Shown in pieces: positions 1 through 64,000 of a stretch of DNA of 64,000 nt. Location of the stretch: NCBI RefSeq assembly GCF_010550695.1, contig NZ_JAAGOB010000008.1, positions 62,001 through 126,000 of the forward strand, read 5' to 3'. The translations under genes were made by a program, and so were the position numbers. The notes below the pieces were generated by a model. It did not search any database. It was not told the origin of the DNA and saw only the letters and a list, made by a program, of their open reading frames with translations. Numbering within the stretch: position 1 is the stretch's first letter; each line of letters opens with the position of its first letter. The stretch is from Phytoactinopolyspora alkaliphila (lineage in GTDB: Bacteria; Actinomycetota; Actinomycetes; Jiangellales; Jiangellaceae).

Positions 1-440
1 ACGAGCGCCCGGCGTCGCTGTTCGTGGCGTCGTTCATCGGGTCCACGCCGATGAACCTGGTCTCCGGCGTGATCCGGGATGCTCAAGTGCAGATCGGCGA
101 TACCGCGTTCCCGGTGCCGGCGTCAGCGGTCGAGCATGTCAGCGACGGCGAGGACGTTGTCCTGGGTTTCCGCCCAGAGCACACCATCGTCGGTGGTGAC
201 GCGGCCGGACCGTCGATCGAGGGCGAGGTCGCCGTGGTGGAGCTGCTCGGCATCGACCACCTGGTGACTGTCGAGCGTGATGCCCTCTCCATCCAGGCGA
301 CCACCCGGAACCCGCCGAAGGTGGGCGACCGAGTGCGGTTGGCTCCCGAGGCCGACCACACGCTCCTGTACCGCGCCGGGGACGGCGGGCTGGTCGGCTC
401 TCCCCGGCTGGAAGTCGCGTCGTCGGCCGTCACCTCATGA
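1..440 (+). CDS. Sugar ABC transporter ATP-binding protein, C-terminal part (UgpC/MalK type)
   Basis: Only the last ~145 codons are present; the reading frame is already open at base 3 and stops at 438-440. The fragment starts after the nucleotide-binding domain with FIGSTPMNLVSG, the phrase that in MalK/UgpC/MsmX proteins links the ATPase to the regulatory OB-fold. A TOBE-like stretch follows (GFRPEH near the start, later a VVELLG strand). Such ATPases energise CUT1 sugar importers at the inner face of the membrane. Its neighbours downstream are a HAD phosphatase and a PHP hydrolase on the same strand, so it probably ends a transporter operon lying to the left of the window. The substrate cannot be inferred. 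Family assignment is secure, exact paralogue is not. Confidence 0.85.
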   Translation, partial: ERPASLFVASFIGSTPMNLVSGVIRDAQVQIGDTAFPVPASAVEHVSDGEDVVLGFRPEHTIVGGDAAGPSIEGEVAVVELLGIDHLVTVERDALSIQATTRNPPKVGDRVRLAPEADHTLLYRAGDGGLVGSPRLEVASSAVTS

Positions 441-483
441 GCATCAGGGCTGCGGCGGCAGATCGTCGTCGATACCACCCGCG

Positions 484-1245
484 ATGATCTTGGGAGCAGG
501 CACGACGCGAGCGGTGTTCTTCGACTCCGGAGGCACCCTGGCCACGCCCACCCACGCGAGCTGGTGGCCGAAGCCCCGCTTCGCGGAGCTGGTGACCGCA
601 GCCGGGCTTTCCACGCCGGCGGACGACGACGCCTCTCGCGCGGCGCTTGCGGCTGGCACCGCGTATCTGGCCGAACGCTGGAGGGTGACGACTCTGGAGG
701 AGGAGCACGGCGTCTATGTCGGGTTCTATGACGTCGTGCTCCGCCGCCTCTACGGCGTTGCCCCGGCCGAACTCCTTCGAGCGCTGGCCGACGCGGCTGT
801 CTACGAGCTGGACCAGGAGCCGTACGCCGACACGATGCTGGTACTCGACGGGCTGGCCGAGGCCGGTGTACGGCTCGGCGTGATCACCAATGCGGGTCCA
901 TCGATCGAGCTGCGGCACCGCGACATGGGACTGCGGGACTATTTCGAGCCGTTCGTGATCTCCGCCGTCGTGGGCCACGAGAAGCCTGGTGCCCGGATCT
1001 ACCAGATCGCCCTCGAACAAGCGTCACTCGCTCCGTCTGATGTGGCCTTCGTCGACGACGTCGCCGAGAACGTGCGGACCGCGCTGGACCTCGGAATGCA
1101 GGCGTTCCTCATCGACCGTACCGGCCACGCCGCGGGAGATCAGCCCGGCGGTGGACATTCCCTGCCCACCATGACCGCCCTCGACGAACTCCTCTCCATG
1201 ATCATTGGAGATCCCGCACAGCCCCGGGTGGCGGATTTTCAATGA
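484..1245 (+). CDS. HAD-superfamily hydrolase
   Basis: About 253 residues, starting at the ATG encoding MILGAG; a longer upstream reading frame is not HAD-like. Motif I is VFFDSGGTL with the nucleophile Asp at about residue 14. The usual second Asp two residues later is replaced by Gly, which is odd for a phosphatase. Motif II is ITNAGPS, motif III has Lys in GHEKPGARIY and motif IV is FVDDVAENV. Cap and core order fit subfamily I soluble hydrolases acting on small phosphorylated metabolites. The last ~16 residues (SMIIGDPAQ onward) are encoded by a diverged copy of the repeated CCATGATCATTG dyad, so the native C terminus may once have been shorter. The stop overlaps the next ATG (ATGA). Confidence 0.82.
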   Translation: MILGAGTTRAVFFDSGGTLATPTHASWWPKPRFAELVTAAGLSTPADDDASRAALAAGTAYLAERWRVTTLEEEHGVYVGFYDVVLRRLYGVAPAELLRALADAAVYELDQEPYADTMLVLDGLAEAGVRLGVITNAGPSIELRHRDMGLRDYFEPFVISAVVGHEKPGARIYQIALEQASLAPSDVAFVDDVAENVRTALDLGMQAFLIDRTGHAAGDQPGGGHSLPTMTALDELLSMIIGDPAQPRVADFQ

Positions 1246-1254
1246 CCATGGGGA
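1195..1254. repeat. Diverged CCATGATCATTG-family dyad (copy A1)
   Basis: Arms lie at 1195-1214 (TCCATGATCATTGGAGATCC) and 1233-1254, the second an imperfect reverse complement containing CAATGACCATGGGGA. It belongs to the same family as the dyads near 16252, 20902, 25475 and 45008 but is the most degraded. The left arm encodes the end of the HAD protein; the right arm supplies its stop and the start codon of the PHP gene. Confidence 0.65.
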
Positions 1255-2471
1255 GGCGCGTCACCCGCACTCTGACGCCCGAGGACCGGGCGGTGTCCCC
1301 GTACCTGGAGATACCGTTCGAGGTGGCTCCTGGCACACCGTCGATCGAGGTCCGGCTGACGTTCGACCGGGACCGCGGCGTCGTAGACCTCGGTTGCGCA
1401 GGCGCGGGGGCGTTCCGAGGCTGGTCCGGAGGGGCTCGGTCACGCTTCGTGATCGGCGCCGACGCCGCCACGCCCGGATACCTGCCCGGCGAGCTGGAGC
1501 CGGGCCGCTGGGCCGTGGTGCTGGGCCTGCACCGGATCCCGGCCGACGGCCTGGACGTCGTCGTCGAGATCGACACGCCCGCATCCGGACCAGCGGAGAT
1601 CGAGCCTCCTCCCCCGCCGCGCCCGCAGCGCCGGCCCCGCCGCCGGCTACCGTCGGATGCCGGCTTCACCTGGGTGGCAGGCGACTTCCACGCGCACACC
1701 GTACACTCCGACGGCACGCTGGGCCGGGCACAGCTTGCCGCCCTGGCGGTCGAGGAAGGTCTCGACGTCCTGGCCGTCACGGACCACAACACGGTCAGCC
1801 ACCACGCCGGGCTGGGCGCGATCGGTGACCAGTACGGCGTCACACTGGTGCCCGGGCAGGAGGTGACCACCGATCGCGGCCACGCGAACGCGTTCGGCGC
1901 CGTCCGCTGGGTGGACTTCCGCCAGCACCCTGACGCATGGGTGTCTCAGGTGGCCGACGACGGTGGCCTGCTGTCGGTCAACCACCCCCTGGCCGCCGAC
2001 TGCGCCTGGCACCATCAGCTGGAGGCGCCGCCACCGCTGGCCGAGATCTGGCACTGGAGCTGGCTCGACCGGCGCTGGTCCGGGCCGCTGGCCTGGTGGA
2101 ACGCCTGGGGGTGGGAGACCATCCCGGTGGGCGGCAGCGACTTCCACAGCCCGGAGCAGGGCCGCTCGCTGGCGGAACCCCTGACTTGGGTGGCGATCGA
2201 GCGTCACTCCCCCGACGACGGCCCGGTGCCGTTCGAGGCGGTGATCGACGCCCTGCGCCTTGGACGCACGGCGGTGGCCGCGGGTTACGACGCCCCTGTT
2301 CTGCTTCGGGTGGACGACGAGTTCGTGGCGGTCGGGGCCGACGGAACCGCCCTCATCGACGCCGAGGGCCGCCGCCGCCCGGTCCACGGCGACCTGGTGC
2401 GATTCCCCGCCGCGCCGGGACCACACCGGCTCGAGGCACCGGACGCGGCCGTCGTCGCAATCAGCCCGTAG
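1242..2471 (+). CDS. PHP-domain metal-dependent hydrolase (CehA/McbA-like)
   Basis: 409 residues; the ATG overlaps the preceding stop by 4 bp, suggesting translational coupling. Residues 1-130 form an uncharacterised beta-rich N-terminal region followed by a proline-rich linker. The PHP phosphoesterase domain begins at about residue 145 with GDFHAHTVHSDGT (the two His of motif I). It continues with VTDHNT, PGQEVTTDRGHANAFG, VNHP and finally GGSDFHSP, which together supply a multinuclear metal site. Members of this group hydrolyse phosphoesters or carbamate-like bonds. Next to a sugar transporter and a HAD phosphatase, a role in handling an imported glycerophosphodiester or sugar phosphate is plausible but unproven. 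No signal peptide is seen, so it should be cytoplasmic. Confidence 0.82.
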   Translation: MTMGRRVTRTLTPEDRAVSPYLEIPFEVAPGTPSIEVRLTFDRDRGVVDLGCAGAGAFRGWSGGARSRFVIGADAATPGYLPGELEPGRWAVVLGLHRIPADGLDVVVEIDTPASGPAEIEPPPPPRPQRRPRRRLPSDAGFTWVAGDFHAHTVHSDGTLGRAQLAALAVEEGLDVLAVTDHNTVSHHAGLGAIGDQYGVTLVPGQEVTTDRGHANAFGAVRWVDFRQHPDAWVSQVADDGGLLSVNHPLAADCAWHHQLEAPPPLAEIWHWSWLDRRWSGPLAWWNAWGWETIPVGGSDFHSPEQGRSLAEPLTWVAIERHSPDDGPVPFEAVIDALRLGRTAVAAGYDAPVLLRVDDEFVAVGADGTALIDAEGRRRPVHGDLVRFPAAPGPHRLEAPDAAVVAISP

Positions 2472-2527
2472 CGACCCGACCCCCATCCCGGCGGCACAAG
2501 GCGAGCGCGGTGGCCCGAACGTGAAGT

Positions 2528-2545
2528 TGTATGGTAGACAATACA
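2528..2545. promoter_or_regulatory. Putative GntR-type operator at the add start codon
   Basis: TGTATGGTAGACAATACA is a dyad with 14 of 18 symmetrical bases (TGTAT and ATACA arms, inner GT/AC), the form expected for a GntR/HutC-family site. It ends 1-2 bases before the GTG start of the deaminase gene. A -10-like TATGGT lies inside it, so a bound repressor would block a leaderless or very short-leader transcript. The regulator encoded immediately downstream of add is the obvious candidate ligand. Confidence 0.55.
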
Positions 2546-2546
2546 T

Positions 2547-3614
2547 GTGACCGGACCTGAGAACGCCGCCATCGTTCCCTGGCTGAAAGACCTGCCGAAG
2601 GTGGAGCTGCACGTCCACCTCGAAGGCTCGCTACGTCCCACCACCCTGTTCAGGCTCGCCGAACGCAACGGCGTGGACGTCGGCGCGTCGACCCCGGACG
2701 AACTGAACGGCCTCTACCAGTTCAACGACTTCGAGGACTTCGCCAAGCTGTTCTTCACCGGCCTCGCCGTGCTGCGGTCCGCGGAGGACTTCGCCGACGC
2801 GACGGTGTCACTCGCCGCCGAGCTGGCCGCGCAGAACGTCCCCTACGCCGAGGTGACCTCCACGCCGCTCACGCATCAGCGCCGCGGCGTGGCACTCGAG
2901 GAGTACCGGGACGGCCTCAACGAGGGCCGGCGGCGTGCCCGGGCCGACTACGGCGTCGATCTCGCGTGGGTCTGCGACATCGCCCGTGAAACCGAGGACC
3001 CGGAGTCCGAGGCAACCATCGGTTACCTGCTGGATTCCACCGCGCCGGACGGCGTCGTCGGTCTCGGGCTGGGCGGTATCGAGGCCGGCTTCCCGCCCGA
3101 GCTGTTCGCCTCGTCGTTCGCCCGGGCGAAAGCCAGCGGACTTGCCTCGCTCCCCCATGCCGGGGAGACGGTCGGACCTGAGAGCATCTGGGGCGCGCTG
3201 GGGTCGCTGAACGCGGACCGGATCGGCCACGGCGTTCATTCGCTGGCAGACCCTGACCTCATCGCACATCTCGCGGCCGAGCGGATCCCCCTCGAAGTGG
3301 CGCCCTCGTCCAACGTCGCGTTGAAGATCAGCGACAGCCTGGAGGCGCATCCGCTCGGCGAGCTCGCCGCGGCGGGCGTCGTCGTCACCATCAACACCGA
3401 CGACCCCGCCTACTTCCAGACCACGCTGACCGACGAGCTCCTGGCCGCGCACCGCTTCCACGGGTTCACCAGGACGAAGCTGGTCGCCGCCCAACTCGCG
3501 GCGCTGAACGCGTCCTACGCCGCAACGGCCACCAAGCTGCGGGTCCGGGCGGAACTGCAACGGCTTCTTCCGGGAGGGGCGGAGGACCAGCGTGGCCAGA
3601 CCACCCGGACCTGA
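2547..3614 (+). CDS. add: Adenosine deaminase family protein
   Basis: 355 residues, starting at a GTG. Family signatures appear in order: ELHVHLEGS (metal His at about 22 and 24), HAGE near residue 204 (catalytic Glu), HGVHS near 228, and NTDDP near 283 (metal Asp). This is the full TIM-barrel of the adenosine/aminodeoxyfutalosine deaminase group. The enzyme hydrolytically removes the 6-amino group of adenosine-like nucleosides in the cytoplasm. No menaquinone-pathway genes are nearby, so classical adenosine deaminase is preferred over aminodeoxyfutalosine deaminase, without certainty. There is no clear ribosome-binding site and a -10-like box sits about 12 bases upstream, which suits a leaderless mRNA. 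The 3' end overlaps the GntR gene by 23 bp. Confidence 0.85.
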   Translation: MTGPENAAIVPWLKDLPKVELHVHLEGSLRPTTLFRLAERNGVDVGASTPDELNGLYQFNDFEDFAKLFFTGLAVLRSAEDFADATVSLAAELAAQNVPYAEVTSTPLTHQRRGVALEEYRDGLNEGRRRARADYGVDLAWVCDIARETEDPESEATIGYLLDSTAPDGVVGLGLGGIEAGFPPELFASSFARAKASGLASLPHAGETVGPESIWGALGSLNADRIGHGVHSLADPDLIAHLAAERIPLEVAPSSNVALKISDSLEAHPLGELAAAGVVVTINTDDPAYFQTTLTDELLAAHRFHGFTRTKLVAAQLAALNASYAATATKLRVRAELQRLLPGGAEDQRGQTTRT

Positions 3615-4347
3615 CCGGCCGCTGTACACGCGGATCGCGGCGTCGCTGAAGAGCCGGATCCTGGCCGGATCGCTCGCCCCCGGTCAGCGTCTGCCCGGGG
3701 AGGAACATCTCGCCCGCACCATGGGCGTCAGCCGCAGCACTGTCCGCCAGGCCATCGCGGTACTGCGCGAGACCGGATACGTGACCAGTCAGCGCGGGTC
3801 CGGCACGTATGTCGCCGCACAGCCGCCCATCGAGCCGCTGTCGCCGCGGTCCGGTCCCGTCTACACCGGGTTCCTCGACGATCTCGACGACGAGGCCACC
3901 GAGGTCGACGAGCGCGGGCGCACCCAGGACAGGATTCCCGCCGACCTCGCCATCGCCTCTGACCTGCGCATACCGGTAGGCACGGAGGTGGTGCGCTACC
4001 GAGCCGTCCGCGCCCGCGCGGGCATCGTCTACGGTTACGCCACGGACATCGTCCCACTGACGGTGGCCGCGATGATCACGCCGGACATCCTGGAGGGCAG
4101 CCCGACCATCGTGGACGCGCTCGCCAACGCCGGCCACCAGGTGGCGGAGAGCCTCCAGCGGGTCGAACCGACCCTCGTGGACGAGGCGACCGCGAGACTC
4201 TGCGGTGTGCGGCCCGGCTCCGCTGCGCTGGCCCTCACCGGTGTGGCGTACGACGACGACCGTCGCCCGATCGATAGCTACACGCTGACCATCGTCCAGG
4301 GCTACCCGATCGGCCTGCACCTGACCCGGGCCAACCAGCCCGATTGA
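3592..4347 (+). CDS. GntR-family transcriptional regulator with UTRA domain
   Basis: 251 residues. The GTG start is preceded by GGAGGA five bases upstream, within the end of add. Residues ~8-75 form the GntR winged helix (LKSRILAGSLAPGQRLPGEE, then SRSTVRQAI and the wing RGSGTYV). Residues ~100-245 are a UTRA effector domain of the HutC subfamily. The 23-bp overlap with the deaminase gene implies co-transcription. The GntR-like dyad at the add start suggests an autoregulated two-gene unit responding to a nucleoside or nucleotide-like ligand; the ligand is inference. Confidence 0.88.
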   Translation: MARPPGPDRPLYTRIAASLKSRILAGSLAPGQRLPGEEHLARTMGVSRSTVRQAIAVLRETGYVTSQRGSGTYVAAQPPIEPLSPRSGPVYTGFLDDLDDEATEVDERGRTQDRIPADLAIASDLRIPVGTEVVRYRAVRARAGIVYGYATDIVPLTVAAMITPDILEGSPTIVDALANAGHQVAESLQRVEPTLVDEATARLCGVRPGSAALALTGVAYDDDRRPIDSYTLTIVQGYPIGLHLTRANQPD

Positions 4348-4374
4348 GCCGCGAAGATACCCGCACCATCCGGC

Positions 4375-4416
4375 GTACCGACATCGTCCGGGTGATCACC
4401 CCGACAATGTCGGTAC
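4375..4416. repeat. 42-bp palindrome, left copy (B1)
   Basis: Arms GTACCGACAT and ATGTCGGTAC flank a symmetrical GTGATCAC core. The whole 42 bp matches the reverse complement of 4819-4860 at 41 of 42 positions. The pair therefore forms long inverted repeats bounding a 486-bp segment that holds one small gene. It also follows the GntR stop closely and could act as a terminator or regulator site. Confidence 0.8.
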
Positions 4417-4453
4417 TCTCCCTGCGGTCCGGCGTCAGCCAGCCCGGCGACGT

Positions 4454-4723
4454 TCAGGCGACGCCCGCCTTGCGGGCAAGCCGTCCGACGTTCACCGTCC
4501 AGCCGACGCCGAACACGTGCGGCTTGACGATGGCGTCGTCGTCAGGCGCCCACATCCGCTCCCGGAGCCGGTCCGTAGTGGGAGGGCGGAAATCGTAGGG
4601 CACCACTCCGCCGAGCTTGCCCTGCCAGGTGCGCTCCTCCGCGGGTTTACGCAGTTCCGAGGCCACGGCTGCGCCGACCGCGGCCACCGCTCCGAGCCCG
4701 ATGATTGTGCTGCTCTTCTTCAT
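4454..4723 (-). CDS. Small membrane-anchored protein, DUF5808-like
   Basis: 89 residues from the ATG encoding MKKSST. An N-terminal hydrophobic segment (residues ~5-22, IIGLGAVAAVGAAVASEL) looks like a membrane anchor or uncleaved signal. The rest is soluble and ends with WAPDDDAIVKPHVFGVGWTV followed by NVGRLARK, which resembles the short DUF5808 signature (FG-GWT-N). Function unknown. The gene lies alone between the two inverted 42-bp palindromes and opposes its neighbours, so it may be cargo of a small non-autonomous element. Confidence 0.6.
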   Translation of the reverse strand: MKKSSTIIGLGAVAAVGAAVASELRKPAEERTWQGKLGGVVPYDFRPPTTDRLRERMWAPDDDAIVKPHVFGVGWTVNVGRLARKAGVA

Positions 4724-4818
4724 GCCCGCACTGTAGGTCGCGGCCCCGCACCGCTGCCAGCACAATCGGTGAACCGGCCGTGCGCTCTTGCGGCTCGGCT
4801 CTCCGCGGCTGCCTGGTG

Positions 4819-4860
4819 GTACCGACATTGTCGGAGTGATCACCCGGACGATGTCGGTAC
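4819..4860. repeat. 42-bp palindrome, right copy (B2)
   Basis: Inverted partner of 4375-4416, with one base difference. It ends four bases before the ATG of a methyltransferase fragment. No convincing target-site duplication was seen outside the pair (only a shared GC). Confidence 0.8.
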
Positions 4861-4864
4861 GCTC

Positions 4865-5134
4865 ATGCCTGTCCGGCCGACGCCGAGCGCGCCGTCTCCG
4901 CAGGACGACCTTCCCATGCTGCCACCCACGCTGCAGGGCAAAGACGTGATCGAGCTTGGCTGCGGCACCGCCTACGTGTCCGCATGGATGGCACGTCGAG
5001 GCGCCCGGCCGGTGGGTCTGGACAACTCGGCCGAGCAGCTGGCCACCACTGCGCAAGACCTGATCGATGGAGGATTTCACCGTCATCACTGGAGAATCGT
5101 GCGTGCCCAGACCCACAGAACCATCCATCGCTGA
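4865..5134 (+). pseudogene. Truncated class I SAM-dependent methyltransferase fragment
   Basis: About 89 codons. The readable part contains a canonical methyltransferase motif I (DVIELGCGTAYVSAWMARRG) and the acidic strand-2 loop PVGLDNSAEQL. Homologues of this type usually have ~50 residues before motif I and ~150 after. Here the N terminus is cut at the palindrome B2, and similarity stops soon after AEQLATTAQ. The fragment cannot fold as a complete Rossmann methyltransferase, so it is called a remnant. The adjacent 42-bp palindrome may mark the truncating event. Confidence 0.65.
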
Positions 5135-5189
5135 GAACACGATCTTCCACCGTTGCACGGCACGCTGCGCAGCAGCCTTGTGACCGCGC

Positions 5190-6212
5190 TCAGCCAGCCA
5201 ATTTCTCCGGCCACCGCAGTGCGACGGCCAGCTGTCGCGGCACGTCCCTGATCAGCTCTGGAACGAGCCTTCGGCTCAATGCCACCTCATCGACGGCCGC
5301 CGAACGAGTGCCGATGGCCCGCTCGACGTTGAACGCCAGCCAGTCAAGCCTAGTGGACATCGCCGGGCCGAGATCCGCCGGATGAATCTCCTCGGCCGCT
5401 CCCCCGGCACATCGATACGCGCGCACCACCTCACGAGCCACGTCGAGGTGCCGCCAACCAGCAAGCGAGAGCGCCACGTCGGCCAGTTCCCGCCGTGGAA
5501 CCAGTGGCATCGCCACGTCCCAGTCACAGAGCACCGGGCCGTCGGGCGCGAGCACGATGTTCTTCTGGTCGATGTCGCCGTGACACATGACCTCGGGCTC
5601 GTCCGTGCTGCCCGCTTCCTGGGCCAGCTCGGCGATTCGGCCGGCGTGTGGCCGGAGCTCCCAGAGATCTGCCGCCCACGCTGCGTGGGCGGCGCGCGCT
5701 TTTGAGACGAGTTCCGGCCACTGGTCAGCGGTGTCCGTGTTGAATATCGGAAAGATCGTCCGGTCGCTCGTCGTGACCTGCAGGCCGTGTACCGTGGCCA
5801 GCGTCGCACCTGCCCATGCCGCTACCTCGGATCCCACCGGCTCAGGCGGCAGTGCCGACCCGTCCATCCACCGGTGCACCCGCACCGGGATGGGATCCGT
5901 ACCGGCTACCGACTCCACCCAGGCGACGCATCCGCCGTCTGCCGGGTTGGGCACCGGTTCCGGCATCCGTATCCCGGCCAGGTGAGCACGGGCCTCAAGC
6001 GTCCAGGCAGCGTCGAGCCATTCCAGCCACCGCGCCACGTTCCATGGGTTTCGCAGGTGCTTCACCGCGTACACACCAACGCTCGTGGTCAGCCGGTACA
6101 CCCGGTTGGACCAGGCGCCTGCCACGGGCGTCATCGCCACGACTCGCCCTGGAACTCCGAACGCAGCCAAGACCGCGTCTGGATCCGGCTTGTCCTCGGT
6201 AGTGCCAACCAC
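5190..6212 (-). CDS. APH-family phosphotransferase (aminoglycoside/choline-kinase-like)
   Basis: 340 residues. The catalytic loop is CHGDIDQKNIVL (Asp and Asn of the HGDxxxxN motif) and the metal-binding segment is LCDWDVA. An upstream nucleotide-binding half contains a VYAVKHL Lys. This is the APH (PF01636) fold that phosphorylates hydroxyls of antibiotics, choline, homoserine or sugars; the sequence alone does not tell which. The gene stands alone between the methyltransferase fragment and the oxidoreductase gene, and is read leftward. It is not strongly similar to a named resistance enzyme, so no resistance claim is made. Confidence 0.75.
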   Translation of the reverse strand: MVGTTEDKPDPDAVLAAFGVPGRVVAMTPVAGAWSNRVYRLTTSVGVYAVKHLRNPWNVARWLEWLDAAWTLEARAHLAGIRMPEPVPNPADGGCVAWVESVAGTDPIPVRVHRWMDGSALPPEPVGSEVAAWAGATLATVHGLQVTTSDRTIFPIFNTDTADQWPELVSKARAAHAAWAADLWELRPHAGRIAELAQEAGSTDEPEVMCHGDIDQKNIVLAPDGPVLCDWDVAMPLVPRRELADVALSLAGWRHLDVAREVVRAYRCAGGAAEEIHPADLGPAMSTRLDWLAFNVERAIGTRSAAVDEVALSRRLVPELIRDVPRQLAVALRWPEKLAG

Positions 6213-6240
6213 GCGCGCACTCTACCGAGGCCGACGCCAA

Positions 6241-6275
6241 TCCTGCGTCCTGACGCGATTCCTGCGTCCTGACGC
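6241..6275. repeat. Short direct repeat upstream of the APH-like gene
   Basis: TCCTGCGTCCTGACGC occurs at 6241-6256 and again at 6260-6275, a 19-bp period. It lies 30-60 bp upstream of the APH-like start codon (6212), between that gene and the end of the oxidoreductase gene. It may be a regulator half-site pair or a replication-slippage product. Confidence 0.5.
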
Positions 6276-6362
6276 CCTCCAGCCGCGCCAAAAGCCGCTT
6301 CGAGGCCGGGAAGCGCGACTGAAACGCGCCAGGACGACACAAAGGCGTCAGGTTGGCTCCGG

Positions 6363-7334
6363 TCACGGCCGCAGGATCACCTTGCCCGTCGTCTTCCGGC
6401 TCTCCAGCGCCGCGTGCGCTTCCGCGGCCGCCGCCAGTGGGAACGCCTGGATCGTCGGCACGAGCTCACCCTTGGCCGCGCCCTCGAGTGCTCGTCGTTC
6501 CACCTCGGCGAAGCGGTCGGCGTGACTCAGGAGGTGCCCGAGCGCGTCGACGACCGTGAGACCACGGGACTTCTGCAGCTCCGAGTCGAGGTCGGGCTCT
6601 TCCCGGGAGGACTGACCGATGCTGACGAAGCGCCCGCCATCGGCGAGCAGAGAGAACGCCGCATCCGCCTTGTCACCGCCAACTCCATCGAGCACGACGG
6701 TGACCCGGCGCCCGCCGAGGGCGTCGAGGACAGTGTCGACCCAGTCCGATCGGTTGTAATCGACAGCGACGTCGGCCCCCAAGCCGCGGACGGCGGCGAC
6801 CTTGTCCGGACCCCCGGCTGCGCCGACCACCGTCGCCCCGACGCTCAGCACGTGCCGGACCACCAGCTGGCCGACTCCTCCAGCGGCGGACGTCACGAGG
6901 ACCACATCGTCGGCACCGACGTCAGCGAGGTCCAGTAAGCCGAGCGTGGTGGCCCCGGTGCGGACCATAGCCACCGCAACGTCGAACTCCACGCCCTCCG
7001 GAATCGGCTGCACTGCGGCGACGTCGGCGACCGCCAGCTCCACGTAGCCACCTGGCTGTCCGAGCGCGGTCACGACGCGACGCCCGATCCATGACTCGGC
7101 GGCCCCGGCGCCTACACCGTCCACGACCCCGGCCACCTCCGATCCGAACACTGATGGCAGCTGCGGAAGAGGCGGGCCGATCGGCAGGCCGGCTCGCATC
7201 GCGGTCTCGATGTAGTGCACGCCGGACACCTTCACCGCGATGCGCAGCTGGCCGTCGGCAGGTTGGGGATCGGGTACGGTCTCGTAGCTGAGATTGCCGG
7301 CCGGTCCGAACTCGCGCAGGACTACTGCTCGCAT
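6363..7334 (-). CDS. Zinc-independent quinone oxidoreductase (MDR superfamily)
   Basis: 323 residues with a GroES-like N-terminal half and a Rossmann C-terminal half. The nucleotide loop is TSAAGGVGQLVVRH, and GADVAVDYN follows the adenosine-ribose strand. The structural and catalytic Cys ligands of zinc alcohol dehydrogenases are missing, placing it with NADPH:quinone reductases (QOR). The start MRAVVLREFGPAGNL is typical. It probably reduces quinones or enones using NADPH in the cytoplasm. It is monocistronic or transcribed after the L31 gene 59 bp upstream; no regulator is linked. Confidence 0.8.
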   Translation of the reverse strand: MRAVVLREFGPAGNLSYETVPDPQPADGQLRIAVKVSGVHYIETAMRAGLPIGPPLPQLPSVFGSEVAGVVDGVGAGAAESWIGRRVVTALGQPGGYVELAVADVAAVQPIPEGVEFDVAVAMVRTGATTLGLLDLADVGADDVVLVTSAAGGVGQLVVRHVLSVGATVVGAAGGPDKVAAVRGLGADVAVDYNRSDWVDTVLDALGGRRVTVVLDGVGGDKADAAFSLLADGGRFVSIGQSSREEPDLDSELQKSRGLTVVDALGHLLSHADRFAEVERRALEGAAKGELVPTIQAFPLAAAAEAHAALESRKTTGKVILRP

Positions 7335-7393
7335 GGAATTCTCCTCGATTGGGGAAGGACGGCTCCAGTCAAGTACCTCAACCTTTATTCAGG

Positions 7394-7651
7394 TCAAGCG
7401 ACGCTCTCTCCCCCGGCGAACCGGCGGCGGAACTTCTCCACCTGCCCGGCGGAGTCCAGGATCCGCGACGTCCTCGTGTAGAACGGGTGACTCGCCGATG
7501 AGATCTCGACGTCGACCACGGGATAGGTCTGACCGTCGTCCCACACGACCGTCTCGTCCGACGTCGCGGTCGAGCGGGTCAGGAATGCCATGTCGGCGCC
7601 ACGGTCCCGGAAGACCACAGGACGGTAGTCGGGATGGATGATGTTCTTCAT
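7394..7651 (-). CDS. rpmE2: 50S ribosomal protein L31 type B
   Basis: 85 residues starting [16 protein letters not shown], with GAGGAG about seven bases upstream; an earlier in-frame start would add ten unlikely residues. SHPFYTR and VEKFRRRF are hallmarks of type B L31. It lacks the CxxC zinc ribbon of type A L31 and so is the zinc-free paralogue, which replaces the zinc-bearing form on ribosomes under zinc starvation. In actinobacteria this gene is normally repressed by Zur. A perfect AACGA-GTA-TCGTT dyad 40 bp upstream is in the right place for such control. Confidence 0.92.
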
Positions 7652-7690
7652 AGAACGCTCCTCGTCATGGTCGAACGTCACCCTACTTAT

Positions 7691-7703
7691 AACGAGTATC
7701 GTT
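7691..7703. promoter_or_regulatory. Putative Zur-type operator/promoter of rpmE2
   Basis: AACGAGTATCGTT is a perfect 5-3-5 inverted repeat. Read leftward, TATAAG next to it could serve as the -10 of the rpmE2 promoter, so a bound repressor would overlap RNA polymerase. Assignment to Zur rests on the known regulation of type B L31 genes; the half-sites do not exactly match a published Zur consensus. Confidence 0.4.
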
Positions 7704-7825
7704 CGCGTCTATTCCCATAGCCCGCCACCCGCGTATGAACACGAGCACCCTGCGATCAGCATGCGGGCCTCGTGTCGGGTAACCTCCCACGCCACACGCG
7801 TTACCCCCGGCCGAGGAGGAACCCG

Positions 7826-8173
7826 ATGAGCGCATTCAGTGACGCCGAGCTGAGCTACCTGCGATCCGAACGACGCCTCGCCCGCCTGGCGACGGTGGGC
7901 CCGGACGGCACTCCGCATGTCACTCCAGTCGGGTGGTCCTACAACGCCGACCTGGACACGATCGACGTCGGGGGACGCGACTTCGCCAACACGAAGAAGT
8001 TCCGGGACGTGAGCCGCACGGGGCGCGCCGCCATCGTGATCGACGACGTCCTGCCGCCCTGGCAGCCCCGCGCGGTGTCCGTCCGGGGCCGCGCCGAGGC
8101 CATTGCCGAGCCGGGGCCGCTGATCCGCCTCTACCCCGACGAGGTCCGCTCCTGGGGCCTGGAGACCGGCTGA
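7826..8173 (+). CDS. PPOX-class F420-dependent oxidoreductase
   Basis: 115 residues, ATG preceded by GAGGAGGA. The split beta-barrel signature of the pyridoxamine-phosphate-oxidase-like fold is clear: LARLATVGPDGTPHVTPVG, then DTIDVGGRDFANTKKFRDV and IDDVLPPWQPRAVSVRGRAE. The length and the FANTKKFRDV segment match the small actinobacterial PPOX group that binds F420 (Rv1155-like, TIGR04023). The likely role is cytoplasmic F420H2-dependent reduction of an unknown substrate. It converges with the membrane-protein operon on the other strand, with a GC-rich hairpin between. Confidence 0.8.
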   Translation: MSAFSDAELSYLRSERRLARLATVGPDGTPHVTPVGWSYNADLDTIDVGGRDFANTKKFRDVSRTGRAAIVIDDVLPPWQPRAVSVRGRAEAIAEPGPLIRLYPDEVRSWGLETG

Positions 8174-8182
8174 GCACGTCGG

Positions 8183-8204
8183 TGCCGGCCACTCGCCGGC
8201 GGCA
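8183..8204. terminator. GC-rich hairpin between convergent genes
   Basis: TGCCGGC (8183-8189) can pair with GCCGGCGGCA (8195-8204, one bulge) around a short loop. It sits just after the PPOX stop and before the end of the opposing operon. There is no T-tract, as is common for actinobacterial hairpin terminators. Confidence 0.5.
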
Positions 8205-8239
8205 CGCGTGCGACGGCACCGGTCACCCGCCAGGCTTCG

Positions 8240-8920
8240 TCACTCGTCGGCGTCCCGGGCCGGCCGGGCGCCCTTCATCACGTAGAGCGCGGTTCCGCCA
8301 ACGAAGAGCGCCACCACCACAAGCACAGCGAGATCAGCGCCCCATTGCTGCAATGGCCACGTCCACCAGGCCGCCTCCGTAAGGATCGGCTTGGGTGCCG
8401 CGAGGTAGACGACCGCCGCGTAGGCGAACGACGGAACCCAGGCCAGCCGCGACCCGAGAACCGGAGCGGACGCGGCGACCAGCCCAACGAAGCCGAGCGT
8501 GTTCCGCGCCAGCTCGAACGCTCCGTACTCACGCGGCTCCCATAGCCCGATGAGAACCAAGGCACAGCCGATAAGAAGGGTCATGCCGAGGATGTGGCCC
8601 AGCCGGCGGACTCTCCACCGCACCGCGGTCGATCGCTCCAGCTCCTCGTCCTGCCCGCCGAGGCCCGCCGACGCCAGCACCACGGCCAGCAATGGCGCGC
8701 CCGCGACGACGGGGACCCGGGAGTCGGCGCCCGTCGACCACTCGCGATGCACCAGCCAGTCGGCGCACCACCACGCCGCGAGCGCCACAGCGACGATGCC
8801 CAGCACGGCGAGCGGAATCCCGCGAGCCCGGGCGTGCAGCCACGCCGGCGCGACGCGATGGGCGAACGACCGGGCACGTTGGTCGCGTCGCGGATCAAGG
8901 GGTGTCACGACGGACGTCAT
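8240..8920 (-). CDS. Integral membrane protein, last gene of the ECF/ABC operon
   Basis: 226 residues with about six hydrophobic segments, beginning after a basic N-terminal tail: around residues 36-55 (VLGIVAVALAAWWCADWLV), 72-90, 110-130, 145-160, 170-190 and 198-215. No enzymatic motif is visible. Its ATG overlaps the stop of the upstream gene (ATGA). The operon also encodes an ABC ATPase, so it is probably a permease-like subunit of an ABC-2-type exporter. That role is inferred from position and topology only. Confidence 0.6.
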   Translation of the reverse strand: MTSVVTPLDPRRDQRARSFAHRVAPAWLHARARGIPLAVLGIVAVALAAWWCADWLVHREWSTGADSRVPVVAGAPLLAVVLASAGLGGQDEELERSTAVRWRVRRLGHILGMTLLIGCALVLIGLWEPREYGAFELARNTLGFVGLVAASAPVLGSRLAWVPSFAYAAVVYLAAPKPILTEAAWWTWPLQQWGADLAVLVVVALFVGGTALYVMKGARPARDADE

Positions 8921-10224
8921 CGCAGCTCCTCGGCAAGTGTCGCCAGCACGGACTCGTCACAGGTCTCCGCGGCGGCGAGGAACCGGCCCATCCAGTTCTT
9001 CTGATCTTTCGCGGGCATAGCCATCAGGGCGTCGAGATACCGCTGCGAGTCGGGCTCCAGCCAGGCGTCTGCCTGGATGCCCCACGCTGTGGCCACCTCG
9101 AACAGGCTCCAATGCTGTTCGGTCACCGCACCGGCACACGTCGTCGCCGGCCACCAGTCGATCACCTCCCACCCGTGCGGTGAACGCGCGCCGGAGCCCG
9201 CGTATCCGCCGCTCAGCGTCGCGCCACTGGTCAGGGTCAGCCGCACGCTCGCCTCGTCCTCCGCATCCCAGTGGTCAATCTGCGCAGTTTCGTCCACAGC
9301 CCGGTCCGGTGCGCCCGGTATCCCCTCCCAGTGAGCCAGTGCACCGCGTGCGAGTGGAGCGACGTCGTCGAGAAGAAACGAGTTCAGCCGCGTCAGGCAG
9401 ACTTCCGGCGACCCGTCTTCGGTGCACACCAGCTCCACCGCGGCCCGGTCAACCTCCCACTGGGGTGAACTCGACGCCAGCCACGCCGCCGCGCCCACCG
9501 CGATGCCGGCGGGCACCACGATCAGCCACCGCTGGGCCGTCACGATCAGCATGATCGCTGTCCCGGCCACCGCCGAGAACCAGACGAACTGCGCCAGACT
9601 GACCGCCGCGTCGATGGTGTAACCGGGAGCGTCGTAGGGAGACAGAACCGGGGCCAGCCATCTGGTCACTCCCGGCCCAGCACCGTCGACCACACCGACC
9701 ATCGGCAGATACACGGCGACCGCCACCACCGGGGCGACCAAGCGTGACGGAATCAACCTGCCGAGAAGGGCGCCCAGCGCGGACAACGCAGCCAAACCCG
9801 GAAAGGCGACCACGATCATCCACACCCATCCGCCGCCACCGTAGGAGGCCACCGGAGCGACCAATGCGGCGCAGGCGCCCACGACCACCAGCATGGCGAC
9901 CGACGAACCCAGCGTCACCGAGGCCCAGCCGACCACGAACGGCTGCCATCCCGGTCGCGACGTGGAGCCGATCTGGTCAGATGTCCGGCGTCGGCGCTCA
10001 CGTCCCGCCTGCCACGCCGCCGCGGCAGCGACCAGCGCGCCCAGCGCCATCAGGCTCAGCCGCACGGACGCGGCCAGTGGCGTCCACCGTCCGGACCAGC
10101 CGGCCCAGTCGCCGGCGAACGCGCCCATGATCAGGAATCCGGCCAGCAGAACGCCTGCGGCGGCGACCGGTGCGGCGCCTCGCAGCAGCTCCGTCCGGAG
10201 CACCCGCCGTGTCGTCCGGTTCAC
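8917..10224 (-). CDS. Polytopic membrane protein with cysteine-containing C-terminal domain (paralogue 2)
   Basis: About 435 residues from the GTG that overlaps the upstream stop (GTGA). The N-terminal ~270 residues hold about six membrane segments and share many phrases with the neighbouring upstream gene: RTTRR, AWQAGRERRRRT, LVAPVASY and RLIPSRLVAPV. The C-terminal ~150 residues are soluble and probably outside the membrane. They start with ELVCTEDGSPEVCLTRLNSF and end with KDQKNWMGRFLAAAETC, giving several conserved cysteines. Function unknown; with the upstream paralogue it may form the membrane pair of the ABC system. A longer upstream reading frame has no membrane character and was not used. 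Confidence 0.65.
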   Translation of the reverse strand: MNRTTRRVLRTELLRGAAPVAAAGVLLAGFLIMGAFAGDWAGWSGRWTPLAASVRLSLMALGALVAAAAAWQAGRERRRRTSDQIGSTSRPGWQPFVVGWASVTLGSSVAMLVVVGACAALVAPVASYGGGGWVWMIVVAFPGLAALSALGALLGRLIPSRLVAPVVAVAVYLPMVGVVDGAGPGVTRWLAPVLSPYDAPGYTIDAAVSLAQFVWFSAVAGTAIMLIVTAQRWLIVVPAGIAVGAAAWLASSSPQWEVDRAAVELVCTEDGSPEVCLTRLNSFLLDDVAPLARGALAHWEGIPGAPDRAVDETAQIDHWDAEDEASVRLTLTSGATLSGGYAGSGARSPHGWEVIDWWPATTCAGAVTEQHWSLFEVATAWGIQADAWLEPDSQRYLDALMAMPAKDQKNWMGRFLAAAETCDESVLATLAEELR

Positions 10225-11573
10225 CGCAGCTCCTCCATCAATGCGTCGAAGGCAGCCGGCTCGCAGGTGTGTGCCGCCGCGAGGTATCGCCCCAGCCAGT
10301 CCTTCTGCTCCGCTTCCGGCCGCGACAGCAGCACCTGAAACGGTGCTGTCTCCCCGTCCTCGACGACGACTCCGAGCGGAGTCGTCTCCCCGATGGTCCA
10401 ATAGTGGGCGGCCTCCGCGGCCCAGATCATCGACGTGTGCGCGGGCTCTGCGGTGACGTCCCCCGCGTAGGGACGACAGTTCCGGTACACGAGGTCTGCG
10501 GCGGCTTGAGCGAAGACGGTCTCGATCCGTTCACCGTGCTCGGACTCCTCGGACCATTCGCCGTTCCAGCTCATCAGATGCGCGACCTCGAGCACCGCGG
10601 TCCGCTCCGGCGCCAGGGCCGCGTCGTCGATCGAGACCCGGTCCACGGCCCGGACGAAGCCGCCGTCGACGCCGTCCCACCGGGCAAGCTGTTCGCGCAC
10701 GGGTTCTTCCGCCGCGTCGAGCAGGAAGGCGTTGACCCGTGCCAGGCACACTTCGAGACCGCCTTCGTCGGTGCAGACCGGCGCCATTGCGGTGTGATCC
10801 ACCCGCCAGCGGCCCTCGTCGTCGGTGGCGACCAGCGGCACCGCGGCCGTCACCGCCACCAGAGCCGGTATCGCGGCGAGCCAGCGGTGACGCGCCGCGG
10901 CGAGAAGAACGAGCGCGGCCGCTAGGCCCGCGAGCCAGAGCGCCTGCGACACGTGAACCCACCCCGGCAGATAACGAGTGCCGTCCGTGGCGCCGCTGAA
11001 GGAAGGGGTCAGCCACGTGAGGCGGTCGCTGTAGGTACCGATTCCGAGAAGAACGTAGGCGCCGATACCCGCCAGCGGCGCGACCAGGCGACCGGGAACC
11101 AGCCGGCCCACCGCGGTGCCGAGCGCGCTCGCAGCCGCCAGTGCCAGTGCGCCGACCGCGAGCCCCCACCACCAGCCACGGCCCGAGTAGGTAGCGATCG
11201 GTGCCACCAGCGCCACGCCGGCCAGCCAGGCGAGCACGAGCCCCAGCACGGCGGCCAGGGTCACGCCGGCCCAGCCGAGGGCCACATGCTGCCAGGACGG
11301 CCGGGGTGTGGTGCCCAGCAGCTCATCCGTCCGCCGGCGCCGATCCCGCCCGGCCTGCCAGGCTGCGGCCGCTACGGCCAACGGCACCAGGACGATCATG
11401 ATCACCCGCGCGTATTCCATGAGCGGGCCCCACCGCCCGGCCCATCGCTCCGAGTCGTTGAACAGGGTGGCGATGCCCGCGCCGGTGATCGCCAGGATCG
11501 CCACCGGAGCCACGCCGCGCACCAGGTCGGTGCGGAACGCTCGCCTGGTGGTGCGATCCATCGGTGCGCTCAC
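10221..11573 (-). CDS. Polytopic membrane protein with cysteine-containing C-terminal domain (paralogue 1)
   Basis: About 450 residues, GTG start (VSAPMDRTTRR) overlapping the ATPase stop; ATG 11561 four codons later is the alternative. The architecture copies the next gene: ~6 membrane segments, then a soluble domain opening with APVCTDEGGLEVCLARVNAF and closing with AEQKDWLGRYLAAAHTC. The matched Cys-x8-Cys spacing in both proteins points to a conserved disulfide or metal site. Membrane-half phrases (WAGRWGPL, RRRRTDELLGTTPRPSW, GRLVPGRLVAPLAG) support an ABC-2-like permease. No characterised family was recognised. The tandem pair probably arose by duplication. Confidence 0.65.
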   Translation of the reverse strand: MSAPMDRTTRRAFRTDLVRGVAPVAILAITGAGIATLFNDSERWAGRWGPLMEYARVIMIVLVPLAVAAAAWQAGRDRRRRTDELLGTTPRPSWQHVALGWAGVTLAAVLGLVLAWLAGVALVAPIATYSGRGWWWGLAVGALALAAASALGTAVGRLVPGRLVAPLAGIGAYVLLGIGTYSDRLTWLTPSFSGATDGTRYLPGWVHVSQALWLAGLAAALVLLAAARHRWLAAIPALVAVTAAVPLVATDDEGRWRVDHTAMAPVCTDEGGLEVCLARVNAFLLDAAEEPVREQLARWDGVDGGFVRAVDRVSIDDAALAPERTAVLEVAHLMSWNGEWSEESEHGERIETVFAQAAADLVYRNCRPYAGDVTAEPAHTSMIWAAEAAHYWTIGETTPLGVVVEDGETAPFQVLLSRPEAEQKDWLGRYLAAAHTCEPAAFDALMEELR

Positions 11574-12340
11574 CCTTGTCTGGCCGCACGCAGGACTGTC
11601 GTGTAGCCACGCTCGATCGGGGAGTCGCCACCCACCGAGTCGTCGGCGGCGGCCGCCAGCTCTTCCGGTGTGCCGCGGAACACCGACCGACCGCCATTGA
11701 CGAGGGTGACATCCGTGCAGGCCGCTGTTACGTCCTCCACCAGGTGGGTGGCGACCAGCACGCACGCGTCGACGCCGATGGCTCGCAACAGCTCCCGGAA
11801 CTCGACCCGCTGCTCCGGGTCCAGGCCCGCCGTCGGCTCGTCGAACAGGAGGATGTCCGGATCGTTGACGATGGCCTGCGCGATCCCCGCCCGCCGCAGC
11901 ATGCCGCCGGACAGCTTCTTCAGCTTGTCGTCGGCGCGGTCGAGCAGCCCCACCCGTTCGATGGCGCGGTCGACGGCCGTCGGCACCCGGTCCGCGGGCA
12001 CCTCCTTGAGCCAGGCGAAGTACTCCACGAACTCGCGAACGGTGAACCGCGGGTAATAGCCGAAGTGCTGCGGCAGGTAGCCGAGCCGGCGGCGAACCCG
12101 CCGGAGCTGCCGGTGGTCCCGTAGGTCGTGATCGAGCAGGGACACCGTGCCCGAGGTCGGCTTCGCCACGGTGGCCAGCAGACGCATCAGGGTGGTCTTG
12201 CCGGCTCCGTTCGGACCGAGCAGGCCGTGTACACCGGTGTCGAGGGTGAGGTCCAGACCGTCCAGGGCGGTCCGTTTGCCGAACCGGACGACGAGATCCC
12301 TGACCTCGACGTGGGTGCCGATCACGGTGGGCGTGCTCAT
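11570..12340 (-). CDS. ABC transporter ATP-binding protein
   Basis: 256 residues. Walker A is GLLGPNGAGKTTLMRLLAT, the Q-loop region is LGYLPQHFGYYPRFTVREF, the signature is KLSGGMLRRAG, Walker B is ILLFDEPTAGLDP and the switch His is in VATHLVEDV. It belongs to the DRA/CcmA-like family that works with ABC-2 permeases in export, multidrug or lantibiotic-type immunity, or signal relay. The stop overlaps the start of the paralogous membrane protein, and the gene follows the anti-sigma gene after 16 bp. It is expected to be peripheral at the inner membrane, powering the membrane proteins encoded downstream. Confidence 0.88.
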   Translation of the reverse strand: MSTPTVIGTHVEVRDLVVRFGKRTALDGLDLTLDTGVHGLLGPNGAGKTTLMRLLATVAKPTSGTVSLLDHDLRDHRQLRRVRRRLGYLPQHFGYYPRFTVREFVEYFAWLKEVPADRVPTAVDRAIERVGLLDRADDKLKKLSGGMLRRAGIAQAIVNDPDILLFDEPTAGLDPEQRVEFRELLRAIGVDACVLVATHLVEDVTAACTDVTLVNGGRSVFRGTPEELAAAADDSVGGDSPIERGYTTVLRAARQG

Positions 12341-12356
12341 CGTGGTTGTGCTCCTA

Positions 12357-13190
12357 TCAGTGGCGAGTGGTCAAGATGATGTGGTCGAACGCGTCGCGTC
12401 GTACGGTGACGACGAGGGCCGCGACGACGGCCAGGACAAGCCAGACGGGCGCGAACTCGACGGTGAGCAGGCTCGGAATGGCGTCAGCCGGGGCGTCGAG
12501 GGTGGCGACCGTCACGGCCACCGCCCACCCGCCGCCGACCGCCGCCGCCGCACGCCCGACCCCGAGCAGGGAGCCGAATGCCAGTGTCAGCATCACCAGC
12601 GCCAGGCTGGCGAGCAGCCACGGCACGGGCGAGCCGTAGCCGCTGAACAAGCCGGCCGCGACAGCGATCACGCTGCTGGCTGCGAGCACCGTCACGGAAC
12701 GCATCAGTAGCAGGCGCAGCCCGCCGCCCGGGGTCGACGCGATCACCTCGTGTGCGTCGTCCAGCCCGGAGCCGTAGGAGGCGGCGACGCCGAGGATCGG
12801 AACGAGCGGGGCCACCATGCCCAGCAGCGGCAGCTCGCCCCCGCCGGTCATCGGGGTGATCGCGCCGACCCCCGCGGCAAGGGCGAGGACGGCGAGGCTG
12901 GCGGTCAGCCAGGCCCACCGTGCCGCCGGGCCGGCGGTGACGAGCACCACCAGCTCCCGCCACACGGTGCCCCGGCGCACCCGTCCTTGCGCTGGGAGAT
13001 CGGCGGCGACGGCCGACCAGCGACTGTCCACGTCGGCCATCAGCGCGGGGACGTGACTGGCCTCGGCCGCGAGTTCGGCTCGGCACTGCTCGCAGGAGGA
13101 GAGGTGTGCCTCGACCGACCAGGCGTCGGCGTCGGCGATCCGGCCGTGCACGTAGGCACGGACCGTGTCCGCGGGGACGTGCCAGGTCAT
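12357..13190 (-). CDS. Anti-sigma factor (zinc-finger type) fused to a membrane domain
   Basis: 277 residues; ATG overlaps the sigma-factor stop (ATGA). Residues ~1-60 contain the ZAS/zf-HC2 pattern: VRAYVHGRIADADAWSVEAH followed by LSSCEQCRAEL (His-x3-Cys-x2-Cys). This domain binds and sequesters ECF sigma factors. Residues ~95-275 have about six hydrophobic segments, far more than the single anchor of ordinary anti-sigma factors. The protein therefore looks like a sensor fused to a permease-like domain. It probably holds the upstream-encoded sigma factor at the membrane and couples its release to the state of the ABC system; that coupling is inference. Confidence 0.8.
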   Translation of the reverse strand: MTWHVPADTVRAYVHGRIADADAWSVEAHLSSCEQCRAELAAEASHVPALMADVDSRWSAVAADLPAQGRVRRGTVWRELVVLVTAGPAARWAWLTASLAVLALAAGVGAITPMTGGGELPLLGMVAPLVPILGVAASYGSGLDDAHEVIASTPGGGLRLLLMRSVTVLAASSVIAVAAGLFSGYGSPVPWLLASLALVMLTLAFGSLLGVGRAAAAVGGGWAVAVTVATLDAPADAIPSLLTVEFAPVWLVLAVVAALVVTVRRDAFDHIILTTRH

Positions 13191-13723
13191 GCCAGCGCCT
13201 CCTTCAGCGCGAGCCGCGCACGGCGGGAGCGAGACTTCACGGTTCCTTCCGGGATATGGAGCAGGACGGCCGCTTCGCGGACGGACAGCCCGTCCAGGAC
13301 AGTGGCCTGCAGGACGGCCCGGAGTTCCGGCGAGAGCCGGTCCAGAGCGACGGCGAGTTCGGCGCCGAACGACGACGCCAGCGCCTCGTCCTCTGCCGAC
13401 GGCGCGCGGACCAGCTCCTCGTAGGGCTCCCCCGCGGCCTCCACCCGGACGGCCCGCCGGCGGTGCGCGTCGATCAGCCGGCGGGTGGCGATGGACCACA
13501 GCCAGCCGCCAGCCTGCTCCGATCCCGCGTACGACCCGGCAGCACGCCACACCGCGAGGAACGTCTCCTGCAGGACGTCGGCCGCCAGTTCAGCATCGCC
13601 ACAGCGTCGTCGTAGCCGGATGAGCAGCCACGGCGCATTGCGCCGGTAGTACTCCTCGTAGGCCGCGCGATCGCCGCGTCCGGCAGCCCGGAGCAGCTCG
13701 TCGTCGGAATCTCCGTCTTTCAC
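13187..13723 (-). CDS. ECF-family RNA polymerase sigma factor
   Basis: 178 residues, GTG start. Region 2 is recognised at ~20-85 (AADVLQETFLAVWR, then AGGWLWSIATRRLIDAHRR). Region 4 is at ~120-175 (LDRLSPELRAVLQATVLDG, then VREAAVLLHIPEGTVKSRSR as the -35-reading helix). Regions 1 and 3 are missing, as in all ECF factors. It is the first gene of a six-gene leftward operon with its anti-sigma factor next. A GTGAACC / CGTCTC promoter match directly upstream suggests autoregulation, with a transcript that starts almost at the GTG. Confidence 0.92.
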   Translation of the reverse strand: MKDGDSDDELLRAAGRGDRAAYEEYYRRNAPWLLIRLRRRCGDAELAADVLQETFLAVWRAAGSYAGSEQAGGWLWSIATRRLIDAHRRRAVRVEAAGEPYEELVRAPSAEDEALASSFGAELAVALDRLSPELRAVLQATVLDGLSVREAAVLLHIPEGTVKSRSRRARLALKEALA

Positions 13724-13731
13724 GTCAGATA

Positions 13732-13760
13732 GAGACGCAGGGTTGGGCGCTACGGTTCAC
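13732..13760 (-). promoter_or_regulatory. Putative ECF-type promoter of the sigma/anti-sigma/ABC operon
   Basis: Read leftward, GTGAACC (13760-13754) is followed after about 16 bp by CGTCTC (13737-13732), close to the GGAAC/CGTC pattern of ECF-dependent promoters. Transcription would start near 13726, two or three bases before the GTG start codon, giving a near-leaderless mRNA. Self-recognition by the encoded sigma factor is inferred. Confidence 0.5.
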
Positions 13761-13993
13761 CGAAATACAAGCGCGTGTGGAATAGCCATCGCAGTTGCGA
13801 TGTTGTAACCTTCGCTGTCTCATACTCACTGACGGTATGGGTACCGTGGCCGCTGCGCCGCGGTTTTCAAGCAGCGACCGCGGTGTGATTCGCGGGACCC
13901 AGATCACGCCAAACGGTTCAACCGGACGCTACCAAACCTTTTCTCAGGGACTTCTCAGCTAGTGCGGAATCTCTGGGGGCCTTCGCACGTTGT

Positions 13994-14005
13994 GAACGTA
14001 TGTTC
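13994..14005. promoter_or_regulatory. LexA/SOS-box-like dyad upstream of the SigA-family gene
   Basis: GAACGTATGTTC is a perfect GAAC-N4-GTTC palindrome, and the N4 (GTAT) fits the RNRY spacer of actinobacterial SOS boxes; the outer bases are T and G rather than C and G. It lies 53 bp upstream of the sigma-factor ATG. The GTGAAC within it could also be read as an ECF -35 element. Confidence 0.45.
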
Positions 14006-14057
14006 GTCGGGCCAACTGGGTACCGTCCCGAAATACGACGACAGGAAGGGAGGAGCC

Positions 14058-15041
14058 ATGACAGTGAACACCGAAACCGACGTCACCCGTCGTGGTCCAC
14101 GCGCCGGCTCCGAGGGGGAACCTGACCTGGTCGGGCGATACCTCGCCCAGATCGGCAAAACGCCTCTGCTGAGCGCAGAGGAAGAGGTGGATCTAGCAAA
14201 GCGCATCGAGGCTGGAGTGTACGCCGCGGAACTGCTGCGCGCCGACGAGGCCGGAGAAGGCACTCGCAAGCTCACCGCACGGAACCGGCGAGAGCTGCGC
14301 GCCATCGCCAACGACGGTGAACTCGCCAAAGACCATATGATCCGAGCCAACCTCCGGTTGGTTGTGTCGGTGGCCCGAAAGCTGTCCAATCGGGGGCTGC
14401 CCTTTCTCGACGTCATCCAGGAAGGCAATCTGGGTCTGATGCGCGCGGTCGAGAAGTTCGACTACGCCAAGGGCTTCAAGTTCTCCACGTACGCCACCTG
14501 GTGGATCCGCCAGTCCATCCAGCGCGGCCTCGCCGAGCAGACGCGTACCGTGCGTCTCCCGGTCCACGTGGCCGAGACCGTGGCCAAGATGCACCGTATC
14601 GGCCGCGACCTGCAGCGGCTGCTCGGCCGCGACGCCACGGTCGAAGAGATCGCCGAAGAGGCCGGGCTGCCGGTCGAGCGCATCATCGAGCTGCGCCGGG
14701 TCTCCCGGGATCCGCTGAGCCTCGACACCCCCATCGGTGAGGACGGCGACACGTCGGTCGGCGAGATCATCGAGGACGACGACGTCGTCCGTGCCGAAGA
14801 CATCGCCGAGCACCACGCGCTCGTCGAATCGCTGCGCAACGTTCTGGATTCGCTGCCTCCCCGCGAGGCGCGGATCATCGAGCTGCGCTACGGACTCGCC
14901 GACGGCAAGGAACACACCCTGCAGGACGTCGCCGAAGAGGTAGGCGTCTCGAGGGAGCGTGTCCGGCAACTGGAGAAGCACGCCCTGGCGGCGCTCCGCG
15001 AACCGCAGCGCCGGCATTCGCTGCTGGCCTGGGCAAGCTAA
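14058..15041 (+). CDS. RNA polymerase sigma factor, RpoD/SigA family (group 2, SigB/HrdB-like)
   Basis: 327 residues; ATG with GGAAGGGAGGAG upstream. Region 1.2 is seen at ~30-65 (LVGRYLAQIGKTPLLSAEEE). Region 2 is at ~95-160 (LRLVVSVARKL, LPFLDVIQEGNLGLMRAVEK, FKFSTYATWWIRQSI), region 3 in the middle, and region 4 at ~260-325 with HTH QDVAEEVGVSRERVRQLEKH. There is no large region 1.1, and the length matches non-essential SigB/HrdA-type factors rather than the principal SigA. It would direct RNA polymerase to -10/-35 promoters, probably under stress or in stationary phase. It stands alone, divergent from the ECF operon, and is followed by a strong hairpin. A LexA-like box upstream raises the possibility of DNA-damage control. 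Confidence 0.92.
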   Translation: MTVNTETDVTRRGPRAGSEGEPDLVGRYLAQIGKTPLLSAEEEVDLAKRIEAGVYAAELLRADEAGEGTRKLTARNRRELRAIANDGELAKDHMIRANLRLVVSVARKLSNRGLPFLDVIQEGNLGLMRAVEKFDYAKGFKFSTYATWWIRQSIQRGLAEQTRTVRLPVHVAETVAKMHRIGRDLQRLLGRDATVEEIAEEAGLPVERIIELRRVSRDPLSLDTPIGEDGDTSVGEIIEDDDVVRAEDIAEHHALVESLRNVLDSLPPREARIIELRYGLADGKEHTLQDVAEEVGVSRERVRQLEKHALAALREPQRRHSLLAWAS

Positions 15042-15066
15042 ACGCCCTCTCCCTTCCTTCGTCCTC

Positions 15067-15100
15067 GACGCCCGCTCGGCTGCCATGCCGGGCGGGCGTC
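15067..15100 (+). terminator. Hairpin terminator after the SigA-family sigma gene
   Basis: GACGCCCGC (15067-15075) pairs perfectly with GCGGGCGTC (15092-15100) around a 16-base loop, 25 bp after the stop codon. No T-run follows. Confidence 0.65.
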
Positions 15101-15178
15101 GGCATGCCAGGCGCCCGCAGCCGTACCCGCCACACGCAGCGCAGAAGGTCCCCAGCGACGCTTTCGGGGGCAGTAGAG

Positions 15179-15193
15179 TGGAAACCGCTTCCA
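15179..15193. promoter_or_regulatory. LacI-type operator upstream of the lacI-family gene
   Basis: TGGAAACCGCTTCCA is a near-symmetrical dyad with the central CG and outer TGGAA/TTCCA arms typical of LacI-family sites. A -10-like TAGAGT (15174-15179) abuts it, so it probably covers the transcription start. Autoregulation by the gene starting at 15220 is likely. Confidence 0.6.
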
Positions 15194-15219
15194 TATGGAT
15201 GGGGAGAACGGAGTTCCGC

Positions 15220-16260
15220 ATGCCTGAGCAGCGAACCGGCGCTGTCACTCTCACCGATGTCGCCCGCGAGGCCGGCGTCTCCCTCGCCACCGCGTCGCGG
15301 GCCATCAACGGCAGTACCCGGCAAGTGGGCGAAGAACTGCGTGAACGCGTACTCGCCGCTGCCCACAAGCTGAACTACGCCGCCAATACGCAGGCGCAGG
15401 CCGTGGCGAAGGGCAGGACCAATATCGTCGGTTTGCTCGTTCACGACATCGCCGATCCGTACTTCTCCTCCATCGCCACCGGCGTGATCCGGGTGGCGGA
15501 GGCCAGTCAGATGCTGGTCACGCTCGCGAACACCGAACGGAACCCGGCTCGGGAGGTCGAGCACCTCGGCGCCCTGCGCGGCCAGCACAGCAGGGTCGCG
15601 ATCCTGGTCGGCAGCCGCGTCTCCGAAAGCGCCGAGGCAGACGCCCTACGGCGGGAGATCGCTGCCTTCGAGCGCACCGGCGGCCGCGTGGTGATGGTCA
15701 GCCAGGACCTGCATCCCGCGGACACGGTCGCACTGGAGAACCGGGCCGGCGCCCGCGAGCTCGCGACGGAACTCGTCGGGCTCGGCTACCGTCACTTCGG
15801 CATCCTCGCCGGCCCCGGCACATTGCTCACCGCGCACGACCGCACCGAAGGGTTCGCCGACGGGCTGGCCGCCAGCGGAGTGGATCTCGATCAGTCCAAC
15901 GTGATTCACGGCGACTTCACCCGGGACGGCGGGTATACCGCGATGGTGCAACTGCTCGAGCGCGAAGCGGAGGTGGATTGCGTCTTCGCCGCGAACGACG
16001 TGATGGCGGTAGGGGCGATGACCGCCTGCCGGGATCACGACGTCGATCTTCCCCGGACGCTCGGCATGGCCGGGTTCGACGACATCACCACGCTGCGGGA
16101 CATCAGCCCGTCGCTGACCACGGTGCGGATGCCCCTGGAGCGTGCCGGGGCCCTGGCGTTGCAGCTCGCTCTGGATGCCGATCCCGGCGATCCGCCGCGG
16201 GTGCGCACCCTGGCCGGCGAGGTCGTCATCCGGCAGAGCACGCCACCTCGCTCCCCATGA
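15220..16260 (+). CDS. LacI-family transcriptional regulator
   Basis: 346 residues; ATG preceded by CGGAG six bases upstream. The N-terminal HTH with hinge is TLTDVAREAGVSLATASRAI followed by VLAAAHKLNYAANTQAQAV. The C-terminal ~280 residues are a periplasmic-binding-protein-like effector domain (NIVGLLVHDIADPYFSSIA, later VFAANDVMAVGAM and GMAGFDDI). It probably binds the operator before its own gene and the very similar site before the Gfo/Idh-DUF993-isomerase operon, releasing both when a sugar or cyclitol derivative binds. The stop TGA lies inside the left arm of a CCATGATCATTG dyad. Confidence 0.92.
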   Translation: MPEQRTGAVTLTDVAREAGVSLATASRAINGSTRQVGEELRERVLAAAHKLNYAANTQAQAVAKGRTNIVGLLVHDIADPYFSSIATGVIRVAEASQMLVTLANTERNPAREVEHLGALRGQHSRVAILVGSRVSESAEADALRREIAAFERTGGRVVMVSQDLHPADTVALENRAGARELATELVGLGYRHFGILAGPGTLLTAHDRTEGFADGLAASGVDLDQSNVIHGDFTRDGGYTAMVQLLEREAEVDCVFAANDVMAVGAMTACRDHDVDLPRTLGMAGFDDITTLRDISPSLTTVRMPLERAGALALQLALDADPGDPPRVRTLAGEVVIRQSTPPRSP

Positions 16261-16312
16261 TCATTGGCTCCTGCGTGCCTCGTCATGTCGGTGATCGACA
16301 ATGATCATGGGA
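16252..16312. repeat. CCATGATCATTG-family dyad (copy A2)
   Basis: Arms TCCCCATGATCATTG (16252-16266) and CAATGATCATGGGA (16299-16312) with a 32-base centre. The LacI stop codon is the TGA of the left arm. It separates the regulator from the operon promoter and could form a terminator hairpin. Confidence 0.8.
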
Positions 16313-16328
16313 GGGTTGCGGAGGTGGG

Positions 16329-16377
16329 ATGACGCGAATGCGGCAATCGTGTATGCTCAAATTGGTAAGCGCTTTCC
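16329..16377 (+). promoter_or_regulatory. Promoter and LacI-type operator of the Gfo/Idh-DUF993 operon
   Basis: ATGACG (16329-16334) and TATGCT (16352-16357) are 17 bp apart and make a plausible sigma-70-type promoter. The start point would fall at about 16364. GGTAAGCGCTTTCC (16364-16377) is a LacI-family operator with a perfect AAGCGCTT core, so repressor binding would cover the start site. Confidence 0.65.
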
Positions 16378-16388
16378 TGGAGGAGACA

Positions 16389-17540
16389 TTGGCACGCACC
16401 CCGATCGGCGTCATCATGAACGGCGTTACCGGCCGGATGGGTTACCGGCAGCATCTCGTCCGTTCCATCCTGGCCATTCGCGAGCAGGGCGGTGTTGAGC
16501 TGGCCGACGGCACGCGCGTCCAGCTCGAGCCGCTGCTGGTCGGCCGCAACGAGACCAAGCTCCGCGAGATCGCGGACCGGCACGGCCTGAGCCGCTGGAC
16601 CACCGATGTGGACGGTGCGCTCGCGGACCCGGAGATGCAGATCTACTTCGACGCCCAGCTCACCTCGGTGCGGGAGGCGTCAATCATCAAGGCCATCGAG
16701 GCGGGCAAGCACATCTACACGGAGAAACCAATCTCGGAAAGCGTCGACGCCGCGCTCGAGCTCGCCCGCAGGGCCCGCGAGGCCGGAGTGAAGAACGGCG
16801 TCGTCCATGACAAGCTGTTCCTCCCCGGCCTGGTCAAACTGCGCCGGCTGATCGACAGCGGGTTCTTCGGCCGCATCCTCTCGGTCCGCGGCGAGTTCGG
16901 CTACTGGGTGTTCGAGGGCGATTGGCAGTCCGCCCAGCGGCCCAGCTGGAACTACCGCAAGGAAGACGGCGGCGGCATCGTCAGCGACATGTTCTGCCAC
17001 TGGGACTATGTGCTGAGCAACCTGTTCGGCCCGATCAAGGCGGTGACCGCTCGCGCCGTCACCCATATTCCGCAGCGCTGGGACGAGCAGGGCAAGCCCT
17101 ACGACGCCACCGCTGACGACGCCGCCTACGCCATCTTCGAACTCGACGGCGGCGTCATCGCCCAGCTCAACTCGTCGTGGTGTGTCCGCGTCCACCGCGA
17201 CGAGCTGGTCGAGTTCCAGGTCGACGGCACCGAGGGCAGTGCGGTCGCCGGCCTGCACGGCTGCGTCGCGCAACACCGTGGCGCCACGCCCAAGCCGGTG
17301 TGGAATCCGGACTTGGTGGAGACCGAGCCGTTCCGCTCCCAGTGGCAGGACGTGCCGGCCAACGCCGATATCGACAACGGCTTCAAGGCGCAGTGGGAGC
17401 TGTTCATCCGGCACGTCGTCGAGGATGCGCCGCATCCGTACGACTTCCTGGCCGGAGCGCGGGGAGTACGCCTGGCGGAGGCGGGGCTGGCGTCGTCGGC
17501 GGAGGGCCGGCGGATCGAGCTGATGGAGCTGACGCTGTGA
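16389..17540 (+). CDS. Gfo/Idh/MocA-family oxidoreductase
   Basis: 383 residues from TTG 16389. GGAGGAG lies six bases upstream, whereas an upstream ATG would put the operator inside the coding region. The N-terminal Rossmann fold opens with PIGVIMNGVTGRMGYRQHLV. The family EKP motif is IYTEKPISESVDAA near residue 115, followed by a long alpha/beta C-terminal domain (YWVFEGDW, GGGIVSDMFCHWDYVL). It should oxidise a hydroxyl of a sugar or cyclitol with NAD(P). First gene of an operon with a DUF993 aldolase-like protein and a TIM-barrel isomerase, under an adjacent LacI repressor. The substrate is unknown; the VTGRMGYRQHL opening differs from the GxGxxG of inositol dehydrogenases. Confidence 0.82.
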   Translation: MARTPIGVIMNGVTGRMGYRQHLVRSILAIREQGGVELADGTRVQLEPLLVGRNETKLREIADRHGLSRWTTDVDGALADPEMQIYFDAQLTSVREASIIKAIEAGKHIYTEKPISESVDAALELARRAREAGVKNGVVHDKLFLPGLVKLRRLIDSGFFGRILSVRGEFGYWVFEGDWQSAQRPSWNYRKEDGGGIVSDMFCHWDYVLSNLFGPIKAVTARAVTHIPQRWDEQGKPYDATADDAAYAIFELDGGVIAQLNSSWCVRVHRDELVEFQVDGTEGSAVAGLHGCVAQHRGATPKPVWNPDLVETEPFRSQWQDVPANADIDNGFKAQWELFIRHVVEDAPHPYDFLAGARGVRLAEAGLASSAEGRRIELMELTL

Positions 17541-17588
17541 CTTCGCCAGCACGGCCCGCCGCCGTGCCCGCCGCCCGGCCCGCCGCCC

Positions 17589-17634
17589 TGCGTCCTGCAG
17601 ACCGGGGCCCCCAGCGCTCGACCTGCAGGACGCA
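17589..17634 (+). other. Stem-loop between the Gfo/Idh and DUF993 genes
   Basis: TGCGTCCTGCAG (17589-17600) and CTGCAGGACGCA (17623-17634) are perfect reverse complements separated by 22 bases. The hairpin ends 15 bp before the DUF993 start and lies just upstream of its ribosome-binding site (GAAGGAGA). It could adjust expression within the operon by attenuation, RNA processing or stability. Confidence 0.55.
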
Positions 17635-17649
17635 ACGGAAGGAGACGGC

Positions 17650-18804
17650 ATGACGACGATCCAGCTCCCGGCCGACGGTGGCGGCACCGCCACGTACACT
17701 CTGCACGAACCCGGCGTGTGGACGAAGCCCGCGGCGCCGTTCGAGTCCCGGGTCGCGTTCGCCGCCGCCCACGTCGTCGCCGACCCGCTGGGCGACAACA
17801 CCCCCGGCGCCCCCGCCGTCGTCGACTGGGACTCCACCCTGGCCTTCCGTCACCACCTGTGGTCCTACGGCCTCGGCGTCGCGGAAGCCATGGACACCGC
17901 GCAGCGTGGCATGGGCCTGGACTGGCCCGCCACCCATGAGCTGATCCGGCGCAGCGCCGCCGAGGCAGCATCGGTGGGTGGGCGGATCGCCGCGGGCGCG
18001 GGCACCGACCACCTGACCGGGGCGACGTCGCTCGACGACGTGGTCTCCGCCTACGAGATGCAACTCGCCGCCGTGCAGGACGCCGGTGCGCAAGCGATCA
18101 TCATGGCGAGCCGCCAGCTCGCGGCGCTGGCAACAGGCCCCGACGACTACCGCGCCGTCTACGACCGTGTCCTTCCTCAGGCCGGGTCTCCCGTCATCCT
18201 GCACTGGCTGGGCCCGATGTTCGATCCCGCGCTGAGCGGATACTGGGGCACCGACGACGTCGACGTCGCTATCGAGCATGTCCTGAGGCTGATCCGGGAC
18301 CATGCCGATCAGATCGACGGCGTGAAAGTCTCCCTGCTCGACGATGCCTACGAGAAGACGGTGCGTGCCCATCTGCCGTCGGGCGTCCGGCTCTACACGG
18401 GCGACGATTTCAACTATCCGGAGCTGATCCGCGGAGACGGCGCTCACCACAGCGACGCGCTGCTGGGCATCTTCGCCGCGATCGCCCCGGCGGCGTCGGC
18501 GGCTCTGCAAGCGCTGGACGCGAAGGACGACGACGCCTACGACGCGGCGTTCACGCCCACACTGGCGCTGGCCCGGCACGTGTTCAGCGCGCCGACCTAC
18601 TACTACAAGGCCGGGATCGCCTTCCTGTCCTGGCTCTCCGGCTTCCAGCCCGGATTCACCATGGTGGGCGGGCTGCAGAGCGCACGGAGCCTCCCGCACC
18701 TGGTGGAGGCGTTCCGGCTGGCGGACTCCGCGCGTCTGCTTCCCGACCCGGAGCTGGCCGCCTCCCGGATGACGATGCTGCTGAAAACCTACGGGGTGCT
18801 GTGA
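17650..18804 (+). CDS. DUF993-family protein (dihydrodipicolinate-synthase-like aldolase)
   Basis: 384 residues; ATG with GAAGGAGA upstream. The sequence matches the DUF993 family, distant TIM-barrel relatives of DapA/NAL class I aldolases. Seen here are DWDSTLAFRHHLWSYGLGVA, QAIIMASRQLAAL, VILHWLGPMFDPALSGYW, DGVKVSLLDDAYEKTVRAHL (Lys in a position suitable for a Schiff base) and GDDFNYPELI. A retro-aldol or dehydratase step on an oxidised sugar acid or cyclitol is plausible from fold and operon company, but no reaction is known to me for this family. It is flanked by an oxidoreductase and an isomerase; the stop overlaps the next start (TGATG). Confidence 0.78.
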   Translation: MTTIQLPADGGGTATYTLHEPGVWTKPAAPFESRVAFAAAHVVADPLGDNTPGAPAVVDWDSTLAFRHHLWSYGLGVAEAMDTAQRGMGLDWPATHELIRRSAAEAASVGGRIAAGAGTDHLTGATSLDDVVSAYEMQLAAVQDAGAQAIIMASRQLAALATGPDDYRAVYDRVLPQAGSPVILHWLGPMFDPALSGYWGTDDVDVAIEHVLRLIRDHADQIDGVKVSLLDDAYEKTVRAHLPSGVRLYTGDDFNYPELIRGDGAHHSDALLGIFAAIAPAASAALQALDAKDDDAYDAAFTPTLALARHVFSAPTYYYKAGIAFLSWLSGFQPGFTMVGGLQSARSLPHLVEAFRLADSARLLPDPELAASRMTMLLKTYGVL

Positions 18805-19619
18805 TGCGGCGGCTGTCGCTGAACCAGAAGACGACCAACTCGTGGTCCGTGGCGCAGGCGGTCGACGGCTGTGTGCGCGCCGGCATCGAGTCGATCGGGC
18901 TATGGAGAGAGCCGGTGCACGACGCCGGCGTGGCGAAGTCCGCGGCATTGGTGCGCGACGCGGGGCTACGGGTGTCCTCACTCTGCCGGGGTGGATTCAT
19001 CACGGCGATAGGCGGCGAGGAGCGTCGTCGTGCCCTGGACGACAACCGCCGCGCCATCGACGAGGCGGCCGAGCTCGGCGCGTCGTGCCTGGTGATGGTG
19101 GTGGGCGGCCTGCCCGAGGGTGACCGCGACCTGCCCGGCGCACGAGCGCGCGTGGCCGGCGGTATCGCCGAACTGGTCCCGCATGCGTTGGAGCGCGGCA
19201 TTCAGCTCGCGCTGGAGCCGATGCATCCTCTCTACTGCGCCGATCGCGGCGTGCTGTCCACGCTCGGACAAGCTTTGGACATCGCCGAACAGCACCCGGC
19301 ATCGGCGGTCGGCGTCGTCGTCGACACGTTCCACGTGTGGTGGGATCCGGACGTGGAACGGCAGATCGCGCGGGCAGCCGGCCGGATCTCCAGCTTCCAG
19401 GTGTGCGACTGGATCACGCCGTTCCCCGGCGACGCGCTGCTCTCCCGCGGAATGATGGGCGACGGGCACATCGACTTCCGCCGTCTCCGCCGCCTGGTCG
19501 AGGACGCCGGATACGACGGCGACATCGAGGTTGAGATCTTCAATGCCGACGTGTGGGCCGCCGACCCAGACGGCGTCGTCGCCCTGATGAAGCAGCGCTA
19601 CGCCGACCACGTCCTCTGA
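18804..19619 (+). CDS. Sugar phosphate isomerase/epimerase (AP endonuclease 2-like TIM barrel)
   Basis: 271 residues; ATG 18804 overlaps the preceding TGA. The xylose-isomerase-like TIM barrel is seen as SIGLWREPVHDAGVAKSAAL, LVMVVGGLPEGDRDLPGARA, QLALEPMHPLYCADRG (metal Glu), GVVVDTFHVWWDPDVERQI (metal Asp/His) and YDGDIEVEIFNADVWAADP (final metal Glu). Such enzymes interconvert ketoses, aldoses or keto-inositols in a metal-dependent way. It is the last gene of the LacI-regulated operon. With the dehydrogenase and DUF993 protein it would supply an isomerisation step between oxidation and cleavage. Confidence 0.82.
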   Translation: MRRLSLNQKTTNSWSVAQAVDGCVRAGIESIGLWREPVHDAGVAKSAALVRDAGLRVSSLCRGGFITAIGGEERRRALDDNRRAIDEAAELGASCLVMVVGGLPEGDRDLPGARARVAGGIAELVPHALERGIQLALEPMHPLYCADRGVLSTLGQALDIAEQHPASAVGVVVDTFHVWWDPDVERQIARAAGRISSFQVCDWITPFPGDALLSRGMMGDGHIDFRRLRRLVEDAGYDGDIEVEIFNADVWAADPDGVVALMKQRYADHVL

Positions 19620-19625
19620 CCCAGG

Positions 19626-19858
19626 TTGGTCACCTGATCGTCGAAATGTCGTCTGATCGTGTCCCGTGTCACAGCATGTGGACACTTCATGATCAGGTGA
19701 CCAACGCGGCCGGAATCACCGTGTTCGGTCATCTGATCAAGAAGCGTCCGCATACTGGGATGAGATCAGATGGCACACCTGCGTCCTGAGCCCGCGTTTC
19801 GTCCCCTGATCGTTTCCCGTGGCGCGATCGGACGACATTTCGACGATCAGGTGACCAA
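19626..19858. repeat. Long nested inverted repeats between convergent operons
   Basis: The 33-base segment 19626-19658 (beginning TTGGTCACCTGATCGTCG) recurs inverted at 19826-19858 with 32 of 33 matches. A third copy of the outer 14 bases (GATCAGGTGACCAA) lies at 19691-19704 and makes a local hairpin with the left arm. The structure fills the space between two converging genes, so bidirectional termination or a mobile repeat are the main options. Nothing else was seen in this intergenic stretch. Confidence 0.75.
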
Positions 19859-19874
19859 GCCGCAGGAAGGATGG

Positions 19875-20894
19875 TCAGCGGTCCTTGAGGTACAGGCCGG
19901 GCTTGTCGCGCAGCGCGACGGGAACACGCCCGCCTCTGTGCAGCGACGTCAGGCCGGCGTCGGAGACGACCGCTGCGGCGTAACCGTCCCAGGTGCTGGG
20001 CCCGACGGCCGTCCCGGCCACCACGGAGTCGATCCAGTGCTGCAGCTCCACGTCGTAGGCCTTCTCGAAGCGTTCCTGCCAGTCCGCCGCTATCGGCGAG
20101 CCCTGTATACCCTCCCGGCGGACTACCACGGGAGCCACCGGCCCCAGTTCCACGGTGCCGTCCTCCCCCACCACCTCGGTACGGATGTCGTATCCGTAGC
20201 GGATGTTGACCGACGTCTCCAGATCCACGAATGCGCCGCTCTCGGTCTCCAGGAGCAGCAGCAGCGGGTCCTGGACGTCGCCACCGTGCCGGTTCGGCCG
20301 CGGCCGGTGCACGGTCACGGCGGTGATCTCCTCGTCCAGGAGCCATCGCACGACGTCGAACTCGTGGACAGCGGTGTCGGTGATCGCCATGTCGGCGACA
20401 TAGTGCGGCTGGACCGTGGGGTTGCGGTGCGCGCAGTGGACCAGCAGCGCCGCGCCGATCGACCCGCCGGCGACGACCTCTCGCAGCGCCAGGTAGCCGG
20501 GGTCGTAGCGGCGCATGAAGCCGAGCTGCACCAGGCGGCGCCCCGCCGCCACCTCGGCGTCGACGATCCGTCCCGCGGCCTCGCCCGACGGCGCCAGCGG
20601 CTTCTCGCAGAACACCGGCTTGCCGGCCTGGATACAGGCCACGACGTACTCCTCGTGCGTGGCCCCCCAGGATGCCACCAGGACGGCGTCCACGTCGTCG
20701 TCGGCGATCACGTCCAGCCCGGTGGCGTGCACGGTGACGCCGATCGCCTGCCCGGCCACTTGCCGTGCCCGTTCCGGATCCACGTCCGCGACCGCCACGA
20801 CGCGGGCGCCGGCAAGCACGCCGGTAAGCCGGCGGATATGGTCCTGCCCGATCATCCCGACGCCGATCACACCGACGCGCACAGTCATGCTCAT
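19875..20894 (-). CDS. Gfo/Idh/MocA-family oxidoreductase (inositol 2-dehydrogenase-like)
   Basis: 339 residues; ATG with GGAGGAG upstream. Rossmann motif GVIGVGMIGQDHIRRL, then VVAVADVDPERAR. The EKP motif is VFCEKPLAPSGEAAGRI, then LGFMRRYDPGYLALREVV and ITDTAVHEFDVVRWLL with the catalytic-site Asp and His of IolG-type enzymes. It probably oxidises myo-inositol or a stereoisomer to the inosose with NAD. It is the last gene of the leftward inositol cluster and a second IolG-like enzyme there, separated from the iolE-like gene by a CCATGATCATC dyad. A different isomer specificity from the first is likely. Confidence 0.82.
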   Translation of the reverse strand: MSMTVRVGVIGVGMIGQDHIRRLTGVLAGARVVAVADVDPERARQVAGQAIGVTVHATGLDVIADDDVDAVLVASWGATHEEYVVACIQAGKPVFCEKPLAPSGEAAGRIVDAEVAAGRRLVQLGFMRRYDPGYLALREVVAGGSIGAALLVHCAHRNPTVQPHYVADMAITDTAVHEFDVVRWLLDEEITAVTVHRPRPNRHGGDVQDPLLLLLETESGAFVDLETSVNIRYGYDIRTEVVGEDGTVELGPVAPVVVRREGIQGSPIAADWQERFEKAYDVELQHWIDSVVAGTAVGPSTWDGYAAAVVSDAGLTSLHRGGRVPVALRDKPGLYLKDR

Positions 20895-20901
20895 CTCCTC
20901 C

Positions 20902-20961
20902 TCCCATGATCATCGATGATCTGCCGGCCTGGCATCCGCCGAATCGTCGATGATCATGGGA
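20902..20961. repeat. CCATGATCATTG-family dyad (copy A3)
   Basis: Arms TCCCATGATCATCGATGAT (20902-20920) and ATCGTCGATGATCATGGGA (20943-20961), 18 of 19 complementary, with a 22-base loop. It lies between the iolE-like stop (one base away) and the ribosome-binding site of the downstream Gfo/Idh gene. Confidence 0.8.
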
Positions 20962-21876
20962 TCAATCAAGCGGAACCCACGACCGCAGCATCTCCCGGTT
21001 GGCCCGCTGGTCGCCGGCGGCACGCCCGGGCGGGTCCGACGGCGAGGGGACGACGTCCTGCTCAACGACGAGCCAGCCTCCGAACCCGTCGGCCACCACC
21101 GCATCCATGAAGGCCACCAGGTCGAGGTCGCCCGCTCCCAGCGCGACGAAGGCCTGCCGTTCCCACACCGCCCGCATTCCGGCGCGTTCGCGCACCACGT
21201 CGGCTAGTACGTCCTTGCGCACGTCCTTGACGTGCAGATGGTTGATCCGCTCGCTCCAGCGCCGCCATCCCTCGACCGGGTCGCCCCCGCCGATGATGAG
21301 GTGTCCGCTGTCCAGCGTCAGTCCCACGTCGGTCCGGTCGAGGAAGATGTCGATCTCCTCGGGCGTCTCGACGTGCGTGCAGGCGTGGTGGTGGAACGTC
21401 GGCTCCAGGCCCACGGCCCGGATCCGTGCGGCCACCCTCGCCACATTCGACGCCAGCCGCGCCCAGCCGGCGTCGTCCAGCATCACGTGCCGGCCGCCTC
21501 CCGGGTTGGCCCGGCGAGCGTCCGAACCTGAGTCGGCCAGCGTCGGCAACGGGAGGCGCGACGGGTCGGCCTCGGCGGCGGCGACGAAGATCTCCAGCGC
21601 GTCGTCGAGCGCAGCCAGCGACGAGGCGAACTCTGCTTCATCGGCAGTGAACGGCAGGTCCACCCAGCCTCCCGCTAAAGCCATCCCGTGGTCCCGCAAC
21701 CGCTGACGCAACACGTCGCCCCGACCCAGCCACCCCGGAGGGCCGAGATCAATGCCGTCGTACCCGGCGTCGCGCAGCGGACCCAGAACGGTCTCCGGCT
21801 CGGGGAAATCCGCGCCCGCGGTCAGCTCGAAGATGCCGAAGCTCACTGGAGCGTTCGCGATTCCCGTGAATGTCAT
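20962..21876 (-). CDS. iolE: IolE-like inosose dehydratase / TIM-barrel isomerase
   Basis: 304 residues from ATG 21876; a TTG two codons upstream is possible. The opening IANAPVSFGIFELTAG and YDGIDLGPPGWLGRGD follow the IolE pattern (NAPVSWG ... GY-G-ELGP-G). FHHHACTHVETPEEIDIFLD, GLTLDSGHLIIGGGDP and NHLHVKDVR carry the metal and substrate residues. IolE removes water from 2-keto-myo-inositol to make the diketone used by IolD. In the operon it sits after mmsA and before the second Gfo/Idh. Divergence in the ELTAGADFPEPE segment leaves room for a related isomer, so the symbol is a best guess. Confidence 0.7.
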   Translation of the reverse strand: MTFTGIANAPVSFGIFELTAGADFPEPETVLGPLRDAGYDGIDLGPPGWLGRGDVLRQRLRDHGMALAGGWVDLPFTADEAEFASSLAALDDALEIFVAAAEADPSRLPLPTLADSGSDARRANPGGGRHVMLDDAGWARLASNVARVAARIRAVGLEPTFHHHACTHVETPEEIDIFLDRTDVGLTLDSGHLIIGGGDPVEGWRRWSERINHLHVKDVRKDVLADVVRERAGMRAVWERQAFVALGAGDLDLVAFMDAVVADGFGGWLVVEQDVVPSPSDPPGRAAGDQRANREMLRSWVPLD

Positions 21877-21970
21877 GTCCAACCTTTCAAGCCTTGATGC
21901 GACGGGACGGCCAGATCGAGAACAACCTGGCCCGGGAAACCCGACCCGGAAACAGTCGGTGCCGGTGTCA

Positions 21971-23467
21971 TCATTGATGCGTCGGGAAGTGATAGCTGGC
22001 GCCCACCGGGTTGTCCACGTGCGGCCAGCGGGACGTGACGACCTTGGCGCGAGTGTAGAAGGAGACGCCTTCAGGCCCGTGCACGTGCTTGTCTCCGAAG
22101 AGGGAGTCTTTCCACCCGCCGAACGAGTAGTAGGCCATGGGCACCGGGATAGGCACGTTGATGCCGATCATGCCCACCTGCACACCGCGCTGGAAGCGGC
22201 GGGCCGCCTCGCCACTGGAGGTGAAGATCGCCGTCCCGTTGCCATAGGGGTTCGCATTCACCAGCGCGATCGCGTCGTCCACGGTCTCCACCCGGACCAC
22301 GGAAAGCACCGGGCCGAAGATCTCCTCCCGGTACACGTCCATCTCCGGCGTCACTCGGTCGATGACGGTTGGCCCCACCCAGAAGCCGTTCTCATGGCCG
22401 TCCACGACGTAGTCACGCCCGTCGACGGCCAGCGACGCGCCCTGCTCCGCGCCGGACCCGATCAGCCCGACGATCCGGTCCCGCGCGGCGGCCGTCACCA
22501 CCGGGCCCATCTCGCTGGCGGCGTCGCGTCCGGGGCCGACGCGCACCTTGGCGGCCTTGGCAGCGACCGCGTCCACCAACCCGTCGCCGGCATCACCGAC
22601 GGTCACCGCCGCCGAGATCGCCATGCACCTCTCCCCCGCCGAACCGAACGCGGCGGCCACCATGTGCTCGGAGGCGAAGTCGACGTCCGCGTCCGGCATG
22701 ACGATGGCGTGGTTCTTGGCACCGCCCAGCGCCTGCACCCGCTTGCCGCTGACACTGGCGCGCTCGTGGATGTAACGGGCGATAGGAGTGGACCCCACGA
22801 ACGAGACCGCCGAGATGCCCGGATGGTCGAGGATCGCGTCGACGGACGTCTTGTCCCCGTGCACCACGCTGAACACGCCGTCCGGTAGGCCGGCCTCCGC
22901 CCACAGCTCCGCCACCAGCATCGACGCCGACGGGTCGCGCTCGCTCGGCTTCAGCACGAAGGTGTTGCCGCAGGCGATCGCCACCGGGTGCATCCACATC
23001 GGCACCATCACCGGGAAGTTGAACGGCGTGATGCCCGCGACGACGCCCAGCGGCTCGCGGAAGCTGAACACGTCGACACCGGTGGAGACCTGGTCGGAGT
23101 AGTCACCCTTGAGCAGGTGCGGGATGCCGCAGGCGAACTCCACCACCTCCAGGCCGCGCTGCACCTCGCCCAGTGCGTCCGAGACGACCTTGCCGTGCTC
23201 GTCGGCGATGATCTCCGCCAGATCCTGGGCCCTGGCGTCCACAAGCTGGCGGAAGGCGAAGAGGATCTTGGCCCGCTTGCTCAGCGACGTCTGCGACCAG
23301 GACTGGAATGCCTCCGAGGCAGCGGCCACGGCCGCGTCGACGTCGGCCGGGTCGGCAAGCAGGACGTCGGCCTGGTGCTCGCCGGTGGCCGGGTTCCAGA
23401 CGGTTCCGGTCCGGGTCGACGTGCCCGCCGCCTGGCGGCCGCCGATCCAATGCTGGATGGTTCTCAC
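21971..23467 (-). CDS. mmsA: Methylmalonate-semialdehyde dehydrogenase (acylating)
   Basis: About 498 residues from GTG 23467 (VRTIQHWIGG); exact start uncertain because purine-rich upstream sequence fits poorly. This is a CoA-acylating aldehyde dehydrogenase: ITPFNFPVMVPMWMHP, QALGGAKNHAIVMPDADVD and FGSAGERCMAISAAV (catalytic Cys). The usual general-base Glu region carries Asn instead, as in MMSDH/IolA. The ending PVPMAYYSFGGWKDSLFGD is characteristic of the family. It converts malonate semialdehyde or methylmalonate semialdehyde to acetyl- or propionyl-CoA, the last step of inositol breakdown. It lies in the iol operon between iolD and iolE. Confidence 0.92.
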   Translation of the reverse strand: MRTIQHWIGGRQAAGTSTRTGTVWNPATGEHQADVLLADPADVDAAVAAASEAFQSWSQTSLSKRAKILFAFRQLVDARAQDLAEIIADEHGKVVSDALGEVQRGLEVVEFACGIPHLLKGDYSDQVSTGVDVFSFREPLGVVAGITPFNFPVMVPMWMHPVAIACGNTFVLKPSERDPSASMLVAELWAEAGLPDGVFSVVHGDKTSVDAILDHPGISAVSFVGSTPIARYIHERASVSGKRVQALGGAKNHAIVMPDADVDFASEHMVAAAFGSAGERCMAISAAVTVGDAGDGLVDAVAAKAAKVRVGPGRDAASEMGPVVTAAARDRIVGLIGSGAEQGASLAVDGRDYVVDGHENGFWVGPTVIDRVTPEMDVYREEIFGPVLSVVRVETVDDAIALVNANPYGNGTAIFTSSGEAARRFQRGVQVGMIGINVPIPVPMAYYSFGGWKDSLFGDKHVHGPEGVSFYTRAKVVTSRWPHVDNPVGASYHFPTHQ

Positions 23468-23555
23468 TTCTTCCACAGCCCCTTCCGGGTGTGCTGGTCG
23501 CATGCTCTCCGGCGCCTTCGGCTGTCCCGTTCACACGCGCCGGCGGTTCTCGCGT

Positions 23556-25436
23556 TCATAGGTAATGGCGCTGATCGGTCTTGTGGGACTCGTACGCCTT
23601 GCGGGCGTCCCGAGTCGTGTCGAGGGCCGCCACGGCAGACACCGGGACGTCCCACCAGGCTTCGCCGTCAGGCGCCGGAACCAGTGGGTCGGTGTCGATG
23701 TGCACCAGTACCGGACCGGTGTCGTCCCTGGCCTCGCGCAGAGCGGACTTCAGCTCGTCAATGCTCCCGGCACGAAAGACCCGCACGCCGAGGCTCGCCG
23801 CGTTGGCCGCGAGATCCACGGGCAGCGTCGTTCCGTCCAGGCGGCCGGTGTCCGCGTCCCGGTAGCGGTACTTGGTGCCGAACCGGTCGACGCCGACCTG
23901 TTCGGACAGCGCTCCGATGGACTGGAAACCGTGGTTCTGCACGAGGACCACGACGATCTTCACGCCTTCCTGCACTGCTGTGACCAGCTCCTGCGCCATC
24001 ATCAGGTAGGAACCGTCGCCCACCATGACGTAGACGTCACGGTCCGGGCTGGCCAGCTTGGCCCCTACTCCTCCGGCGATCTCGTAGCCCATGCAGGAGT
24101 AGCCGTACTCGACGTGGTATCCCTTCGGGTCCCGGGTGCGCCAGAGTTTGTGCAGGTCACCGGGCATAGAACCAGCGGCACAGATCACCACGTCCCGCGG
24201 GCCGGAGATCTCGTTGACCGCACCGATCACCTCGGACTGGGCGGGGAGCGGGCGCCTGCCCAGCTGGTAGGCGGCCTCGACGGTGCGGTCCCACTCGGCC
24301 GCGAGCAGCCGGGCCCGGTCCCGGTAGTCGGCTCCTGTGTCATAGCCGGCAAGCTCGCGGGTGAGGGCGACGAGCGCTTCCCGGGCATCGGCCACCAGCG
24401 GCACACCGGCGTGCTTGGCGCCGTCGAACCCGGTGATGTTGACGTTGACGAAGCGCACACCGGGATGCTGGAAGGCGGTCCGCGACGCGGTGGTGAAGTC
24501 GCTGTACCGGGTGCCGACGCCGATCACGACGTCGGCCTCCCGGGCGATCCGGTTGGCCGCCGTCGTCCCGGTGCTGCCGACCGCGCCGAGCGCGAGCGGA
24601 TGGTCGTAAGGCAGCGAGCCTTTGCCGGCCTGGCTCTCCCCCACCGGAATGCCGGTAGCCTCGCAGAACTCGCGCAGAGCGTCGGTGGCCTCGCTGTAGA
24701 TGACGCCGCCACCGGCGACGATCATCGGCCGCTTCGCGGTGCGGATCAGCTCGACCGTGCGGGCCAGGGCCGCGGGCTCGGGAACAGGCCGGGGGACGTG
24801 CCATACCCGGCGCTCGAAGAGCTCCACCGGCCAGTCGTGCGCCTCGGCCTGCACGTCCTGCGGAAGCGCGATGGTGGCGGCGCCGGTCTCGGCCGGGTCG
24901 GTGAGCACGCGCATGGCGCCGAGCAGCGCTGACGGCAGCTGCTCCGGACGCCACACCCGGTCGAAGAACCGGGAGACCGGCCGGAACGTGTCATTCACCG
25001 ACACGTCGTACCCGCCGGGGCTCTCCAGTTCCTGCAGCACCGGATTGGCCACCCGGGTGGCGAACACGTCACCCGGCAGCAGCAGCACGGGCAGGCGGTT
25101 GATGGTGGCCAGCGCCGCGCCGGTCACCATGTTGGTGGCGCCGGGACCGATGGAGGCCGTGCACGCCATCGTGGACAGCCGGTTGCGCATGCGGGCGAAA
25201 GCGCTGGCGGCGTGCACCATGCCCTGCTCGTTGCGGGCCTGCCGGTATGTGAGCGAACCGGGGTCGGCGACCTCGGCCTCCAGGAGCGCTTGACCCAGAC
25301 CGGCGAGGTTCCCGTGGCCGAAGATACCGAAGCATCCCTCGAAGAACTTGTGCTCCACGCCGTCACGCTCGGTGTACTGCTGGGCGAGGAAACGCACCGC
25401 CGCCTGAGCCACCGTCAGCCGCACCGTCTCAGTCAT
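23556..25436 (-). CDS. iolD: 3D-(3,5/4)-trihydroxycyclohexane-1,2-dione hydrolase
   Basis: 626 residues from ATG 25436, with AAGGAG six bases upstream. This is a ThDP enzyme of IolD type. The N-terminal pyrimidine-binding domain has the Glu in TYRQARNEQGMVHAASAFA, and the central domain has PMIVAGGGVIYSEATDAL. The C-terminal pyrophosphate-binding domain has VYVMVGDGSYLMMAQELVT and VVLVQNHGFQSIG. FFEGCFGIFGHGNLAGLGQA is specific to IolD. It hydrolyses the inositol-derived cyclic diketone to 5-deoxy-glucuronate. It follows iolB across a perfect palindromic repeat, so expression of iolD onward may be partly insulated from the upstream iol genes. Confidence 0.95.
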   Translation of the reverse strand: MTETVRLTVAQAAVRFLAQQYTERDGVEHKFFEGCFGIFGHGNLAGLGQALLEAEVADPGSLTYRQARNEQGMVHAASAFARMRNRLSTMACTASIGPGATNMVTGAALATINRLPVLLLPGDVFATRVANPVLQELESPGGYDVSVNDTFRPVSRFFDRVWRPEQLPSALLGAMRVLTDPAETGAATIALPQDVQAEAHDWPVELFERRVWHVPRPVPEPAALARTVELIRTAKRPMIVAGGGVIYSEATDALREFCEATGIPVGESQAGKGSLPYDHPLALGAVGSTGTTAANRIAREADVVIGVGTRYSDFTTASRTAFQHPGVRFVNVNITGFDGAKHAGVPLVADAREALVALTRELAGYDTGADYRDRARLLAAEWDRTVEAAYQLGRRPLPAQSEVIGAVNEISGPRDVVICAAGSMPGDLHKLWRTRDPKGYHVEYGYSCMGYEIAGGVGAKLASPDRDVYVMVGDGSYLMMAQELVTAVQEGVKIVVVLVQNHGFQSIGALSEQVGVDRFGTKYRYRDADTGRLDGTTLPVDLAANAASLGVRVFRAGSIDELKSALREARDDTGPVLVHIDTDPLVPAPDGEAWWDVPVSAVAALDTTRDARKAYESHKTDQRHYL

Positions 25437-25474
25437 CACTCACTCCTTCGTAGCCGCCTGCCGCTCCTCCTCTT

Positions 25475-25536
25475 TCCCCATGATCATTGGCGATCGCCTC
25501 CCTCATGAGGTAGGCGATCGCCAATGATCATGGGGA
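25475..25536. repeat. Perfect CCATGATCATTG-family palindrome (copy A4)
   Basis: Two 25-base arms, 25475-25499 and 25512-25536, are exact reverse complements (left arm begins TCCCCATGATCATTGGCGAT). The 12-base loop itself contains the palindrome CCTCATGAGG. The arm on the iolB side supplies the iolB stop codon. This is the best-preserved member of the family and could form a very stable hairpin or cruciform. Confidence 0.9.
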
Positions 25537-26451
25537 GTGGGAGGACAGCGGCAGCCGGGCGTCGGACTCCTGCTCGGCCCACTCGTCGCGGACCCAGGCG
25601 TGGGCCGGGTCGTCACAGATCAGCCATTCCCGCTTCTCACCCGGACCGGACATCACGTTGAGGTAGTACATGTGATAGCCGGGCGCCGCGACCGACGGCC
25701 CGTGCCAGCCGTGCGGGATCAGCACGACGTCGCCGGTGCGCACCTCTTCGAGCAGCTCGATCGGACGGTCGGCGGTTCCGTATACCCGGTGAAAGCCGAA
25801 ACCCTGCCGTCCGGTGGTTCCCCGGCTCGGCGCACCCCCGTCGCCCGGGCCGTCGGAGATCTCGAAGTAGTAGATCTCCTCCAGGACCGACTCCTCGCCG
25901 GGCCGGTCCTCGTCGTGCTTGTGAGCAGGAAACGAGGACCAGTTGCCCGCGGGGGTGATCACCTCCACGGCGATCAGCCGGTCGGCCTCGAACGTATGCG
26001 CCGAGCCGAAGTTGTTGACCTGCCGGGTCGCGTTGCCCGCGCCGCGGATCTCCACCGGCACGTCCGCCGCCGCCCGGTATCGGGCCGGCAGGCGACGCGA
26101 GCAGCGAGCCGCCGGCAACGCATACCGGCCGACACCGTGGCCGACGGTGGAGGTGATGACCACGTCGGCTTCCCGCGGCACGTAAACCGAGTCGGTGACC
26201 TGGTTGAACACATTGTCGCGGCCGGTGACGCCGAACTCCTCGCCGTCACAAATTACGGTGCACGAGCCGCTCAGCGGCAGGACGAACATCTCCTCGTCAC
26301 CGGTGCTGAACTCGTGCTTCTCCCCCGGTCCGAGCTCGACGATCCGCAACGACGAGTACCCGAGCGGCTCATCGCTGCCCGGATTCACGTCAAGCGCGTA
26401 GGGCTCGTTCTGAGTCCCGCCCGCCGGGAAGTAGTACTGGTTCCTGGTCAT
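25528..26451 (-). CDS. iolB: 5-deoxy-glucuronate isomerase
   Basis: 307 residues from the ATG encoding MTRNQYYFPAG; AGGAGTGAG lies immediately upstream. Tandem cupin halves are present: EKHEFSTGDEEMFVLPLSG in the first, and a metal-binding FPAHKHDED followed by LEEIYYFEI and VVLIPHGWHGPSVAAPGYHM in the second. It isomerises 5-deoxy-glucuronate to 2-deoxy-5-keto-gluconate, the substrate of IolC. The C terminus runs into a CCATGATCATTG palindrome (last codons SHSP, then TGA in the repeat arm). It lies 82 bp downstream of the Cgl0159-family gene in the iol operon. Confidence 0.94.
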   Translation of the reverse strand: MTRNQYYFPAGGTQNEPYALDVNPGSDEPLGYSSLRIVELGPGEKHEFSTGDEEMFVLPLSGSCTVICDGEEFGVTGRDNVFNQVTDSVYVPREADVVITSTVGHGVGRYALPAARCSRRLPARYRAAADVPVEIRGAGNATRQVNNFGSAHTFEADRLIAVEVITPAGNWSSFPAHKHDEDRPGEESVLEEIYYFEISDGPGDGGAPSRGTTGRQGFGFHRVYGTADRPIELLEEVRTGDVVLIPHGWHGPSVAAPGYHMYYLNVMSGPGEKREWLICDDPAHAWVRDEWAEQESDARLPLSSHSP

Positions 26452-26533
26452 CTCACTCCTCACGCGACTCACGCGATAAGGTCGCGCTCTTCATCTTTTC
26501 CGGCTGCGCTCGGCTCACAAACTCTGGTCGCGC

Positions 26534-27421
26534 TCACAGCAAGCTCACCGCCGTGTCCACCGCGCCGGCGACGTCGCCGTCCGGCGGGTACAGCAGTGTC
26601 CGCCCAACGACGAGGCCCATCGCCGTAGGCAGGCGCAGCACCTTCTCCCAGCGGCGGAACGCTGCGTCGGGATCGTCGGGGACCTCTCCTCCGAGCAGCA
26701 CGGCCGGCAGCGTCGACGCACCGAGCACGCGCTCCATGCCATCGGGGTCGTCGTCGACCACAGGCAGCTTCAGCCACGTGTAGGCCGACGTGGAGCCGAG
26801 CCCGGCGGCCACGGTCACTGACCGGACCACCGCGTCGGTGGAGAGGTCGTTGACGACCCTGCCGTCCACCCTGCGCGAGATGAACGGCTCCACCATGGCG
26901 ATCCGCTCGCGGGCAGCGAGCTGCGTGACGGCGTTGGCGCACGCCTGCATGGTGACCGGTGTCGCGGCGTCGTCGGGATCGATGCGCATGAGCATCTTGC
27001 CCATCTCGAACCCCATCGCGTCGATCGACGACGCGTCGTAGCCGGTGAACCGGTCGTCGATCTCGAACGACGTGCCGGCCAGCCCGCCGCGGTTCATCGA
27101 CCCGACGACGACCTTGCCGTCGAGCGCGCCGAGCAGCAACAGATCCTCGAGAATGTCGGCGGTGCCGAGGACTCCGTTCACGCCTGGCCGGGACAGTGCC
27201 ACCAGCAGCCGCTCCAGGAGCCCGGCGCGGTCGGCCATCGCCATCGGGTCGCTGCCCGCACGCAGCGATCCACGAGCCGGGTGATCGGCGGCGATGACCA
27301 TCAGCTTGCCGGAGGGACCGACAAGGCTCACCGGGCGCACTCGCCGCCGAGCCGCTTCGGCGATCGCCTCGGGACTGGCTGTCCGAGCGCGGACGATCGA
27401 CCCGATCCGGTCACTGATCAT
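26534..27421 (-). CDS. Cgl0159-family (beta/alpha)8 protein, putative deoxy-ketogluconate-6-phosphate aldolase
   Basis: 295 residues from ATG 27421, overlapping the iolC end by 11 bp with CAGGAG inside iolC. Recognisable features are LMVIAADHPARGSLRAG, VNGVLGTADILEDLLLLGAL, FTGYDASSIDAMGFEMGKM, PFISRRVDGRVVNDL and YTWLKLPVVDDDPDG (possible Schiff-base Lys in WLKLP). This family replaces class II IolJ in actinobacterial inositol clusters such as that of Corynebacterium glutamicum. Its place directly after iolC supports cleavage of 2-deoxy-5-keto-gluconate-6-phosphate to DHAP and malonate semialdehyde. The reaction is inferred from context. Confidence 0.78.
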   Translation of the reverse strand: MISDRIGSIVRARTASPEAIAEAARRRVRPVSLVGPSGKLMVIAADHPARGSLRAGSDPMAMADRAGLLERLLVALSRPGVNGVLGTADILEDLLLLGALDGKVVVGSMNRGGLAGTSFEIDDRFTGYDASSIDAMGFEMGKMLMRIDPDDAATPVTMQACANAVTQLAARERIAMVEPFISRRVDGRVVNDLSTDAVVRSVTVAAGLGSTSAYTWLKLPVVDDDPDGMERVLGASTLPAVLLGGEVPDDPDAAFRRWEKVLRLPTAMGLVVGRTLLYPPDGDVAGAVDTAVSLL

Positions 27422-28385
27422 CGCCGTCTCCTGTCTCAGCTCGTCGCGCACCGATCAGTGCGTCGACCTCGTCGGTCGTGGGCATCGCGGAGGAGCAGGC
27501 CAGTCGGGAGGCGACGATGGCGCCTGCCGCGTTGGCGAAGCGCACGGCACGGGCCAGGTCCCAGCCGGCGAGGATGCCGTGGCACAGCGCTCCCCCGAAG
27601 GCGTCTCCGGCGCCGAGGCCGTTGACGACGTCCACCGGGGTGGGCGGTATCTCGTGGATGCCGGCCGGATCCGATCCGAGCACGCCCTTCGGCCCCTGCT
27701 TGACGACGGCGGTGGTCACACCGGCGTCGTGCAGAGCGGCCGCCGCGGCCCGGGGGTCGTCGGTCCCGACGGCGGTCAGGCACTCGTCGAGATTTCCCAC
27801 CGCCACCGTGACGTGCTGAAGCGCCTTCTGGACCTGCTCCCGGGCGGCTTCGCGGGATTCCCAGAACATCGGGCGGTAGTCGAGATCCAGCACCGTGACG
27901 CCACGCTTGCCGCGAGCCTCCAGCGCCGCCAGCGTGGCGCTCCGGCTGGGTTCCTCGGACAGTCCCGTGCCGGTGACCCAGAAGACACCGGCGGCGCGGA
28001 TGGCGTCGTAGTCGAGCTCGTCCGGGCTGATCCGCATGTCCGGCGCCGGCTCACGGCCGTAGAAGTAGAGGGGAAAGTCGTCCGGCGGGAAGATCTCGCA
28101 GAACGTCACCGGCGTCTTGAGCCCGGGCACCGACGAGACCATGGTGTCGTCGACGCCGAAGCCGCGCAGCGCCTGATGCAGGAAGCGGCCGAACGGGTCG
28201 TCGCCGGTGCGGGTGATGGTGGCCACCCGGCGACCGTGCCGGGCAGCGGCGACGGCGACGTTGGTGGAGCTGCCGCCCAGGTACTTGCCGAAGCTCTCGA
28301 CGTCCTCGATCCCGACGCCGATCTGCAGCGGATAGACGTCCACGCTGATCCGGCCCATGGTGAGGACCTCGTACGGGGCGCTCAT
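27411..28385 (-). CDS. iolC: 5-dehydro-2-deoxygluconokinase
   Basis: 324 residues; ATG overlaps the iolG stop (ATGA). This is a PfkB/ribokinase fold: opening TMGRISVDVYPLQIGVGIED, substrate-binding SFGKYLGGSSTNVAVAAARH, and the catalytic VNGLGAGDAFGGALCHGIL with the general-base Asp. VDVYP and YPLQIG are IolC-specific. It phosphorylates 2-deoxy-5-keto-gluconate at O6. It is the second gene of the leftward iol operon. Confidence 0.94.
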   Translation of the reverse strand: MSAPYEVLTMGRISVDVYPLQIGVGIEDVESFGKYLGGSSTNVAVAAARHGRRVATITRTGDDPFGRFLHQALRGFGVDDTMVSSVPGLKTPVTFCEIFPPDDFPLYFYGREPAPDMRISPDELDYDAIRAAGVFWVTGTGLSEEPSRSATLAALEARGKRGVTVLDLDYRPMFWESREAAREQVQKALQHVTVAVGNLDECLTAVGTDDPRAAAAALHDAGVTTAVVKQGPKGVLGSDPAGIHEIPPTPVDVVNGLGAGDAFGGALCHGILAGWDLARAVRFANAAGAIVASRLACSSAMPTTDEVDALIGARRAETGDGDDQ

Positions 28386-29383
28386 GCGCGGCGGACCTCC
28401 TCGACCCGGACCGGCCGGTGTTCCTGGCGGGACAGGGTGGCGGCCTCGGCGACGTAGAAGCTCTCCAAGGCGTCGGCCACCGTGCACGGGCTGTCCTGCT
28501 TGCCCGCCGCGACATCGATGAACACATTGATCTCGGCCTGGTATGCGGGCAGGAAGCGGGACCAGAACTCTCGGTACGGGGTGCCGGACGGGAACGCGAC
28601 GCCGGGCTCGGCGGAGACGAGCGCCGTGTGGTCGTCCAGTCCGACCGCGTACGTGGAGACGGTGCCGGCAAGCTCCATCCGGACGTCGTAGCCGCCGCCG
28701 TTGTAGCGGGAGCCCTGCGCGGTGGCGATGGTGCCGTCGTCGAGTGTCAGCACAGCGGCCGACTGGTCGACGTCCCCCGCGTCCGCGAAGTACGACGCTC
28801 CTCTGTTCGCGCCGATCGCGTACACCTCGGCGACCTCCCGGCCGGTGACCCAGCGCAGGATGTCGAAGTCGTGCACGTGGCAGTCGCGGAAGATGCCGCC
28901 CGAGTTCGGGATGTAGCCCGCCGGCGGTGGCTCGGCGTCCGCCGTGACCATGTGCACCCGCTGGAGTTCACCCAGGGTGCCGGCGCGCAGCGCGTCCCGG
29001 GCCACGACGTAGCCGGCGTCGAACCTGCGCATGAACCCGATCTGGTTCGGCACGCCCGCCCGGTCGACCTCGTCGCGCACCTCGACCGTGCCGGCGATGT
29101 CCGGTGCCACCGGCTTCTCGCAGAAGACCGGAAGCCCGGCCCGGGCTGCGGCGATCATCAACTCGGCATGCGCGGACGTGGCCGCGGCGATGACCACGGC
29201 GTCGACGTCTCGCATCGCGTCCTGCGGATTCTCGACAGCGCGGACGCCGAGGTCAGCGGCCACCTTCTCCGCCCGTGCGGCGTCCGCGTCGGCGAGGACG
29301 ACCTCACCCACCGCGGGATGATCACGGACCACTTCGGCATGCGACGCTCCGATGCGCCCGACACCGATCAACCCGATCCGCAT
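28382..29383 (-). CDS. iolG: Inositol 2-dehydrogenase (Gfo/Idh/MocA family)
   Basis: 333 residues. NAD-binding GLIGVGRIGASHAEVV, EKP motif VFCEKPVAPDIAGTVE, then IGFMRRFDAGYVVARDAL and GIFRDCHVHDFDILRWVTG with the Asp-x3-His catalytic arrangement of IolG. It oxidises myo-inositol to 2-keto-myo-inositol. First gene of the inositol operon, overlapping iolC by 4 bp. A 287-bp leader region with a -35/-10 candidate lies upstream, before the tRNA-Asn gene. Confidence 0.9.
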   Translation of the reverse strand: MRIGLIGVGRIGASHAEVVRDHPAVGEVVLADADAARAEKVAADLGVRAVENPQDAMRDVDAVVIAAATSAHAELMIAAARAGLPVFCEKPVAPDIAGTVEVRDEVDRAGVPNQIGFMRRFDAGYVVARDALRAGTLGELQRVHMVTADAEPPPAGYIPNSGGIFRDCHVHDFDILRWVTGREVAEVYAIGANRGASYFADAGDVDQSAAVLTLDDGTIATAQGSRYNGGGYDVRMELAGTVSTYAVGLDDHTALVSAEPGVAFPSGTPYREFWSRFLPAYQAEINVFIDVAAGKQDSPCTVADALESFYVAEAATLSRQEHRPVRVEEVRRA

Positions 29384-29492
29384 CTCGTGCTCCCGTCTCG
29401 GCTCATACCAACCCTAGGACTGGCATCGCGCCTGCGTTGCTGTTTCGGACACCAACCGGCCGCCGCGCGAGTCCGCGCGGCGTGCGCTTCAG

Positions 29493-29521
29493 AGTCTTGT
29501 CCGCCCAGAGGGCGTCGTCAA
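29493..29521 (-). promoter_or_regulatory. Candidate promoter of the iol operon
   Basis: Read leftward, TTGACG (29521-29516) and AAGACT (29498-29493) are spaced by 17 bp. Transcription would start about 100 bp upstream of iolG. No clear IolR-type repeated site was identified around it, and no regulator gene is linked. Confidence 0.35.
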
Positions 29522-29670
29522 GGCTTTGTCCTGACATTCTTACGTCACGTCTTTCACACCGTGACGCGGCTCACGCTCGACGAGGCCGGACCGGGGCCGA
29601 TACCGATTGGGTAGGAGGCGGCAGTTCCTGGTAATCTTCTGCGTCGGCGGGTACATCTCGCCGATGCCGA

Positions 29671-29743
29671 TCCCGCATAGCTCAATTGGCAGAGCATCTG
29701 ACTGTTAATCAGAGGGTTCCTGGTTCGAGTCCAGGTGCGGGAG
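29671..29743 (+). tRNA. tRNA-Asn (anticodon GTT)
   Basis: 73 nt. The acceptor stem TCCCGCA/TGCGGGA is fully paired with discriminator G; CCA is not encoded. The D-arm is AGCTCAATTGGCAGAGC. The anticodon stem CTGAC/GTCAG-type pairing surrounds CTGTTAA with anticodon GTT at 29704-29706. The T-arm CCTGGTTCGAGTCCAGG is canonical. Its 3' half borders decayed accessory DNA, as is common for integration sites at tRNA genes. Confidence 0.96.
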
Positions 29744-29815
29744 CTTCGTAAGTTCCGAGGTCAAGTGGAACATTTCGGCGTGACCCCATCCGGGCGTGCC
29801 ACCATCGTGCCATAG

Positions 29816-30470
29816 GTTCTCGAAGGTCGGTGGGATCATCGGGCGGATCTGGATGCCGCCGTAGGACAGGTAGGCATAGCAGGCTGCCAGGACGGACCGG
29901 ATCATGGCAGCTTGTACGAGTACGGCTTGGGCAGACCCGCCAAGGCGGCGTCGAGCTTGGTCAGTGCCGTCTGGTCGACCGCGGGTAGGATCAAGCGCAG
30001 CTGGTGGTGTTCGCCGAGGTCGGGCTCGCGTTCGAGGCGCTGGATGAGGAGCCCAGACAGGAACGGCTTCAGCGTCTCCAACACTTCCAGGTAGGCATCC
30101 TCGTCGTCGTAGCGACGGATGCTGACGCCGTACGCCTTCCCGACGAACTGCTCACCAGCATGGGCGTCGTCGAGATCAGGAGTCGGGGCTCGGGCAGCTT
30201 CGGGCTGCTGTCGAAGACAGCGCTGTAGGTCGTGATCACGATCGCCTCACCACCCTCGACGGACGCCTCATCCGCCGGATCGCAATGCTTGGCGCTACCG
30301 GTCAGGAGCGCAGCCGGAACTCGCGCTCGGCCGTCCCGCGACCTGGCGGGCGAGCTGCTTGGTCGGCGTCGCGTAAATGACTGGTCCTGCGGCCTTCCGC
30401 CGCACCCACTCCCCGATGAGCAGGCCGGGCAGCGTATGGGTCTGCTGCACGGATAGGTGACATCTGATTT
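29816..30470 (-). pseudogene. Decayed DEAD/DEAH-box helicase gene
   Basis: Helicase-like peptide blocks are spread over three reading frames in the correct order. LPGLLIGEWVRRKAAGPVIY then ATPTKQLARQV (region after Walker A and motif Ia) lie near 30330-30460. EAIVITTYSAVFDSSPKLPE lies near 30180-30260. After a frameshift come DLDDAHAGEQFVGKAYG (motif II, DDAH) and a long alpha-helical stretch ending LAGLPKPYSYKLP near 29905. After another frameshift, AYLSYGGIQIRPMIPPTFEN follows near 29820-29880. Walker A itself and motifs IV-VI are absent. This is a truncated, multiply frameshifted relic next to the tRNA gene. Confidence 0.72.
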
Positions 30471-30560
30471 GGCTTGCCCGTGAGGGCGGTCTGGAAGGAT
30501 GTCGTTGTGCCCAAAGCCCTATCCGAGCGAGTTCCCCTCCTCATTAGCGGCCGCCGCTAA
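30461..30560 (+). mobile_element. Trace of an IS3-family element (left end and start of orfA)
   Basis: At 30499 a short frame starts MSLCPKPYPSEFPS, resembling the MPKPYP-EFR opening of IS3-type OrfA transposases. It is preceded by a leader (TTGGCTTGCCCGTGAGGGCG) like those seen before such genes. The frame is lost within ~20 codons and no right end was found, so only a scar remains. Confidence 0.4.
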
Positions 30561-30659
30561 GGTAGGTCTCGCGGGTGGCCACTGACGTCTGCACTTTGCG
30601 AACGACGCGGGCTGGCGGTAGTTGGTGGCAGTGTGGAATCGTTCGACCCTGACCCCCGA

Positions 30660-30992
30660 TCAGTCAGTGGGCGGCCAGTGGGGACCGAGGTAGGGCTGCG
30701 GGTTGGCATGTGCCCAGCGGTCGAGGACCTTCGCGAGACCGGCGGCCTGGGCGCCGCCGGCCGGGAGGTTTCGTTTCAAGACGAACACCAGCACGACGTC
30801 ACGCTCGACTGAGAAATCGACGACATTCTCGGTCACGACCGCTCGCCCATAAGCGCGGGCCGCTGCGGCGACCTGGGCATCATCGGCTGCCTGCAGGCCG
30901 ACGTCGAAGACATGCACGGCATCATGACCGTCCTCGCGCAACAGCTCGGCCGTGGCAGGTGGGAACATCTCATCGATCAGAAACGCAGTCAC
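30660..30992 (-). CDS. PIN-like toxin, DUF5615 family
   Basis: 110 residues, GTG start overlapping the antitoxin stop (GTGA). The PIN-like core is clear: FLIDEMFPPATAELLREDGH, then AVHVFDVGLQAADDAQVAAA and GRAVVTENVVDFSVERDVV, with acidic residues at about 7, 38 and 59. DUF5615 proteins are short Mut7-C/PIN-type nucleases paired with small antitoxins. It would act as a cytoplasmic RNase when freed from its partner. It lies in accessory DNA between a decayed helicase and a broken LysR gene. Confidence 0.75.
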   Translation of the reverse strand: MTAFLIDEMFPPATAELLREDGHDAVHVFDVGLQAADDAQVAAAARAYGRAVVTENVVDFSVERDVVLVFVLKRNLPAGGAQAAGLAKVLDRWAHANPQPYLGPHWPPTD

Positions 30993-31408
30993 GCAAGCAG
31001 CACCTCGCGCTGCTGGGCGGCCTGTCGGCTGTGTTCGGCCATGGCGGCGTTGCGGTCGATACGCTCGCGGATACCATCAGGATTCTCGGCGGCGTAGTCG
31101 ATGGCGATACGGATCAACCTTGGATGCAGATCAGACTCCGCGCTCAGCGTGGCGATACGGTGCTCTTGACTGCCGTCCAGCTCACGCAGGCGCGCGATGA
31201 TCTCCCACACGTCCGGCCCGGCAGCCAACGCGGCCCGCCGATCATGCGCCGGACCCCTGAAGACGATCCCGGGATAGTCCAGCTGATCCACACCCTCGGT
31301 GATGAGCCGCTCCAACAGCGACGTTGCACTCACGCCGTCGCGAGCAGCCCTGGCCGCCAGCTTCTGCTTAGCGACATCATCGATGCGAAATGACGTACTC
31401 CTGGCCAT
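30989..31408 (-). CDS. Antitoxin partner (RHH-like N terminus, DUF433-like C terminus)
   Basis: 139 residues from the ATG encoding MARSTSFRID; the longer upstream frame was rejected. Residues 1-40 (TSFRIDDVAKQKLAARAARD, then SATSLLERLI) look like a ribbon-helix-helix DNA-binding unit. The C-terminal half (AGPDVWEIIARLRELDG, SDLHPRLIRIAIDYAAENPD) resembles the HTH of DUF433 antitoxins. It immediately precedes and overlaps the PIN toxin gene, the usual antitoxin-first order. It probably neutralises the toxin and represses the operon from the direct repeats upstream. Confidence 0.72.
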   Translation of the reverse strand: MARSTSFRIDDVAKQKLAARAARDGVSATSLLERLITEGVDQLDYPGIVFRGPAHDRRAALAAGPDVWEIIARLRELDGSQEHRIATLSAESDLHPRLIRIAIDYAAENPDGIRERIDRNAAMAEHSRQAAQQREVLLA

Positions 31409-31437
31409 CACCAACGCCTCCCTGGCTTCATCAGCAC

Positions 31438-31459
31438 CAAGTGTAGCGCGCCTGTAGCG
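31438..31459 (-). promoter_or_regulatory. Putative promoter/operator of the toxin-antitoxin pair
   Basis: TGTAGCGC occurs at 31441-31448 and 31452-31459, an 11-bp period (one helical turn). Read leftward, TACACT (31443-31438) overlaps the first repeat and fits a -10 box 30 bp before the antitoxin ATG. The arrangement suits autorepression by the antitoxin. Confidence 0.4.
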
Positions 31460-31536
31460 CACATGCCCTACGCCTCAATTGTCGGGCATGGGTCAGTCGC
31501 CGGGTCTCGCCACGAACTTGCCGCTCTCCACTGCTG

Positions 31537-31985
31537 GATGAGGCGGTAGTCGGCCAGGTCGTCCACATCGACCAGATCCTGCGAGGCTAGGGGTGACCGG
31601 CGTGCACCAGGAGTATGCGGTTCTCGATTCTCAGGGTCGCACCTACGGTGAGATCTGGCTCATCCATGGGATGTCGTTGACACATGACGTCGAAGGCCCC
31701 TTGGCGCAGTCGCTCGAAAGTTGCCTGGGAATTCTTCGTCACGCGTAGATGGCACGCGGGATAGCGACGCTGGAACTCGCGCACGATCGTGGTGGAGTCC
31801 AGTCCGGCCATGGAGTACGGCGGCAGCCGGCCGCCAATCCGCTCCTCCATGGCTCGAACGGTCTGGCTGACCCGGGCTCTGTGTGATAAAGAGCCGCTGG
31901 GCGGTGCGAGCGCCGGACTCACCGCCAAGGTCGGTCTCGTCCACCGACTGGACAATGCAGCAGATCGCCGAACGTCGCAAAGCGC
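31537..31985 (-). pseudogene. Broken LysR-family regulator gene
   Basis: LysR-like blocks appear in order but in different frames. CIVQSVDETDLGGESGARTA then QRLFITQS is the start of the HTH. After a frameshift, RVSQTVRAMEERIGGRL is the recognition helix. An internal deletion joins this to part of the effector domain (RYPACHLRVTK, LRQGAFDVMCQRHPMDEPDL, ENRILLVHAGHP). An in-frame TAG then interrupts before LASQDLVDVDDLADYRLI. Frameshift, deletion and stop together mean no functional regulator is made. Confidence 0.75.
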
Positions 31986-31995
31986 CCCGCGCTCG

Positions 31996-33342
31996 TCAGT
32001 CGTACGGGCGATCGTCCGGGGAGGGCGGGGGAAGCTCGTAGCCGATTCCCGTTCCCGACGGCTCCAGGGTGCCCTCGGGATTCTCGACCGGGCGATAGCT
32101 GATATCGAGCTCCGGGGTTTCGAGGAGCGCCCCGCCCTGGTGATCGGAGTGCATCGCGGCGTCGAGGATTCCGGTCGTGAGAAGGGTGCGCTCGACCGGG
32201 TAGGGAGCGGTCCCGGTGAGCGCCATGTACTCGATCTGCCGGTCGAGGAACGTGAAGTGCCCGTAAGGCCACCCCTTCTCCAGAAGGAACTCGGACGCTT
32301 CCACCTCGCCGCTGCGGCGGCCGGCGTACGTCAGAGTCGTCAATGCCCCGTTGAGCAGCAACGCAGTCCCGCGGAAGCCGTCGTTGTAATCGATCAGGAA
32401 CGCGATCGGCTCGGGAGTGTTGTCCTTGACGTCCCCGTCGGTGACGTGGCCACCCTTTTCTCGCGCGGCCTCGATCGCCGCGTCCATGAGCGACTCATCC
32501 CACCGGCCCTCTACCGCTGCGTCCCACACGGCTTCGCCGCGCAGGGTTTGCACCGAGCGAACTCCAGTCTCACCGCCGTCGCGGCGTTCGGCCATGCACT
32601 GAAGCGTCTCCAAGACATGGAAGCCGTAGGTTTCGATGTGAGAGTAGCCGACGGCCACGGCCTCGGTGAGATCCGCGTCCAGCCGATACGTGAGAGCGGG
32701 GAATCGCCAGGCCAACGGCAGCGTGGACCCGGCGAAGAACGGAACGCCGTAGCGCACAGCCGTGTCGTACATGTGCCGGGCGTCGTGGAACGCCTGCGAA
32801 AGATGCTTGTCGTTGAAGATCGGAACGAACTTGTTCGAGGCGATCATCGCCGAGACCACGGTGTCGAAGAGGCGCCGGCGCGGGTACGTCTTCTGCCCGA
32901 ACTCGTTCCACGGGTAATTGCCGTGCTCACCCACGATGATCACGGCGTCAACGGCTACCTTGCCGGTCTCGCCGAGCGCGAGTGCTTCCGGGATGGTGTC
33001 GAAGATGGGGACGCCGTGCTTGTCCGCCATGAAATGGCCGACGTCGTTGTCCGGCACCTGATCGAGGTAGATGGACGCGACCTCCACCCGCGGCTCGGTG
33101 TCCACACCGTGCAGCTCATACCCCTCGAGCAGCTTCGTCGTGATGACGTCGCCATGCGAGTTGCGGCGATACTCGGTGATGATGACGGCGACCTTCGGCT
33201 TTCGCCCGGGTGGAATCCTCTCCCCCGGGTTCGGACGGGATCGAACGTTCGAGCCGTGCGCGATTCCAGCGGGCAGCATCATCGCGCCCGCTGTGGCGGC
33301 ACCGGTGGTCAGGATCTGTCGCCGAGATGGGTGGGATGGCAT
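31996..33342 (-). CDS. Tat-exported protein of unknown function
   Basis: 448 residues from the ATG with GGAGGATCC upstream. The N terminus carries a twin-arginine signal (SRRQILTTGAATAGAMMLPA) with likely cleavage near AHG. The mature part starts with VAVIITEYRRNSHGDVITTK. It contains VDAVIIVGEHGNYPWNEFGQ, PIFNDKHLSQAFHDARHMYD and GVPFFAGSTLPLAWRFP. These segments suggest an alpha/beta Rossmann-like fold related to the N-terminal half of Gfo/Idh proteins, as seen in uncharacterised Tat proteins of planctomycetes and actinobacteria. It is the last gene of the Opp/Dpp catabolic operon, 41 bp after the aldehyde dehydrogenase. Location outside the membrane is likely; function unknown. Confidence 0.7.
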   Translation of the reverse strand: MPSHPSRRQILTTGAATAGAMMLPAGIAHGSNVRSRPNPGERIPPGRKPKVAVIITEYRRNSHGDVITTKLLEGYELHGVDTEPRVEVASIYLDQVPDNDVGHFMADKHGVPIFDTIPEALALGETGKVAVDAVIIVGEHGNYPWNEFGQKTYPRRRLFDTVVSAMIASNKFVPIFNDKHLSQAFHDARHMYDTAVRYGVPFFAGSTLPLAWRFPALTYRLDADLTEAVAVGYSHIETYGFHVLETLQCMAERRDGGETGVRSVQTLRGEAVWDAAVEGRWDESLMDAAIEAAREKGGHVTDGDVKDNTPEPIAFLIDYNDGFRGTALLLNGALTTLTYAGRRSGEVEASEFLLEKGWPYGHFTFLDRQIEYMALTGTAPYPVERTLLTTGILDAAMHSDHQGGALLETPELDISYRPVENPEGTLEPSGTGIGYELPPPSPDDRPYD

Positions 33343-33383
33343 GTGGATCCTCCTTCGTGGATGAGGTGACACGCTGCTGTGGA

Positions 33384-34835
33384 CTACGGCATCGCGTCGG
33401 CAGGCAGAACGAACGTCTGCAGCTGGCTGAGCGCCTCGACGGTGTAGCGGCCGCCGAGCCTTCCGACACCGCTGGCCCGCCCGGAATACCCGCCGAACGG
33501 TGTATGCGGCTGCCACGCGGTGGCGACGTCGCCGATGTTGACGACGCCCGCGTCAATCCGGCGGCCAATCGCCAGGGCTCTCGTGACGTCCTCGCCGAGA
33601 ATGCCCGCGATCAGGCCGAGCCCATGACCGTTGACGAGACCAACGGCTTCGTCATCGGACTCGAACGTCATCAGCGCCGCCACCGGGCCGAACGTCTCCT
33701 CCGTGAACGCGAGCATCTCCGGGGTGAGGCCGGTCATGACGGTGGGCTCGTAATACAACGGGGTCGGCCACCCCCCGGCTCGCTTGCCGCCGGTGGTGAC
33801 CCGCGCTCCTTTCGCGACGGCATCCTCGATGTGGCCGTTCACCTTGGTGACGGTCGGTTCGTTGTTCAGCGGCCCGATCGTGGTCGAAGGGTCGAGCGAA
33901 AGCCCGAGCCGCAGAGCTTTGGCCCGCTCGGTCAATGCGTCGGCGAGCTGATCGTGAATGCGCCGGTGGATGACGATCCGCTCGGTCGAGCTGCATATCT
34001 GGCCGGCGTTGGCGAACGCGGCTGAGCTCAGCCGGTCCGCCGCCGCGGCCACGTCGACATCGTCGAGCACCACGGTCGCGTTGTTCCCGCCGAGTTCCAG
34101 CAGCATCGGCTTGGCGCCGGCGGCGCGGGCGATGGCGTCGCCGGTGCGCGGGCTTCCGGTGAAGCCGATCGCGGAGATCCGCGGGTGTGAGACGAGAGCC
34201 GCGCCCGTATCGTGCCCGAGACCGGGGACGAGATTCACCGAACCCGGCGGGAATCCCGCGTCACGAATACAGTCCATCAGGTGAACCGCCGTGAGCGGGG
34301 TGAGCTCGGACGGCTTCCACACGATCGCGTTGCCCGCGGCGAGACCTGCGCTCAGGTACTCGGTGGGGATCGTCGCGGGAAAGTTCCAAGGCGTGATCAC
34401 TGCGAGAACCCCGTGCGGGCGCCGCACCACCACCACCCGGCGCGCGGCGTCGTCGCTGGGCAGGATCTCGTCGGTACTGTGCCGCACGATCTCGGCGGCC
34501 TCGTGCCACATGATGACCGCCGTGGCCACTTCGCCCTCCGCCTCGCGCAGCGGCTTTCCCTGTTCACCCGCGAGATCGTGAGCGATCGTCCCGGCCCGCT
34601 CGGCGATCAGTTCACCGACGCGGCGCACCAGGCCGGCACGTGCCCGAGGCGTCATCGAGACCAGAACGGCGGCCGCGTGTCCAGCCGCCCGCACGGCCCG
34701 ATCGACGTCTTCTGGGGTGCCGCGGACCATCGTGGCGAGCTGTTCTCCGGTGGACGGGCTGCGCACCGGCACCGTCTCGCGACCACCGCGGGGACACGCA
34801 TCACCGTCGATCACCACCGGAACCTCGCGGGTCAC
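33384..34835 (-). CDS. Aldehyde dehydrogenase family protein
   Basis: 483 residues from GTG 34835, overlapping the IclR stop (GTGA); a much longer upstream frame was rejected. Motifs: AVITPWNFPATIPTEYLSAG (cofactor loop), IGFTGSPRTGDAIARAAG, LLELGGNNATVVLDD (general-base Glu) and NAGQICSSTERIVIHRR (catalytic Cys). An NAD(P)-dependent oxidation of an aldehyde to an acid is expected, probably of a breakdown product of the compound imported by the transporter encoded upstream. Co-transcribed with IclR, Gfo/Idh and ABC genes. Confidence 0.9.
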   Translation of the reverse strand: MTREVPVVIDGDACPRGGRETVPVRSPSTGEQLATMVRGTPEDVDRAVRAAGHAAAVLVSMTPRARAGLVRRVGELIAERAGTIAHDLAGEQGKPLREAEGEVATAVIMWHEAAEIVRHSTDEILPSDDAARRVVVVRRPHGVLAVITPWNFPATIPTEYLSAGLAAGNAIVWKPSELTPLTAVHLMDCIRDAGFPPGSVNLVPGLGHDTGAALVSHPRISAIGFTGSPRTGDAIARAAGAKPMLLELGGNNATVVLDDVDVAAAADRLSSAAFANAGQICSSTERIVIHRRIHDQLADALTERAKALRLGLSLDPSTTIGPLNNEPTVTKVNGHIEDAVAKGARVTTGGKRAGGWPTPLYYEPTVMTGLTPEMLAFTEETFGPVAALMTFESDDEAVGLVNGHGLGLIAGILGEDVTRALAIGRRIDAGVVNIGDVATAWQPHTPFGGYSGRASGVGRLGGRYTVEALSQLQTFVLPADAMP

Positions 34836-35596
34836 AGTGTCTCTCCCATCGCGCCGAAGGCCTCGTCGAACTCGCGGAAGGCGGTGACCACCTGGTGGAT
34901 CCTCGACATGGGCATGCGATCGGCCGGCGCGCTGAGCGAGACGGCCAGCGGTATCGCCGTGCTGGTGAGGGCGAACGCGACACACCGTGCCCCTACTTCG
35001 TTCTCGCCGTTGTTGACCGCGTACCCGGCCCGTCGCACCCGCGCGAGCTCCTGGACATACCGGTCCGGATCGGTGATGGTGCGGCTGGTGAAGCGGGGCA
35101 TGCCCTGCATCGCGAGGATCTCCCGTACCCGTTCCTCGGGGATCCTCGCGGCCAGCGCCTTGCCGAAAGCGGTGCAATGGATCATCGCGCGTGCTCCGGA
35201 GTGGACGTCGACCCGCACGGAGCGATGTGGCCGCACGGTCGCGACGTAGAACGCACGGTGCATGTCCAGCGCACCCATGCTCGCCGTCTCCGTGAACTGG
35301 TCGCGGAGCTCTGCGAGCATCGGCTGCGCGCGATGCACCAGCTCGTCCAGGTCACTGGACCAGGGATGACCGAACGATCGTGTCGGAAGGTACGAGCCGC
35401 TCGCCGTCCGTGCCACGTAGCCTCGCCGCTCCAGGGTGGCCAGGTACCGGAACACGGACGTCTTGGGCAGGCCGGTCTTCGCCACGAACTCGTTCAGCGT
35501 CACCGGCCGTGCCGGGTCGTCGAGGAGCTCAAGGATGTCCAGTGTCCGGTTGACGGCTCGGACACCATAGGGTTCGAGCGTGGTGTCGTCGGTCAT
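34832..35596 (-). CDS. IclR-family transcriptional regulator
   Basis: 254 residues; ATG overlaps the Gfo/Idh stop (ATGA). The N-terminal winged helix is VNRTLDILELLDD then LPKTSVFRYLATLERRGYVA. The C-terminal effector domain contains MHRAFYVATVRPHRSVRV, CTAFGKALAARI and YAVNNGENEVGARCVAFAL. It lies inside the catabolic operon it probably controls. A perfect TTCCAT-CAA-ATGGAA dyad before the first gene of the operon is a candidate binding site. Confidence 0.9.
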   Translation of the reverse strand: MTDDTTLEPYGVRAVNRTLDILELLDDPARPVTLNEFVAKTGLPKTSVFRYLATLERRGYVARTASGSYLPTRSFGHPWSSDLDELVHRAQPMLAELRDQFTETASMGALDMHRAFYVATVRPHRSVRVDVHSGARAMIHCTAFGKALAARIPEERVREILAMQGMPRFTSRTITDPDRYVQELARVRRAGYAVNNGENEVGARCVAFALTSTAIPLAVSLSAPADRMPMSRIHQVVTAFREFDEAFGAMGETL

Positions 35597-36630
35597 CGCG
35601 ATACCTCGCGCTCTTGCAGCACCGAATTCACGTCCACGAAGGCGTCGTCACCCGCCGCACGCTCGACGGCGTCACAGAGCCTGACCGCCTCGACACCGTC
35701 GTCCACGGTGCACAAGGGCTGTGCCTCGGACGTGACCACGTGCACGAAATGATCTACCTGGTTCGCCAGCGCACCTCTGATCTGGCCATGAACGCTCGGC
35801 GCGTACCAGGTGTCGAGGGCTGCGAGCCCGGATGGGCCCACCACCGACAGGCCGGTGGGGCCTTGTTCGACACGTGCGTACCCGTGCTCACCGATCACCG
35901 TGAAACTTGAGGTGTTGAACGGCGCCGACGTGGCCGGCAGCGACCAGCCGAGCGTGGACGTGCCGTGCGCGCCTCCGGCGAACTCGAGAACGACGGAGTA
36001 CAGGTCGTCCACGTCGTATCCCGCCGACTTCAGCACGCCGCTGCTGCGCCGGGCGGCCACCCGGGTGACATCCCCCGCGTACCAGCGGGCCAGGTCGAAC
36101 TCGTGGGACCCGTAGTACAGGGGAAGCGACGTGCGTCCCTGCAGGATCCGCTGGTCGGCGGCGACCCCGATGCGTTCGCTGCGCACCATCTGCACCGCGC
36201 CGATCGTGCCGTCGTCGATCGCTGATTTGATCGCCGCGTAGCGCGGCTCGAAGCGCAGGATGTGCGCGGCGAGCACCGGGACACCGGCGCCGGCGGACGC
36301 CTCGCGGATGCGTTCGGCCGCCGCGAGTTCATGCGCCAAGGGCTTCTCGATCGCGACCGGCGTGCCCGATTCCAGCGCGGCGACCGCGGCGTCGACGTGC
36401 AGGTCCTCGGGGGTACACACCACAATGCCGTCAAGCGTGGGGTCACCCGCCGCTTCACCGGGGTCGGCGGACCACGTCGTTTGAAGATCGTCGGCGGTCT
36501 CCTTCGCGTGGCTCTCCCGGACGTCGCACACGACGGCCAACTCCACCCGCGGATGCTCGGTGAGCGCTTGCGCCCACTTGCCGCCCATGAAACCTAGTCC
36601 GATCACACCGATCCGGACCTGTGCACTCAT
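35593..36630 (-). CDS. Gfo/Idh/MocA-family oxidoreductase
   Basis: 345 residues from the ATG overlapping the ATPase stop (ATGA). IGVIGLGFMGGKWAQALTEH is the nucleotide-binding start, PVAIEKPLAHELAAAERIRE the EKP motif, and PLYYGSHEFDLARWYAGDV the substrate-side His/Asp. It is likely an NAD(P)-dependent dehydrogenase for a sugar-like compound delivered by the Opp/Dpp transporter of the same operon. Substrate unknown. Confidence 0.88.
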   Translation of the reverse strand: MSAQVRIGVIGLGFMGGKWAQALTEHPRVELAVVCDVRESHAKETADDLQTTWSADPGEAAGDPTLDGIVVCTPEDLHVDAAVAALESGTPVAIEKPLAHELAAAERIREASAGAGVPVLAAHILRFEPRYAAIKSAIDDGTIGAVQMVRSERIGVAADQRILQGRTSLPLYYGSHEFDLARWYAGDVTRVAARRSSGVLKSAGYDVDDLYSVVLEFAGGAHGTSTLGWSLPATSAPFNTSSFTVIGEHGYARVEQGPTGLSVVGPSGLAALDTWYAPSVHGQIRGALANQVDHFVHVVTSEAQPLCTVDDGVEAVRLCDAVERAAGDDAFVDVNSVLQEREVSR

Positions 36631-37607
36631 TCGGTGCTCCTTCCATAAGACTCCCCACCGAGCGCGAAATGACAAGCCACATGCCTTCCCGGAAGCCACT
36701 CAAGCACCGGCGGCGATTCCGCACGGCACAGGTCTTGCGCCATCGGGCAGCGCGGATGGAACGCGCATCCGGGCGGCGGATGCTTGGGATCGGGTGGATC
36801 GCCTCGCACCACGATCCGTTCCCGGCCCCGGCGTTCCAGACTTGGCACGGCCGCCATCAACGCACGCGTGTACGGATGCATCGGCTGTCCGTAGACATCG
36901 GCGGCGGGCCCCATCTCGACGATCTTGCCGAGGTACATGACCGCGATCCGTTGGCTCACGTAGGTCACGACGCCGATGTCGTGGGAGACGAACAACAGCG
37001 TCAGGCCGTGCCGTTCACGCAGGCCGTTGAGCAGATTCAAAATCTGCGCCTGCACCGATACGTCCAGCGCGGAGACCGACTCGTCGGCGATCAGCAGCGA
37101 CGGCTCGAGCGCGAGCGCACGCGCGATGCTGACTCGCTGACGCTGCCCGCCGCTGAGCTGCCCCGGAAGCTTGTCCGCCACGGCCGCGGGCAGGCCGACG
37201 TCGGCGATCAGCCCGTCCACCCGGGCACGAAGCTCGGCGCCGGAGGCGATGCGGTGGATCATCAACGGCTCGGCGATGATGCGGCGTACCTTCATGTGCG
37301 GAGGAAGCGACGTGTAGGGATCCTGGAACACGATCTGCACACCACGACGCAGCGTCGCCGCGTCGGTGACGGAGACCGGCCGGCCGTCGAACCGGACCTC
37401 CCCGCTGTCGGGCTTCTCCAGCAACACGAGCGTGCGTGCCAGCGTGGACTTGCCGCACCCGCTCTCCCCCACCAGCCCCAGCGTCTCACCGCGTTCCAGC
37501 CGCAGGGACACCCCGTCCACGGCGCGCACACTGGCGCCGCGGCGGGCGAACCCGCCGCCGACCGAGTAGTGCTTGCGGACGTCGTCGAGCTCCAGGATCG
37601 GTGTCAT
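36627..37607 (-). CDS. Oligopeptide/dipeptide-type ABC transporter ATP-binding protein (DppF/OppF-like)
   Basis: 326 residues; ATG overlaps the stop of the fused permease-ATPase gene. Walker A LVGESGCGKSTLART, Q-loop IVFQDPYTSLPPHMKV, signature GQLSGGQRQRVSIARA, Walker B LLIADESVSALDV, switch LFVSHDIGVV. The C-terminal OppD/F extension GCAFHPRCPMAQDLC has the cysteines typical of this subfamily. It pairs with the ATPase half of the preceding protein to drive import. Confidence 0.92.
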   Translation of the reverse strand: MTPILELDDVRKHYSVGGGFARRGASVRAVDGVSLRLERGETLGLVGESGCGKSTLARTLVLLEKPDSGEVRFDGRPVSVTDAATLRRGVQIVFQDPYTSLPPHMKVRRIIAEPLMIHRIASGAELRARVDGLIADVGLPAAVADKLPGQLSGGQRQRVSIARALALEPSLLIADESVSALDVSVQAQILNLLNGLRERHGLTLLFVSHDIGVVTYVSQRIAVMYLGKIVEMGPAADVYGQPMHPYTRALMAAVPSLERRGRERIVVRGDPPDPKHPPPGCAFHPRCPMAQDLCRAESPPVLEWLPGRHVACHFALGGESYGRSTE

Positions 37608-39541
37608 CGCCGCGTCGCCTCCGTCCTCTCCTCGGTGTACAGGTGGCACGCCGCGGTCCACGCGGGGCTCACGGTCAACGGTTGCGGGCGGTGCGTCCGG
37701 CAGACGTCCATGGCGCTGGTGCATCGCGGCGCGAACGGGCAGCCGGTGGACTCCTGCGCCGGGTCGGGCAGCTCGCCGGGAATGGACCGCAGCAAGCTGG
37801 TGACACCCGTCTCCGGCCGGGGCACGGACTCCAGCAGCGCCTGGGTGTACGGATGCCGTGGCTCACGCAGCACCTGTTCGGTCGGCCCCGACTCGCACAC
37901 CTCTCCGGCGTACATCACCACCACGTCGTCGGAGATCTCCCCGATGAGGCCGATGTCATGGCTGATGATCACGATGCTGGTGCCGTGTTCGTCGCGGACC
38001 CGCCGCAGCTGATCCAGCACCTGAGCCTGGGTGGTGACGTCCAGTGCGGTGGTCGGCTCGTCGGCGAGCAGCAGCTCCGGTTCGATCGCCATGGTCATGG
38101 CGATCATGACTCGCTGATTCTGCCCGCCGCTGAGCCGGAACGGATACTGCTTCATGACGTGGGCCGGATCCGCGAACCCGACGTCGCGGAAGACACGGTC
38201 CGAGATCTCCACGGCCGTGCGCCGGTCGATGTCCCGGTGCGTCCTGATCGCCTCCACCATCTGGTAGCCGACGGTCAGGACCGGGTTCAGGGATCCGACC
38301 GGGTTCTGGAAGATCATGCCGATGCGCCTGCCACGGATCCGCCGCATCGACCGTTCCGGCACACCGAGCAGGTCGACACCGTCGAACACGGCAGATCCGG
38401 CGCTCACCCGCCCGGGCGCGGACAACAATCGCAACAGGGCATACGAGGTGACCGACTTCCCGGAGCCGCTCTCGCCGACGATACCCAGGATCTTGCCTCG
38501 TCCGACCGTGAAGCTCACCCCGCGCACCGCCTGCACGACCCGGCCGTCGGCCGCCGGGAACTCCACGCAGAGACCCCGCACGTCGAGCAGCACGTCGCCC
38601 GGGACGCTCACCGCGGACGGCGTGCTCGCCGTAGCTGGGCCCGCGGAGGTTGCGCTCAAGGCGGACGCGCCCGGCTGAGTCTCTCGTGGACCGAGGCGGC
38701 GCCAACGCGTCGACCACCATCGGCGGCGCGGCTCGACCTGTGCCCGCATCCCCTCCACAGCCAGGTTGATGCACAGGACCGTGAGCATGATGGCGACACC
38801 GGGCAGCACCGGAAGCCACGGTGAGACCACCATGTTCTGCCGGCCGTCGGCCAGGATCTGCCCCCACGACACGTGCGGTGACGTCAGCCCGAACCCGAGG
38901 AAGCTCAGGGTGGACTCCATCACCACCAGGTGGCTCAGGTCGATCAGGGCAATGGCGGGCATGACGCTGCGAACCTGGGGAAGCACGTAGCGCAGCATCC
39001 GCCGCAACGGGCGGGCGCCGATGGTCTCGGCGGCGCGGACGTAGTCCTGCTCTCGTTCGGCGAGCGTCCGTGCCCGCACGACGCGGGCGTACACGATCCA
39101 CGCCGGAATGCCGAGAACGACGATCAGGTGAACCGGTGACCGCTCGGTCATCATGCCGAGGATCACGATCGCGATGAGGATGAACGGCAATGCGAGCTGG
39201 ACGTCGCCGAGGCGCATGATGAGGGTATCGGCGAGCCCGCCGAAGAAGCCGGCGATCAGGCCGGTCACCAGTCCCAGGGTCGCTCCGATGAGCATGGCGC
39301 ATGCGCTGATCAGGACCGACGAACGTGCACCGTAGATCATGCGCGACAGCACGTCGCGGCCCAAGGCGTCCGTGCCCAGGGGGTACGCCCAGTCGCCGCC
39401 GTCCCACACCGGGGGCGCCAGGACGTTCGCCAGGTCCTGCGCCGCCGGCTCGTACGGTGCGATCCATGGCGCGGTGACGGCGACGAAGACCAGCAGGCCG
39501 ATACCGCCGAGCCCGACAATGGCCGCCTTCCGGCGCAGCAT
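37604..39541 (-). CDS. Fused ABC permease and ATP-binding protein (DppC-DppD type)
   Basis: 645 residues in one reading frame. Residues ~1-270 are a DppC-like permease with six membrane segments: PLGTDALGRDVLSRMIYGAR near the start, the EAA-type loop DYVRAAETIGARPLRRML, and STLSFLGFGLTSPHVSWGQI. A linker rich in Ala, Ser and Thr (~275-320) leads to a DppD-like ATPase. Its Walker A is GESGSGKSVTSY (~355), the signature FRLSGGQNQRVMIAM (~470), Walker B LLLADEPTTALDV (~485), and the C-terminal Cys cluster GCPFAPRCTSAMDVC. No stop or frameshift separates the halves, so this is a real fusion of subunits that are usually separate. Confidence 0.92.
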   Translation of the reverse strand: MLRRKAAIVGLGGIGLLVFVAVTAPWIAPYEPAAQDLANVLAPPVWDGGDWAYPLGTDALGRDVLSRMIYGARSSVLISACAMLIGATLGLVTGLIAGFFGGLADTLIMRLGDVQLALPFILIAIVILGMMTERSPVHLIVVLGIPAWIVYARVVRARTLAEREQDYVRAAETIGARPLRRMLRYVLPQVRSVMPAIALIDLSHLVVMESTLSFLGFGLTSPHVSWGQILADGRQNMVVSPWLPVLPGVAIMLTVLCINLAVEGMRAQVEPRRRWWSTRWRRLGPRETQPGASALSATSAGPATASTPSAVSVPGDVLLDVRGLCVEFPAADGRVVQAVRGVSFTVGRGKILGIVGESGSGKSVTSYALLRLLSAPGRVSAGSAVFDGVDLLGVPERSMRRIRGRRIGMIFQNPVGSLNPVLTVGYQMVEAIRTHRDIDRRTAVEISDRVFRDVGFADPAHVMKQYPFRLSGGQNQRVMIAMTMAIEPELLLADEPTTALDVTTQAQVLDQLRRVRDEHGTSIVIISHDIGLIGEISDDVVVMYAGEVCESGPTEQVLREPRHPYTQALLESVPRPETGVTSLLRSIPGELPDPAQESTGCPFAPRCTSAMDVCRTHRPQPLTVSPAWTAACHLYTEERTEATRR

Positions 39542-40471
39542 CTACGACGCCCTCCTTAGCCTGATACGCGGATCCAACGTCGTGTAGAGCAGATCGACGA
39601 CGAAGTTGACCAGCACGAAAGCCACCGCGGCGACCAGCACCGCGCCCTGCACCATCGGGAAGTTCCGGCTGGTGAGCGCATCCACGGCGAGCTTGCCGAT
39701 GCCGGGCCAGTTGAAGATGTTCTCTACGACGTAGGACCCGGCCAGGATCATCCCGGACTGCAGACCGATCAGCGTTACCAGGGGCAGCGAGGCCACCTTG
39801 AGGGTGTGGACCAGCAAGACCTTGCGCTGGGCGATGCCGCGGGCGCGCGCCGCGCGGATGTAGTCCTGTTCCAGCGTCTCGATGAAGGACTGCCGGATCG
39901 TCCTGATCAGGATCGGCGTGAGCGCCACCGCCATCGTCGTCACCGGGAGCACGAAGCTGGTAGGCCCGGTAAAGTCGACGGCCGGAAGCCATCCGAGCTG
40001 CACCGCGAAGATGAGCACCAGCACCACGGCCAGCCAGAAGCTCGGAATGGACTGCGCAAACGCCACATAAACCTGCACCGCGCGGTCGAGCCAGGATCCT
40101 CGCGTCAGGGCGGCGCCGATGCCCAGGGCCAGCGCCACCAGGGTCGACACCAGCACCGTGACCGCGGCCAGCATGGCGGTGTTCGGCAAGGCGGCGAACA
40201 CCACCTGCGCCACCGAATACCCTCCCTGGAAGGACTGGCCCAGGTCGCCGCCGAACAGGTCCCGGAGGAAGTACAGGTACTGGACGTAGATCGGCTCGTC
40301 CAGACCCAGCCGCACGCGGGTGGCTTCGACGACGTCGTCCGGCGCGTCCGGCGCGTTCATCAGCCGGGCCGGATCACCCGCGGCGAGCCGCAGCAACAGG
40401 AACACCAGCGTCACCACGCAGAGCACGACCACGAGCATCTGCGCGGTGCGCCGGACGATGTACAGAAGCAT
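39542..40471 (-). CDS. ABC transporter permease (DppB/OppB-like)
   Basis: 309 residues from the ATG encoding MLLYIVRRTAQMLVV; a longer upstream frame was rejected. About six membrane segments. Features of the family include LLLRLAAGDPARLM, the EAA-like loop DYIRAARARGIAQRKVLLVH and GSYVVENIFNWPGIGKLAVD. It forms the membrane channel with the permease half of the fused protein. It starts three bases before the end of the binding-protein gene region and abuts the next start. Confidence 0.92.
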   Translation of the reverse strand: MLLYIVRRTAQMLVVVLCVVTLVFLLLRLAAGDPARLMNAPDAPDDVVEATRVRLGLDEPIYVQYLYFLRDLFGGDLGQSFQGGYSVAQVVFAALPNTAMLAAVTVLVSTLVALALGIGAALTRGSWLDRAVQVYVAFAQSIPSFWLAVVLVLIFAVQLGWLPAVDFTGPTSFVLPVTTMAVALTPILIRTIRQSFIETLEQDYIRAARARGIAQRKVLLVHTLKVASLPLVTLIGLQSGMILAGSYVVENIFNWPGIGKLAVDALTSRNFPMVQGAVLVAAVAFVLVNFVVDLLYTTLDPRIRLRRAS

Positions 40472-40473
40472 GC

Positions 40474-42045
40474 CTACTCGCCGATACTCGCCGGGTAGAA
40501 GTTGGTCTCGTAGTTGGGCAGCACCCGCAGCTCGCGGACCCGGTCGGAGTAGGCCACCGTGAAGTCGCTGTTGTACAGCGGTATATGGGGCAGTTCCTCC
40601 CACAGATACGCCTGCAGCTCGGCGTAGACGGCTGCACGCTCGTCCGGGTCGACGGTCGTCTTGCCGTCCGCGACCAGCTGATCTATGGTGTCGTCACCGG
40701 CTGTCCACCGGTTCGGCGTGGCGTAGATTCCCAACGCGGCGTCCGGGTCACCGCCGCTCGACCAGCTCAGGTGGTAGAGCAGCCCGCTCCCCGACTCACT
40801 GTTCGAATCGTCGACCAATCCCGCGACATCGCTCGGCACCACGCGCACGTTCAGCCCGATCTCGTTGAGATTGGCAGCGATGGCTTCTCCCACCTGCTCG
40901 GCACGCGGGAGGAATCCGCTGGCCACCCAGAGCTCGAACTCCAGGCCTTCCGCGCCGGCCTCCTGAACCAGCCGCCGCGCCTCGTCCAGGTCCTGGTCGT
41001 ACGCCGGCGAGCCGCTGGTGTGGTGCAGCGTCGCCTGCGGGGCGAAACTGTCGGCGACGACGCTCTCCCCCATGACGAGGCTGTCCACCAGAGCTTGCCG
41101 GTCGATCGCCAGCATGACGGCCCGACGCAATTCCGGACTGTCGTCCCATTCCGGCACCCGGCCGGGTATGGACCACAGGTTCACCTGCTCGCTGGCGGTG
41201 GCCGAGATCAGCGAGTAGCCGTCCGCCTCCTCGATGGTGGCGTGCTGCTCGGCCGGCACCCGGTCGATGACGTCGGCCTGCCCGGCCAGCAGAGCGCTGA
41301 CCCGAGTCTGCGGATCCCCGACGAATTCCCATTCCAACCGCTCGATCTCGGGCGGACCGGCCCAGTAGTCCTGGTTCGCCTCCATGCTCTTCTTCGTCTC
41401 GGACTCGTCGACGAGCCGGAACGGGCCGGTGCCGTTCGGATTCTGCGCCAGGGCGTCCGACCCTTCCTCGATGTCCTCGGAGGAGACGATCGGTGTCTGC
41501 CGCACGGCGTTCAGCAGCGACGCGAAAGGCCTCTCGGTCACCAGCCGGATCGTGTGGTCGTCGACGACCTCGCCGGTGGTGGGTACCCATCGCGTCTGCA
41601 GGACGGTATCCGTGTCCGTCGCGCCGGAGGCGAGCTCGACCGAGGCCTTGACGTCGTCGGCGGTGAACGGTGAACCGTCGTGGAACGTCACGTCGTCGCG
41701 TAGCGTGAACTCCCACGTCGTGGCATCGACCTGCTCCCACTCCGTCGCCAATGCCGGCTCCGGCTGGTCGAGTTCTCCACTCGGGAACTGCAGCAACGTG
41801 TCGTAGATGTGCGTCTCCAGGCGGGCCTGGCTCTGGGCGGTGCTCTGATACGGGACCCAGTCGGCCCAGAAGTTCTCGGCGATCAGGAACCGCACCGAGT
41901 CGTCGCCGCCCGCGTCACCCGGGCTGTCCGCGTCGCCGTCGCCTGCCGCGGCGTTGTTCTCGCCCGGCACCTCGTTGGCCGAGCACGCCGCAATCAACAC
42001 CGCAGCGGTCGCAGCCCCTATGCACCATCTGAGCTTGCCTCGCAT
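40474..42045 (-). CDS. Solute-binding lipoprotein of an Opp/Dpp-type ABC importer (SBP family 5)
   Basis: 523 residues from the ATG with GAGGTGA upstream. The signal peptide ends in a lipobox (VLIAAC, Cys at 21), so it should be membrane-anchored. An acidic Gly/Asp-rich spacer follows. The family-5 fold is then clear: ALATEWEQVDATTWEFTLRD, VTFHDGSPFTADDVKASVEL, NPNGTGPFRL, LRRAVMLAIDRQALVDSLV and EAGAEGLEFELWV. It captures the substrate outside the cell for the two permeases. Although named for peptides, this family also carries oligosaccharides and sugar acids, which fits the catabolic genes downstream. It is the first gene of the leftward operon. Confidence 0.9.
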   Translation of the reverse strand: MRGKLRWCIGAATAAVLIAACSANEVPGENNAAAGDGDADSPGDAGGDDSVRFLIAENFWADWVPYQSTAQSQARLETHIYDTLLQFPSGELDQPEPALATEWEQVDATTWEFTLRDDVTFHDGSPFTADDVKASVELASGATDTDTVLQTRWVPTTGEVVDDHTIRLVTERPFASLLNAVRQTPIVSSEDIEEGSDALAQNPNGTGPFRLVDESETKKSMEANQDYWAGPPEIERLEWEFVGDPQTRVSALLAGQADVIDRVPAEQHATIEEADGYSLISATASEQVNLWSIPGRVPEWDDSPELRRAVMLAIDRQALVDSLVMGESVVADSFAPQATLHHTSGSPAYDQDLDEARRLVQEAGAEGLEFELWVASGFLPRAEQVGEAIAANLNEIGLNVRVVPSDVAGLVDDSNSESGSGLLYHLSWSSGGDPDAALGIYATPNRWTAGDDTIDQLVADGKTTVDPDERAAVYAELQAYLWEELPHIPLYNSDFTVAYSDRVRELRVLPNYETNFYPASIGE

Positions 42046-42167
42046 GGTCACCTCGCGTTCCATTCGCCGGAAACGGCTACTGGCTTATTGGGAACCTTTG
42101 GGAGACGTTCAACCTGCCACCTTGCTATCACCAGCGTCAACATCACCAGCCACGAAAACGCAGGCCA

Positions 42168-42182
42168 TTCCATCAAATGGAA
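42168..42182. promoter_or_regulatory. Putative IclR-type operator in the divergent region
   Basis: TTCCATCAAATGGAA is a perfect 6-3-6 palindrome placed between the binding-protein gene (leftward) and the FG-GAP gene (rightward). The IclR gene lies in the leftward operon. A TTGACG read leftward (42140-42135) is nearby as a possible -35 element. Confidence 0.5.
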
Positions 42183-42318
42183 CGGCCCGTGGAAGGCCGT
42201 TGACTTCGAACCGACGGCGCTGCAAGCCTTCATGTCATTCGCCAGCACCAGTGTTCCGCCACGCGGTTTCGGACCGGTTAACGCCGCCGCCGCGGTATCC
42301 AACTCAACCGGAGGTGTT

Positions 42319-44082
42319 GTGTTCAGCAGACGACGATTCGCCATCGCGGTCCTCGCGCCCTGCGTCGTCATGACGGGCGTGCCAGCCGTGGCATCCGGCG
42401 ACGACGACATGCCCGCGCGTGACAGCGGCGACCATGGATCCCGCCCTGGCACCGGCTACTCGATCTCGGTCGAGGAACAGACGACGGAGAAGGGGCTGTG
42501 GGACCCACTGCTGGGGATGTTCGCCCACGCGGCGTCCGCCGGAGATGTCAACGACGACGGCTGGGTCGATCTGTACGTCGGGACCTTCTACAAGGAGCTC
42601 CCGTGGGAACGATTCTTCCGGGGAGAGATCGACGATCGCGGCGCCACGGAGATATCGCCGGACCGGCTGCTCCTCGGCGGGCCTGACGGCTTCGAACCCG
42701 ACCCGACGTTCCCCGAGATGCGCGACGGCAGCTCAAGCGGGTCGGTCTTCGCCGACCTCGACAACGACGGAGATCTCGACCTGCTCGTCTCGCACTACTA
42801 CCCGTACGAGTTCGCCAGCCAGGATCCCACGAACGGCCAGCAGGTCGTGGCTCTGCGCAACGACGACGGCCAGTTCACCCGAGTCGGCCAGGTAGCCGGT
42901 GAGATCGCCGCGCGCTCGATCGCCGTGGCCGACTTCGACGGTGACGGCAATCAGGACTTCTTCGTCATCGAAGACGTCTACTACGAAGACGCGCTCGGCC
43001 CGGCGTCGGGCCGCCTCTACCTGGGCAATGGAGACTTCCAGTTCGACGAGGCCACCGCGGCCACGGGTCTGCCTGACGACCTCAGCGGACTTGGCGTCGT
43101 CGCCGCCGACCTCAACGCCGACGGCTGGCCGGACCTCTTCATCTCGGGCTCCCTGCGAGACAAGGACGTGCCCGAGGGCGAAGGGATTCACCAGCGTGCC
43201 CGCATCTTCGTCAACGACGGGGACGGTGGCTTCATCGAGGCGGACGCGAGCGAGTTCACGATGGTCAGCCAGCTGTGGCGGGATGAGTCGGCCGGTGTGA
43301 CGGTCGGTGACCTCAACCGCGACGGGCGGCACGACCTCGTCGTCGGGTCGCATCCCTATCCGGCGCTGGCCACCCTCTGGCCGCAACCCGTGCACATCTA
43401 CCTCAATCAGGGCAACGACGAGAACGGCATGCCGATGTTCACCGACGTTACCGCCGAGACCGGGATCGGCCCCGTCGACGGCAAACCGGCGCACGTCACG
43501 CTGGCCGACATGGACAACGACGGCTGGCTGGACATCGTGACCGGCGTCTCCGTCGGCGACGGCACCGAGCCGGCGATCTTCAGGCATGCCGGTCTCGACG
43601 ACGGGATTCCGCAGTTCGACACCCCATGGGGGCTCAACGACGAACGGCAGCCCACCCCCGAGGTGGCCGAGTGGGAGCGCATCGGCATCCCGCGGTACTG
43701 GCCGACCGGAGTCAACGCCGATTTCAACAACGACGGCCGGGTCGACCTGTTCGGCGTCGAGTGGTTCCCGGACCTGCCGTCGCGCTACTGGGAGAACACC
43801 TCCGCCGCCGGCAACTGGCTCAAGGTCAAGGTCTCGTCCGGCTCCCCGCTGGGCTCCACGGTCAACGTCTATCGCCCCGGAGACCGGCAACGCGGCAAGC
43901 CGCCGATCTTCAGCCGGCAGATCGTGTCCACCGAGGGCTACGGTGGCGGGGCGTTGCAGACACAGCACGTCGGACTCGGCCGGCTCCGCGCCGCCGAGAT
44001 CGAGGTGATCGGTCCGGCGCCGGAACGAGACAGCGCGCGGCGCTACGCCAGGGCCGGCGAGACAGTCCAGATCGACCTCTGA
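42319..44082 (+). CDS. Tat-exported FG-GAP/VCBS repeat protein with ASPIC/UnbV C-terminal domain
   Basis: 587 residues from GTG 42319 (VFSRRRFAIAVLAP); GGAGGT lies three bases upstream, a tight spacing. The N-terminal twin-arginine signal is followed by seven calcium-loop repeats: DVNDDGWVD, DLDNDGDLD, DFDGDGNQD, DLNADGWPD, DLNRDGRHD, DMDNDGWLD and DFNNDGRVD. These form a beta-propeller. The C-terminal ~90 residues (NTSAAGNWLKVKV, STEGYGGGALQTQHVGLG) match the ASPIC/UnbV domain. Such proteins are secreted and are often linked to polysaccharide handling or adhesion; no enzyme site is visible. It is divergent from the Opp/Dpp operon and followed by a hairpin. Confidence 0.82.
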   Translation: MFSRRRFAIAVLAPCVVMTGVPAVASGDDDMPARDSGDHGSRPGTGYSISVEEQTTEKGLWDPLLGMFAHAASAGDVNDDGWVDLYVGTFYKELPWERFFRGEIDDRGATEISPDRLLLGGPDGFEPDPTFPEMRDGSSSGSVFADLDNDGDLDLLVSHYYPYEFASQDPTNGQQVVALRNDDGQFTRVGQVAGEIAARSIAVADFDGDGNQDFFVIEDVYYEDALGPASGRLYLGNGDFQFDEATAATGLPDDLSGLGVVAADLNADGWPDLFISGSLRDKDVPEGEGIHQRARIFVNDGDGGFIEADASEFTMVSQLWRDESAGVTVGDLNRDGRHDLVVGSHPYPALATLWPQPVHIYLNQGNDENGMPMFTDVTAETGIGPVDGKPAHVTLADMDNDGWLDIVTGVSVGDGTEPAIFRHAGLDDGIPQFDTPWGLNDERQPTPEVAEWERIGIPRYWPTGVNADFNNDGRVDLFGVEWFPDLPSRYWENTSAAGNWLKVKVSSGSPLGSTVNVYRPGDRQRGKPPIFSRQIVSTEGYGGGALQTQHVGLGRLRAAEIEVIGPAPERDSARRYARAGETVQIDL

Positions 44083-44102
44083 CGAGCCGGTCCTTCGGAT
44101 CC

Positions 44103-44143
44103 GTCTGCCGCTTGGGTGACCCAGCGTCGCTCGAGCGGCAGAC
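44103..44143 (+). terminator. Hairpin between the FG-GAP and creatininase-family genes
   Basis: GTCTGCCGCT (44103-44112) pairs perfectly with AGCGGCAGAC (44134-44143), 20 bp after the FG-GAP stop. The loop contains GGGTGACCC. No T-tract is present. Confidence 0.6.
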
Positions 44144-44235
44144 TGGTACGGTCCCGGCCGGGAGGCACGCACTCGGCGATACTCGCCGCCGCTGTGACGC
44201 GAGAGTCGCAGCTCGCAAGAAGGAAGGAGACCGAC

Positions 44236-45015
44236 ATGGCTGCCAACGACACTGCGGTCCGGCTGGCCGATCTCACCACCGAGGATGCTCAAGCCGCTCA
44301 GCGAGCCGCGAAGGTCGCCGTCCTTCCCGTCGGGGCCGTGGAGCAGCACGGCCCGCACCTCACCGTCCTCACCGACGCGCGCATCGCCGAGGCCTTCGCC
44401 GACCGGCTGGGCGCCTCGCTCGGCGGCGATGCCGTCGTCTGCCCCCTCCTCCCCTACGGACTCTCCGAACATCACGAGCGATTCGCCGGCACCCTCACAC
44501 TCACGCCGACGACGTTCATCGCCGTCATGCTGGACCTGGTCGCCACCCTCAAAGCGCAAGGGTTCACCAGGGTCGTGATCGTCAACGGCCATGGCGGCAA
44601 CATGGAGGCGCTCACCCTTGTGGCGCGGCGCGCACGCAGCGAGCTCGACGTGCTCGTCGCGTCGATGATGTGGGCCAAGCTCGCCCGCGATGTCTGCGCG
44701 GAAGAAGCCGCGGGATCGGCGTACGGGCACGCGTGCGAGCTGGAGACCTCACTGGCGATGGTACTCGCGCCCGAACTCGTCAAGGCCGGCCGTGTGCGGC
44801 CCGCGGGAGTCCGCTCGGACCCACACCCCCTGTCCGCGCCGCACGGCTACGTCGACATCGCCGTCCGGTTCGACGAACTCACCACCGACGGCGTCTACGG
44901 CGATCCCACGAAAGCCAGCCGGGAGGTCGGCGAACGCATCCTGGCCGCGGCTCTGGAACGAGCCGTGACCTTCACCCGCCATTTCATCGGCAGTGGAGAG
45001 TCGCGCCTCCCATGA
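44236..45015 (+). CDS. Creatininase-family amidohydrolase
   Basis: 259 residues; ATG after AAGGAAGGAGACC. Creatininase-family motifs: VLPVGAVEQHGPHLTVLTDA (metal Glu and His), PYGLSEHHERFAGTLTLTP, VIVNGHGGNMEAL (metal-ligand loop) and GHACELETSLAMVL (second metal Glu). The family opens cyclic amides or hydrolyses N-formyl and formamide bonds, as in creatininase, MftE and ArfB. Which reaction applies here is unclear; no mycofactocin or flavin genes are nearby. The stop codon is the TGA in the left arm of a CCATGATCATTG dyad. Confidence 0.85.
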   Translation: MAANDTAVRLADLTTEDAQAAQRAAKVAVLPVGAVEQHGPHLTVLTDARIAEAFADRLGASLGGDAVVCPLLPYGLSEHHERFAGTLTLTPTTFIAVMLDLVATLKAQGFTRVVIVNGHGGNMEALTLVARRARSELDVLVASMMWAKLARDVCAEEAAGSAYGHACELETSLAMVLAPELVKAGRVRPAGVRSDPHPLSAPHGYVDIAVRFDELTTDGVYGDPTKASREVGERILAAALERAVTFTRHFIGSGESRLP

Positions 45016-45068
45016 TCATTGACGATCGCGTACAGCCGCGTGTAGGCAATCGCCAATGATCATGGGGA
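45008..45068. repeat. CCATGATCATTG-family dyad joining two convergent genes (copy A5)
   Basis: Left arm TCCCATGATCATTGACGATC (from 45008) and right arm CAATGATCATGGGGA (45054-45068), with weaker inner complementarity. The TGA at 45013-45015 ends the rightward creatininase-family gene. The mirrored TGA at 45060-45062 ends the leftward SGNH gene. One repeat thus supplies both stop codons and could terminate both transcripts. Confidence 0.85.
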
Positions 45069-46100
45069 CATGACCGTGCGGATCGCCGGCGCGATAGACG
45101 CGGCCATGTGCGCGTAGCCCGCGGAGCCCGGGTGCACATGGTCGATGAGCAGGTGCGCCTGCTCCGCACCGAAGACGTCACGTCCGTCCAGGATATGGAG
45201 GTCGTCGTCGCCGTGCTCGCGCAAGAGCCTGGCCGCCTCCGCCACGTAGTCGCGCACCTGCGCCAGCGTCATGCCCGTCTTGCCTACGAGGTCCTCCCGC
45301 GAAGGGGCGGCGATGGGCGAGATCACCAGGATGGGCACCCCTGGGTGACCGTCGCGGATGGTGCTGAGCAGGCCGAGCACCGCTGGCAGGAAGGAGCGCT
45401 CGTTGAACGAGCCGTTGCCGTAGACGTTGATACCCAGGCACGTGACGATCACGTCGGCCGGCATGTCGCGGATCATCCTGGCGATCATCGGGTCCAGGTG
45501 ACACTGGTTGCCGTAGCCCAGGCAGGTCAGGTCCATGTCCAGGTCACGCGCCACCAGTGCCGGCCAGGTGCGCGTCGGCGACGCCGCCGTCCGGCATTGT
45601 GTGATGGAGCTGCCGTAGGTGATCAGCTTGGGCCGTCGCGGCCGAGGGTCCACTCGCCACAGCCGCGCGTCGCCGGCGATCTCAAGGGAGGACAACCGGA
45701 AGTCGCCGAACTGCGGCAGCCACAGCTCCACCGTCTTCTGCCCCGCCGGCAGGTCGAAGCCGAAGTCACCGTCCGGCGTGACCGGCGACGACGAGAAGTA
45801 ACGCCCGTCCACGACCAGGTCCACCGGGGACGCCTCGTCCGCCGTCGCGTCGCCCAGATCGGCGACGACCGCCCGTCCACGCAGCGCCGCCGCGTCCGTT
45901 CCGAGGACGATCCGGACGCCGGCCTGCATCAGCGCCCGCTGACGCAGGCCTTCACCAGGGAACAGTGCGAGCCTGCTGAGCGGCAGCCGCCACGCCCGCG
46001 ACCACTCCCCCGTATGCTCCAGGTCGACGGCGCCTTCCCACGTCAGGACGTCGTCGTCGGCCCGAAGCACTCGGCCGGGCCGACAGCTCAGATCCGCCAT
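45060..46100 (-). CDS. SGNH/GDSL-family hydrolase with N-terminal beta-sandwich
   Basis: 346 residues. Residues ~1-150 are a beta-rich N-terminal domain. The SGNH hydrolase follows: ITYGSSITQCRTAASPTRTW (nucleophile Ser), LGYGNQCHLDPMIARMI (oxyanion Gly/Asn region), TCLGINVYGNGSFNERSF, and the catalytic pair in IDHVHPGSAGYAHMA. This layout matches Lipase_GDSL_3-type carbohydrate esterases that remove acetyl groups from polysaccharides or oligosaccharides. No signal peptide is evident, so it may act on imported oligosaccharides. Its start overlaps the Gfo/Idh gene by 13 bp, and its stop lies in a palindromic repeat shared with the convergent gene. Confidence 0.82.
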   Translation of the reverse strand: MADLSCRPGRVLRADDDVLTWEGAVDLEHTGEWSRAWRLPLSRLALFPGEGLRQRALMQAGVRIVLGTDAAALRGRAVVADLGDATADEASPVDLVVDGRYFSSSPVTPDGDFGFDLPAGQKTVELWLPQFGDFRLSSLEIAGDARLWRVDPRPRRPKLITYGSSITQCRTAASPTRTWPALVARDLDMDLTCLGYGNQCHLDPMIARMIRDMPADVIVTCLGINVYGNGSFNERSFLPAVLGLLSTIRDGHPGVPILVISPIAAPSREDLVGKTGMTLAQVRDYVAEAARLLREHGDDDLHILDGRDVFGAEQAHLLIDHVHPGSAGYAHMAASIAPAIRTVMSP

Positions 46101-47080
46101 CGCTCGACCGCGCCACCCTGGTCAGCGCTGCGCTGTGCGAGCAGGGCGACCCTCGTGGCGTCGAAGGATTCGGCGTTGCCGATCTCCGGGCGCTCGCCGG
46201 CCAGCAATGCGTCGAAGAAGTCCTCAGCCGGCCGGCGCTTCGGGGGCAACGGCTCCAGCCAGGTATCGCGGTCATGTGTGGCGACTTCCAGCTCACCCTC
46301 CGTCCAGCGCATCTCCGCCGTGCCGCGGGTGCCGACCAGCCGCATCTGGTAGCGGCCATTGCTGGAGTCCGCCTCCGGCGCGAGCCAGTGCGCGTCGATG
46401 GTGGCGGTCACCGGCCCGGCCCGAAGCAGCATGGCCGCGTGGTCGTGGAACTCGGGGTATTGCGGATATCCGCGCTTGCCGCTGATGCCGACGACGTCGC
46501 CTTCCCGAGCTCCGGTCAGAGCCAGCACCATGTCGACGTCGTGGACGGCGAGATCGGCCAGCACGCCACCGTAGGCAGGCGTGAAGAACCACGGCGGCCG
46601 GGACCGGTGCCGCAGTGCGTGCGGCCCGGTGCTGGCGATCAGGGACAGCTCCCCCAGCGTTCCGGCTTCGACAAGGCGGCGGGCGGCCAGCGTGACCGGA
46701 TGATTGCGCTTCTCGAACAACACCGAGACCATGCCTCGTGCCCCGGCCACGGCATCCTCGATGGCGGTGAGCTGTTCGAGCGACGTACACAGGGGCTTGT
46801 CCGCGAGGACGTGCGCCCCGGCTCGCAGCGCGTCCACGACCACCTCGGCCCGGTCGCCGAAGACGCCGTTTGCTGCCACGACGTCGACGTCGTGCTTCTC
46901 CAGCAGTTGCCTGTGGTCGGCGTAGGCAGGCACGTCGCCGATGCTCTCGGCATAGGTCGCGAGGTTGGCCGGATCTGGGTCGGATACGGCGACCAGCTCC
47001 ACCTCCGGCCGGTGTGGCAGCTCTGAGAAGATGTAGGTGACGTGCGGGTGGGCCATACCGGCCACGGCCAGGCGAATCAT
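46088..47080 (-). CDS. Gfo/Idh/MocA-family oxidoreductase
   Basis: 330 residues from ATG 47080, overlapping the upstream stop (ATGA). LAVAGMAHPHVTYIFSELPH is a variant nucleotide-binding loop lacking the usual GxGxxG. HVLADKPLCTSLEQLTAIED replaces the EKP motif with DKP. YGGVLADLAVHDVDMVLALT carries the substrate-side Asp/His. A dehydrogenase for a sugar derivative is expected. It forms a leftward operon with another Gfo/Idh gene upstream and the SGNH esterase downstream. Confidence 0.82.
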   Translation of the reverse strand: MIRLAVAGMAHPHVTYIFSELPHRPEVELVAVSDPDPANLATYAESIGDVPAYADHRQLLEKHDVDVVAANGVFGDRAEVVVDALRAGAHVLADKPLCTSLEQLTAIEDAVAGARGMVSVLFEKRNHPVTLAARRLVEAGTLGELSLIASTGPHALRHRSRPPWFFTPAYGGVLADLAVHDVDMVLALTGAREGDVVGISGKRGYPQYPEFHDHAAMLLRAGPVTATIDAHWLAPEADSSNGRYQMRLVGTRGTAEMRWTEGELEVATHDRDTWLEPLPPKRRPAEDFFDALLAGERPEIGNAESFDATRVALLAQRSADQGGAVERWRI

Positions 47081-48126
47081 GAGATCTCCTCCAAAGTCAC
47101 GGCGCGTCCGGTCTCGGCCGCCTCGTAGATGCCGCACAGCAGCTGGACGGTTCGCAGGCCGTCCCGTGCGCCGATCTCCGGCGCGCGTCCGGTCCTGTAG
47201 GCGTCGACGATGTCCCGCCACTGTGCCAGGTGGCCGGCCAGGCCGATGGCCGACGGGTCGGACGCGCCGCTGCCCGGCCCGTGGTCCGGTTCCGGCGGTG
47301 CCGGGACGCCGTCGAAGTCCCAGGCGGCGACGTCGCTGTTGGCGAACTCCGCCGCGCCCCGGCCGGTGAACAGCTTCATGGTGGCAGGCCTGCCCGGAGG
47401 GGTCGCCGTCGATGTCACCACGGCTCCCAGAGCGCCGGAAGCGAACTGCAGGGTGGCGACGGTGGTGTCCTCGGCGTCGAACCGGTGCCCCAGGGTGGCG
47501 TACTGCGCGGTGACCCGAGTCACCGGGCCCATGAGCCACGCGAGCAGGTCCACGCTGTGCAGACCCTGGTTCATCAGCGATCCGCCACCCTGGTCCTGCT
47601 GGGCGCGCCAGGACGCATGAGCGTAGTAGGCGTCGTCGCGAAGCCAGTGCACGAACGCCTCGCCCAGGACGGGCCGCCCGAGCGTGCCGTCGTCGAGCAG
47701 CCGCTTGAGGTACTGGCTCTGCGGCTCGAGACGGCGCTGGGAGATCACACTGACGAAACGGCGCCGCTGCTCGGACACCCGGACGATCTCCTCGGCGGAG
47801 GCGACGTCGACGCTCAGCGGTTTCTCCACCACCACGTGTTTGCCGGCCCGCAAGGCATCGAGGGTCTGCTCGCCGTGCAGGCCGCTGGGAGTGCACAGAA
47901 CGACGAGATCGACCTCGGGATGAGCGATGACCTCCTCGGGGCTCAGATGGGCGGCGTCCGCGTGCCCCAGATCGCGCAGTGTCGCCGGCGCACCTCCGCT
48001 GGCGGCGACCAGCCGAGCCAATCCCCCGAGATGCCCCAGGACTTCGACGTGCCGGACGCCGATGGTTCCCAGCCCGACAACGCCTACACCGATCGGTTCG
48101 CCGCTCACCGCGCTCCTTTCGCTCAT
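47077..48126 (-). CDS. Gfo/Idh/MocA-family oxidoreductase
   Basis: 349 residues from the ATG encoding MSERSAVSGEP. VGVVGLGTIGVRHVEVLGHL binds the cofactor, KHVVVEKPLSVDVASAEEIV is the EKP motif, and GGSLMNQGLHSVDLLAWLMG is the conserved His/Asp helix. First gene of a three-gene leftward operon (two dehydrogenases, SGNH hydrolase). A LacI-type operator lies 85 bp upstream, so induction by a sugar is likely. Confidence 0.87.
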   Translation of the reverse strand: MSERSAVSGEPIGVGVVGLGTIGVRHVEVLGHLGGLARLVAASGGAPATLRDLGHADAAHLSPEEVIAHPEVDLVVLCTPSGLHGEQTLDALRAGKHVVVEKPLSVDVASAEEIVRVSEQRRRFVSVISQRRLEPQSQYLKRLLDDGTLGRPVLGEAFVHWLRDDAYYAHASWRAQQDQGGGSLMNQGLHSVDLLAWLMGPVTRVTAQYATLGHRFDAEDTTVATLQFASGALGAVVTSTATPPGRPATMKLFTGRGAAEFANSDVAAWDFDGVPAPPEPDHGPGSGASDPSAIGLAGHLAQWRDIVDAYRTGRAPEIGARDGLRTVQLLCGIYEAAETGRAVTLEEIS

Positions 48127-48210
48127 GTGCCGCGCAGCCCGATGGCGCTCAGCCGCAGCACACTTTCGTCGGCTCCGCTGGGCACAGGGTACTGGCGACG
48201 CCACCGCGAC

Positions 48211-48224
48211 TGCAACCGCTTGCA
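48211..48224. promoter_or_regulatory. LacI-type operator upstream of the Gfo/Idh-SGNH operon
   Basis: TGCAACCGCTTGCA is a near-perfect dyad with a central CG, like LacI-family operators. Read leftward, TACCCT (48195-48190) is a possible -10 just downstream. No lacI-family gene is adjacent; the regulator may be encoded elsewhere. Confidence 0.5.
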
Positions 48225-48267
48225 TGACGATCGCGGCCACGCCCCGCGGTGAACACGGACCTGATTG

Positions 48268-49128
48268 CTAATGCCCTGCGCGGGCGAACACTCCGATCGC
48301 GTCGTAGGCGATCCAGGAACCGTCGTCCTTGAACAGCTCGAGCGTGTTCTCCCCGGCGACGAAGAGGCCAGCCGCCAGGGGACGCTCGAGGTACGAGGGC
48401 TTGAGCGGAGAGCCGGGCACGGTGCTGTCGCCTTGGGTCGAGCCTTTGGTGGCACCGCCTTCGAACGTCAGCCGGTCGACGCTTGTGCCATTGACGGTGA
48501 GAACGGCCGAGCCGGGTATCGACGCGTGACTGTCGATCAGCCACAGGGCAAGATCGACGTCGTGGGCGGGCACCTCGTCGAGCTCGAAGCGCAGCCGGAA
48601 CAGATGATTGCGTCGCCCGGCCCACGAGTCGGCGGGGCCGGGCTGCAGATAGCTCCACCCGGTGCCCACGACGTCCGTGCCGTAGGAGAAGTCCACACCG
48701 TTCGGGAAGGTCGCGTTGTACTGGGAGGAGCCGGCCGGTGACAACGCGAACTCCAGGCCTTTGCCGTCGAACTCGCCGACGACGGCCAGGGGCGAGCCGG
48801 AGACACTGACGGACTCGCGGCTGGTGACGGCGACGAGAGTCGACGGGCGACTGCGCGAGCCGGCTGCGTCGACGGTGACCACGCGGTAGACCCATCGCTC
48901 CGACGCACCGCCGAGGCCGCGATGCACGAAGTGTGGATAGACGGTCTTGGTCAGCAGCGTTCCCGGCTCCACCTCGACGTCATCGGCGTCGCGGGTTCCG
49001 TACACGGCATAGTGATCGACGACGGTCTCCCACGGCTCCGGCGTCCAGTCGAGGACGATCCGCGCCAGCTTGCCTTCCCCCTGGAGCCCGGTGATGGGAC
49101 GTACCTTCGAGGCGGTGGTCACACTCAT
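48268..49128 (-). CDS. Fibronectin-III-like plus polysaccharide-lyase-4-type carbohydrate-binding domain protein
   Basis: 286 residues. Residues ~15-105 resemble a fibronectin type III unit (LARIVLDWTPEPWETVVDHY, SERWVYRVVTVDAAGSRSRP). Residues ~115-285 resemble the C-terminal jelly-roll domain of rhamnogalacturonan lyases (PL4): LFRLRFELDEVPAHDVDLAL, LTVNGTSVDRLTF, FVAGENTLELF and WIAYDAIGVFA. No catalytic lyase domain and no signal peptide are present, so it looks like a stand-alone binding module. It lies upstream of the SGNH operon and downstream of phoD on the same strand. A role in pectin-type glycan binding is inferred. Confidence 0.6.
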   Translation of the reverse strand: MSVTTASKVRPITGLQGEGKLARIVLDWTPEPWETVVDHYAVYGTRDADDVEVEPGTLLTKTVYPHFVHRGLGGASERWVYRVVTVDAAGSRSRPSTLVAVTSRESVSVSGSPLAVVGEFDGKGLEFALSPAGSSQYNATFPNGVDFSYGTDVVGTGWSYLQPGPADSWAGRRNHLFRLRFELDEVPAHDVDLALWLIDSHASIPGSAVLTVNGTSVDRLTFEGGATKGSTQGDSTVPGSPLKPSYLERPLAAGLFVAGENTLELFKDDGSWIAYDAIGVFARAGH

Positions 49129-49132
49129 CTCC

Positions 49133-50686
49133 TCATCCCTGCTTTTCCAACCCGGGACTCCCGGCGGGGGTCACGAACCTGGCGACGGTCTCCAGCGGCG
49201 CGTCGGCGTCTGCCCGGATCCACGAGACGATCTTGAACTCTGAAGTCAGCTCGTCCGGTGTCATCCGGCAGTGCACGTATCCGCGCCGGCCGTCGTAGAG
49301 CTTCACGTACGGGTGCTGAATCCAGTCGGGCGTGTACCCGTCCGTCGGTGCGCCGTCCCCGTCCGAGGCGATAGACGTGCAGATCAGCTCCACCCCCACG
49401 GTCTCGGATGACGGGTCGGCGAAGTCCGCCTTCAGCTCAGCAGCGACATGCCGGTGAATGTCGCCGGTCAGCACCACAGGGTTGCCGGTCTGCTGCATGG
49501 CCCCGATCAACCGCTGCCGCGCCGCAGGGTACCCGTCCCACTGGTCGGTGCGGTCCTCGGTGATCGCCGACACGGTGACACCGTTCACGAGCACGTTCCA
49601 CGTCGCGGGCGAGCCGATCATCCCGTCGTACAGCCACTGCTCCTGCTCGTGTCCGAGGATCGTGCGCTGCTCGTCGTACTGGTCGCCGGCGTCGGCGGGC
49701 GGCGCATCACGGTACTGGCGGGTGTCGAGGATATTGAACCGAGCCAGCGATCCCACATCGAAGCGCCGATACAGCGCGGTGTCAGGGCCGTCGGGCATCG
49801 TGGACAGCGACAACGGCAGGTTCTCGTAGAACGCGCGGTAGCCGACGGCACGCAGATGGACGAAATGTTCAGGGCTGACGCCGTATCGGGAGCCGTCCGC
49901 GCCGTAGTTGTTCTGCACCTCGTGGTCGTCCCACGTCACCACCCATGGAGCGAGGGCGTGCGCTGCCTGCAAGTGTGGGTCGGACTTGAACAGCGAGTAG
50001 CGCAGCCGGAACTGCTCCAGCGTCTCGATGTCAACAGCATGCTCCGGTGTCACCGAGGCACCCGCACGCCAGAGGTTGGCGCTGGTGATGCCGTATTCGT
50101 AGATGTAGTCGCCGACAAAGAAGACCGCATCGAGTTCCTCGGCGGCCATATGCCGGTATGCGCTGAAATGGCCGTGGTACCACGCCTGGCAGGATGCGGT
50201 GGCGAAGCTGAACGACGAGGCGAGCTCGCCGCGCGCCGGCAGCGTCTTGGTCCGCCCGACGGGGCTGGTCTCCCGCCCCGCCTTGAAACGGTAGAAGTAC
50301 TCCCGGCCGGGCTGCAGGCCGTCGACCTGAGGGTGCACCGCATGCGACAGCTCGGGCGACGCCACCGCCGTGCCGCGCCGGACGACGCGGCGGAAACTCT
50401 CGTCCGTTGACATCTCCCACTGCACAGGCACCGGTCGACGCGGCATCCCACCGTGACCGTCGGGCGCCAGCGGTTCCGGTGCGAGTCTCGTCCACAGCAC
50501 CACGCTGCGCGGTCCGGGCTCGCCTGAGGCGACGCCCAGACCGAACGCCCCCTCGGGCACCGGAGTGCGTTCGTCCGCGAACGCTTCGGGCGCAGAGATG
50601 CCCAGCGCGACGGCGGCCGAGCTGACCCCGCTGAGCTGAAGAAATGTTCGCCGGTCGAGCATCGGTCGTTCACGTCGCTGCGCCAT
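49133..50686 (-). CDS. phoD: PhoD-like alkaline phosphatase/phosphodiesterase
   Basis: 517 residues from ATG 50686 with GGAGG close upstream. The Tat signal is MLDRRTFLQLSGVSSAAVAL. The PhoD N-domain follows (FGLGVASGEPGPRSVVLWTR), then the metallophosphatase core: FATASCQAW, VFFVGDYIYEYG, VVTWDDHEVQNNYGADGS, YDGMIGSPATWNVLV and VVLTGDIHRHVAAEL. It would release phosphate from phosphomono- or diesters, including teichoic acids, outside the membrane. An AT-rich upstream region with one GTTCA-type half-site suggests phosphate control, but a full PHO box is not evident. Confidence 0.9.
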   Translation of the reverse strand: MAQRRERPMLDRRTFLQLSGVSSAAVALGISAPEAFADERTPVPEGAFGLGVASGEPGPRSVVLWTRLAPEPLAPDGHGGMPRRPVPVQWEMSTDESFRRVVRRGTAVASPELSHAVHPQVDGLQPGREYFYRFKAGRETSPVGRTKTLPARGELASSFSFATASCQAWYHGHFSAYRHMAAEELDAVFFVGDYIYEYGITSANLWRAGASVTPEHAVDIETLEQFRLRYSLFKSDPHLQAAHALAPWVVTWDDHEVQNNYGADGSRYGVSPEHFVHLRAVGYRAFYENLPLSLSTMPDGPDTALYRRFDVGSLARFNILDTRQYRDAPPADAGDQYDEQRTILGHEQEQWLYDGMIGSPATWNVLVNGVTVSAITEDRTDQWDGYPAARQRLIGAMQQTGNPVVLTGDIHRHVAAELKADFADPSSETVGVELICTSIASDGDGAPTDGYTPDWIQHPYVKLYDGRRGYVHCRMTPDELTSEFKIVSWIRADADAPLETVARFVTPAGSPGLEKQG

Positions 50687-50739
50687 GGGCCTCCGATCGC
50701 CGGGCTTGGGATGCCTACGTTGCCCGGCTGACATGGACA

Positions 50740-50800
50740 GAGAGAAACAATGAAGAAAAATATAGACCTTTGGCCCATGTCTGAACAGAGAAAATGGAGA
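50740..50800 (-). promoter_or_regulatory. AT-rich promoter region of phoD
   Basis: Between 50740 and 50800 the sequence is unusually AT-rich for this genome. Read leftward it contains a GTTCAGAC half-site (50786-50779) followed by TATATT, a fair -10 box. A single GTTCA-like element is weak evidence for PhoP control. Confidence 0.35.
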
Positions 50801-50858
50801 TCGCGGCGGCATGCAGAGTCTTCGAACGCGCCGCCGTTGCCGCACGGCGGCTCTGCCC

Positions 50859-52160
<1,302 letters not shown>

Positions 52161-52373
52161 CTCTTGGCCTCCAACCTCTCCGCCGGGGTGCTATGTAGCG
52201 AACACTAGGCAGGCGATCTCGGTCCGCGTCAACCAATGCCGCATCAACGGTGCACCGTTCGCATCGGCATGTTCTTGCCCGTCCCGTCCTGCCGTGCTGG
52301 GCTGGTGTTCGCGTATCCCGAAGCCGTGGGCCAGGCCTGCGGCTTTCCTCCCCGATCGAGAGAAGGAATCCGC

Positions 52374-53249
52374 ATGCACCTCGGACGCATCCGCCGATCT
52401 CCAGGCGAGCCGGTGGAGCTCGCCGCGTGGCACGCCGAGCACGGTTTGGTGTCGTTGCGGCGGCTGGCTCCGGACGTCGACGGTGATCCGCTGGCCCTGC
52501 TGAGCCGCTACGGCACCGACGCGGCCGCTGAGCTCGTGCGCGCTGCCCAGGAGCAGGCGGCCGGCGACGACGTCCTCGATGAGGACGCGGTGATCTTCGA
52601 GCCTCCGGTGGCGCGCTGCGGCAAGGTCTGCTGCATGGCGCTCAATTACCGCGCGCACGCCGAAGAGAGCGGCCTGGAGGTGCCGCCGGACCCCGTCCTG
52701 TTCTTCAAGCCGTCGTCGGCCCTGACCGGGCATCGGGCCGACATCCGGCCGCCGGCCCGCACCAAGCACGTGGAGCACGAGGTCGAGCTCGCCGTCGTGA
52801 TCGGCACCCGGTGCCGGGACGTTCCCGCCGACGAGTGGCGCAGCGTCGTGGCCGGCTACACCATCGTCAACGACCTGACCGCCCGGGACCTGCAGCTGAT
52901 CAATCACGAGCGCAACGTCCCCTGGGACCAGTCCAAGGGCTTCGACGGCTTCGCGCCGCTCGGCCCGTATCTGGTCACCGCCGACGCGGTGCCCGACCCG
53001 AGCCGCCTCGAGATGACCTTGACCATCGACGGTGAGGTGCGGCAGCAGGCGCACACCTCCCAGATGGTCTTCGGTCTCCCGAGGCTGATCGAGGACCTGA
53101 CGGACGGCATGACGCTGGAACCGGGTGACGTCATCGCCACCGGAACGACCGCCGGTATCGCTCCGGTGGCGGACGGCGACGTGATGCACGCGACCATCAC
53201 GGGCTTCGGCACGCTTTCCAACCGCGTTGTGATCGCTAGCGAGGCTTGA
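52374..53249 (+). CDS. Fumarylacetoacetate hydrolase family protein
   Basis: 291 residues; ATG after AGAAGGAATCC. The FAH fold is recognised by CMALNYRAHAEESGLEVPPD, LFFKPSSALTG, HVEHEVELAVVIG (metal Glu pair), VNDLTARDLQ and GMTLEPGDVIATGTTAGI. These enzymes hydrate, hydrolyse or decarboxylate beta-diketo or 2-keto-3-deoxy sugar acids in the cytoplasm. Divergent from the aminotransferase and convergent with a HAD gene, which it overlaps by 14 bp. The substrate is probably a keto-deoxy acid from sugar breakdown (inference). Confidence 0.87.
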   Translation: MHLGRIRRSPGEPVELAAWHAEHGLVSLRRLAPDVDGDPLALLSRYGTDAAAELVRAAQEQAAGDDVLDEDAVIFEPPVARCGKVCCMALNYRAHAEESGLEVPPDPVLFFKPSSALTGHRADIRPPARTKHVEHEVELAVVIGTRCRDVPADEWRSVVAGYTIVNDLTARDLQLINHERNVPWDQSKGFDGFAPLGPYLVTADAVPDPSRLEMTLTIDGEVRQQAHTSQMVFGLPRLIEDLTDGMTLEPGDVIATGTTAGIAPVADGDVMHATITGFGTLSNRVVIASEA

Positions 53250-53847
53250 TGCCGAGTTCAGTAAGGGCGTCTGCCAGTCGCGACGCCGGCTTCCACCAGA
53301 ATGCCTGCCAGCCTTGGCTCCGGGCGACCTCGACATTCTGGGCGCTGTCGTCGATCAGGCAGTGCTCAGCAGGCTGGAGCCTTGTCCGCGACTCGACGAC
53401 GCGGTAGAAGGCGGCCTCGGACTTCAGGGCGCCGACGTCCGCCGCATAGTGCATGGCAGCGAAGTGGTCCACCAGGCCGAGCGTCTCCCACAGGTAGCGC
53501 GCCCGGTGGTGTTCCTGGACGGTGGCCAGGTGCAGTTCAAGCCCACGTGCCCTTGCCTCGGCGAGGTCGGTGAGCAGTTGGTAGTCGAGTATGGCGTCCT
53601 GCCTGAACCAGTAGTCGACCAGTTCGCGCGAGGACACGTTGCCGAGCTGAGGCAGTACCGCATCGAGGCGATCGAACAGCTCGGCCCGGCCGGTCACGAC
53701 CTCGTCGAAATGCACTCGGAAGAACGCCGCTTGGAGCAGGGCCGGGTCGATCCCGAGGTCGGTCGCGAGGTCCGCATGCCACGGCCGCCCGTCCGGCCGG
53801 TGGACCAACACGCCGTCGACATCGACCATCAGCACGCGCACAGCCAT
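53236..53847 (-). CDS. HAD-family hydrolase
   Basis: 203 residues from ATG 53847. Motif I VLMVDVDGVLV has both catalytic Asp residues. A small helical cap contains FRVHFDEVVTGRAELFDRLD. Motif II is LHLATVQEHHRARYL, motif III has Lys in VGALKSEAAFYRVVE and motif IV is CLIDDSAQNVEVARSQGW. It is probably a small-molecule phosphatase. Convergent with the FAH-family gene: the two 3' ends overlap by 14 bp on opposite strands, leaving no room for a separate terminator. Confidence 0.82.
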   Translation of the reverse strand: MAVRVLMVDVDGVLVHRPDGRPWHADLATDLGIDPALLQAAFFRVHFDEVVTGRAELFDRLDAVLPQLGNVSSRELVDYWFRQDAILDYQLLTDLAEARARGLELHLATVQEHHRARYLWETLGLVDHFAAMHYAADVGALKSEAAFYRVVESRTRLQPAEHCLIDDSAQNVEVARSQGWQAFWWKPASRLADALTELGIKPR

Positions 53848-53922
53848 GGTCACAGACGCTACCCGAGACGCCGGCACCAAGATCCGTGCCCAGTCAATGG
53901 TGGTTCCTCGGTTGACGCCCCT

Positions 53923-54843
53923 TCAGGGGGTGAGGATGATCTTACCCCGGAGACGGCCCGCCTCCGAGTCCCGGTGCACCGATGCCAGATCCGCGAGGTC
54001 GAGGGTCGCGGCCACGTCGATGCGCACGTTGCCGGCGTCCAGGAGCCCGACAAGCTCGGCGAGCTGCGTCGTGTCGTTGCGCGCCACGAAGCGCACGGTC
54101 CGCACCGAAGGATCAGGCGACTCGATGGGGACGGTGACGGAGACCACGATGCCGCCGGCCCGGACCAGGGTTACCAGGCCGGCGGCCAGTTCAGGCTCGG
54201 TCGCCACGAGGTTGAGGACGGCGTCGACCGGTGAATCGAGCGCGTCGTCCAGGGCCGTGACGGTGTAGTCGACGATCTCATCGGCGCCGAGCCGGCGGAG
54301 AGTGGCGGCGCTGCGCCGGCTCCCGGTCGCGATGACGTGTGCTCCGGCGTGCTTCGCCAGCTGGACGGCGAATCCCCCGACGCCGCCCCCAGCGCCGTTG
54401 ATGAACACGCTCTGGCCGGGCGAGATACGGGCATGCTCGAACACCGCCTGCCATGCGGTGAGACCGGCGAGCGGTATGGCGGCAGCCTGAGCGAGGGGTA
54501 CGGCGACGGGCGCCCGTGTCAGGGTGTCGGTGCGGACAGTGACGTACTCGGCCGCAGCGCCGCCGGTGTCGACCCGGCCGATGACGTGGTCTCCCGCGGC
54601 GAACGCGGACACCCCGGTTCCCAGCTCGGTCACCACTCCGGAGGCGTCCCAGCCGAGCGTGTACGGGAACTCCACGGGAATGACGGAGCGCAGGAAACCG
54701 GAGCGCAATCCCACCTCCGACGGGTTGAACGAGGTGGCCGCGACGCGGATCAGTGCCTCCTCCGGACCCGGGACCGGACGTGGGACCTCTTCGAGGCGGA
54801 TGACGGACGCATCGCCGTATTCGTGCATTCGGATAGCTCTCAT
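53923..54843 (-). CDS. NAD(P)-dependent quinone oxidoreductase (MDR family)
   Basis: 306 residues, ATG start MRAIRMHEYGDASVIRLEEV. Nucleotide loop FINGAGGGVGGFAVQLAKHA, then VIATGSRRSAATLRRLGADE. LGWDASGVVTELG and AAIPLAGLTAWQAVF are typical of zinc-free NADP quinone reductases. Divergent from a cupin-type AraC regulator with only 88 bp between, so that regulator is the likely controller. Confidence 0.83.
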   Translation of the reverse strand: MRAIRMHEYGDASVIRLEEVPRPVPGPEEALIRVAATSFNPSEVGLRSGFLRSVIPVEFPYTLGWDASGVVTELGTGVSAFAAGDHVIGRVDTGGAAAEYVTVRTDTLTRAPVAVPLAQAAAIPLAGLTAWQAVFEHARISPGQSVFINGAGGGVGGFAVQLAKHAGAHVIATGSRRSAATLRRLGADEIVDYTVTALDDALDSPVDAVLNLVATEPELAAGLVTLVRAGGIVVSVTVPIESPDPSVRTVRFVARNDTTQLAELVGLLDAGNVRIDVAATLDLADLASVHRDSEAGRLRGKIILTP

Positions 54844-54931
54844 GTGGTGAACCTATGCTTGGCATCGAAGACGAGCTATACGTGATCGTCGCTATTTTCT
54901 ACGCATACGTCTCGTGGCACATACTGTGACT

Positions 54932-55870
54932 ATGGACGTGCTCAGCGACGTGATCGCCGTCATGCGAACCGGCCAGCCCCGGTCAGCCCGGGTCACGTGG
55001 CACGCGCCTTGGGCGCAGCGGTTCGCATCCGTACCCGGATCGGCCGGCTTCCAGGTGATTCTGCAGGGACCGTGCTGGCTCCTGTCCTCCGATGCCGAGC
55101 CGGTGCCCCTGGCTGCCGGGGATGTGGTCCTGATGCCCCATGGCCGCGGACACACCCTGGCCGACAGCCCGTCCACCGCCGTGACCGCGCCGGCCTGCGA
55201 CCCGACCAGCCCCGAGTTCCTGGAACATCGCACCGGAACCGGCACCGTCGGAGAACCCGGCACCGGCGCCGCGGTCACCGTCACAGTCTGTGGCGCCTAT
55301 CAACTCGATCACGCCCGCGCTCACCCTCTGCTGAGCGACCTGCCCGATCTCGTCCACCTTCCCGCGCACCTGGGCAGGCATCCGGAGCTGCGTGCCACCG
55401 TGGACCTGCTCGCGACCGAATTGGAACGACCTGGCCTCGGCACGGACGCGATCGTTCCCGCACTGCTCGAGACGCTGTTGCTCTACATGCTGCGCACGTG
55501 GTTTGATGCTCAGCCGGCCGACGGGGCCGCCACCGGCTGGGCGGCGGCGCTCAAGGATCCCGCCGTCACGGCCGCGCTGCAGACGATGCACCGCGAGCCC
55601 GCGCGACCGTGGACGGTGGCGACGCTGGCAGCGCATGCGGGGCTGTCCCGGGCACCGTTCGCCCGCCGGTTCACGGCGGTGGTAGGCCAGCCCCCGCTGA
55701 GCTACCTGACATGGTGGCGGATGACCACCGCCGCACGGCTTCTCCAGGAGTCGGACGCACCATTGAACGCCATCGCCGGCCGGGTCGGATATACCTCCGA
55801 GTTCGCCTTCGCCAACGCGTTCAAACGCCAATACGGCGCTCCACCAGGACGATACCGGCGAACTGTATAG
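54932..55870 (+). CDS. AraC-family regulator with N-terminal cupin domain
   Basis: 312 residues from ATG 54932; TACTGT five bases upstream may be the -10 of a leaderless transcript. Residues ~1-170 are a Cupin_6-type sensor (GFQVILQGPCWLLSSDAEPV, LAAGDVVLMPHGRGHTLAD). Residues ~205-310 carry the double HTH: WTVATLAAHAGLSRAPFARR, then LLQESDAPLNAIAGRVGYTS and FAFANAFKRQYGAPPGRYRR. It is divergent from the quinone oxidoreductase gene, which such regulators commonly activate in response to redox-active or aromatic compounds. Confidence 0.88.
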   Translation: MDVLSDVIAVMRTGQPRSARVTWHAPWAQRFASVPGSAGFQVILQGPCWLLSSDAEPVPLAAGDVVLMPHGRGHTLADSPSTAVTAPACDPTSPEFLEHRTGTGTVGEPGTGAAVTVTVCGAYQLDHARAHPLLSDLPDLVHLPAHLGRHPELRATVDLLATELERPGLGTDAIVPALLETLLLYMLRTWFDAQPADGAATGWAAALKDPAVTAALQTMHREPARPWTVATLAAHAGLSRAPFARRFTAVVGQPPLSYLTWWRMTTAARLLQESDAPLNAIAGRVGYTSEFAFANAFKRQYGAPPGRYRRTV

Positions 55871-55908
55871 ACACCATTGGACATCGCTTCGGACGTAAAA
55901 TTGCGATG

Positions 55909-55924
55909 TTTGGGACGTCCCAAA
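55909..55924. promoter_or_regulatory. Perfect 16-bp palindrome upstream of the second AraC-type gene
   Basis: TTTGGGACGTCCCAAA is a fully symmetrical operator-like site. TATGCT (55940-55945) lies 16 bp downstream as the -10, and the ATG follows at 55952, so the mRNA is probably leaderless and the palindrome would cover the -35 region. GGAC half-sites on either side hint at cooperative binding. Confidence 0.55.
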
Positions 55925-55951
55925 CTGGACAGAATCCGATATGCTGTCCGC

Positions 55952-57112
55952 ATGCGTGCCGAGAGTCTCCAGGATGCCGGGCCCGGGAGTCGCGCAGCGT
56001 TTCCGGCCGTCTGTTGCCTTCTGGTCGACGTGGACGGGTTCCTCCCGCGTGCCAGCCGCGCCATGGATGGCTGGGCGGAACGGACCCGGCGCTCACTCAG
56101 CCGCATCATCGCCGGTGAGGTACAGCGGGTAAGGGGAGCACGGGTCGAACATCTCCCTCCGGACGAATGGCTGCTGACTCTTTCCTCCCCCACCGTCGAC
56201 CAGTTGGAGCTGCACGCGGACCAGGTCGCCACGGCGATCCACCGCACGGCGCGCTCCAGCGGCGACATCACGGTCACGGTGGCGGTGGGCCGCGCGGTCA
56301 CCGGCGCGGACGCTGTCCCCGACGCGATCTCGTCCGCGCGCCGGGTGCACCGGTCGAAACTGGCACTCGGACCGGACCGGGTGATCCAGCATGACCGTCG
56401 GGCGCCGCGCGATATCCAGGCACCGCGCGATATCCAGGCACCTCACGACGTCCACCGTGAACTGGCCCGCGCGATCGGCCGCGGCGAATCCGACCGAGCC
56501 ACCCGCCTGCTCTGCGACTGGTTCGACCGCGCGACCGCCTCCGTGGACGGCGACGACGAGCTGGTGCGCCGCTGGCTGCTCGGGCAGGTCCTGGCCACCA
56601 CGGCGACCCTGGACGGCCGTCTCGGCGTGGGCACGGCTTCGGACTGGATGGCCGTCTGCGAGGCGGTCCCGTATCCCGCGCTCGCCGACCTCGCCGACCT
56701 GCACGAGCCGGCCACCGTCGCCACGTGGGTTGAACGCGTGGTCGACGCGCTCGTCGCCCGCCACCGGAGGAGCTCCACCCGCCCGTCCACGCTTGAACTG
56801 GTGCGCCGCCACGTCGACGAGCACTTCACCGACCCGGCACTGCGCCTGAAGACCGTGGCGACCGCGGTGGGAGTGAGCCCTTTCCACATCTCCCACCTGT
56901 TCCGCGCCGAACTGGGCACCACGTTCCGCGACTACGTCACCCAGCGCCGGATCCGGCACGCGCAGCGGCTGCTCCGGCAGACCCGGCTCGGCATGGCTCA
57001 GGTCGCGCGCTGCAGCGGCTTCGGCACCCCGGTCCAGTTGCGCCGGGTCCTGGTCCGCGAGACCGGCGCCACCCCGTCCGCGGTCCGGCAGTCCGTCCGG
57101 GCGCGAAACTGA
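55952..57112 (+). CDS. AraC-family regulator with degenerate GGDEF-like N-terminal domain
   Basis: 386 residues from ATG 55952. Residues ~20-150 resemble a degenerate GGDEF/cyclase fold (CCLLVDVDGFLPRASRAMDG, DEWLLTLSS, ITVTVAVGRAV) without an active GGDEF motif. A tandem 18-base repeat then encodes APRDIQ twice (near residues 150-165). A helical middle follows, then the AraC double HTH at ~275-385 (LRLKTVATAVGVSPFHISHL, LLRQTRLGMAQVARCSGF). It is probably autoregulated from the palindrome upstream. The target genes are unknown; the sugar/amidohydrolase cluster to the right is one possibility. Confidence 0.8.
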   Translation: MRAESLQDAGPGSRAAFPAVCCLLVDVDGFLPRASRAMDGWAERTRRSLSRIIAGEVQRVRGARVEHLPPDEWLLTLSSPTVDQLELHADQVATAIHRTARSSGDITVTVAVGRAVTGADAVPDAISSARRVHRSKLALGPDRVIQHDRRAPRDIQAPRDIQAPHDVHRELARAIGRGESDRATRLLCDWFDRATASVDGDDELVRRWLLGQVLATTATLDGRLGVGTASDWMAVCEAVPYPALADLADLHEPATVATWVERVVDALVARHRRSSTRPSTLELVRRHVDEHFTDPALRLKTVATAVGVSPFHISHLFRAELGTTFRDYVTQRRIRHAQRLLRQTRLGMAQVARCSGFGTPVQLRRVLVRETGATPSAVRQSVRARN

Positions 57113-57138
57113 GAAGCCCCCCGAGGAGTTGTCCGGCG

Positions 57139-57227
57139 CAACGCTGGAAGGTTCCCGTCAGCAGTGGAAGAGTCCGTGGGCCAGGGGCCATACAAGCTTC
57201 CACCGCTGACGGAACCTTCCACCGTTG
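57139..57227. terminator. Long inverted repeat after the AraC-type gene
   Basis: 57139-57170 (with CTGGAAGGTTCCCGTCAGC) and 57197-57227 (with GCTGACGGAACCTTCCACC) are near-complementary with a few mismatches. The hairpin lies 27 bp after the AraC stop. Before the element at 57245 was inserted it would also have faced the end of the convergent regulator gene, so it may be a bidirectional terminator. Confidence 0.6.
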
Positions 57228-57229
57228 AG

Positions 57230-57244
57230 TCAGCGGGGCTCCAG
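57230..57244. repeat. 15-bp target-site duplication, left copy
   Basis: TCAGCGGGGCTCCAG is identical to 58405-58419. The right copy contains the last codons and stop (read leftward: CTGGAGCCCCGCTGA) of the regulator gene, which identifies the original target. Confidence 0.75.
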
Positions 57245-57256
57245 TGTTATCTCGCA

Positions 57257-57320
57257 GGACATCGGTGACGAATCTGTGTCGGGACATCGGTGACACTTCA
57301 TGTCTCAAGACATCGGTGAC
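57257..57320. repeat. Three direct repeats of the element's end sequence
   Basis: GACATCGGTGAC occurs at about 57258-57269, 57283-57294 and 57309-57320, spaced 25-26 bp. Only the first is at the element's end; the other two are inside. They may be repeated transposase-binding sites or scars of nested insertions. Confidence 0.7.
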
Positions 57321-57477
57321 ACTTGCGGGGATTGGTCGATGTCTGGCACGCGTCACGGACCGTCCGCTCCGCGGCATGCGCGGACGCGTTGCCCTTGCGA
57401 AAACCATTGGTGACCGACTTGCTCCGCTGATGTACTGATGGCCACCGTGAGTCTGCCGCGTGACGGAGGTAGTAGTT

Positions 57478-58233
57478 GTGAGTGGCTATGACGCGCTTGC
57501 CGAGGTGTACGAGTGGCTCATCTCCGATGCAAAGCTGGCTCCGGCCGAGTTCGCTGCGTCGTTCGATGACGTCCTCAGTCTCCTGCCGTCGAACGCTCAC
57601 GTCCTCGATTGTTCGTGCGGGACCGGACAGTTGGCGGTTGGCCTCGCCGGTCTTGGCATGCACGTTGTCGCAACTGACGCCAGCGAAGCGATGGTTCGTC
57701 GGACTGCGGAGTTGTCTGAGGAGTTCAGGGCATCTGTCCGGACAGTGCGGGCGGACTGGCAAGAGCTGCCCGACCGCTTCGACGACGCCACTTTCGACAT
57801 GGTGTTCTGCGTGGGCAACTCGCTGCACCATGCCGTGGGCGCGAGAGGCAGAGTTGTTGCTCTGGAGTCGATGTCACGGCTTCTGCGCCGTGGCGGGCGC
57901 TTGGTACTCACCTCCCGCACGTGGGAACTCGTGAGGGCCAGAGGTTCCCGGCTGGACATCAGTGATCGACTCGTCCGCCGGAACGGTCGCGCTGCCGTCG
58001 TGGTCTACCGCTGGGAGATTGCGCCGCATTGGGAGGAGGAGCACCACATCGAGATTGCGGTCGCGCAAGTTGATGCAGCTGGGTCGGTTCTTGTCCACTC
58101 GGAACTGCTGTCGTGCTGGCCCTACCGATACGACGAACTCGAAGTCGAGTTGCACCGGGTCGGACTCCAGACGGAAATGAGCACGTTCAACCTTGAGGCC
58201 GAGAACTACATGGTGGTGGCGAGCAAGGTATAG
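57478..58233 (+). CDS. Class I SAM-dependent methyltransferase (cargo of the IS481-like element)
   Basis: 251 residues from GTG 57478, with GGAGGT seven bases upstream (GTG 57460 is an alternative). Motif I is HVLDCSCGTGQLAVGLAG, the strand-2 acidic loop VVATDASEAMVRR, motif II region VRTVRADWQELPDRFDDATF, motif III FDMVFCVGNSLHHAVG and post-motif LLRRGGRLVLTSRTW. A complete Rossmann methyltransferase of the glycine/sarcosine-methyltransferase-like group acting on a small molecule; the acceptor is unknown. Codon use is less GC-biased than in neighbouring genes, pointing to recent acquisition. It is the only gene in the element. Confidence 0.82.
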   Translation: MSGYDALAEVYEWLISDAKLAPAEFAASFDDVLSLLPSNAHVLDCSCGTGQLAVGLAGLGMHVVATDASEAMVRRTAELSEEFRASVRTVRADWQELPDRFDDATFDMVFCVGNSLHHAVGARGRVVALESMSRLLRRGGRLVLTSRTWELVRARGSRLDISDRLVRRNGRAAVVVYRWEIAPHWEEEHHIEIAVAQVDAAGSVLVHSELLSCWPYRYDELEVELHRVGLQTEMSTFNLEAENYMVVASKV

Positions 58234-58290
58234 ACAACGGGCTCTCAGTCCGTGGCCGGATCGCGCGGTTGCAACCAGGAGGCTTGCGCC

Positions 58291-58310
58291 CCTCTCATCG
58301 CCATGAGAGG
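58291..58310 (+). terminator. Hairpin downstream of the methyltransferase gene
   Basis: CCTCTCAT (58291-58298), loop CGCC, ATGAGAGG (58303-58310): a perfect 8-bp stem 58 bp after the stop codon and inside the element. Otherwise 58234-58404 contains only the element's right end. Confidence 0.6.
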
Positions 58311-58404
58311 ACGTTCATGCGCGTCCGGACTCTCGTCCGCCAGGGCCGGGGAAGTGTCACCACGAAGTAGCCCCGACGTGTCACTGATGTCCTGAGACAT
58401 GACA

Positions 58405-58419
58405 TCAGCGGGGCTCCAG
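58405..58419. repeat. 15-bp target-site duplication, right copy
   Basis: TCAGCGGGGCTCCAG, identical to 57230-57244. It encodes the last four residues (LEPR) and stop of the leftward regulator gene, so the insertion left that protein intact. Confidence 0.75.
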
Positions 58420-59781
58420 CCGCTGGACGAGCAGCCGGAAACGCTGCCGTGGCCGCCCGCCTCCGGGCGACGGGGCCGGCGGCATCGTCCATGCCAGACC
58501 GGCTGCCACCAGGCTGTTCAGAATGCGCCTCCCGCTGCGCAGCGTGATCGACAGTGCCTCGGCGACTCTCGCGGCGTCCACGATCAGCGGCTCGGGCTCC
58601 GTGTCCGGCAGCGCCATGATGATCCGCCGCAGCAGCTCACGCTCGTGCGAGTACTTGTCGTCGGCGATAACGCGCTCCCGTCGGCGCGACCGGGGCGGCA
58701 GTCCGACCACGGCTCCGTCCGCACCCACCACCTGTGCCGGGTGTCCGGCGTGACTCTGCGCCAGCCCCAGCGCCCGCTGGGCGTTCGCGTCGGCCTCCTG
58801 CACGGTGCGCCCGCTGCCGATGCCGACGAAGGCCCGGAGACCCAGGGCGGCCTGGAGCCGGTCCACGAACGGCGCCGTGTGAAGGTTGTCCGTGAGCTGG
58901 CGAAGCGCCCCCGCCGTGGCGGTGATGCCGAACGTCATGCCCTCGTAGGCGAGCAGCGCCGCGCCGGCGGCTTCCACCTCCTCCAGCAGCAACTGGTGCA
59001 CGGCCAGCCGGGCGCCCTGCAACCGGTAGTTGCTCCAGCCCCAGTGCCCGGAGCCCTCCGGCGAGGTCACGTGGACGGTCATCAGGACCAGTTGAGCTTC
59101 CTCCAGCAGTGACCCGGTCCCCATCAGCGCGCTGGTCACCACCGCGTTTCGCAGGTTGGCCGTGGTCGGCGCCATCCGCACGGCCGGGATCCCCTCCGCC
59201 TCCAGCCTGTTCGCCACCGATTTGACCGTCGTGAACGCCGCCGTCGTCGCGCCCGACCAGTACAGCTCGGCGTGAAACCGGCCGAAACCGTCCACCGACG
59301 CCGGACCGTCGTACGGAGCGATGTGCAGCTCGCTGGAATCGCGGCCGATGTCGGCGTACGCCTCACGTACCTCCGCTACCGAGATGGAGTCGATGCTGAT
59401 TCGTTCCATCTCGATGTCTGGCCGGGCCGTTCCGCGGATCAGCGCCGAGAACAGCGACGTACCGCTGATCGGCACGAACGTCGACGGAATCGGCAGCTGG
59501 TCGGCCGCCAGGTCGTACTGCAGCGGGCCGGTGAACAGGATGATGTCAGCCTGCTCGCTCACAGTGAGTGCCCGCGCGAGCAACTCGGAGTCGGCGTGAT
59601 GGGCCGCTCCGACCAGCCGGACGTTGCCCCCGGCGGCGGTGTCCAGGCTGAGAATGCTCTGCACCACGTCCGGTGGTCCGACGACGCCGATTGTCACCGG
59701 GGCACGGACCTGGGCCAGGTGCTCGCCGGCCGAGGCGGAGCGTGCGGGGAGCTCAGCTGGCGGGGAGGCGTCGTCGTTCAC
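58405..59781 (-). CDS. Transcriptional regulator with GGDEF-like domain and C-terminal winged helix
   Basis: 458 residues from GTG 59781, overlapping the amidohydrolase stop (GTGA); a longer upstream frame was rejected. Residues ~30-230 form an alpha/beta sensor region (VTIGVVGPPDVVQSILSL, ADIILFTGPLQYDLAADQLP). Residues ~230-380 resemble a degenerate GGDEF/GTP-cyclohydrolase-type fold ending in FVGIGSGRTVQEADANAQRA. The C terminus (VAEALSITLRSGRRILNSLV) looks like a DNA-binding winged helix. It lies last in the heparinase/amidohydrolase operon and probably senses the pathway compound. The final codons are duplicated by the neighbouring mobile element without change. Confidence 0.65.
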   Translation of the reverse strand: MNDDASPPAELPARSASAGEHLAQVRAPVTIGVVGPPDVVQSILSLDTAAGGNVRLVGAAHHADSELLARALTVSEQADIILFTGPLQYDLAADQLPIPSTFVPISGTSLFSALIRGTARPDIEMERISIDSISVAEVREAYADIGRDSSELHIAPYDGPASVDGFGRFHAELYWSGATTAAFTTVKSVANRLEAEGIPAVRMAPTTANLRNAVVTSALMGTGSLLEEAQLVLMTVHVTSPEGSGHWGWSNYRLQGARLAVHQLLLEEVEAAGAALLAYEGMTFGITATAGALRQLTDNLHTAPFVDRLQAALGLRAFVGIGSGRTVQEADANAQRALGLAQSHAGHPAQVVGADGAVVGLPPRSRRRERVIADDKYSHERELLRRIIMALPDTEPEPLIVDAARVAEALSITLRSGRRILNSLVAAGLAWTMPPAPSPGGGRPRQRFRLLVQRLEPR

Positions 59782-60635
59782 GGTTGCCAGTGTGCCGGAT
59801 CTTTCTCGAGACGGTCGAGGAGGGCGGCGCCCGAGTGCCCGCCGGCCAGGACGCCCGCCATGGTGCCGCCGAGCACAGCCTCCCGGTCCGCGGGGCCGAG
59901 CTCGGCGAACAGCACCCGGCCCAAGGACATGCGCAGGTCGATGAACGGGAAGTCGGAGCCGAACACCACCTGGGCCGCGCCGACCGCTCGCACCATCTCG
60001 GCGATCGCCCGGCCGTGGTTGTGCGAACCGCACAACTCCAGCAACACCCCCGGATGCCGTCGCGCCAGCTCGATCGCACGACCGAAGGAACTCGGCGCCA
60101 CACCTGAGTGACCGGCCAGGATCCTGGCCCGCGGGTGATCGGTGGCGACCCGGTCGACGTGCGACAAGTCGTCGAACTGCGAACCGGCCCACGTGTGGGT
60201 GAGCACCGGTCGGCCGGTCCGTTCCGCGAACTCCCACACCGGCCGGTAGCGGAGCCCGTCGAGCGGATACTCGTGCAGGTCAGGGTGGAGCTTGACGCCC
60301 ACGAAGGACTGGTGCCCGCTCCACCGCTCCAGCTCCGCTTCCGGATCCTGCCATGGATTGATCACGACGTAGCCGGCGAACCGGGACGGGTGTGCCTCGC
60401 ACAGCGCCGCCGTCTCGGCGTTGCCGGCCTCGGTGTCCAGCTCGACCGCCAGCATGCTCGAGACGATCGCGCCGGAGACACCGCACCGGTCCATCACCCG
60501 CAGCATGGCCTCGCCGCTCGGATCGGCGACGAAGAACCTGTTGTACGGCCCGAGATGGGCATGGGCGTCCAGGATCGGGGCCCCGCTCCAGGGTTCGCGG
60601 CTCAGCACCGATCCGGCAGGGGCACGGCTGTTCAT
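59778..60635 (-). CDS. Amidohydrolase-2 family metal-dependent hydrolase
   Basis: 285 residues from the ATG overlapping the stop of the next amidohydrolase gene (ATGA). The amidohydrolase TIM barrel is seen in ILDAHAHLGPYNRFF (metal HxH), FVGVKLHPDLHEYPLDGLRY, GRPVLTHTWAGSQFDD (metal His), ARILAGHSGV and VVFGSDFPFID (metal Asp). The family includes lactonases and decarboxylases (LigW, ACMSD, YitF-type). In this setting a sugar-lactone or cyclic-intermediate hydrolase is plausible. Operon order is Gfo/Idh, heparinase-like, amidohydrolase, amidohydrolase, regulator. Confidence 0.82.
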   Translation of the reverse strand: MNSRAPAGSVLSREPWSGAPILDAHAHLGPYNRFFVADPSGEAMLRVMDRCGVSGAIVSSMLAVELDTEAGNAETAALCEAHPSRFAGYVVINPWQDPEAELERWSGHQSFVGVKLHPDLHEYPLDGLRYRPVWEFAERTGRPVLTHTWAGSQFDDLSHVDRVATDHPRARILAGHSGVAPSSFGRAIELARRHPGVLLELCGSHNHGRAIAEMVRAVGAAQVVFGSDFPFIDLRMSLGRVLFAELGPADREAVLGGTMAGVLAGGHSGAALLDRLEKDPAHWQP

Positions 60636-61423
60636 CCCACCTCCAGAACAGGTCGGGACGCGGCGAGCAATTGCCGCATCGTGTCTCCGCCGATGGCTCG
60701 CACGGCGTCGTCGTCGAGCTCGGACCAGAGCAGCCGGAGCACTGCCTCGCCCGGGTCGCGCACCGGCTGCCCGGTGCCGAACACCAGCCGGTGCGCTCCG
60801 AACCGGTCCACCAGAAACTCCAGCGCCAAGTGCCCGGAGAGATTGGCCGTGCAGAGCAGCACCCGCGGACGCCTCTCCAGCAGGCCGCACAGGCGCCTCA
60901 GCTCCCGGTAGCCCACCTCGGTGAGGATCAGCCAGAGCTCCGGATGAGCGGTGGCCACCTGTTCCACCGACCGCCAGTCCGTCTCGGCGGCGTCGATCAG
61001 CAACGGCAGCCCGTGCCCGGCCGCCGCTTCCAGCAGCGGCGCCATGTCAGGTCCGGCCAGCTCGAAGCCGTGCGATCCGGGCCGGGTGGTCAGCAGCCCG
61101 ACACCACTGGCCCGCGCTTGCGCGACCAGCTCCGGCCCGGCCGGGAACTCGCCGCAGGTCGGTGGCAGGGCGGTCCAGCACGGCCGTAACCGAGGCTGGT
61201 CCGCGACGTCGGCGAGCAGCCGCGCATTGCCGGTCACGGGGTCGTGGTGGGTCGCCAGCGTGTGGGCGACCACGGCTTCGGAGATGCCGTAGCGATCGAG
61301 CCCGGAGACCGTGGCGCCCGGCGTACCGGTGCCGACGTCATGGGCGGGGTGCCGGCCGAGTGATGCCGAGGCGTCGAGCAACCTCAGCGGCTCGGCCGGC
61401 ACGGTCGCCGAACGGTCAACCAT
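60632..61423 (-). CDS. Amidohydrolase-2-like protein with altered metal site
   Basis: 263 residues from ATG 61423, overlapping the heparinase-like gene by 8 bp. It resembles the following amidohydrolase in length and layout, but LLDASASLGRHPAHD replaces the HxH metal motif by SAS. RLVFGTGQPVRD replaces the GSD-x-P segment, so the usual metal ligands are largely lost. LPLLIDAAETDWRSVEQV and LLCTANLSGHLALEFLV keep the barrel framework. It may be a non-catalytic partner of the downstream enzyme or use another mechanism. A diverged tandem duplicate is likely. Confidence 0.7.
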   Translation of the reverse strand: MVDRSATVPAEPLRLLDASASLGRHPAHDVGTGTPGATVSGLDRYGISEAVVAHTLATHHDPVTGNARLLADVADQPRLRPCWTALPPTCGEFPAGPELVAQARASGVGLLTTRPGSHGFELAGPDMAPLLEAAAGHGLPLLIDAAETDWRSVEQVATAHPELWLILTEVGYRELRRLCGLLERRPRVLLCTANLSGHLALEFLVDRFGAHRLVFGTGQPVRDPGEAVLRLLWSELDDDAVRAIGGDTMRQLLAASRPVLEVG

Positions 61424-63854
61424 GCGTTCCCTGCCATTCGATCTGAACCGACCAGGTGCCCGCGGACGGTAGCGTGATCCTGCTCGGACCAGCCGCCGCC
61501 TCGCCCACCACCACACCGTTGACCACGATCTGTCCGCCTCCGGGGTCGCCGAGAGGTGGGTCCACCGTGACGGTCGCATGGCGGTCCGTGACCAGCTCGG
61601 CGGTGAGAACACCGTCGCCGGTCCGGCACCACCACGCGCACAGTCCGCGGCCGCCGATGGCGGGCATCGTCTCGCCACCCTGGCGTGTCTCCGGCTCGGG
61701 TTCTTCCGGATCGAGATCCCACCGCGCCAGCTCCACCCGCCCGTCGGCGTAGGCACGTGTCCAGTGTCCGGACCCGAACTCGTCGACGGCGCCCGCGATC
61801 CGGACGACGAGCAACTCGCCGCCGGTGGCCTCGGCCTCGACCTCGGGGGCCTGGTAGCCGAACGGGACCAGCACCGTTCGCAGCCGGGCGCACTCGTAGG
61901 AGAGGTGCAGACCGTGGATGGTGCCGTACTCGTCCGGCCGGGACCGCCGCGTGCGCAGCGCCAGGTCACGCTCACCGTCACCCTCGCCGTCGGAGGCGAG
62001 CGCCACCTGACTCGCCGGCAGACGGGCGGGTCCGGTACCGTGCTCGACGCCGCTCGGGCGGTCCACCGGCACCACGACGAGCCCCGGCGCGGCCTCGGAG
62101 ACGAAACGGCGCCGGCCGTCGTCGTTCCACGGCGAGCGCCCGTGAATCGTCCAGGTGGATTCGACCGGCTCGTCCCCGAAGTCGTCGACCACCAGCCAGT
62201 ACGCCGGATCGGAGCGCACGAAGACCATCCGTCGCCGGTGCCTTCGGACGAACGCGTCATGCCGTCCGGCCACCACGTCGACACCGTGCCGCTGATGCCG
62301 AGGTGAATTGCCTCCCAGCGTCCAGAACGAGTCCACCACGGTGTTCCGCTCGGACGAGTTCGGTTCGCCGTCGAGCACGACGCTGTTGTGCCCGCGACCG
62401 GCCTGGTACCACGTGTAGTAGCCGGGGTCGTCGTAGCTGGGTGGTCCGCCGGCCTCCCAGGCAAGCGCCTCCCCCCAGCCGGAGATGACGAAGTCCAGGG
62501 CGGCGTGGTGCGAATGCGGCTCCAGCTCATGCCCGATGTACGGGCCCGCGTTCACGACCGCCGTGAGATCGTCCACCGCCCAGCCTTGCCGGAGCATCGC
62601 GTATCCGCTCGGCCGGAGGAGCTCGCTTCGGCCGCTCGGCTCGATGCTCGGTGCGTTGAGGAAGAACTCGACCGGGTCGGTGCCGTCGGGGCGCGGCCCC
62701 AGCCAATCCAGCCGGTCGACGATGTGATCGGGGTCCATCCAGCGCTCGACCAGCCACTTCCACTCCGGCACGCCGTAGAGATGGTGACCGATCAGCAGCA
62801 TCTCCGCCGGTCGGACGAGGTGCGAATCTTGCAGGTGAGGCAGCCAGCCGGCCGGATGCGCCATGTCGGCCAGCCACGCGTGGGCGGCGCGCAGCCGTGG
62901 GTGGTCGGCCAGCGGCCACTGTTCCGGGTCCGCCGAGAGCGCCGCGACGTGCAGCGCCTCCATGCACATCGTGTGGTAGGACGGCGAGCGCTCGTAGTGG
63001 CAGCCGTCGGCGTAGAAATCCAGCTCCAGGTGGTCCTCGATCCGGCGCCGGGCGACCTCGTTCCAGGTTCCGTGCTCCGCGAACTCCGGATACAGCGAGG
63101 CGACGTGTGCCAACTCGCAGACCGACACCAGCTGCCAGTTGCCGTTGCGGAACGTCACGTGCTCCTCAGCGGCCCAGCGAGCGCCACCGAGCAGGGACTT
63201 CATGGTCCGCCGCCACTGCTCGTCGGTGAACGCCGGCTCCGCGGAGAGCAGCGAGATCGCCTGGTTGTACATGCCGCTGCGGGCTCTGAGCCCGAGCGAG
63301 TACCAGACGACGTCCAGCCCCGGCCAGTCGCCTATCACCTGATCCCGGGCGTCGTACCACTGCGAGAACAGCTCACCGTAACGGGCGGCGTACCGCGCGT
63401 CCCCGGTCAGCGCATAAGCCTCGAGCAACGGCCGCATCCAGTACAGGTAGTGGAATCCGTAGAAACTGGACCGGCCGCGGCTGGAATCGACGAAATCGAC
63501 GTCCTCGTTGAGCAACACCTCGGCGGCCTCGAGAAACCCGACTCGTCCGCCGCGGATGCCGAAGACGTGCCGGACCACTCGAGCGCTGCGCAGCGCGTCG
63601 TCGGCCGGCGGCGCCGACGGCCGCGACCGGCGCCTCTGTACCCAGCGCCGGATGTCGGCCACCGGGGACGGCGCCGCGCCACTCGCGCGATAGGCACGCC
63701 ACTCGCGCAGCGCGCGGTCCGTGTCGTCCGCGGCCCTGGCTACCGTCTCCAGGCCCGGAAGCGTCAGATCGAGCGAGTCCACCAGGTGCCGGTCGGTGAT
63801 GTGCCGCATCCGGGTCTCGTCGATGTGCGGAGGGCTCTCTACCCATCGGGTCAT
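61416..63854 (-). CDS. Heparinase II/III-like polysaccharide lyase family protein
   Basis: 812 residues from the ATG overlapping the Gfo/Idh stop (ATGA). The N-terminal ~380 residues form an (alpha/alpha) toroid (FYGFHYLYWMRPLLEAYALT, HVTFRNGNWQLVSVCELAHV, YERSPSYHTMCMEALHVAA). The central beta-sandwich has VVNAGPYIGHELEPHSHHAA then LDFVISGWGEALAWEAGG and GRGHNSVVLDGEPNSSERNT, typical of Heparinase_II_III. The last ~80 residues add a small beta domain (GGQIVVNGVVVG). Such enzymes cleave uronic-acid glycans by beta-elimination. No signal peptide is seen, so it may act on imported oligosaccharides. Confidence 0.82.
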   Translation of the reverse strand: MTRWVESPPHIDETRMRHITDRHLVDSLDLTLPGLETVARAADDTDRALREWRAYRASGAAPSPVADIRRWVQRRRSRPSAPPADDALRSARVVRHVFGIRGGRVGFLEAAEVLLNEDVDFVDSSRGRSSFYGFHYLYWMRPLLEAYALTGDARYAARYGELFSQWYDARDQVIGDWPGLDVVWYSLGLRARSGMYNQAISLLSAEPAFTDEQWRRTMKSLLGGARWAAEEHVTFRNGNWQLVSVCELAHVASLYPEFAEHGTWNEVARRRIEDHLELDFYADGCHYERSPSYHTMCMEALHVAALSADPEQWPLADHPRLRAAHAWLADMAHPAGWLPHLQDSHLVRPAEMLLIGHHLYGVPEWKWLVERWMDPDHIVDRLDWLGPRPDGTDPVEFFLNAPSIEPSGRSELLRPSGYAMLRQGWAVDDLTAVVNAGPYIGHELEPHSHHAALDFVISGWGEALAWEAGGPPSYDDPGYYTWYQAGRGHNSVVLDGEPNSSERNTVVDSFWTLGGNSPRHQRHGVDVVAGRHDAFVRRHRRRMVFVRSDPAYWLVVDDFGDEPVESTWTIHGRSPWNDDGRRRFVSEAAPGLVVVPVDRPSGVEHGTGPARLPASQVALASDGEGDGERDLALRTRRSRPDEYGTIHGLHLSYECARLRTVLVPFGYQAPEVEAEATGGELLVVRIAGAVDEFGSGHWTRAYADGRVELARWDLDPEEPEPETRQGGETMPAIGGRGLCAWWCRTGDGVLTAELVTDRHATVTVDPPLGDPGGGQIVVNGVVVGEAAAGPSRITLPSAGTWSVQIEWQGTHG

Positions 63855-64000
63855 CCCGCCACCTGTTCCGCCACCGCTACCGGCGCTCCCGTCGCGATCG
63901 ACGTGTGGGCGGCCGCCAGGACGGCAGTCACGTGACGTGAGCTCTCCACCGTGATCAGCGGCTCCACTCCGCGTATCGTGCAATCGACGAAGTGCGCGAT
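63851..64000 (-). CDS. Gfo/Idh/MocA-family oxidoreductase, C-terminal end
   Basis: Only the last 49 codons and stop are in the window; the gene continues beyond the right edge. IAHFVDCTIRGVEPLITVES followed by SRHVTAVLAAAHTSIATGAP is the usual C-terminal helix region of the family (a D/E-x-SRHVTAVL-A-H pattern). Its stop overlaps the heparinase-like start (ATGA), so it is upstream in the same operon. Confidence 0.75.
   Translation of the reverse strand: MAHFVDCTIRGVEPLITVESSRHVTAVLAAAHTSIATGAPVAVAEQVAG

Follow-up and report, generated by a model that had tools for sequence, protein, structure and literature searches.

The locus described here raises the question of how an intact methyltransferase gene of a soil actinomycete came to lie between insertion sequence (IS) ends with no transposase beside it. 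It occupies positions 57245-58404 of the window, which is the whole 64,000-nt stretch of DNA that was analysed. The unit is 1160 bp long, has the termini TGT...ACA, and is probably (a probability of about 0.6) an IS481-family mobile insertion cassette (MIC) that was moved by a transposase acting in trans.

The terminal sequences of the unit, TGTTATCTCGCAGGACATCGGTGACG and TGTCATGTCTCAGGACATCAGTGACA, were identical at 21 of 26 positions. An exact 15-bp direct repeat, TCAGCGGGGCTCCAG, flanks it, with the left copy at 57230-57244 and the right copy at 58405-58419. Seven pairs of exact 15-mers spaced 300-5000 bp apart were found in the window, and only the TCAGCGGGGCTCCAG pair was bounded by TGT...ACA; no pair bounded in this way occurred in 60 dinucleotide shuffles of the window. 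The first-pass annotation had delimited the unit by these ends, the 15-bp duplication and the length of 1160 bp, and all of its coordinates were exact. Its description of a pair of inverted ends was right as to the match, but the left end consists of three repeats of 25 to 26 bp and is not a single inverted end.

The right copy of the target-site duplication also comprises the final four codons plus the stop (...LEPR*) of a minus-strand gene, a 610-aa ORF at 58405-60237, which stays complete and marks the insertion target. The stop codon was thus preserved, as had been claimed; the designation of this neighbor as a regulator is unproven, because a Pfam search of 58405-60237 gave no match. A regulator of the AraC type is located on the opposite side of the unit, at 55877-57112. 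Two genomes of the same genus (G002 and G003) have the neighboring gene at 82 to 84% identity across the boundary and the 15-bp site without an insert. The site is present once in each, as TCAGCGGGGTTCCAG in G003 and TCAGCGCGGTTCCAG in G002, and the comparison with empty sites that had been proposed thus found a single copy and not two. The base-by-base alignment of the junction covers the gene side only, because conservation does not extend into the intergenic DNA that lies upstream. The complete 1160-bp unit is known from one copy only, and the duplication together with the uninserted site shows that it was inserted. Directly left of the insertion, between convergent genes, the window also contains an imperfect 90-bp palindrome (57139-57227), which is probably a two-way terminator, and a different large hairpin occurs at the equivalent position in G003.

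The left end of the unit contains the GACATCGGTGAC motif three times (57258, 57283 and 57309). Such motifs, spaced 25 to 27 bp apart, also end transposase-bearing IS481-type elements that are common in related actinomycetes, and the same repeat array terminates transposase-bearing elements within the family and class of the host. The ends were matched in 50 of 197 genomes of one genus rich in these elements (that of G148). When about 80 stretches were surveyed for duplications of 14 to 16 bp, about 36 transposase-bearing units of 1.3 to 1.6 kb were found, of which 21 had exactly duplicated 15-bp targets; these units are not all independent, because several share one genome. An earlier scan that allowed duplications of 12 to 17 bp again gave mostly 15 bp. 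The top model for the transposases of L112 (198 bits), L022 (220 bits) and L111 (156 bits, scanned from a partial frame) was NF033577, with all three scores below its curated cut-off of 224. The domains rve and rve_3 were detected in L112 and L022, and the leucine zipper LZ_Tnp_IS481 was detected in L022. The first-pass annotation had staked its reading on the existence of IS481 transposons with similar ends, and many related genomes have them, with 15-bp duplications.

Two further features of these elements were observed. Five tandem IS481 pairs (L217:4589-7491, L218:3375-6304, L243:4714-7718, L275:3567-6340 and L276:3717-6486), some of them formed by elements of different types, have exactly one copy of a 14- to 16-bp duplication between their members, as would be expected if the second element had used the target of the first and landed next to it. 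Target duplications were palindromic and alike within one genome in L118, L130, L152 and L155 (G195) and in L194 and L245 to L247 (G435). Over 27 target sites, which are not independent, there were 76 complementary position pairs versus 52 ± 6 in letter shuffles.

Comparison with the autonomous elements allowed both ends of the unit to be assigned. The left end (57245-57333) corresponds to the transposase-distal (3') end, being 84% identical to that end of L111 (86 bp) and 91% identical to L112 (55 bp). Its three motifs, likewise present in L111, L113 and L120, are presumed to be transposase-binding repeats. The right end (58345-58404) corresponds to the transposase-proximal (5') end of L111 and L112 and lacks the middle motif. 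It shares 79 to 80% identity over 49 to 55 bp with their inner 5' end and 88 to 96% over the terminal 25 bp, and it has one motif at 58379-58391 and a conserved half-motif at about 58351-58367. One motif short, this end may function poorly. The captured cargo lies between the ends on the plus strand, at about 57361-58316 as judged from blastn alignments with 80 named loci, the widest of which spans about 57349-58316, and is 88 to 95% identical to methyltransferase loci elsewhere. About 25 to 30 bases on each side of the cargo fit neither the IS ends nor the cargo. No transposase residue was detectable inside the unit; tblastn against IS481 transposases gave no match, and the methyltransferase gene is the sole ORF within. 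Since the left and right ends match the opposite ends of an L111/L112-like element and no transposase residue is left, the cargo appears to have replaced the transposase gene in reverse orientation.

A full IS481 element with matching ends, which the first-pass annotation had suggested looking for, is not present in the 5.5-Mb genome of the host (G000). Neither a second copy of the unit nor a parental IS481 element was found there, and no matching IS481 transposase was detected; the sole rve match above the cut-off (L009) belongs to a transposase of the IS3 type. In G004, contig edges carry the ends of a multi-copy element that was broken by the assembly. No stray IS481-type ends were found at the contig edges of G000, which argues against a collapsed multi-copy element of that kind. 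The search also returned no source genome holding both the cassette and its transposase.

The TGT...ACA inverted ends, the 15-bp duplication and the DDE (rve) transposase of the same-ended elements place the unit in the IS481 family as a non-autonomous member. It is not an autonomous member, having only the methyltransferase ORF inside, nor a transporter IS, in which a passenger accompanies its own transposase, as no transposase gene lies beside the passenger. IS-type ends around a passenger gene with no transposase are the anatomy of an MIC.

The search for the same kind of ends around different cargo that had been proposed was successful. A second transposase-free cassette with matching ends, 2301 bp long, was found at L282:2755-5055. 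Its cargo is a divergent gene pair, identified by Pfam as coding for an MFS transporter and a regulator of the DeoR type, and its 15-bp duplication has one mismatch. With this second member, the IS481-family mobile insertion cassettes form a small class. Smaller units with such ends were also detected, namely a 417-bp non-autonomous unit with related ends and a duplication (L134), deletion derivatives of 483 bp and 832 to 955 bp that retain transposase fragments (L235, L201 and L114), and a 176-bp candidate unit with a shorter repeat (L125). At L281:4969-7453, such ends enclose a passenger lipoprotein ORF and, next to it, a decayed transposase of the IS481 type; this locus is plausibly an intermediate. 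Inverted IS481-type ends also enclose cargo ORFs at L227:4634-6024 and L272:4957-6320; the cargo ORFs of these two loci and L281 are lipoprotein or VOC-like. L227 and L272 were not counted as cassettes because they have no duplication, despite their inverted ends and non-transposase ORFs. L246 and L247 were rejected as well, since they are IS481 elements into which other transposase genes have intruded.

Judging from this anatomy and from what is known of DDE transposition, the unit may have formed and moved as follows. The methyltransferase gene, accompanied by about 100 bp of its native flanking DNA, would earlier have taken the place of an oppositely oriented transposase gene, so that the cargo was already inside at the time of the move. 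An intact relative, no longer in the genome, would have supplied an IS481-type transposase in trans, which would have bound the GACATCGGTGAC motif arrays and joined both ends into one complex. The 1160-bp unit would then have moved as a block into the 15-bp target at the 3' end of the neighboring gene, and host repair would have duplicated the target. The non-autonomous same-ended derivatives with duplications, including the 417-bp unit and L282, count in favor of such a cassette, as does the separation of its cargo clade from the one formed by the other Jiangellaceae copies; the single known copy, the motif lost from the right end and the lack of a source genome count against it.

The best surviving alternative is that a complete, passenger-bearing IS481 transposon inserted by means of its own transposase, which was later deleted, so that the present unit is what is left of it. 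The transposase has decayed in several elements of this IS481-type group, so its loss after insertion is possible, and the passenger ORF next to a decayed transposase in L281, the passenger-bearing IS481 elements already known and the missing motif of the right end all fit this course of events. However, no transposase fragment is left, only the unassigned bases, about 25 to 30 per side, and the still perfect duplication suggests that there was little time for a clean deletion. This origin is therefore considered unlikely, at around one chance in four. Less probable still is that the original insertion was a short IS481 derivative (MITE), which the methyltransferase gene entered later by unrelated recombination. 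MITEs with such ends exist, and from species to species the gene nearly always occupies a different site with no IS481 ends around it, L014 included; however, this order of events needs an independent entry exactly into a target of about 150 to 200 bp, and the different transposase-replacing cargo of L282 argues that cassettes form generally. That the repeats are unrelated to transposition and arose by chance or as an assembly artefact has nothing for it beyond the single copy and is extremely improbable in view of the shuffles and the same-ended elements with the same duplication length, the uninserted sites already refuting it.

The best-studied cassettes are of the IS231 type, from the Bacillus cereus group, and belong to the IS4 family. 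Transposase-free MICs are a recognised category, and the unit resembles them in having IS ends, a passenger gene and no transposase (PMC3129680). One MIC of Propionibacterium freudenreichii has the termini of ISPfr11, the IS family being unstated in the available part of that text (PMC2909200). Within the IS481 family, ISArsp8 from the Arthrobacter plasmid pA58H2 is similar to the unit in its left inverted repeat (TGTGATCTCTCAGAACATCG...TTTACA) with two tandem similar motifs, its TGT end and its 15-bp direct repeat, but it is 1718 bp long and contains only a transposase, with no cargo (PMC6305408). ISArsp12 and ISPfr21, IS481-family elements with an ArsR regulator and a permease, resemble L282 as actinomycete IS481 elements with regulator and transporter passengers; they differ in keeping the transposase and in having a 6-bp direct repeat and other ends (PMC6305408). 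TnRErm46 is likewise IS481-driven, carries a methyltransferase as cargo (the 23S rRNA methyltransferase Erm(46)) and can preserve the stop codons of its targets, whereas it is 6.9 kb long, has its own transposase and a 6-bp target (NCTAGN), and its cargo is unrelated (PMC6794481). According to the available part of a further source, IS481-family duplications are 2 to 15 bp in ISfinder and about 15 bp in one part of the family. The IS481/IS1202 elements and the eukaryotic IS481EU treated there share TGT...ACA and duplications of 15 to 16 bp with the unit, but they are transposase-bearing elements and non-autonomous families, with no gene cassette mentioned in the available part of the text (PMC10045372).

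No IS481 cassette without a transposase was found described in the literature searched, the coverage of which was incomplete. The claim that transposase-free, cargo-bearing relatives of IS481 are rarely described stands to that extent, but it has to be set against the transposase-bearing passenger IS481 elements and the cassettes of other families already published; what is new here is the transposase-free IS481 cassette. Such cassettes escape transposase-based annotation, yet they can carry genes between bacteria. That IS481 ends with the tandem motif (GACATCNNTGAC arrays) and a 15-bp footprint can carry unrelated genes provides a sequence handle by which such cassettes can be found.

The cargo gene encodes a class I SAM-dependent methyltransferase (Pfam PF13649/PF08241) on the plus strand at 57478-58233. 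The GTG at 57478 is the likely start, giving 251 rather than 257 aa; a putative Shine-Dalgarno sequence, GGAGG, is located at 57465-57469 on the same strand, and the annotated start of relatives is at the matching codon. The gene has a GC content of 62.4% versus 68.7% for the window, and its earlier description as the only gene, complete and of lower GC content, was borne out. The dN/dS ratios against 84 relatives were 0.19 to 0.51 (median, 0.28), values which indicate purifying selection on the coding sequence. The distant relatives of the protein are glycine N-methyltransferases, MitM and comparable enzymes acting on small molecules. It was modelled with AlphaFold (mean pLDDT of 73, one of five models being far better than the others), and the predicted fold is nearest to small-molecule and peptide methyltransferases, namely an uncharacterised methyltransferase, CypM, CcbJ, CalS10 and glycine sarcosine methyltransferase, at 17 to 24% identity. 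In the NCBIfam scan the protein was below every cut-off, and the PDB search gave no substrate either. A glycine/sarcosine N-methyltransferase identity was rejected at 60 bits versus an equivalog cut-off of 350, and membership is limited to class I SAM methyltransferases.

Relatives of this methyltransferase were found in at least 167 stretches of species-level genomes, and the best 80 of these are 85 to 94% identical and represent at least 80 actinomycete species. The gene was present in 14 of 394 sampled genomes of the host's class (about 4%), always as a single copy, some of these copies being only 59 to 62% identical. Its left neighborhoods were of 70 different kinds among 78 named loci and its right ones of 73 among 76, and the shared flanks end at different points from locus to locus (L030 to L109; core of about 4001-4770 in most). 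Such varied limits of the shared stretch led to the rejection of a fixed-ended transposon as an explanation of the methyltransferase. No IS481 ends flanked 84 other methyltransferase loci, and the motif match that recurred at these loci was a chance occurrence of GACATCAGTGA within the gene itself. The left flank shared by the Streptomyces copies contains an ORF, cut to various lengths, that was recognised by eye, without a model, as an IS21-type transposase. The methyltransferase cores of Streptomyces coeruleorubidus and two Nonomuraea species are identical. In the tree, the methyltransferases of L015 (G004) and L054 (Phytoactinopolyspora limicola) are also identical, and the window copy groups with Lentzea-type sequences apart from the other Jiangellaceae copies (clade support for the latter, 100/100), so it was acquired separately from them.

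A broader reading, which we hold only tentatively and at slightly less than even odds, joins two statements. The IS481-type elements with 15-bp duplications would yield a general actinomycete class of transposase-free cassettes, carrying the methyltransferase gene, the MFS and DeoR genes of L282 and possibly the VOC-like and lipoprotein genes of L227 and L272; and the methyltransferase would be an itinerant, selected single-copy gene spreading across families by any vehicle, with breakpoints that differ each time. The wandering gene is more surprising than the cassette, and ordinary horizontal transfer would explain its spread. The cargo poses a testable question, namely which activity is worth repeated single-copy acquisition at new sites in about 4% of sampled actinomycete genomes. 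An IS3-like transposase gene of G001 contains a frameshifted copy of the methyltransferase gene (L014:1501-2373), and a 74% identical relative (H21) is present at MT835530.1:5661-6413, on a 40-kb phage contig that has no annotation and comes from human faecal samples.
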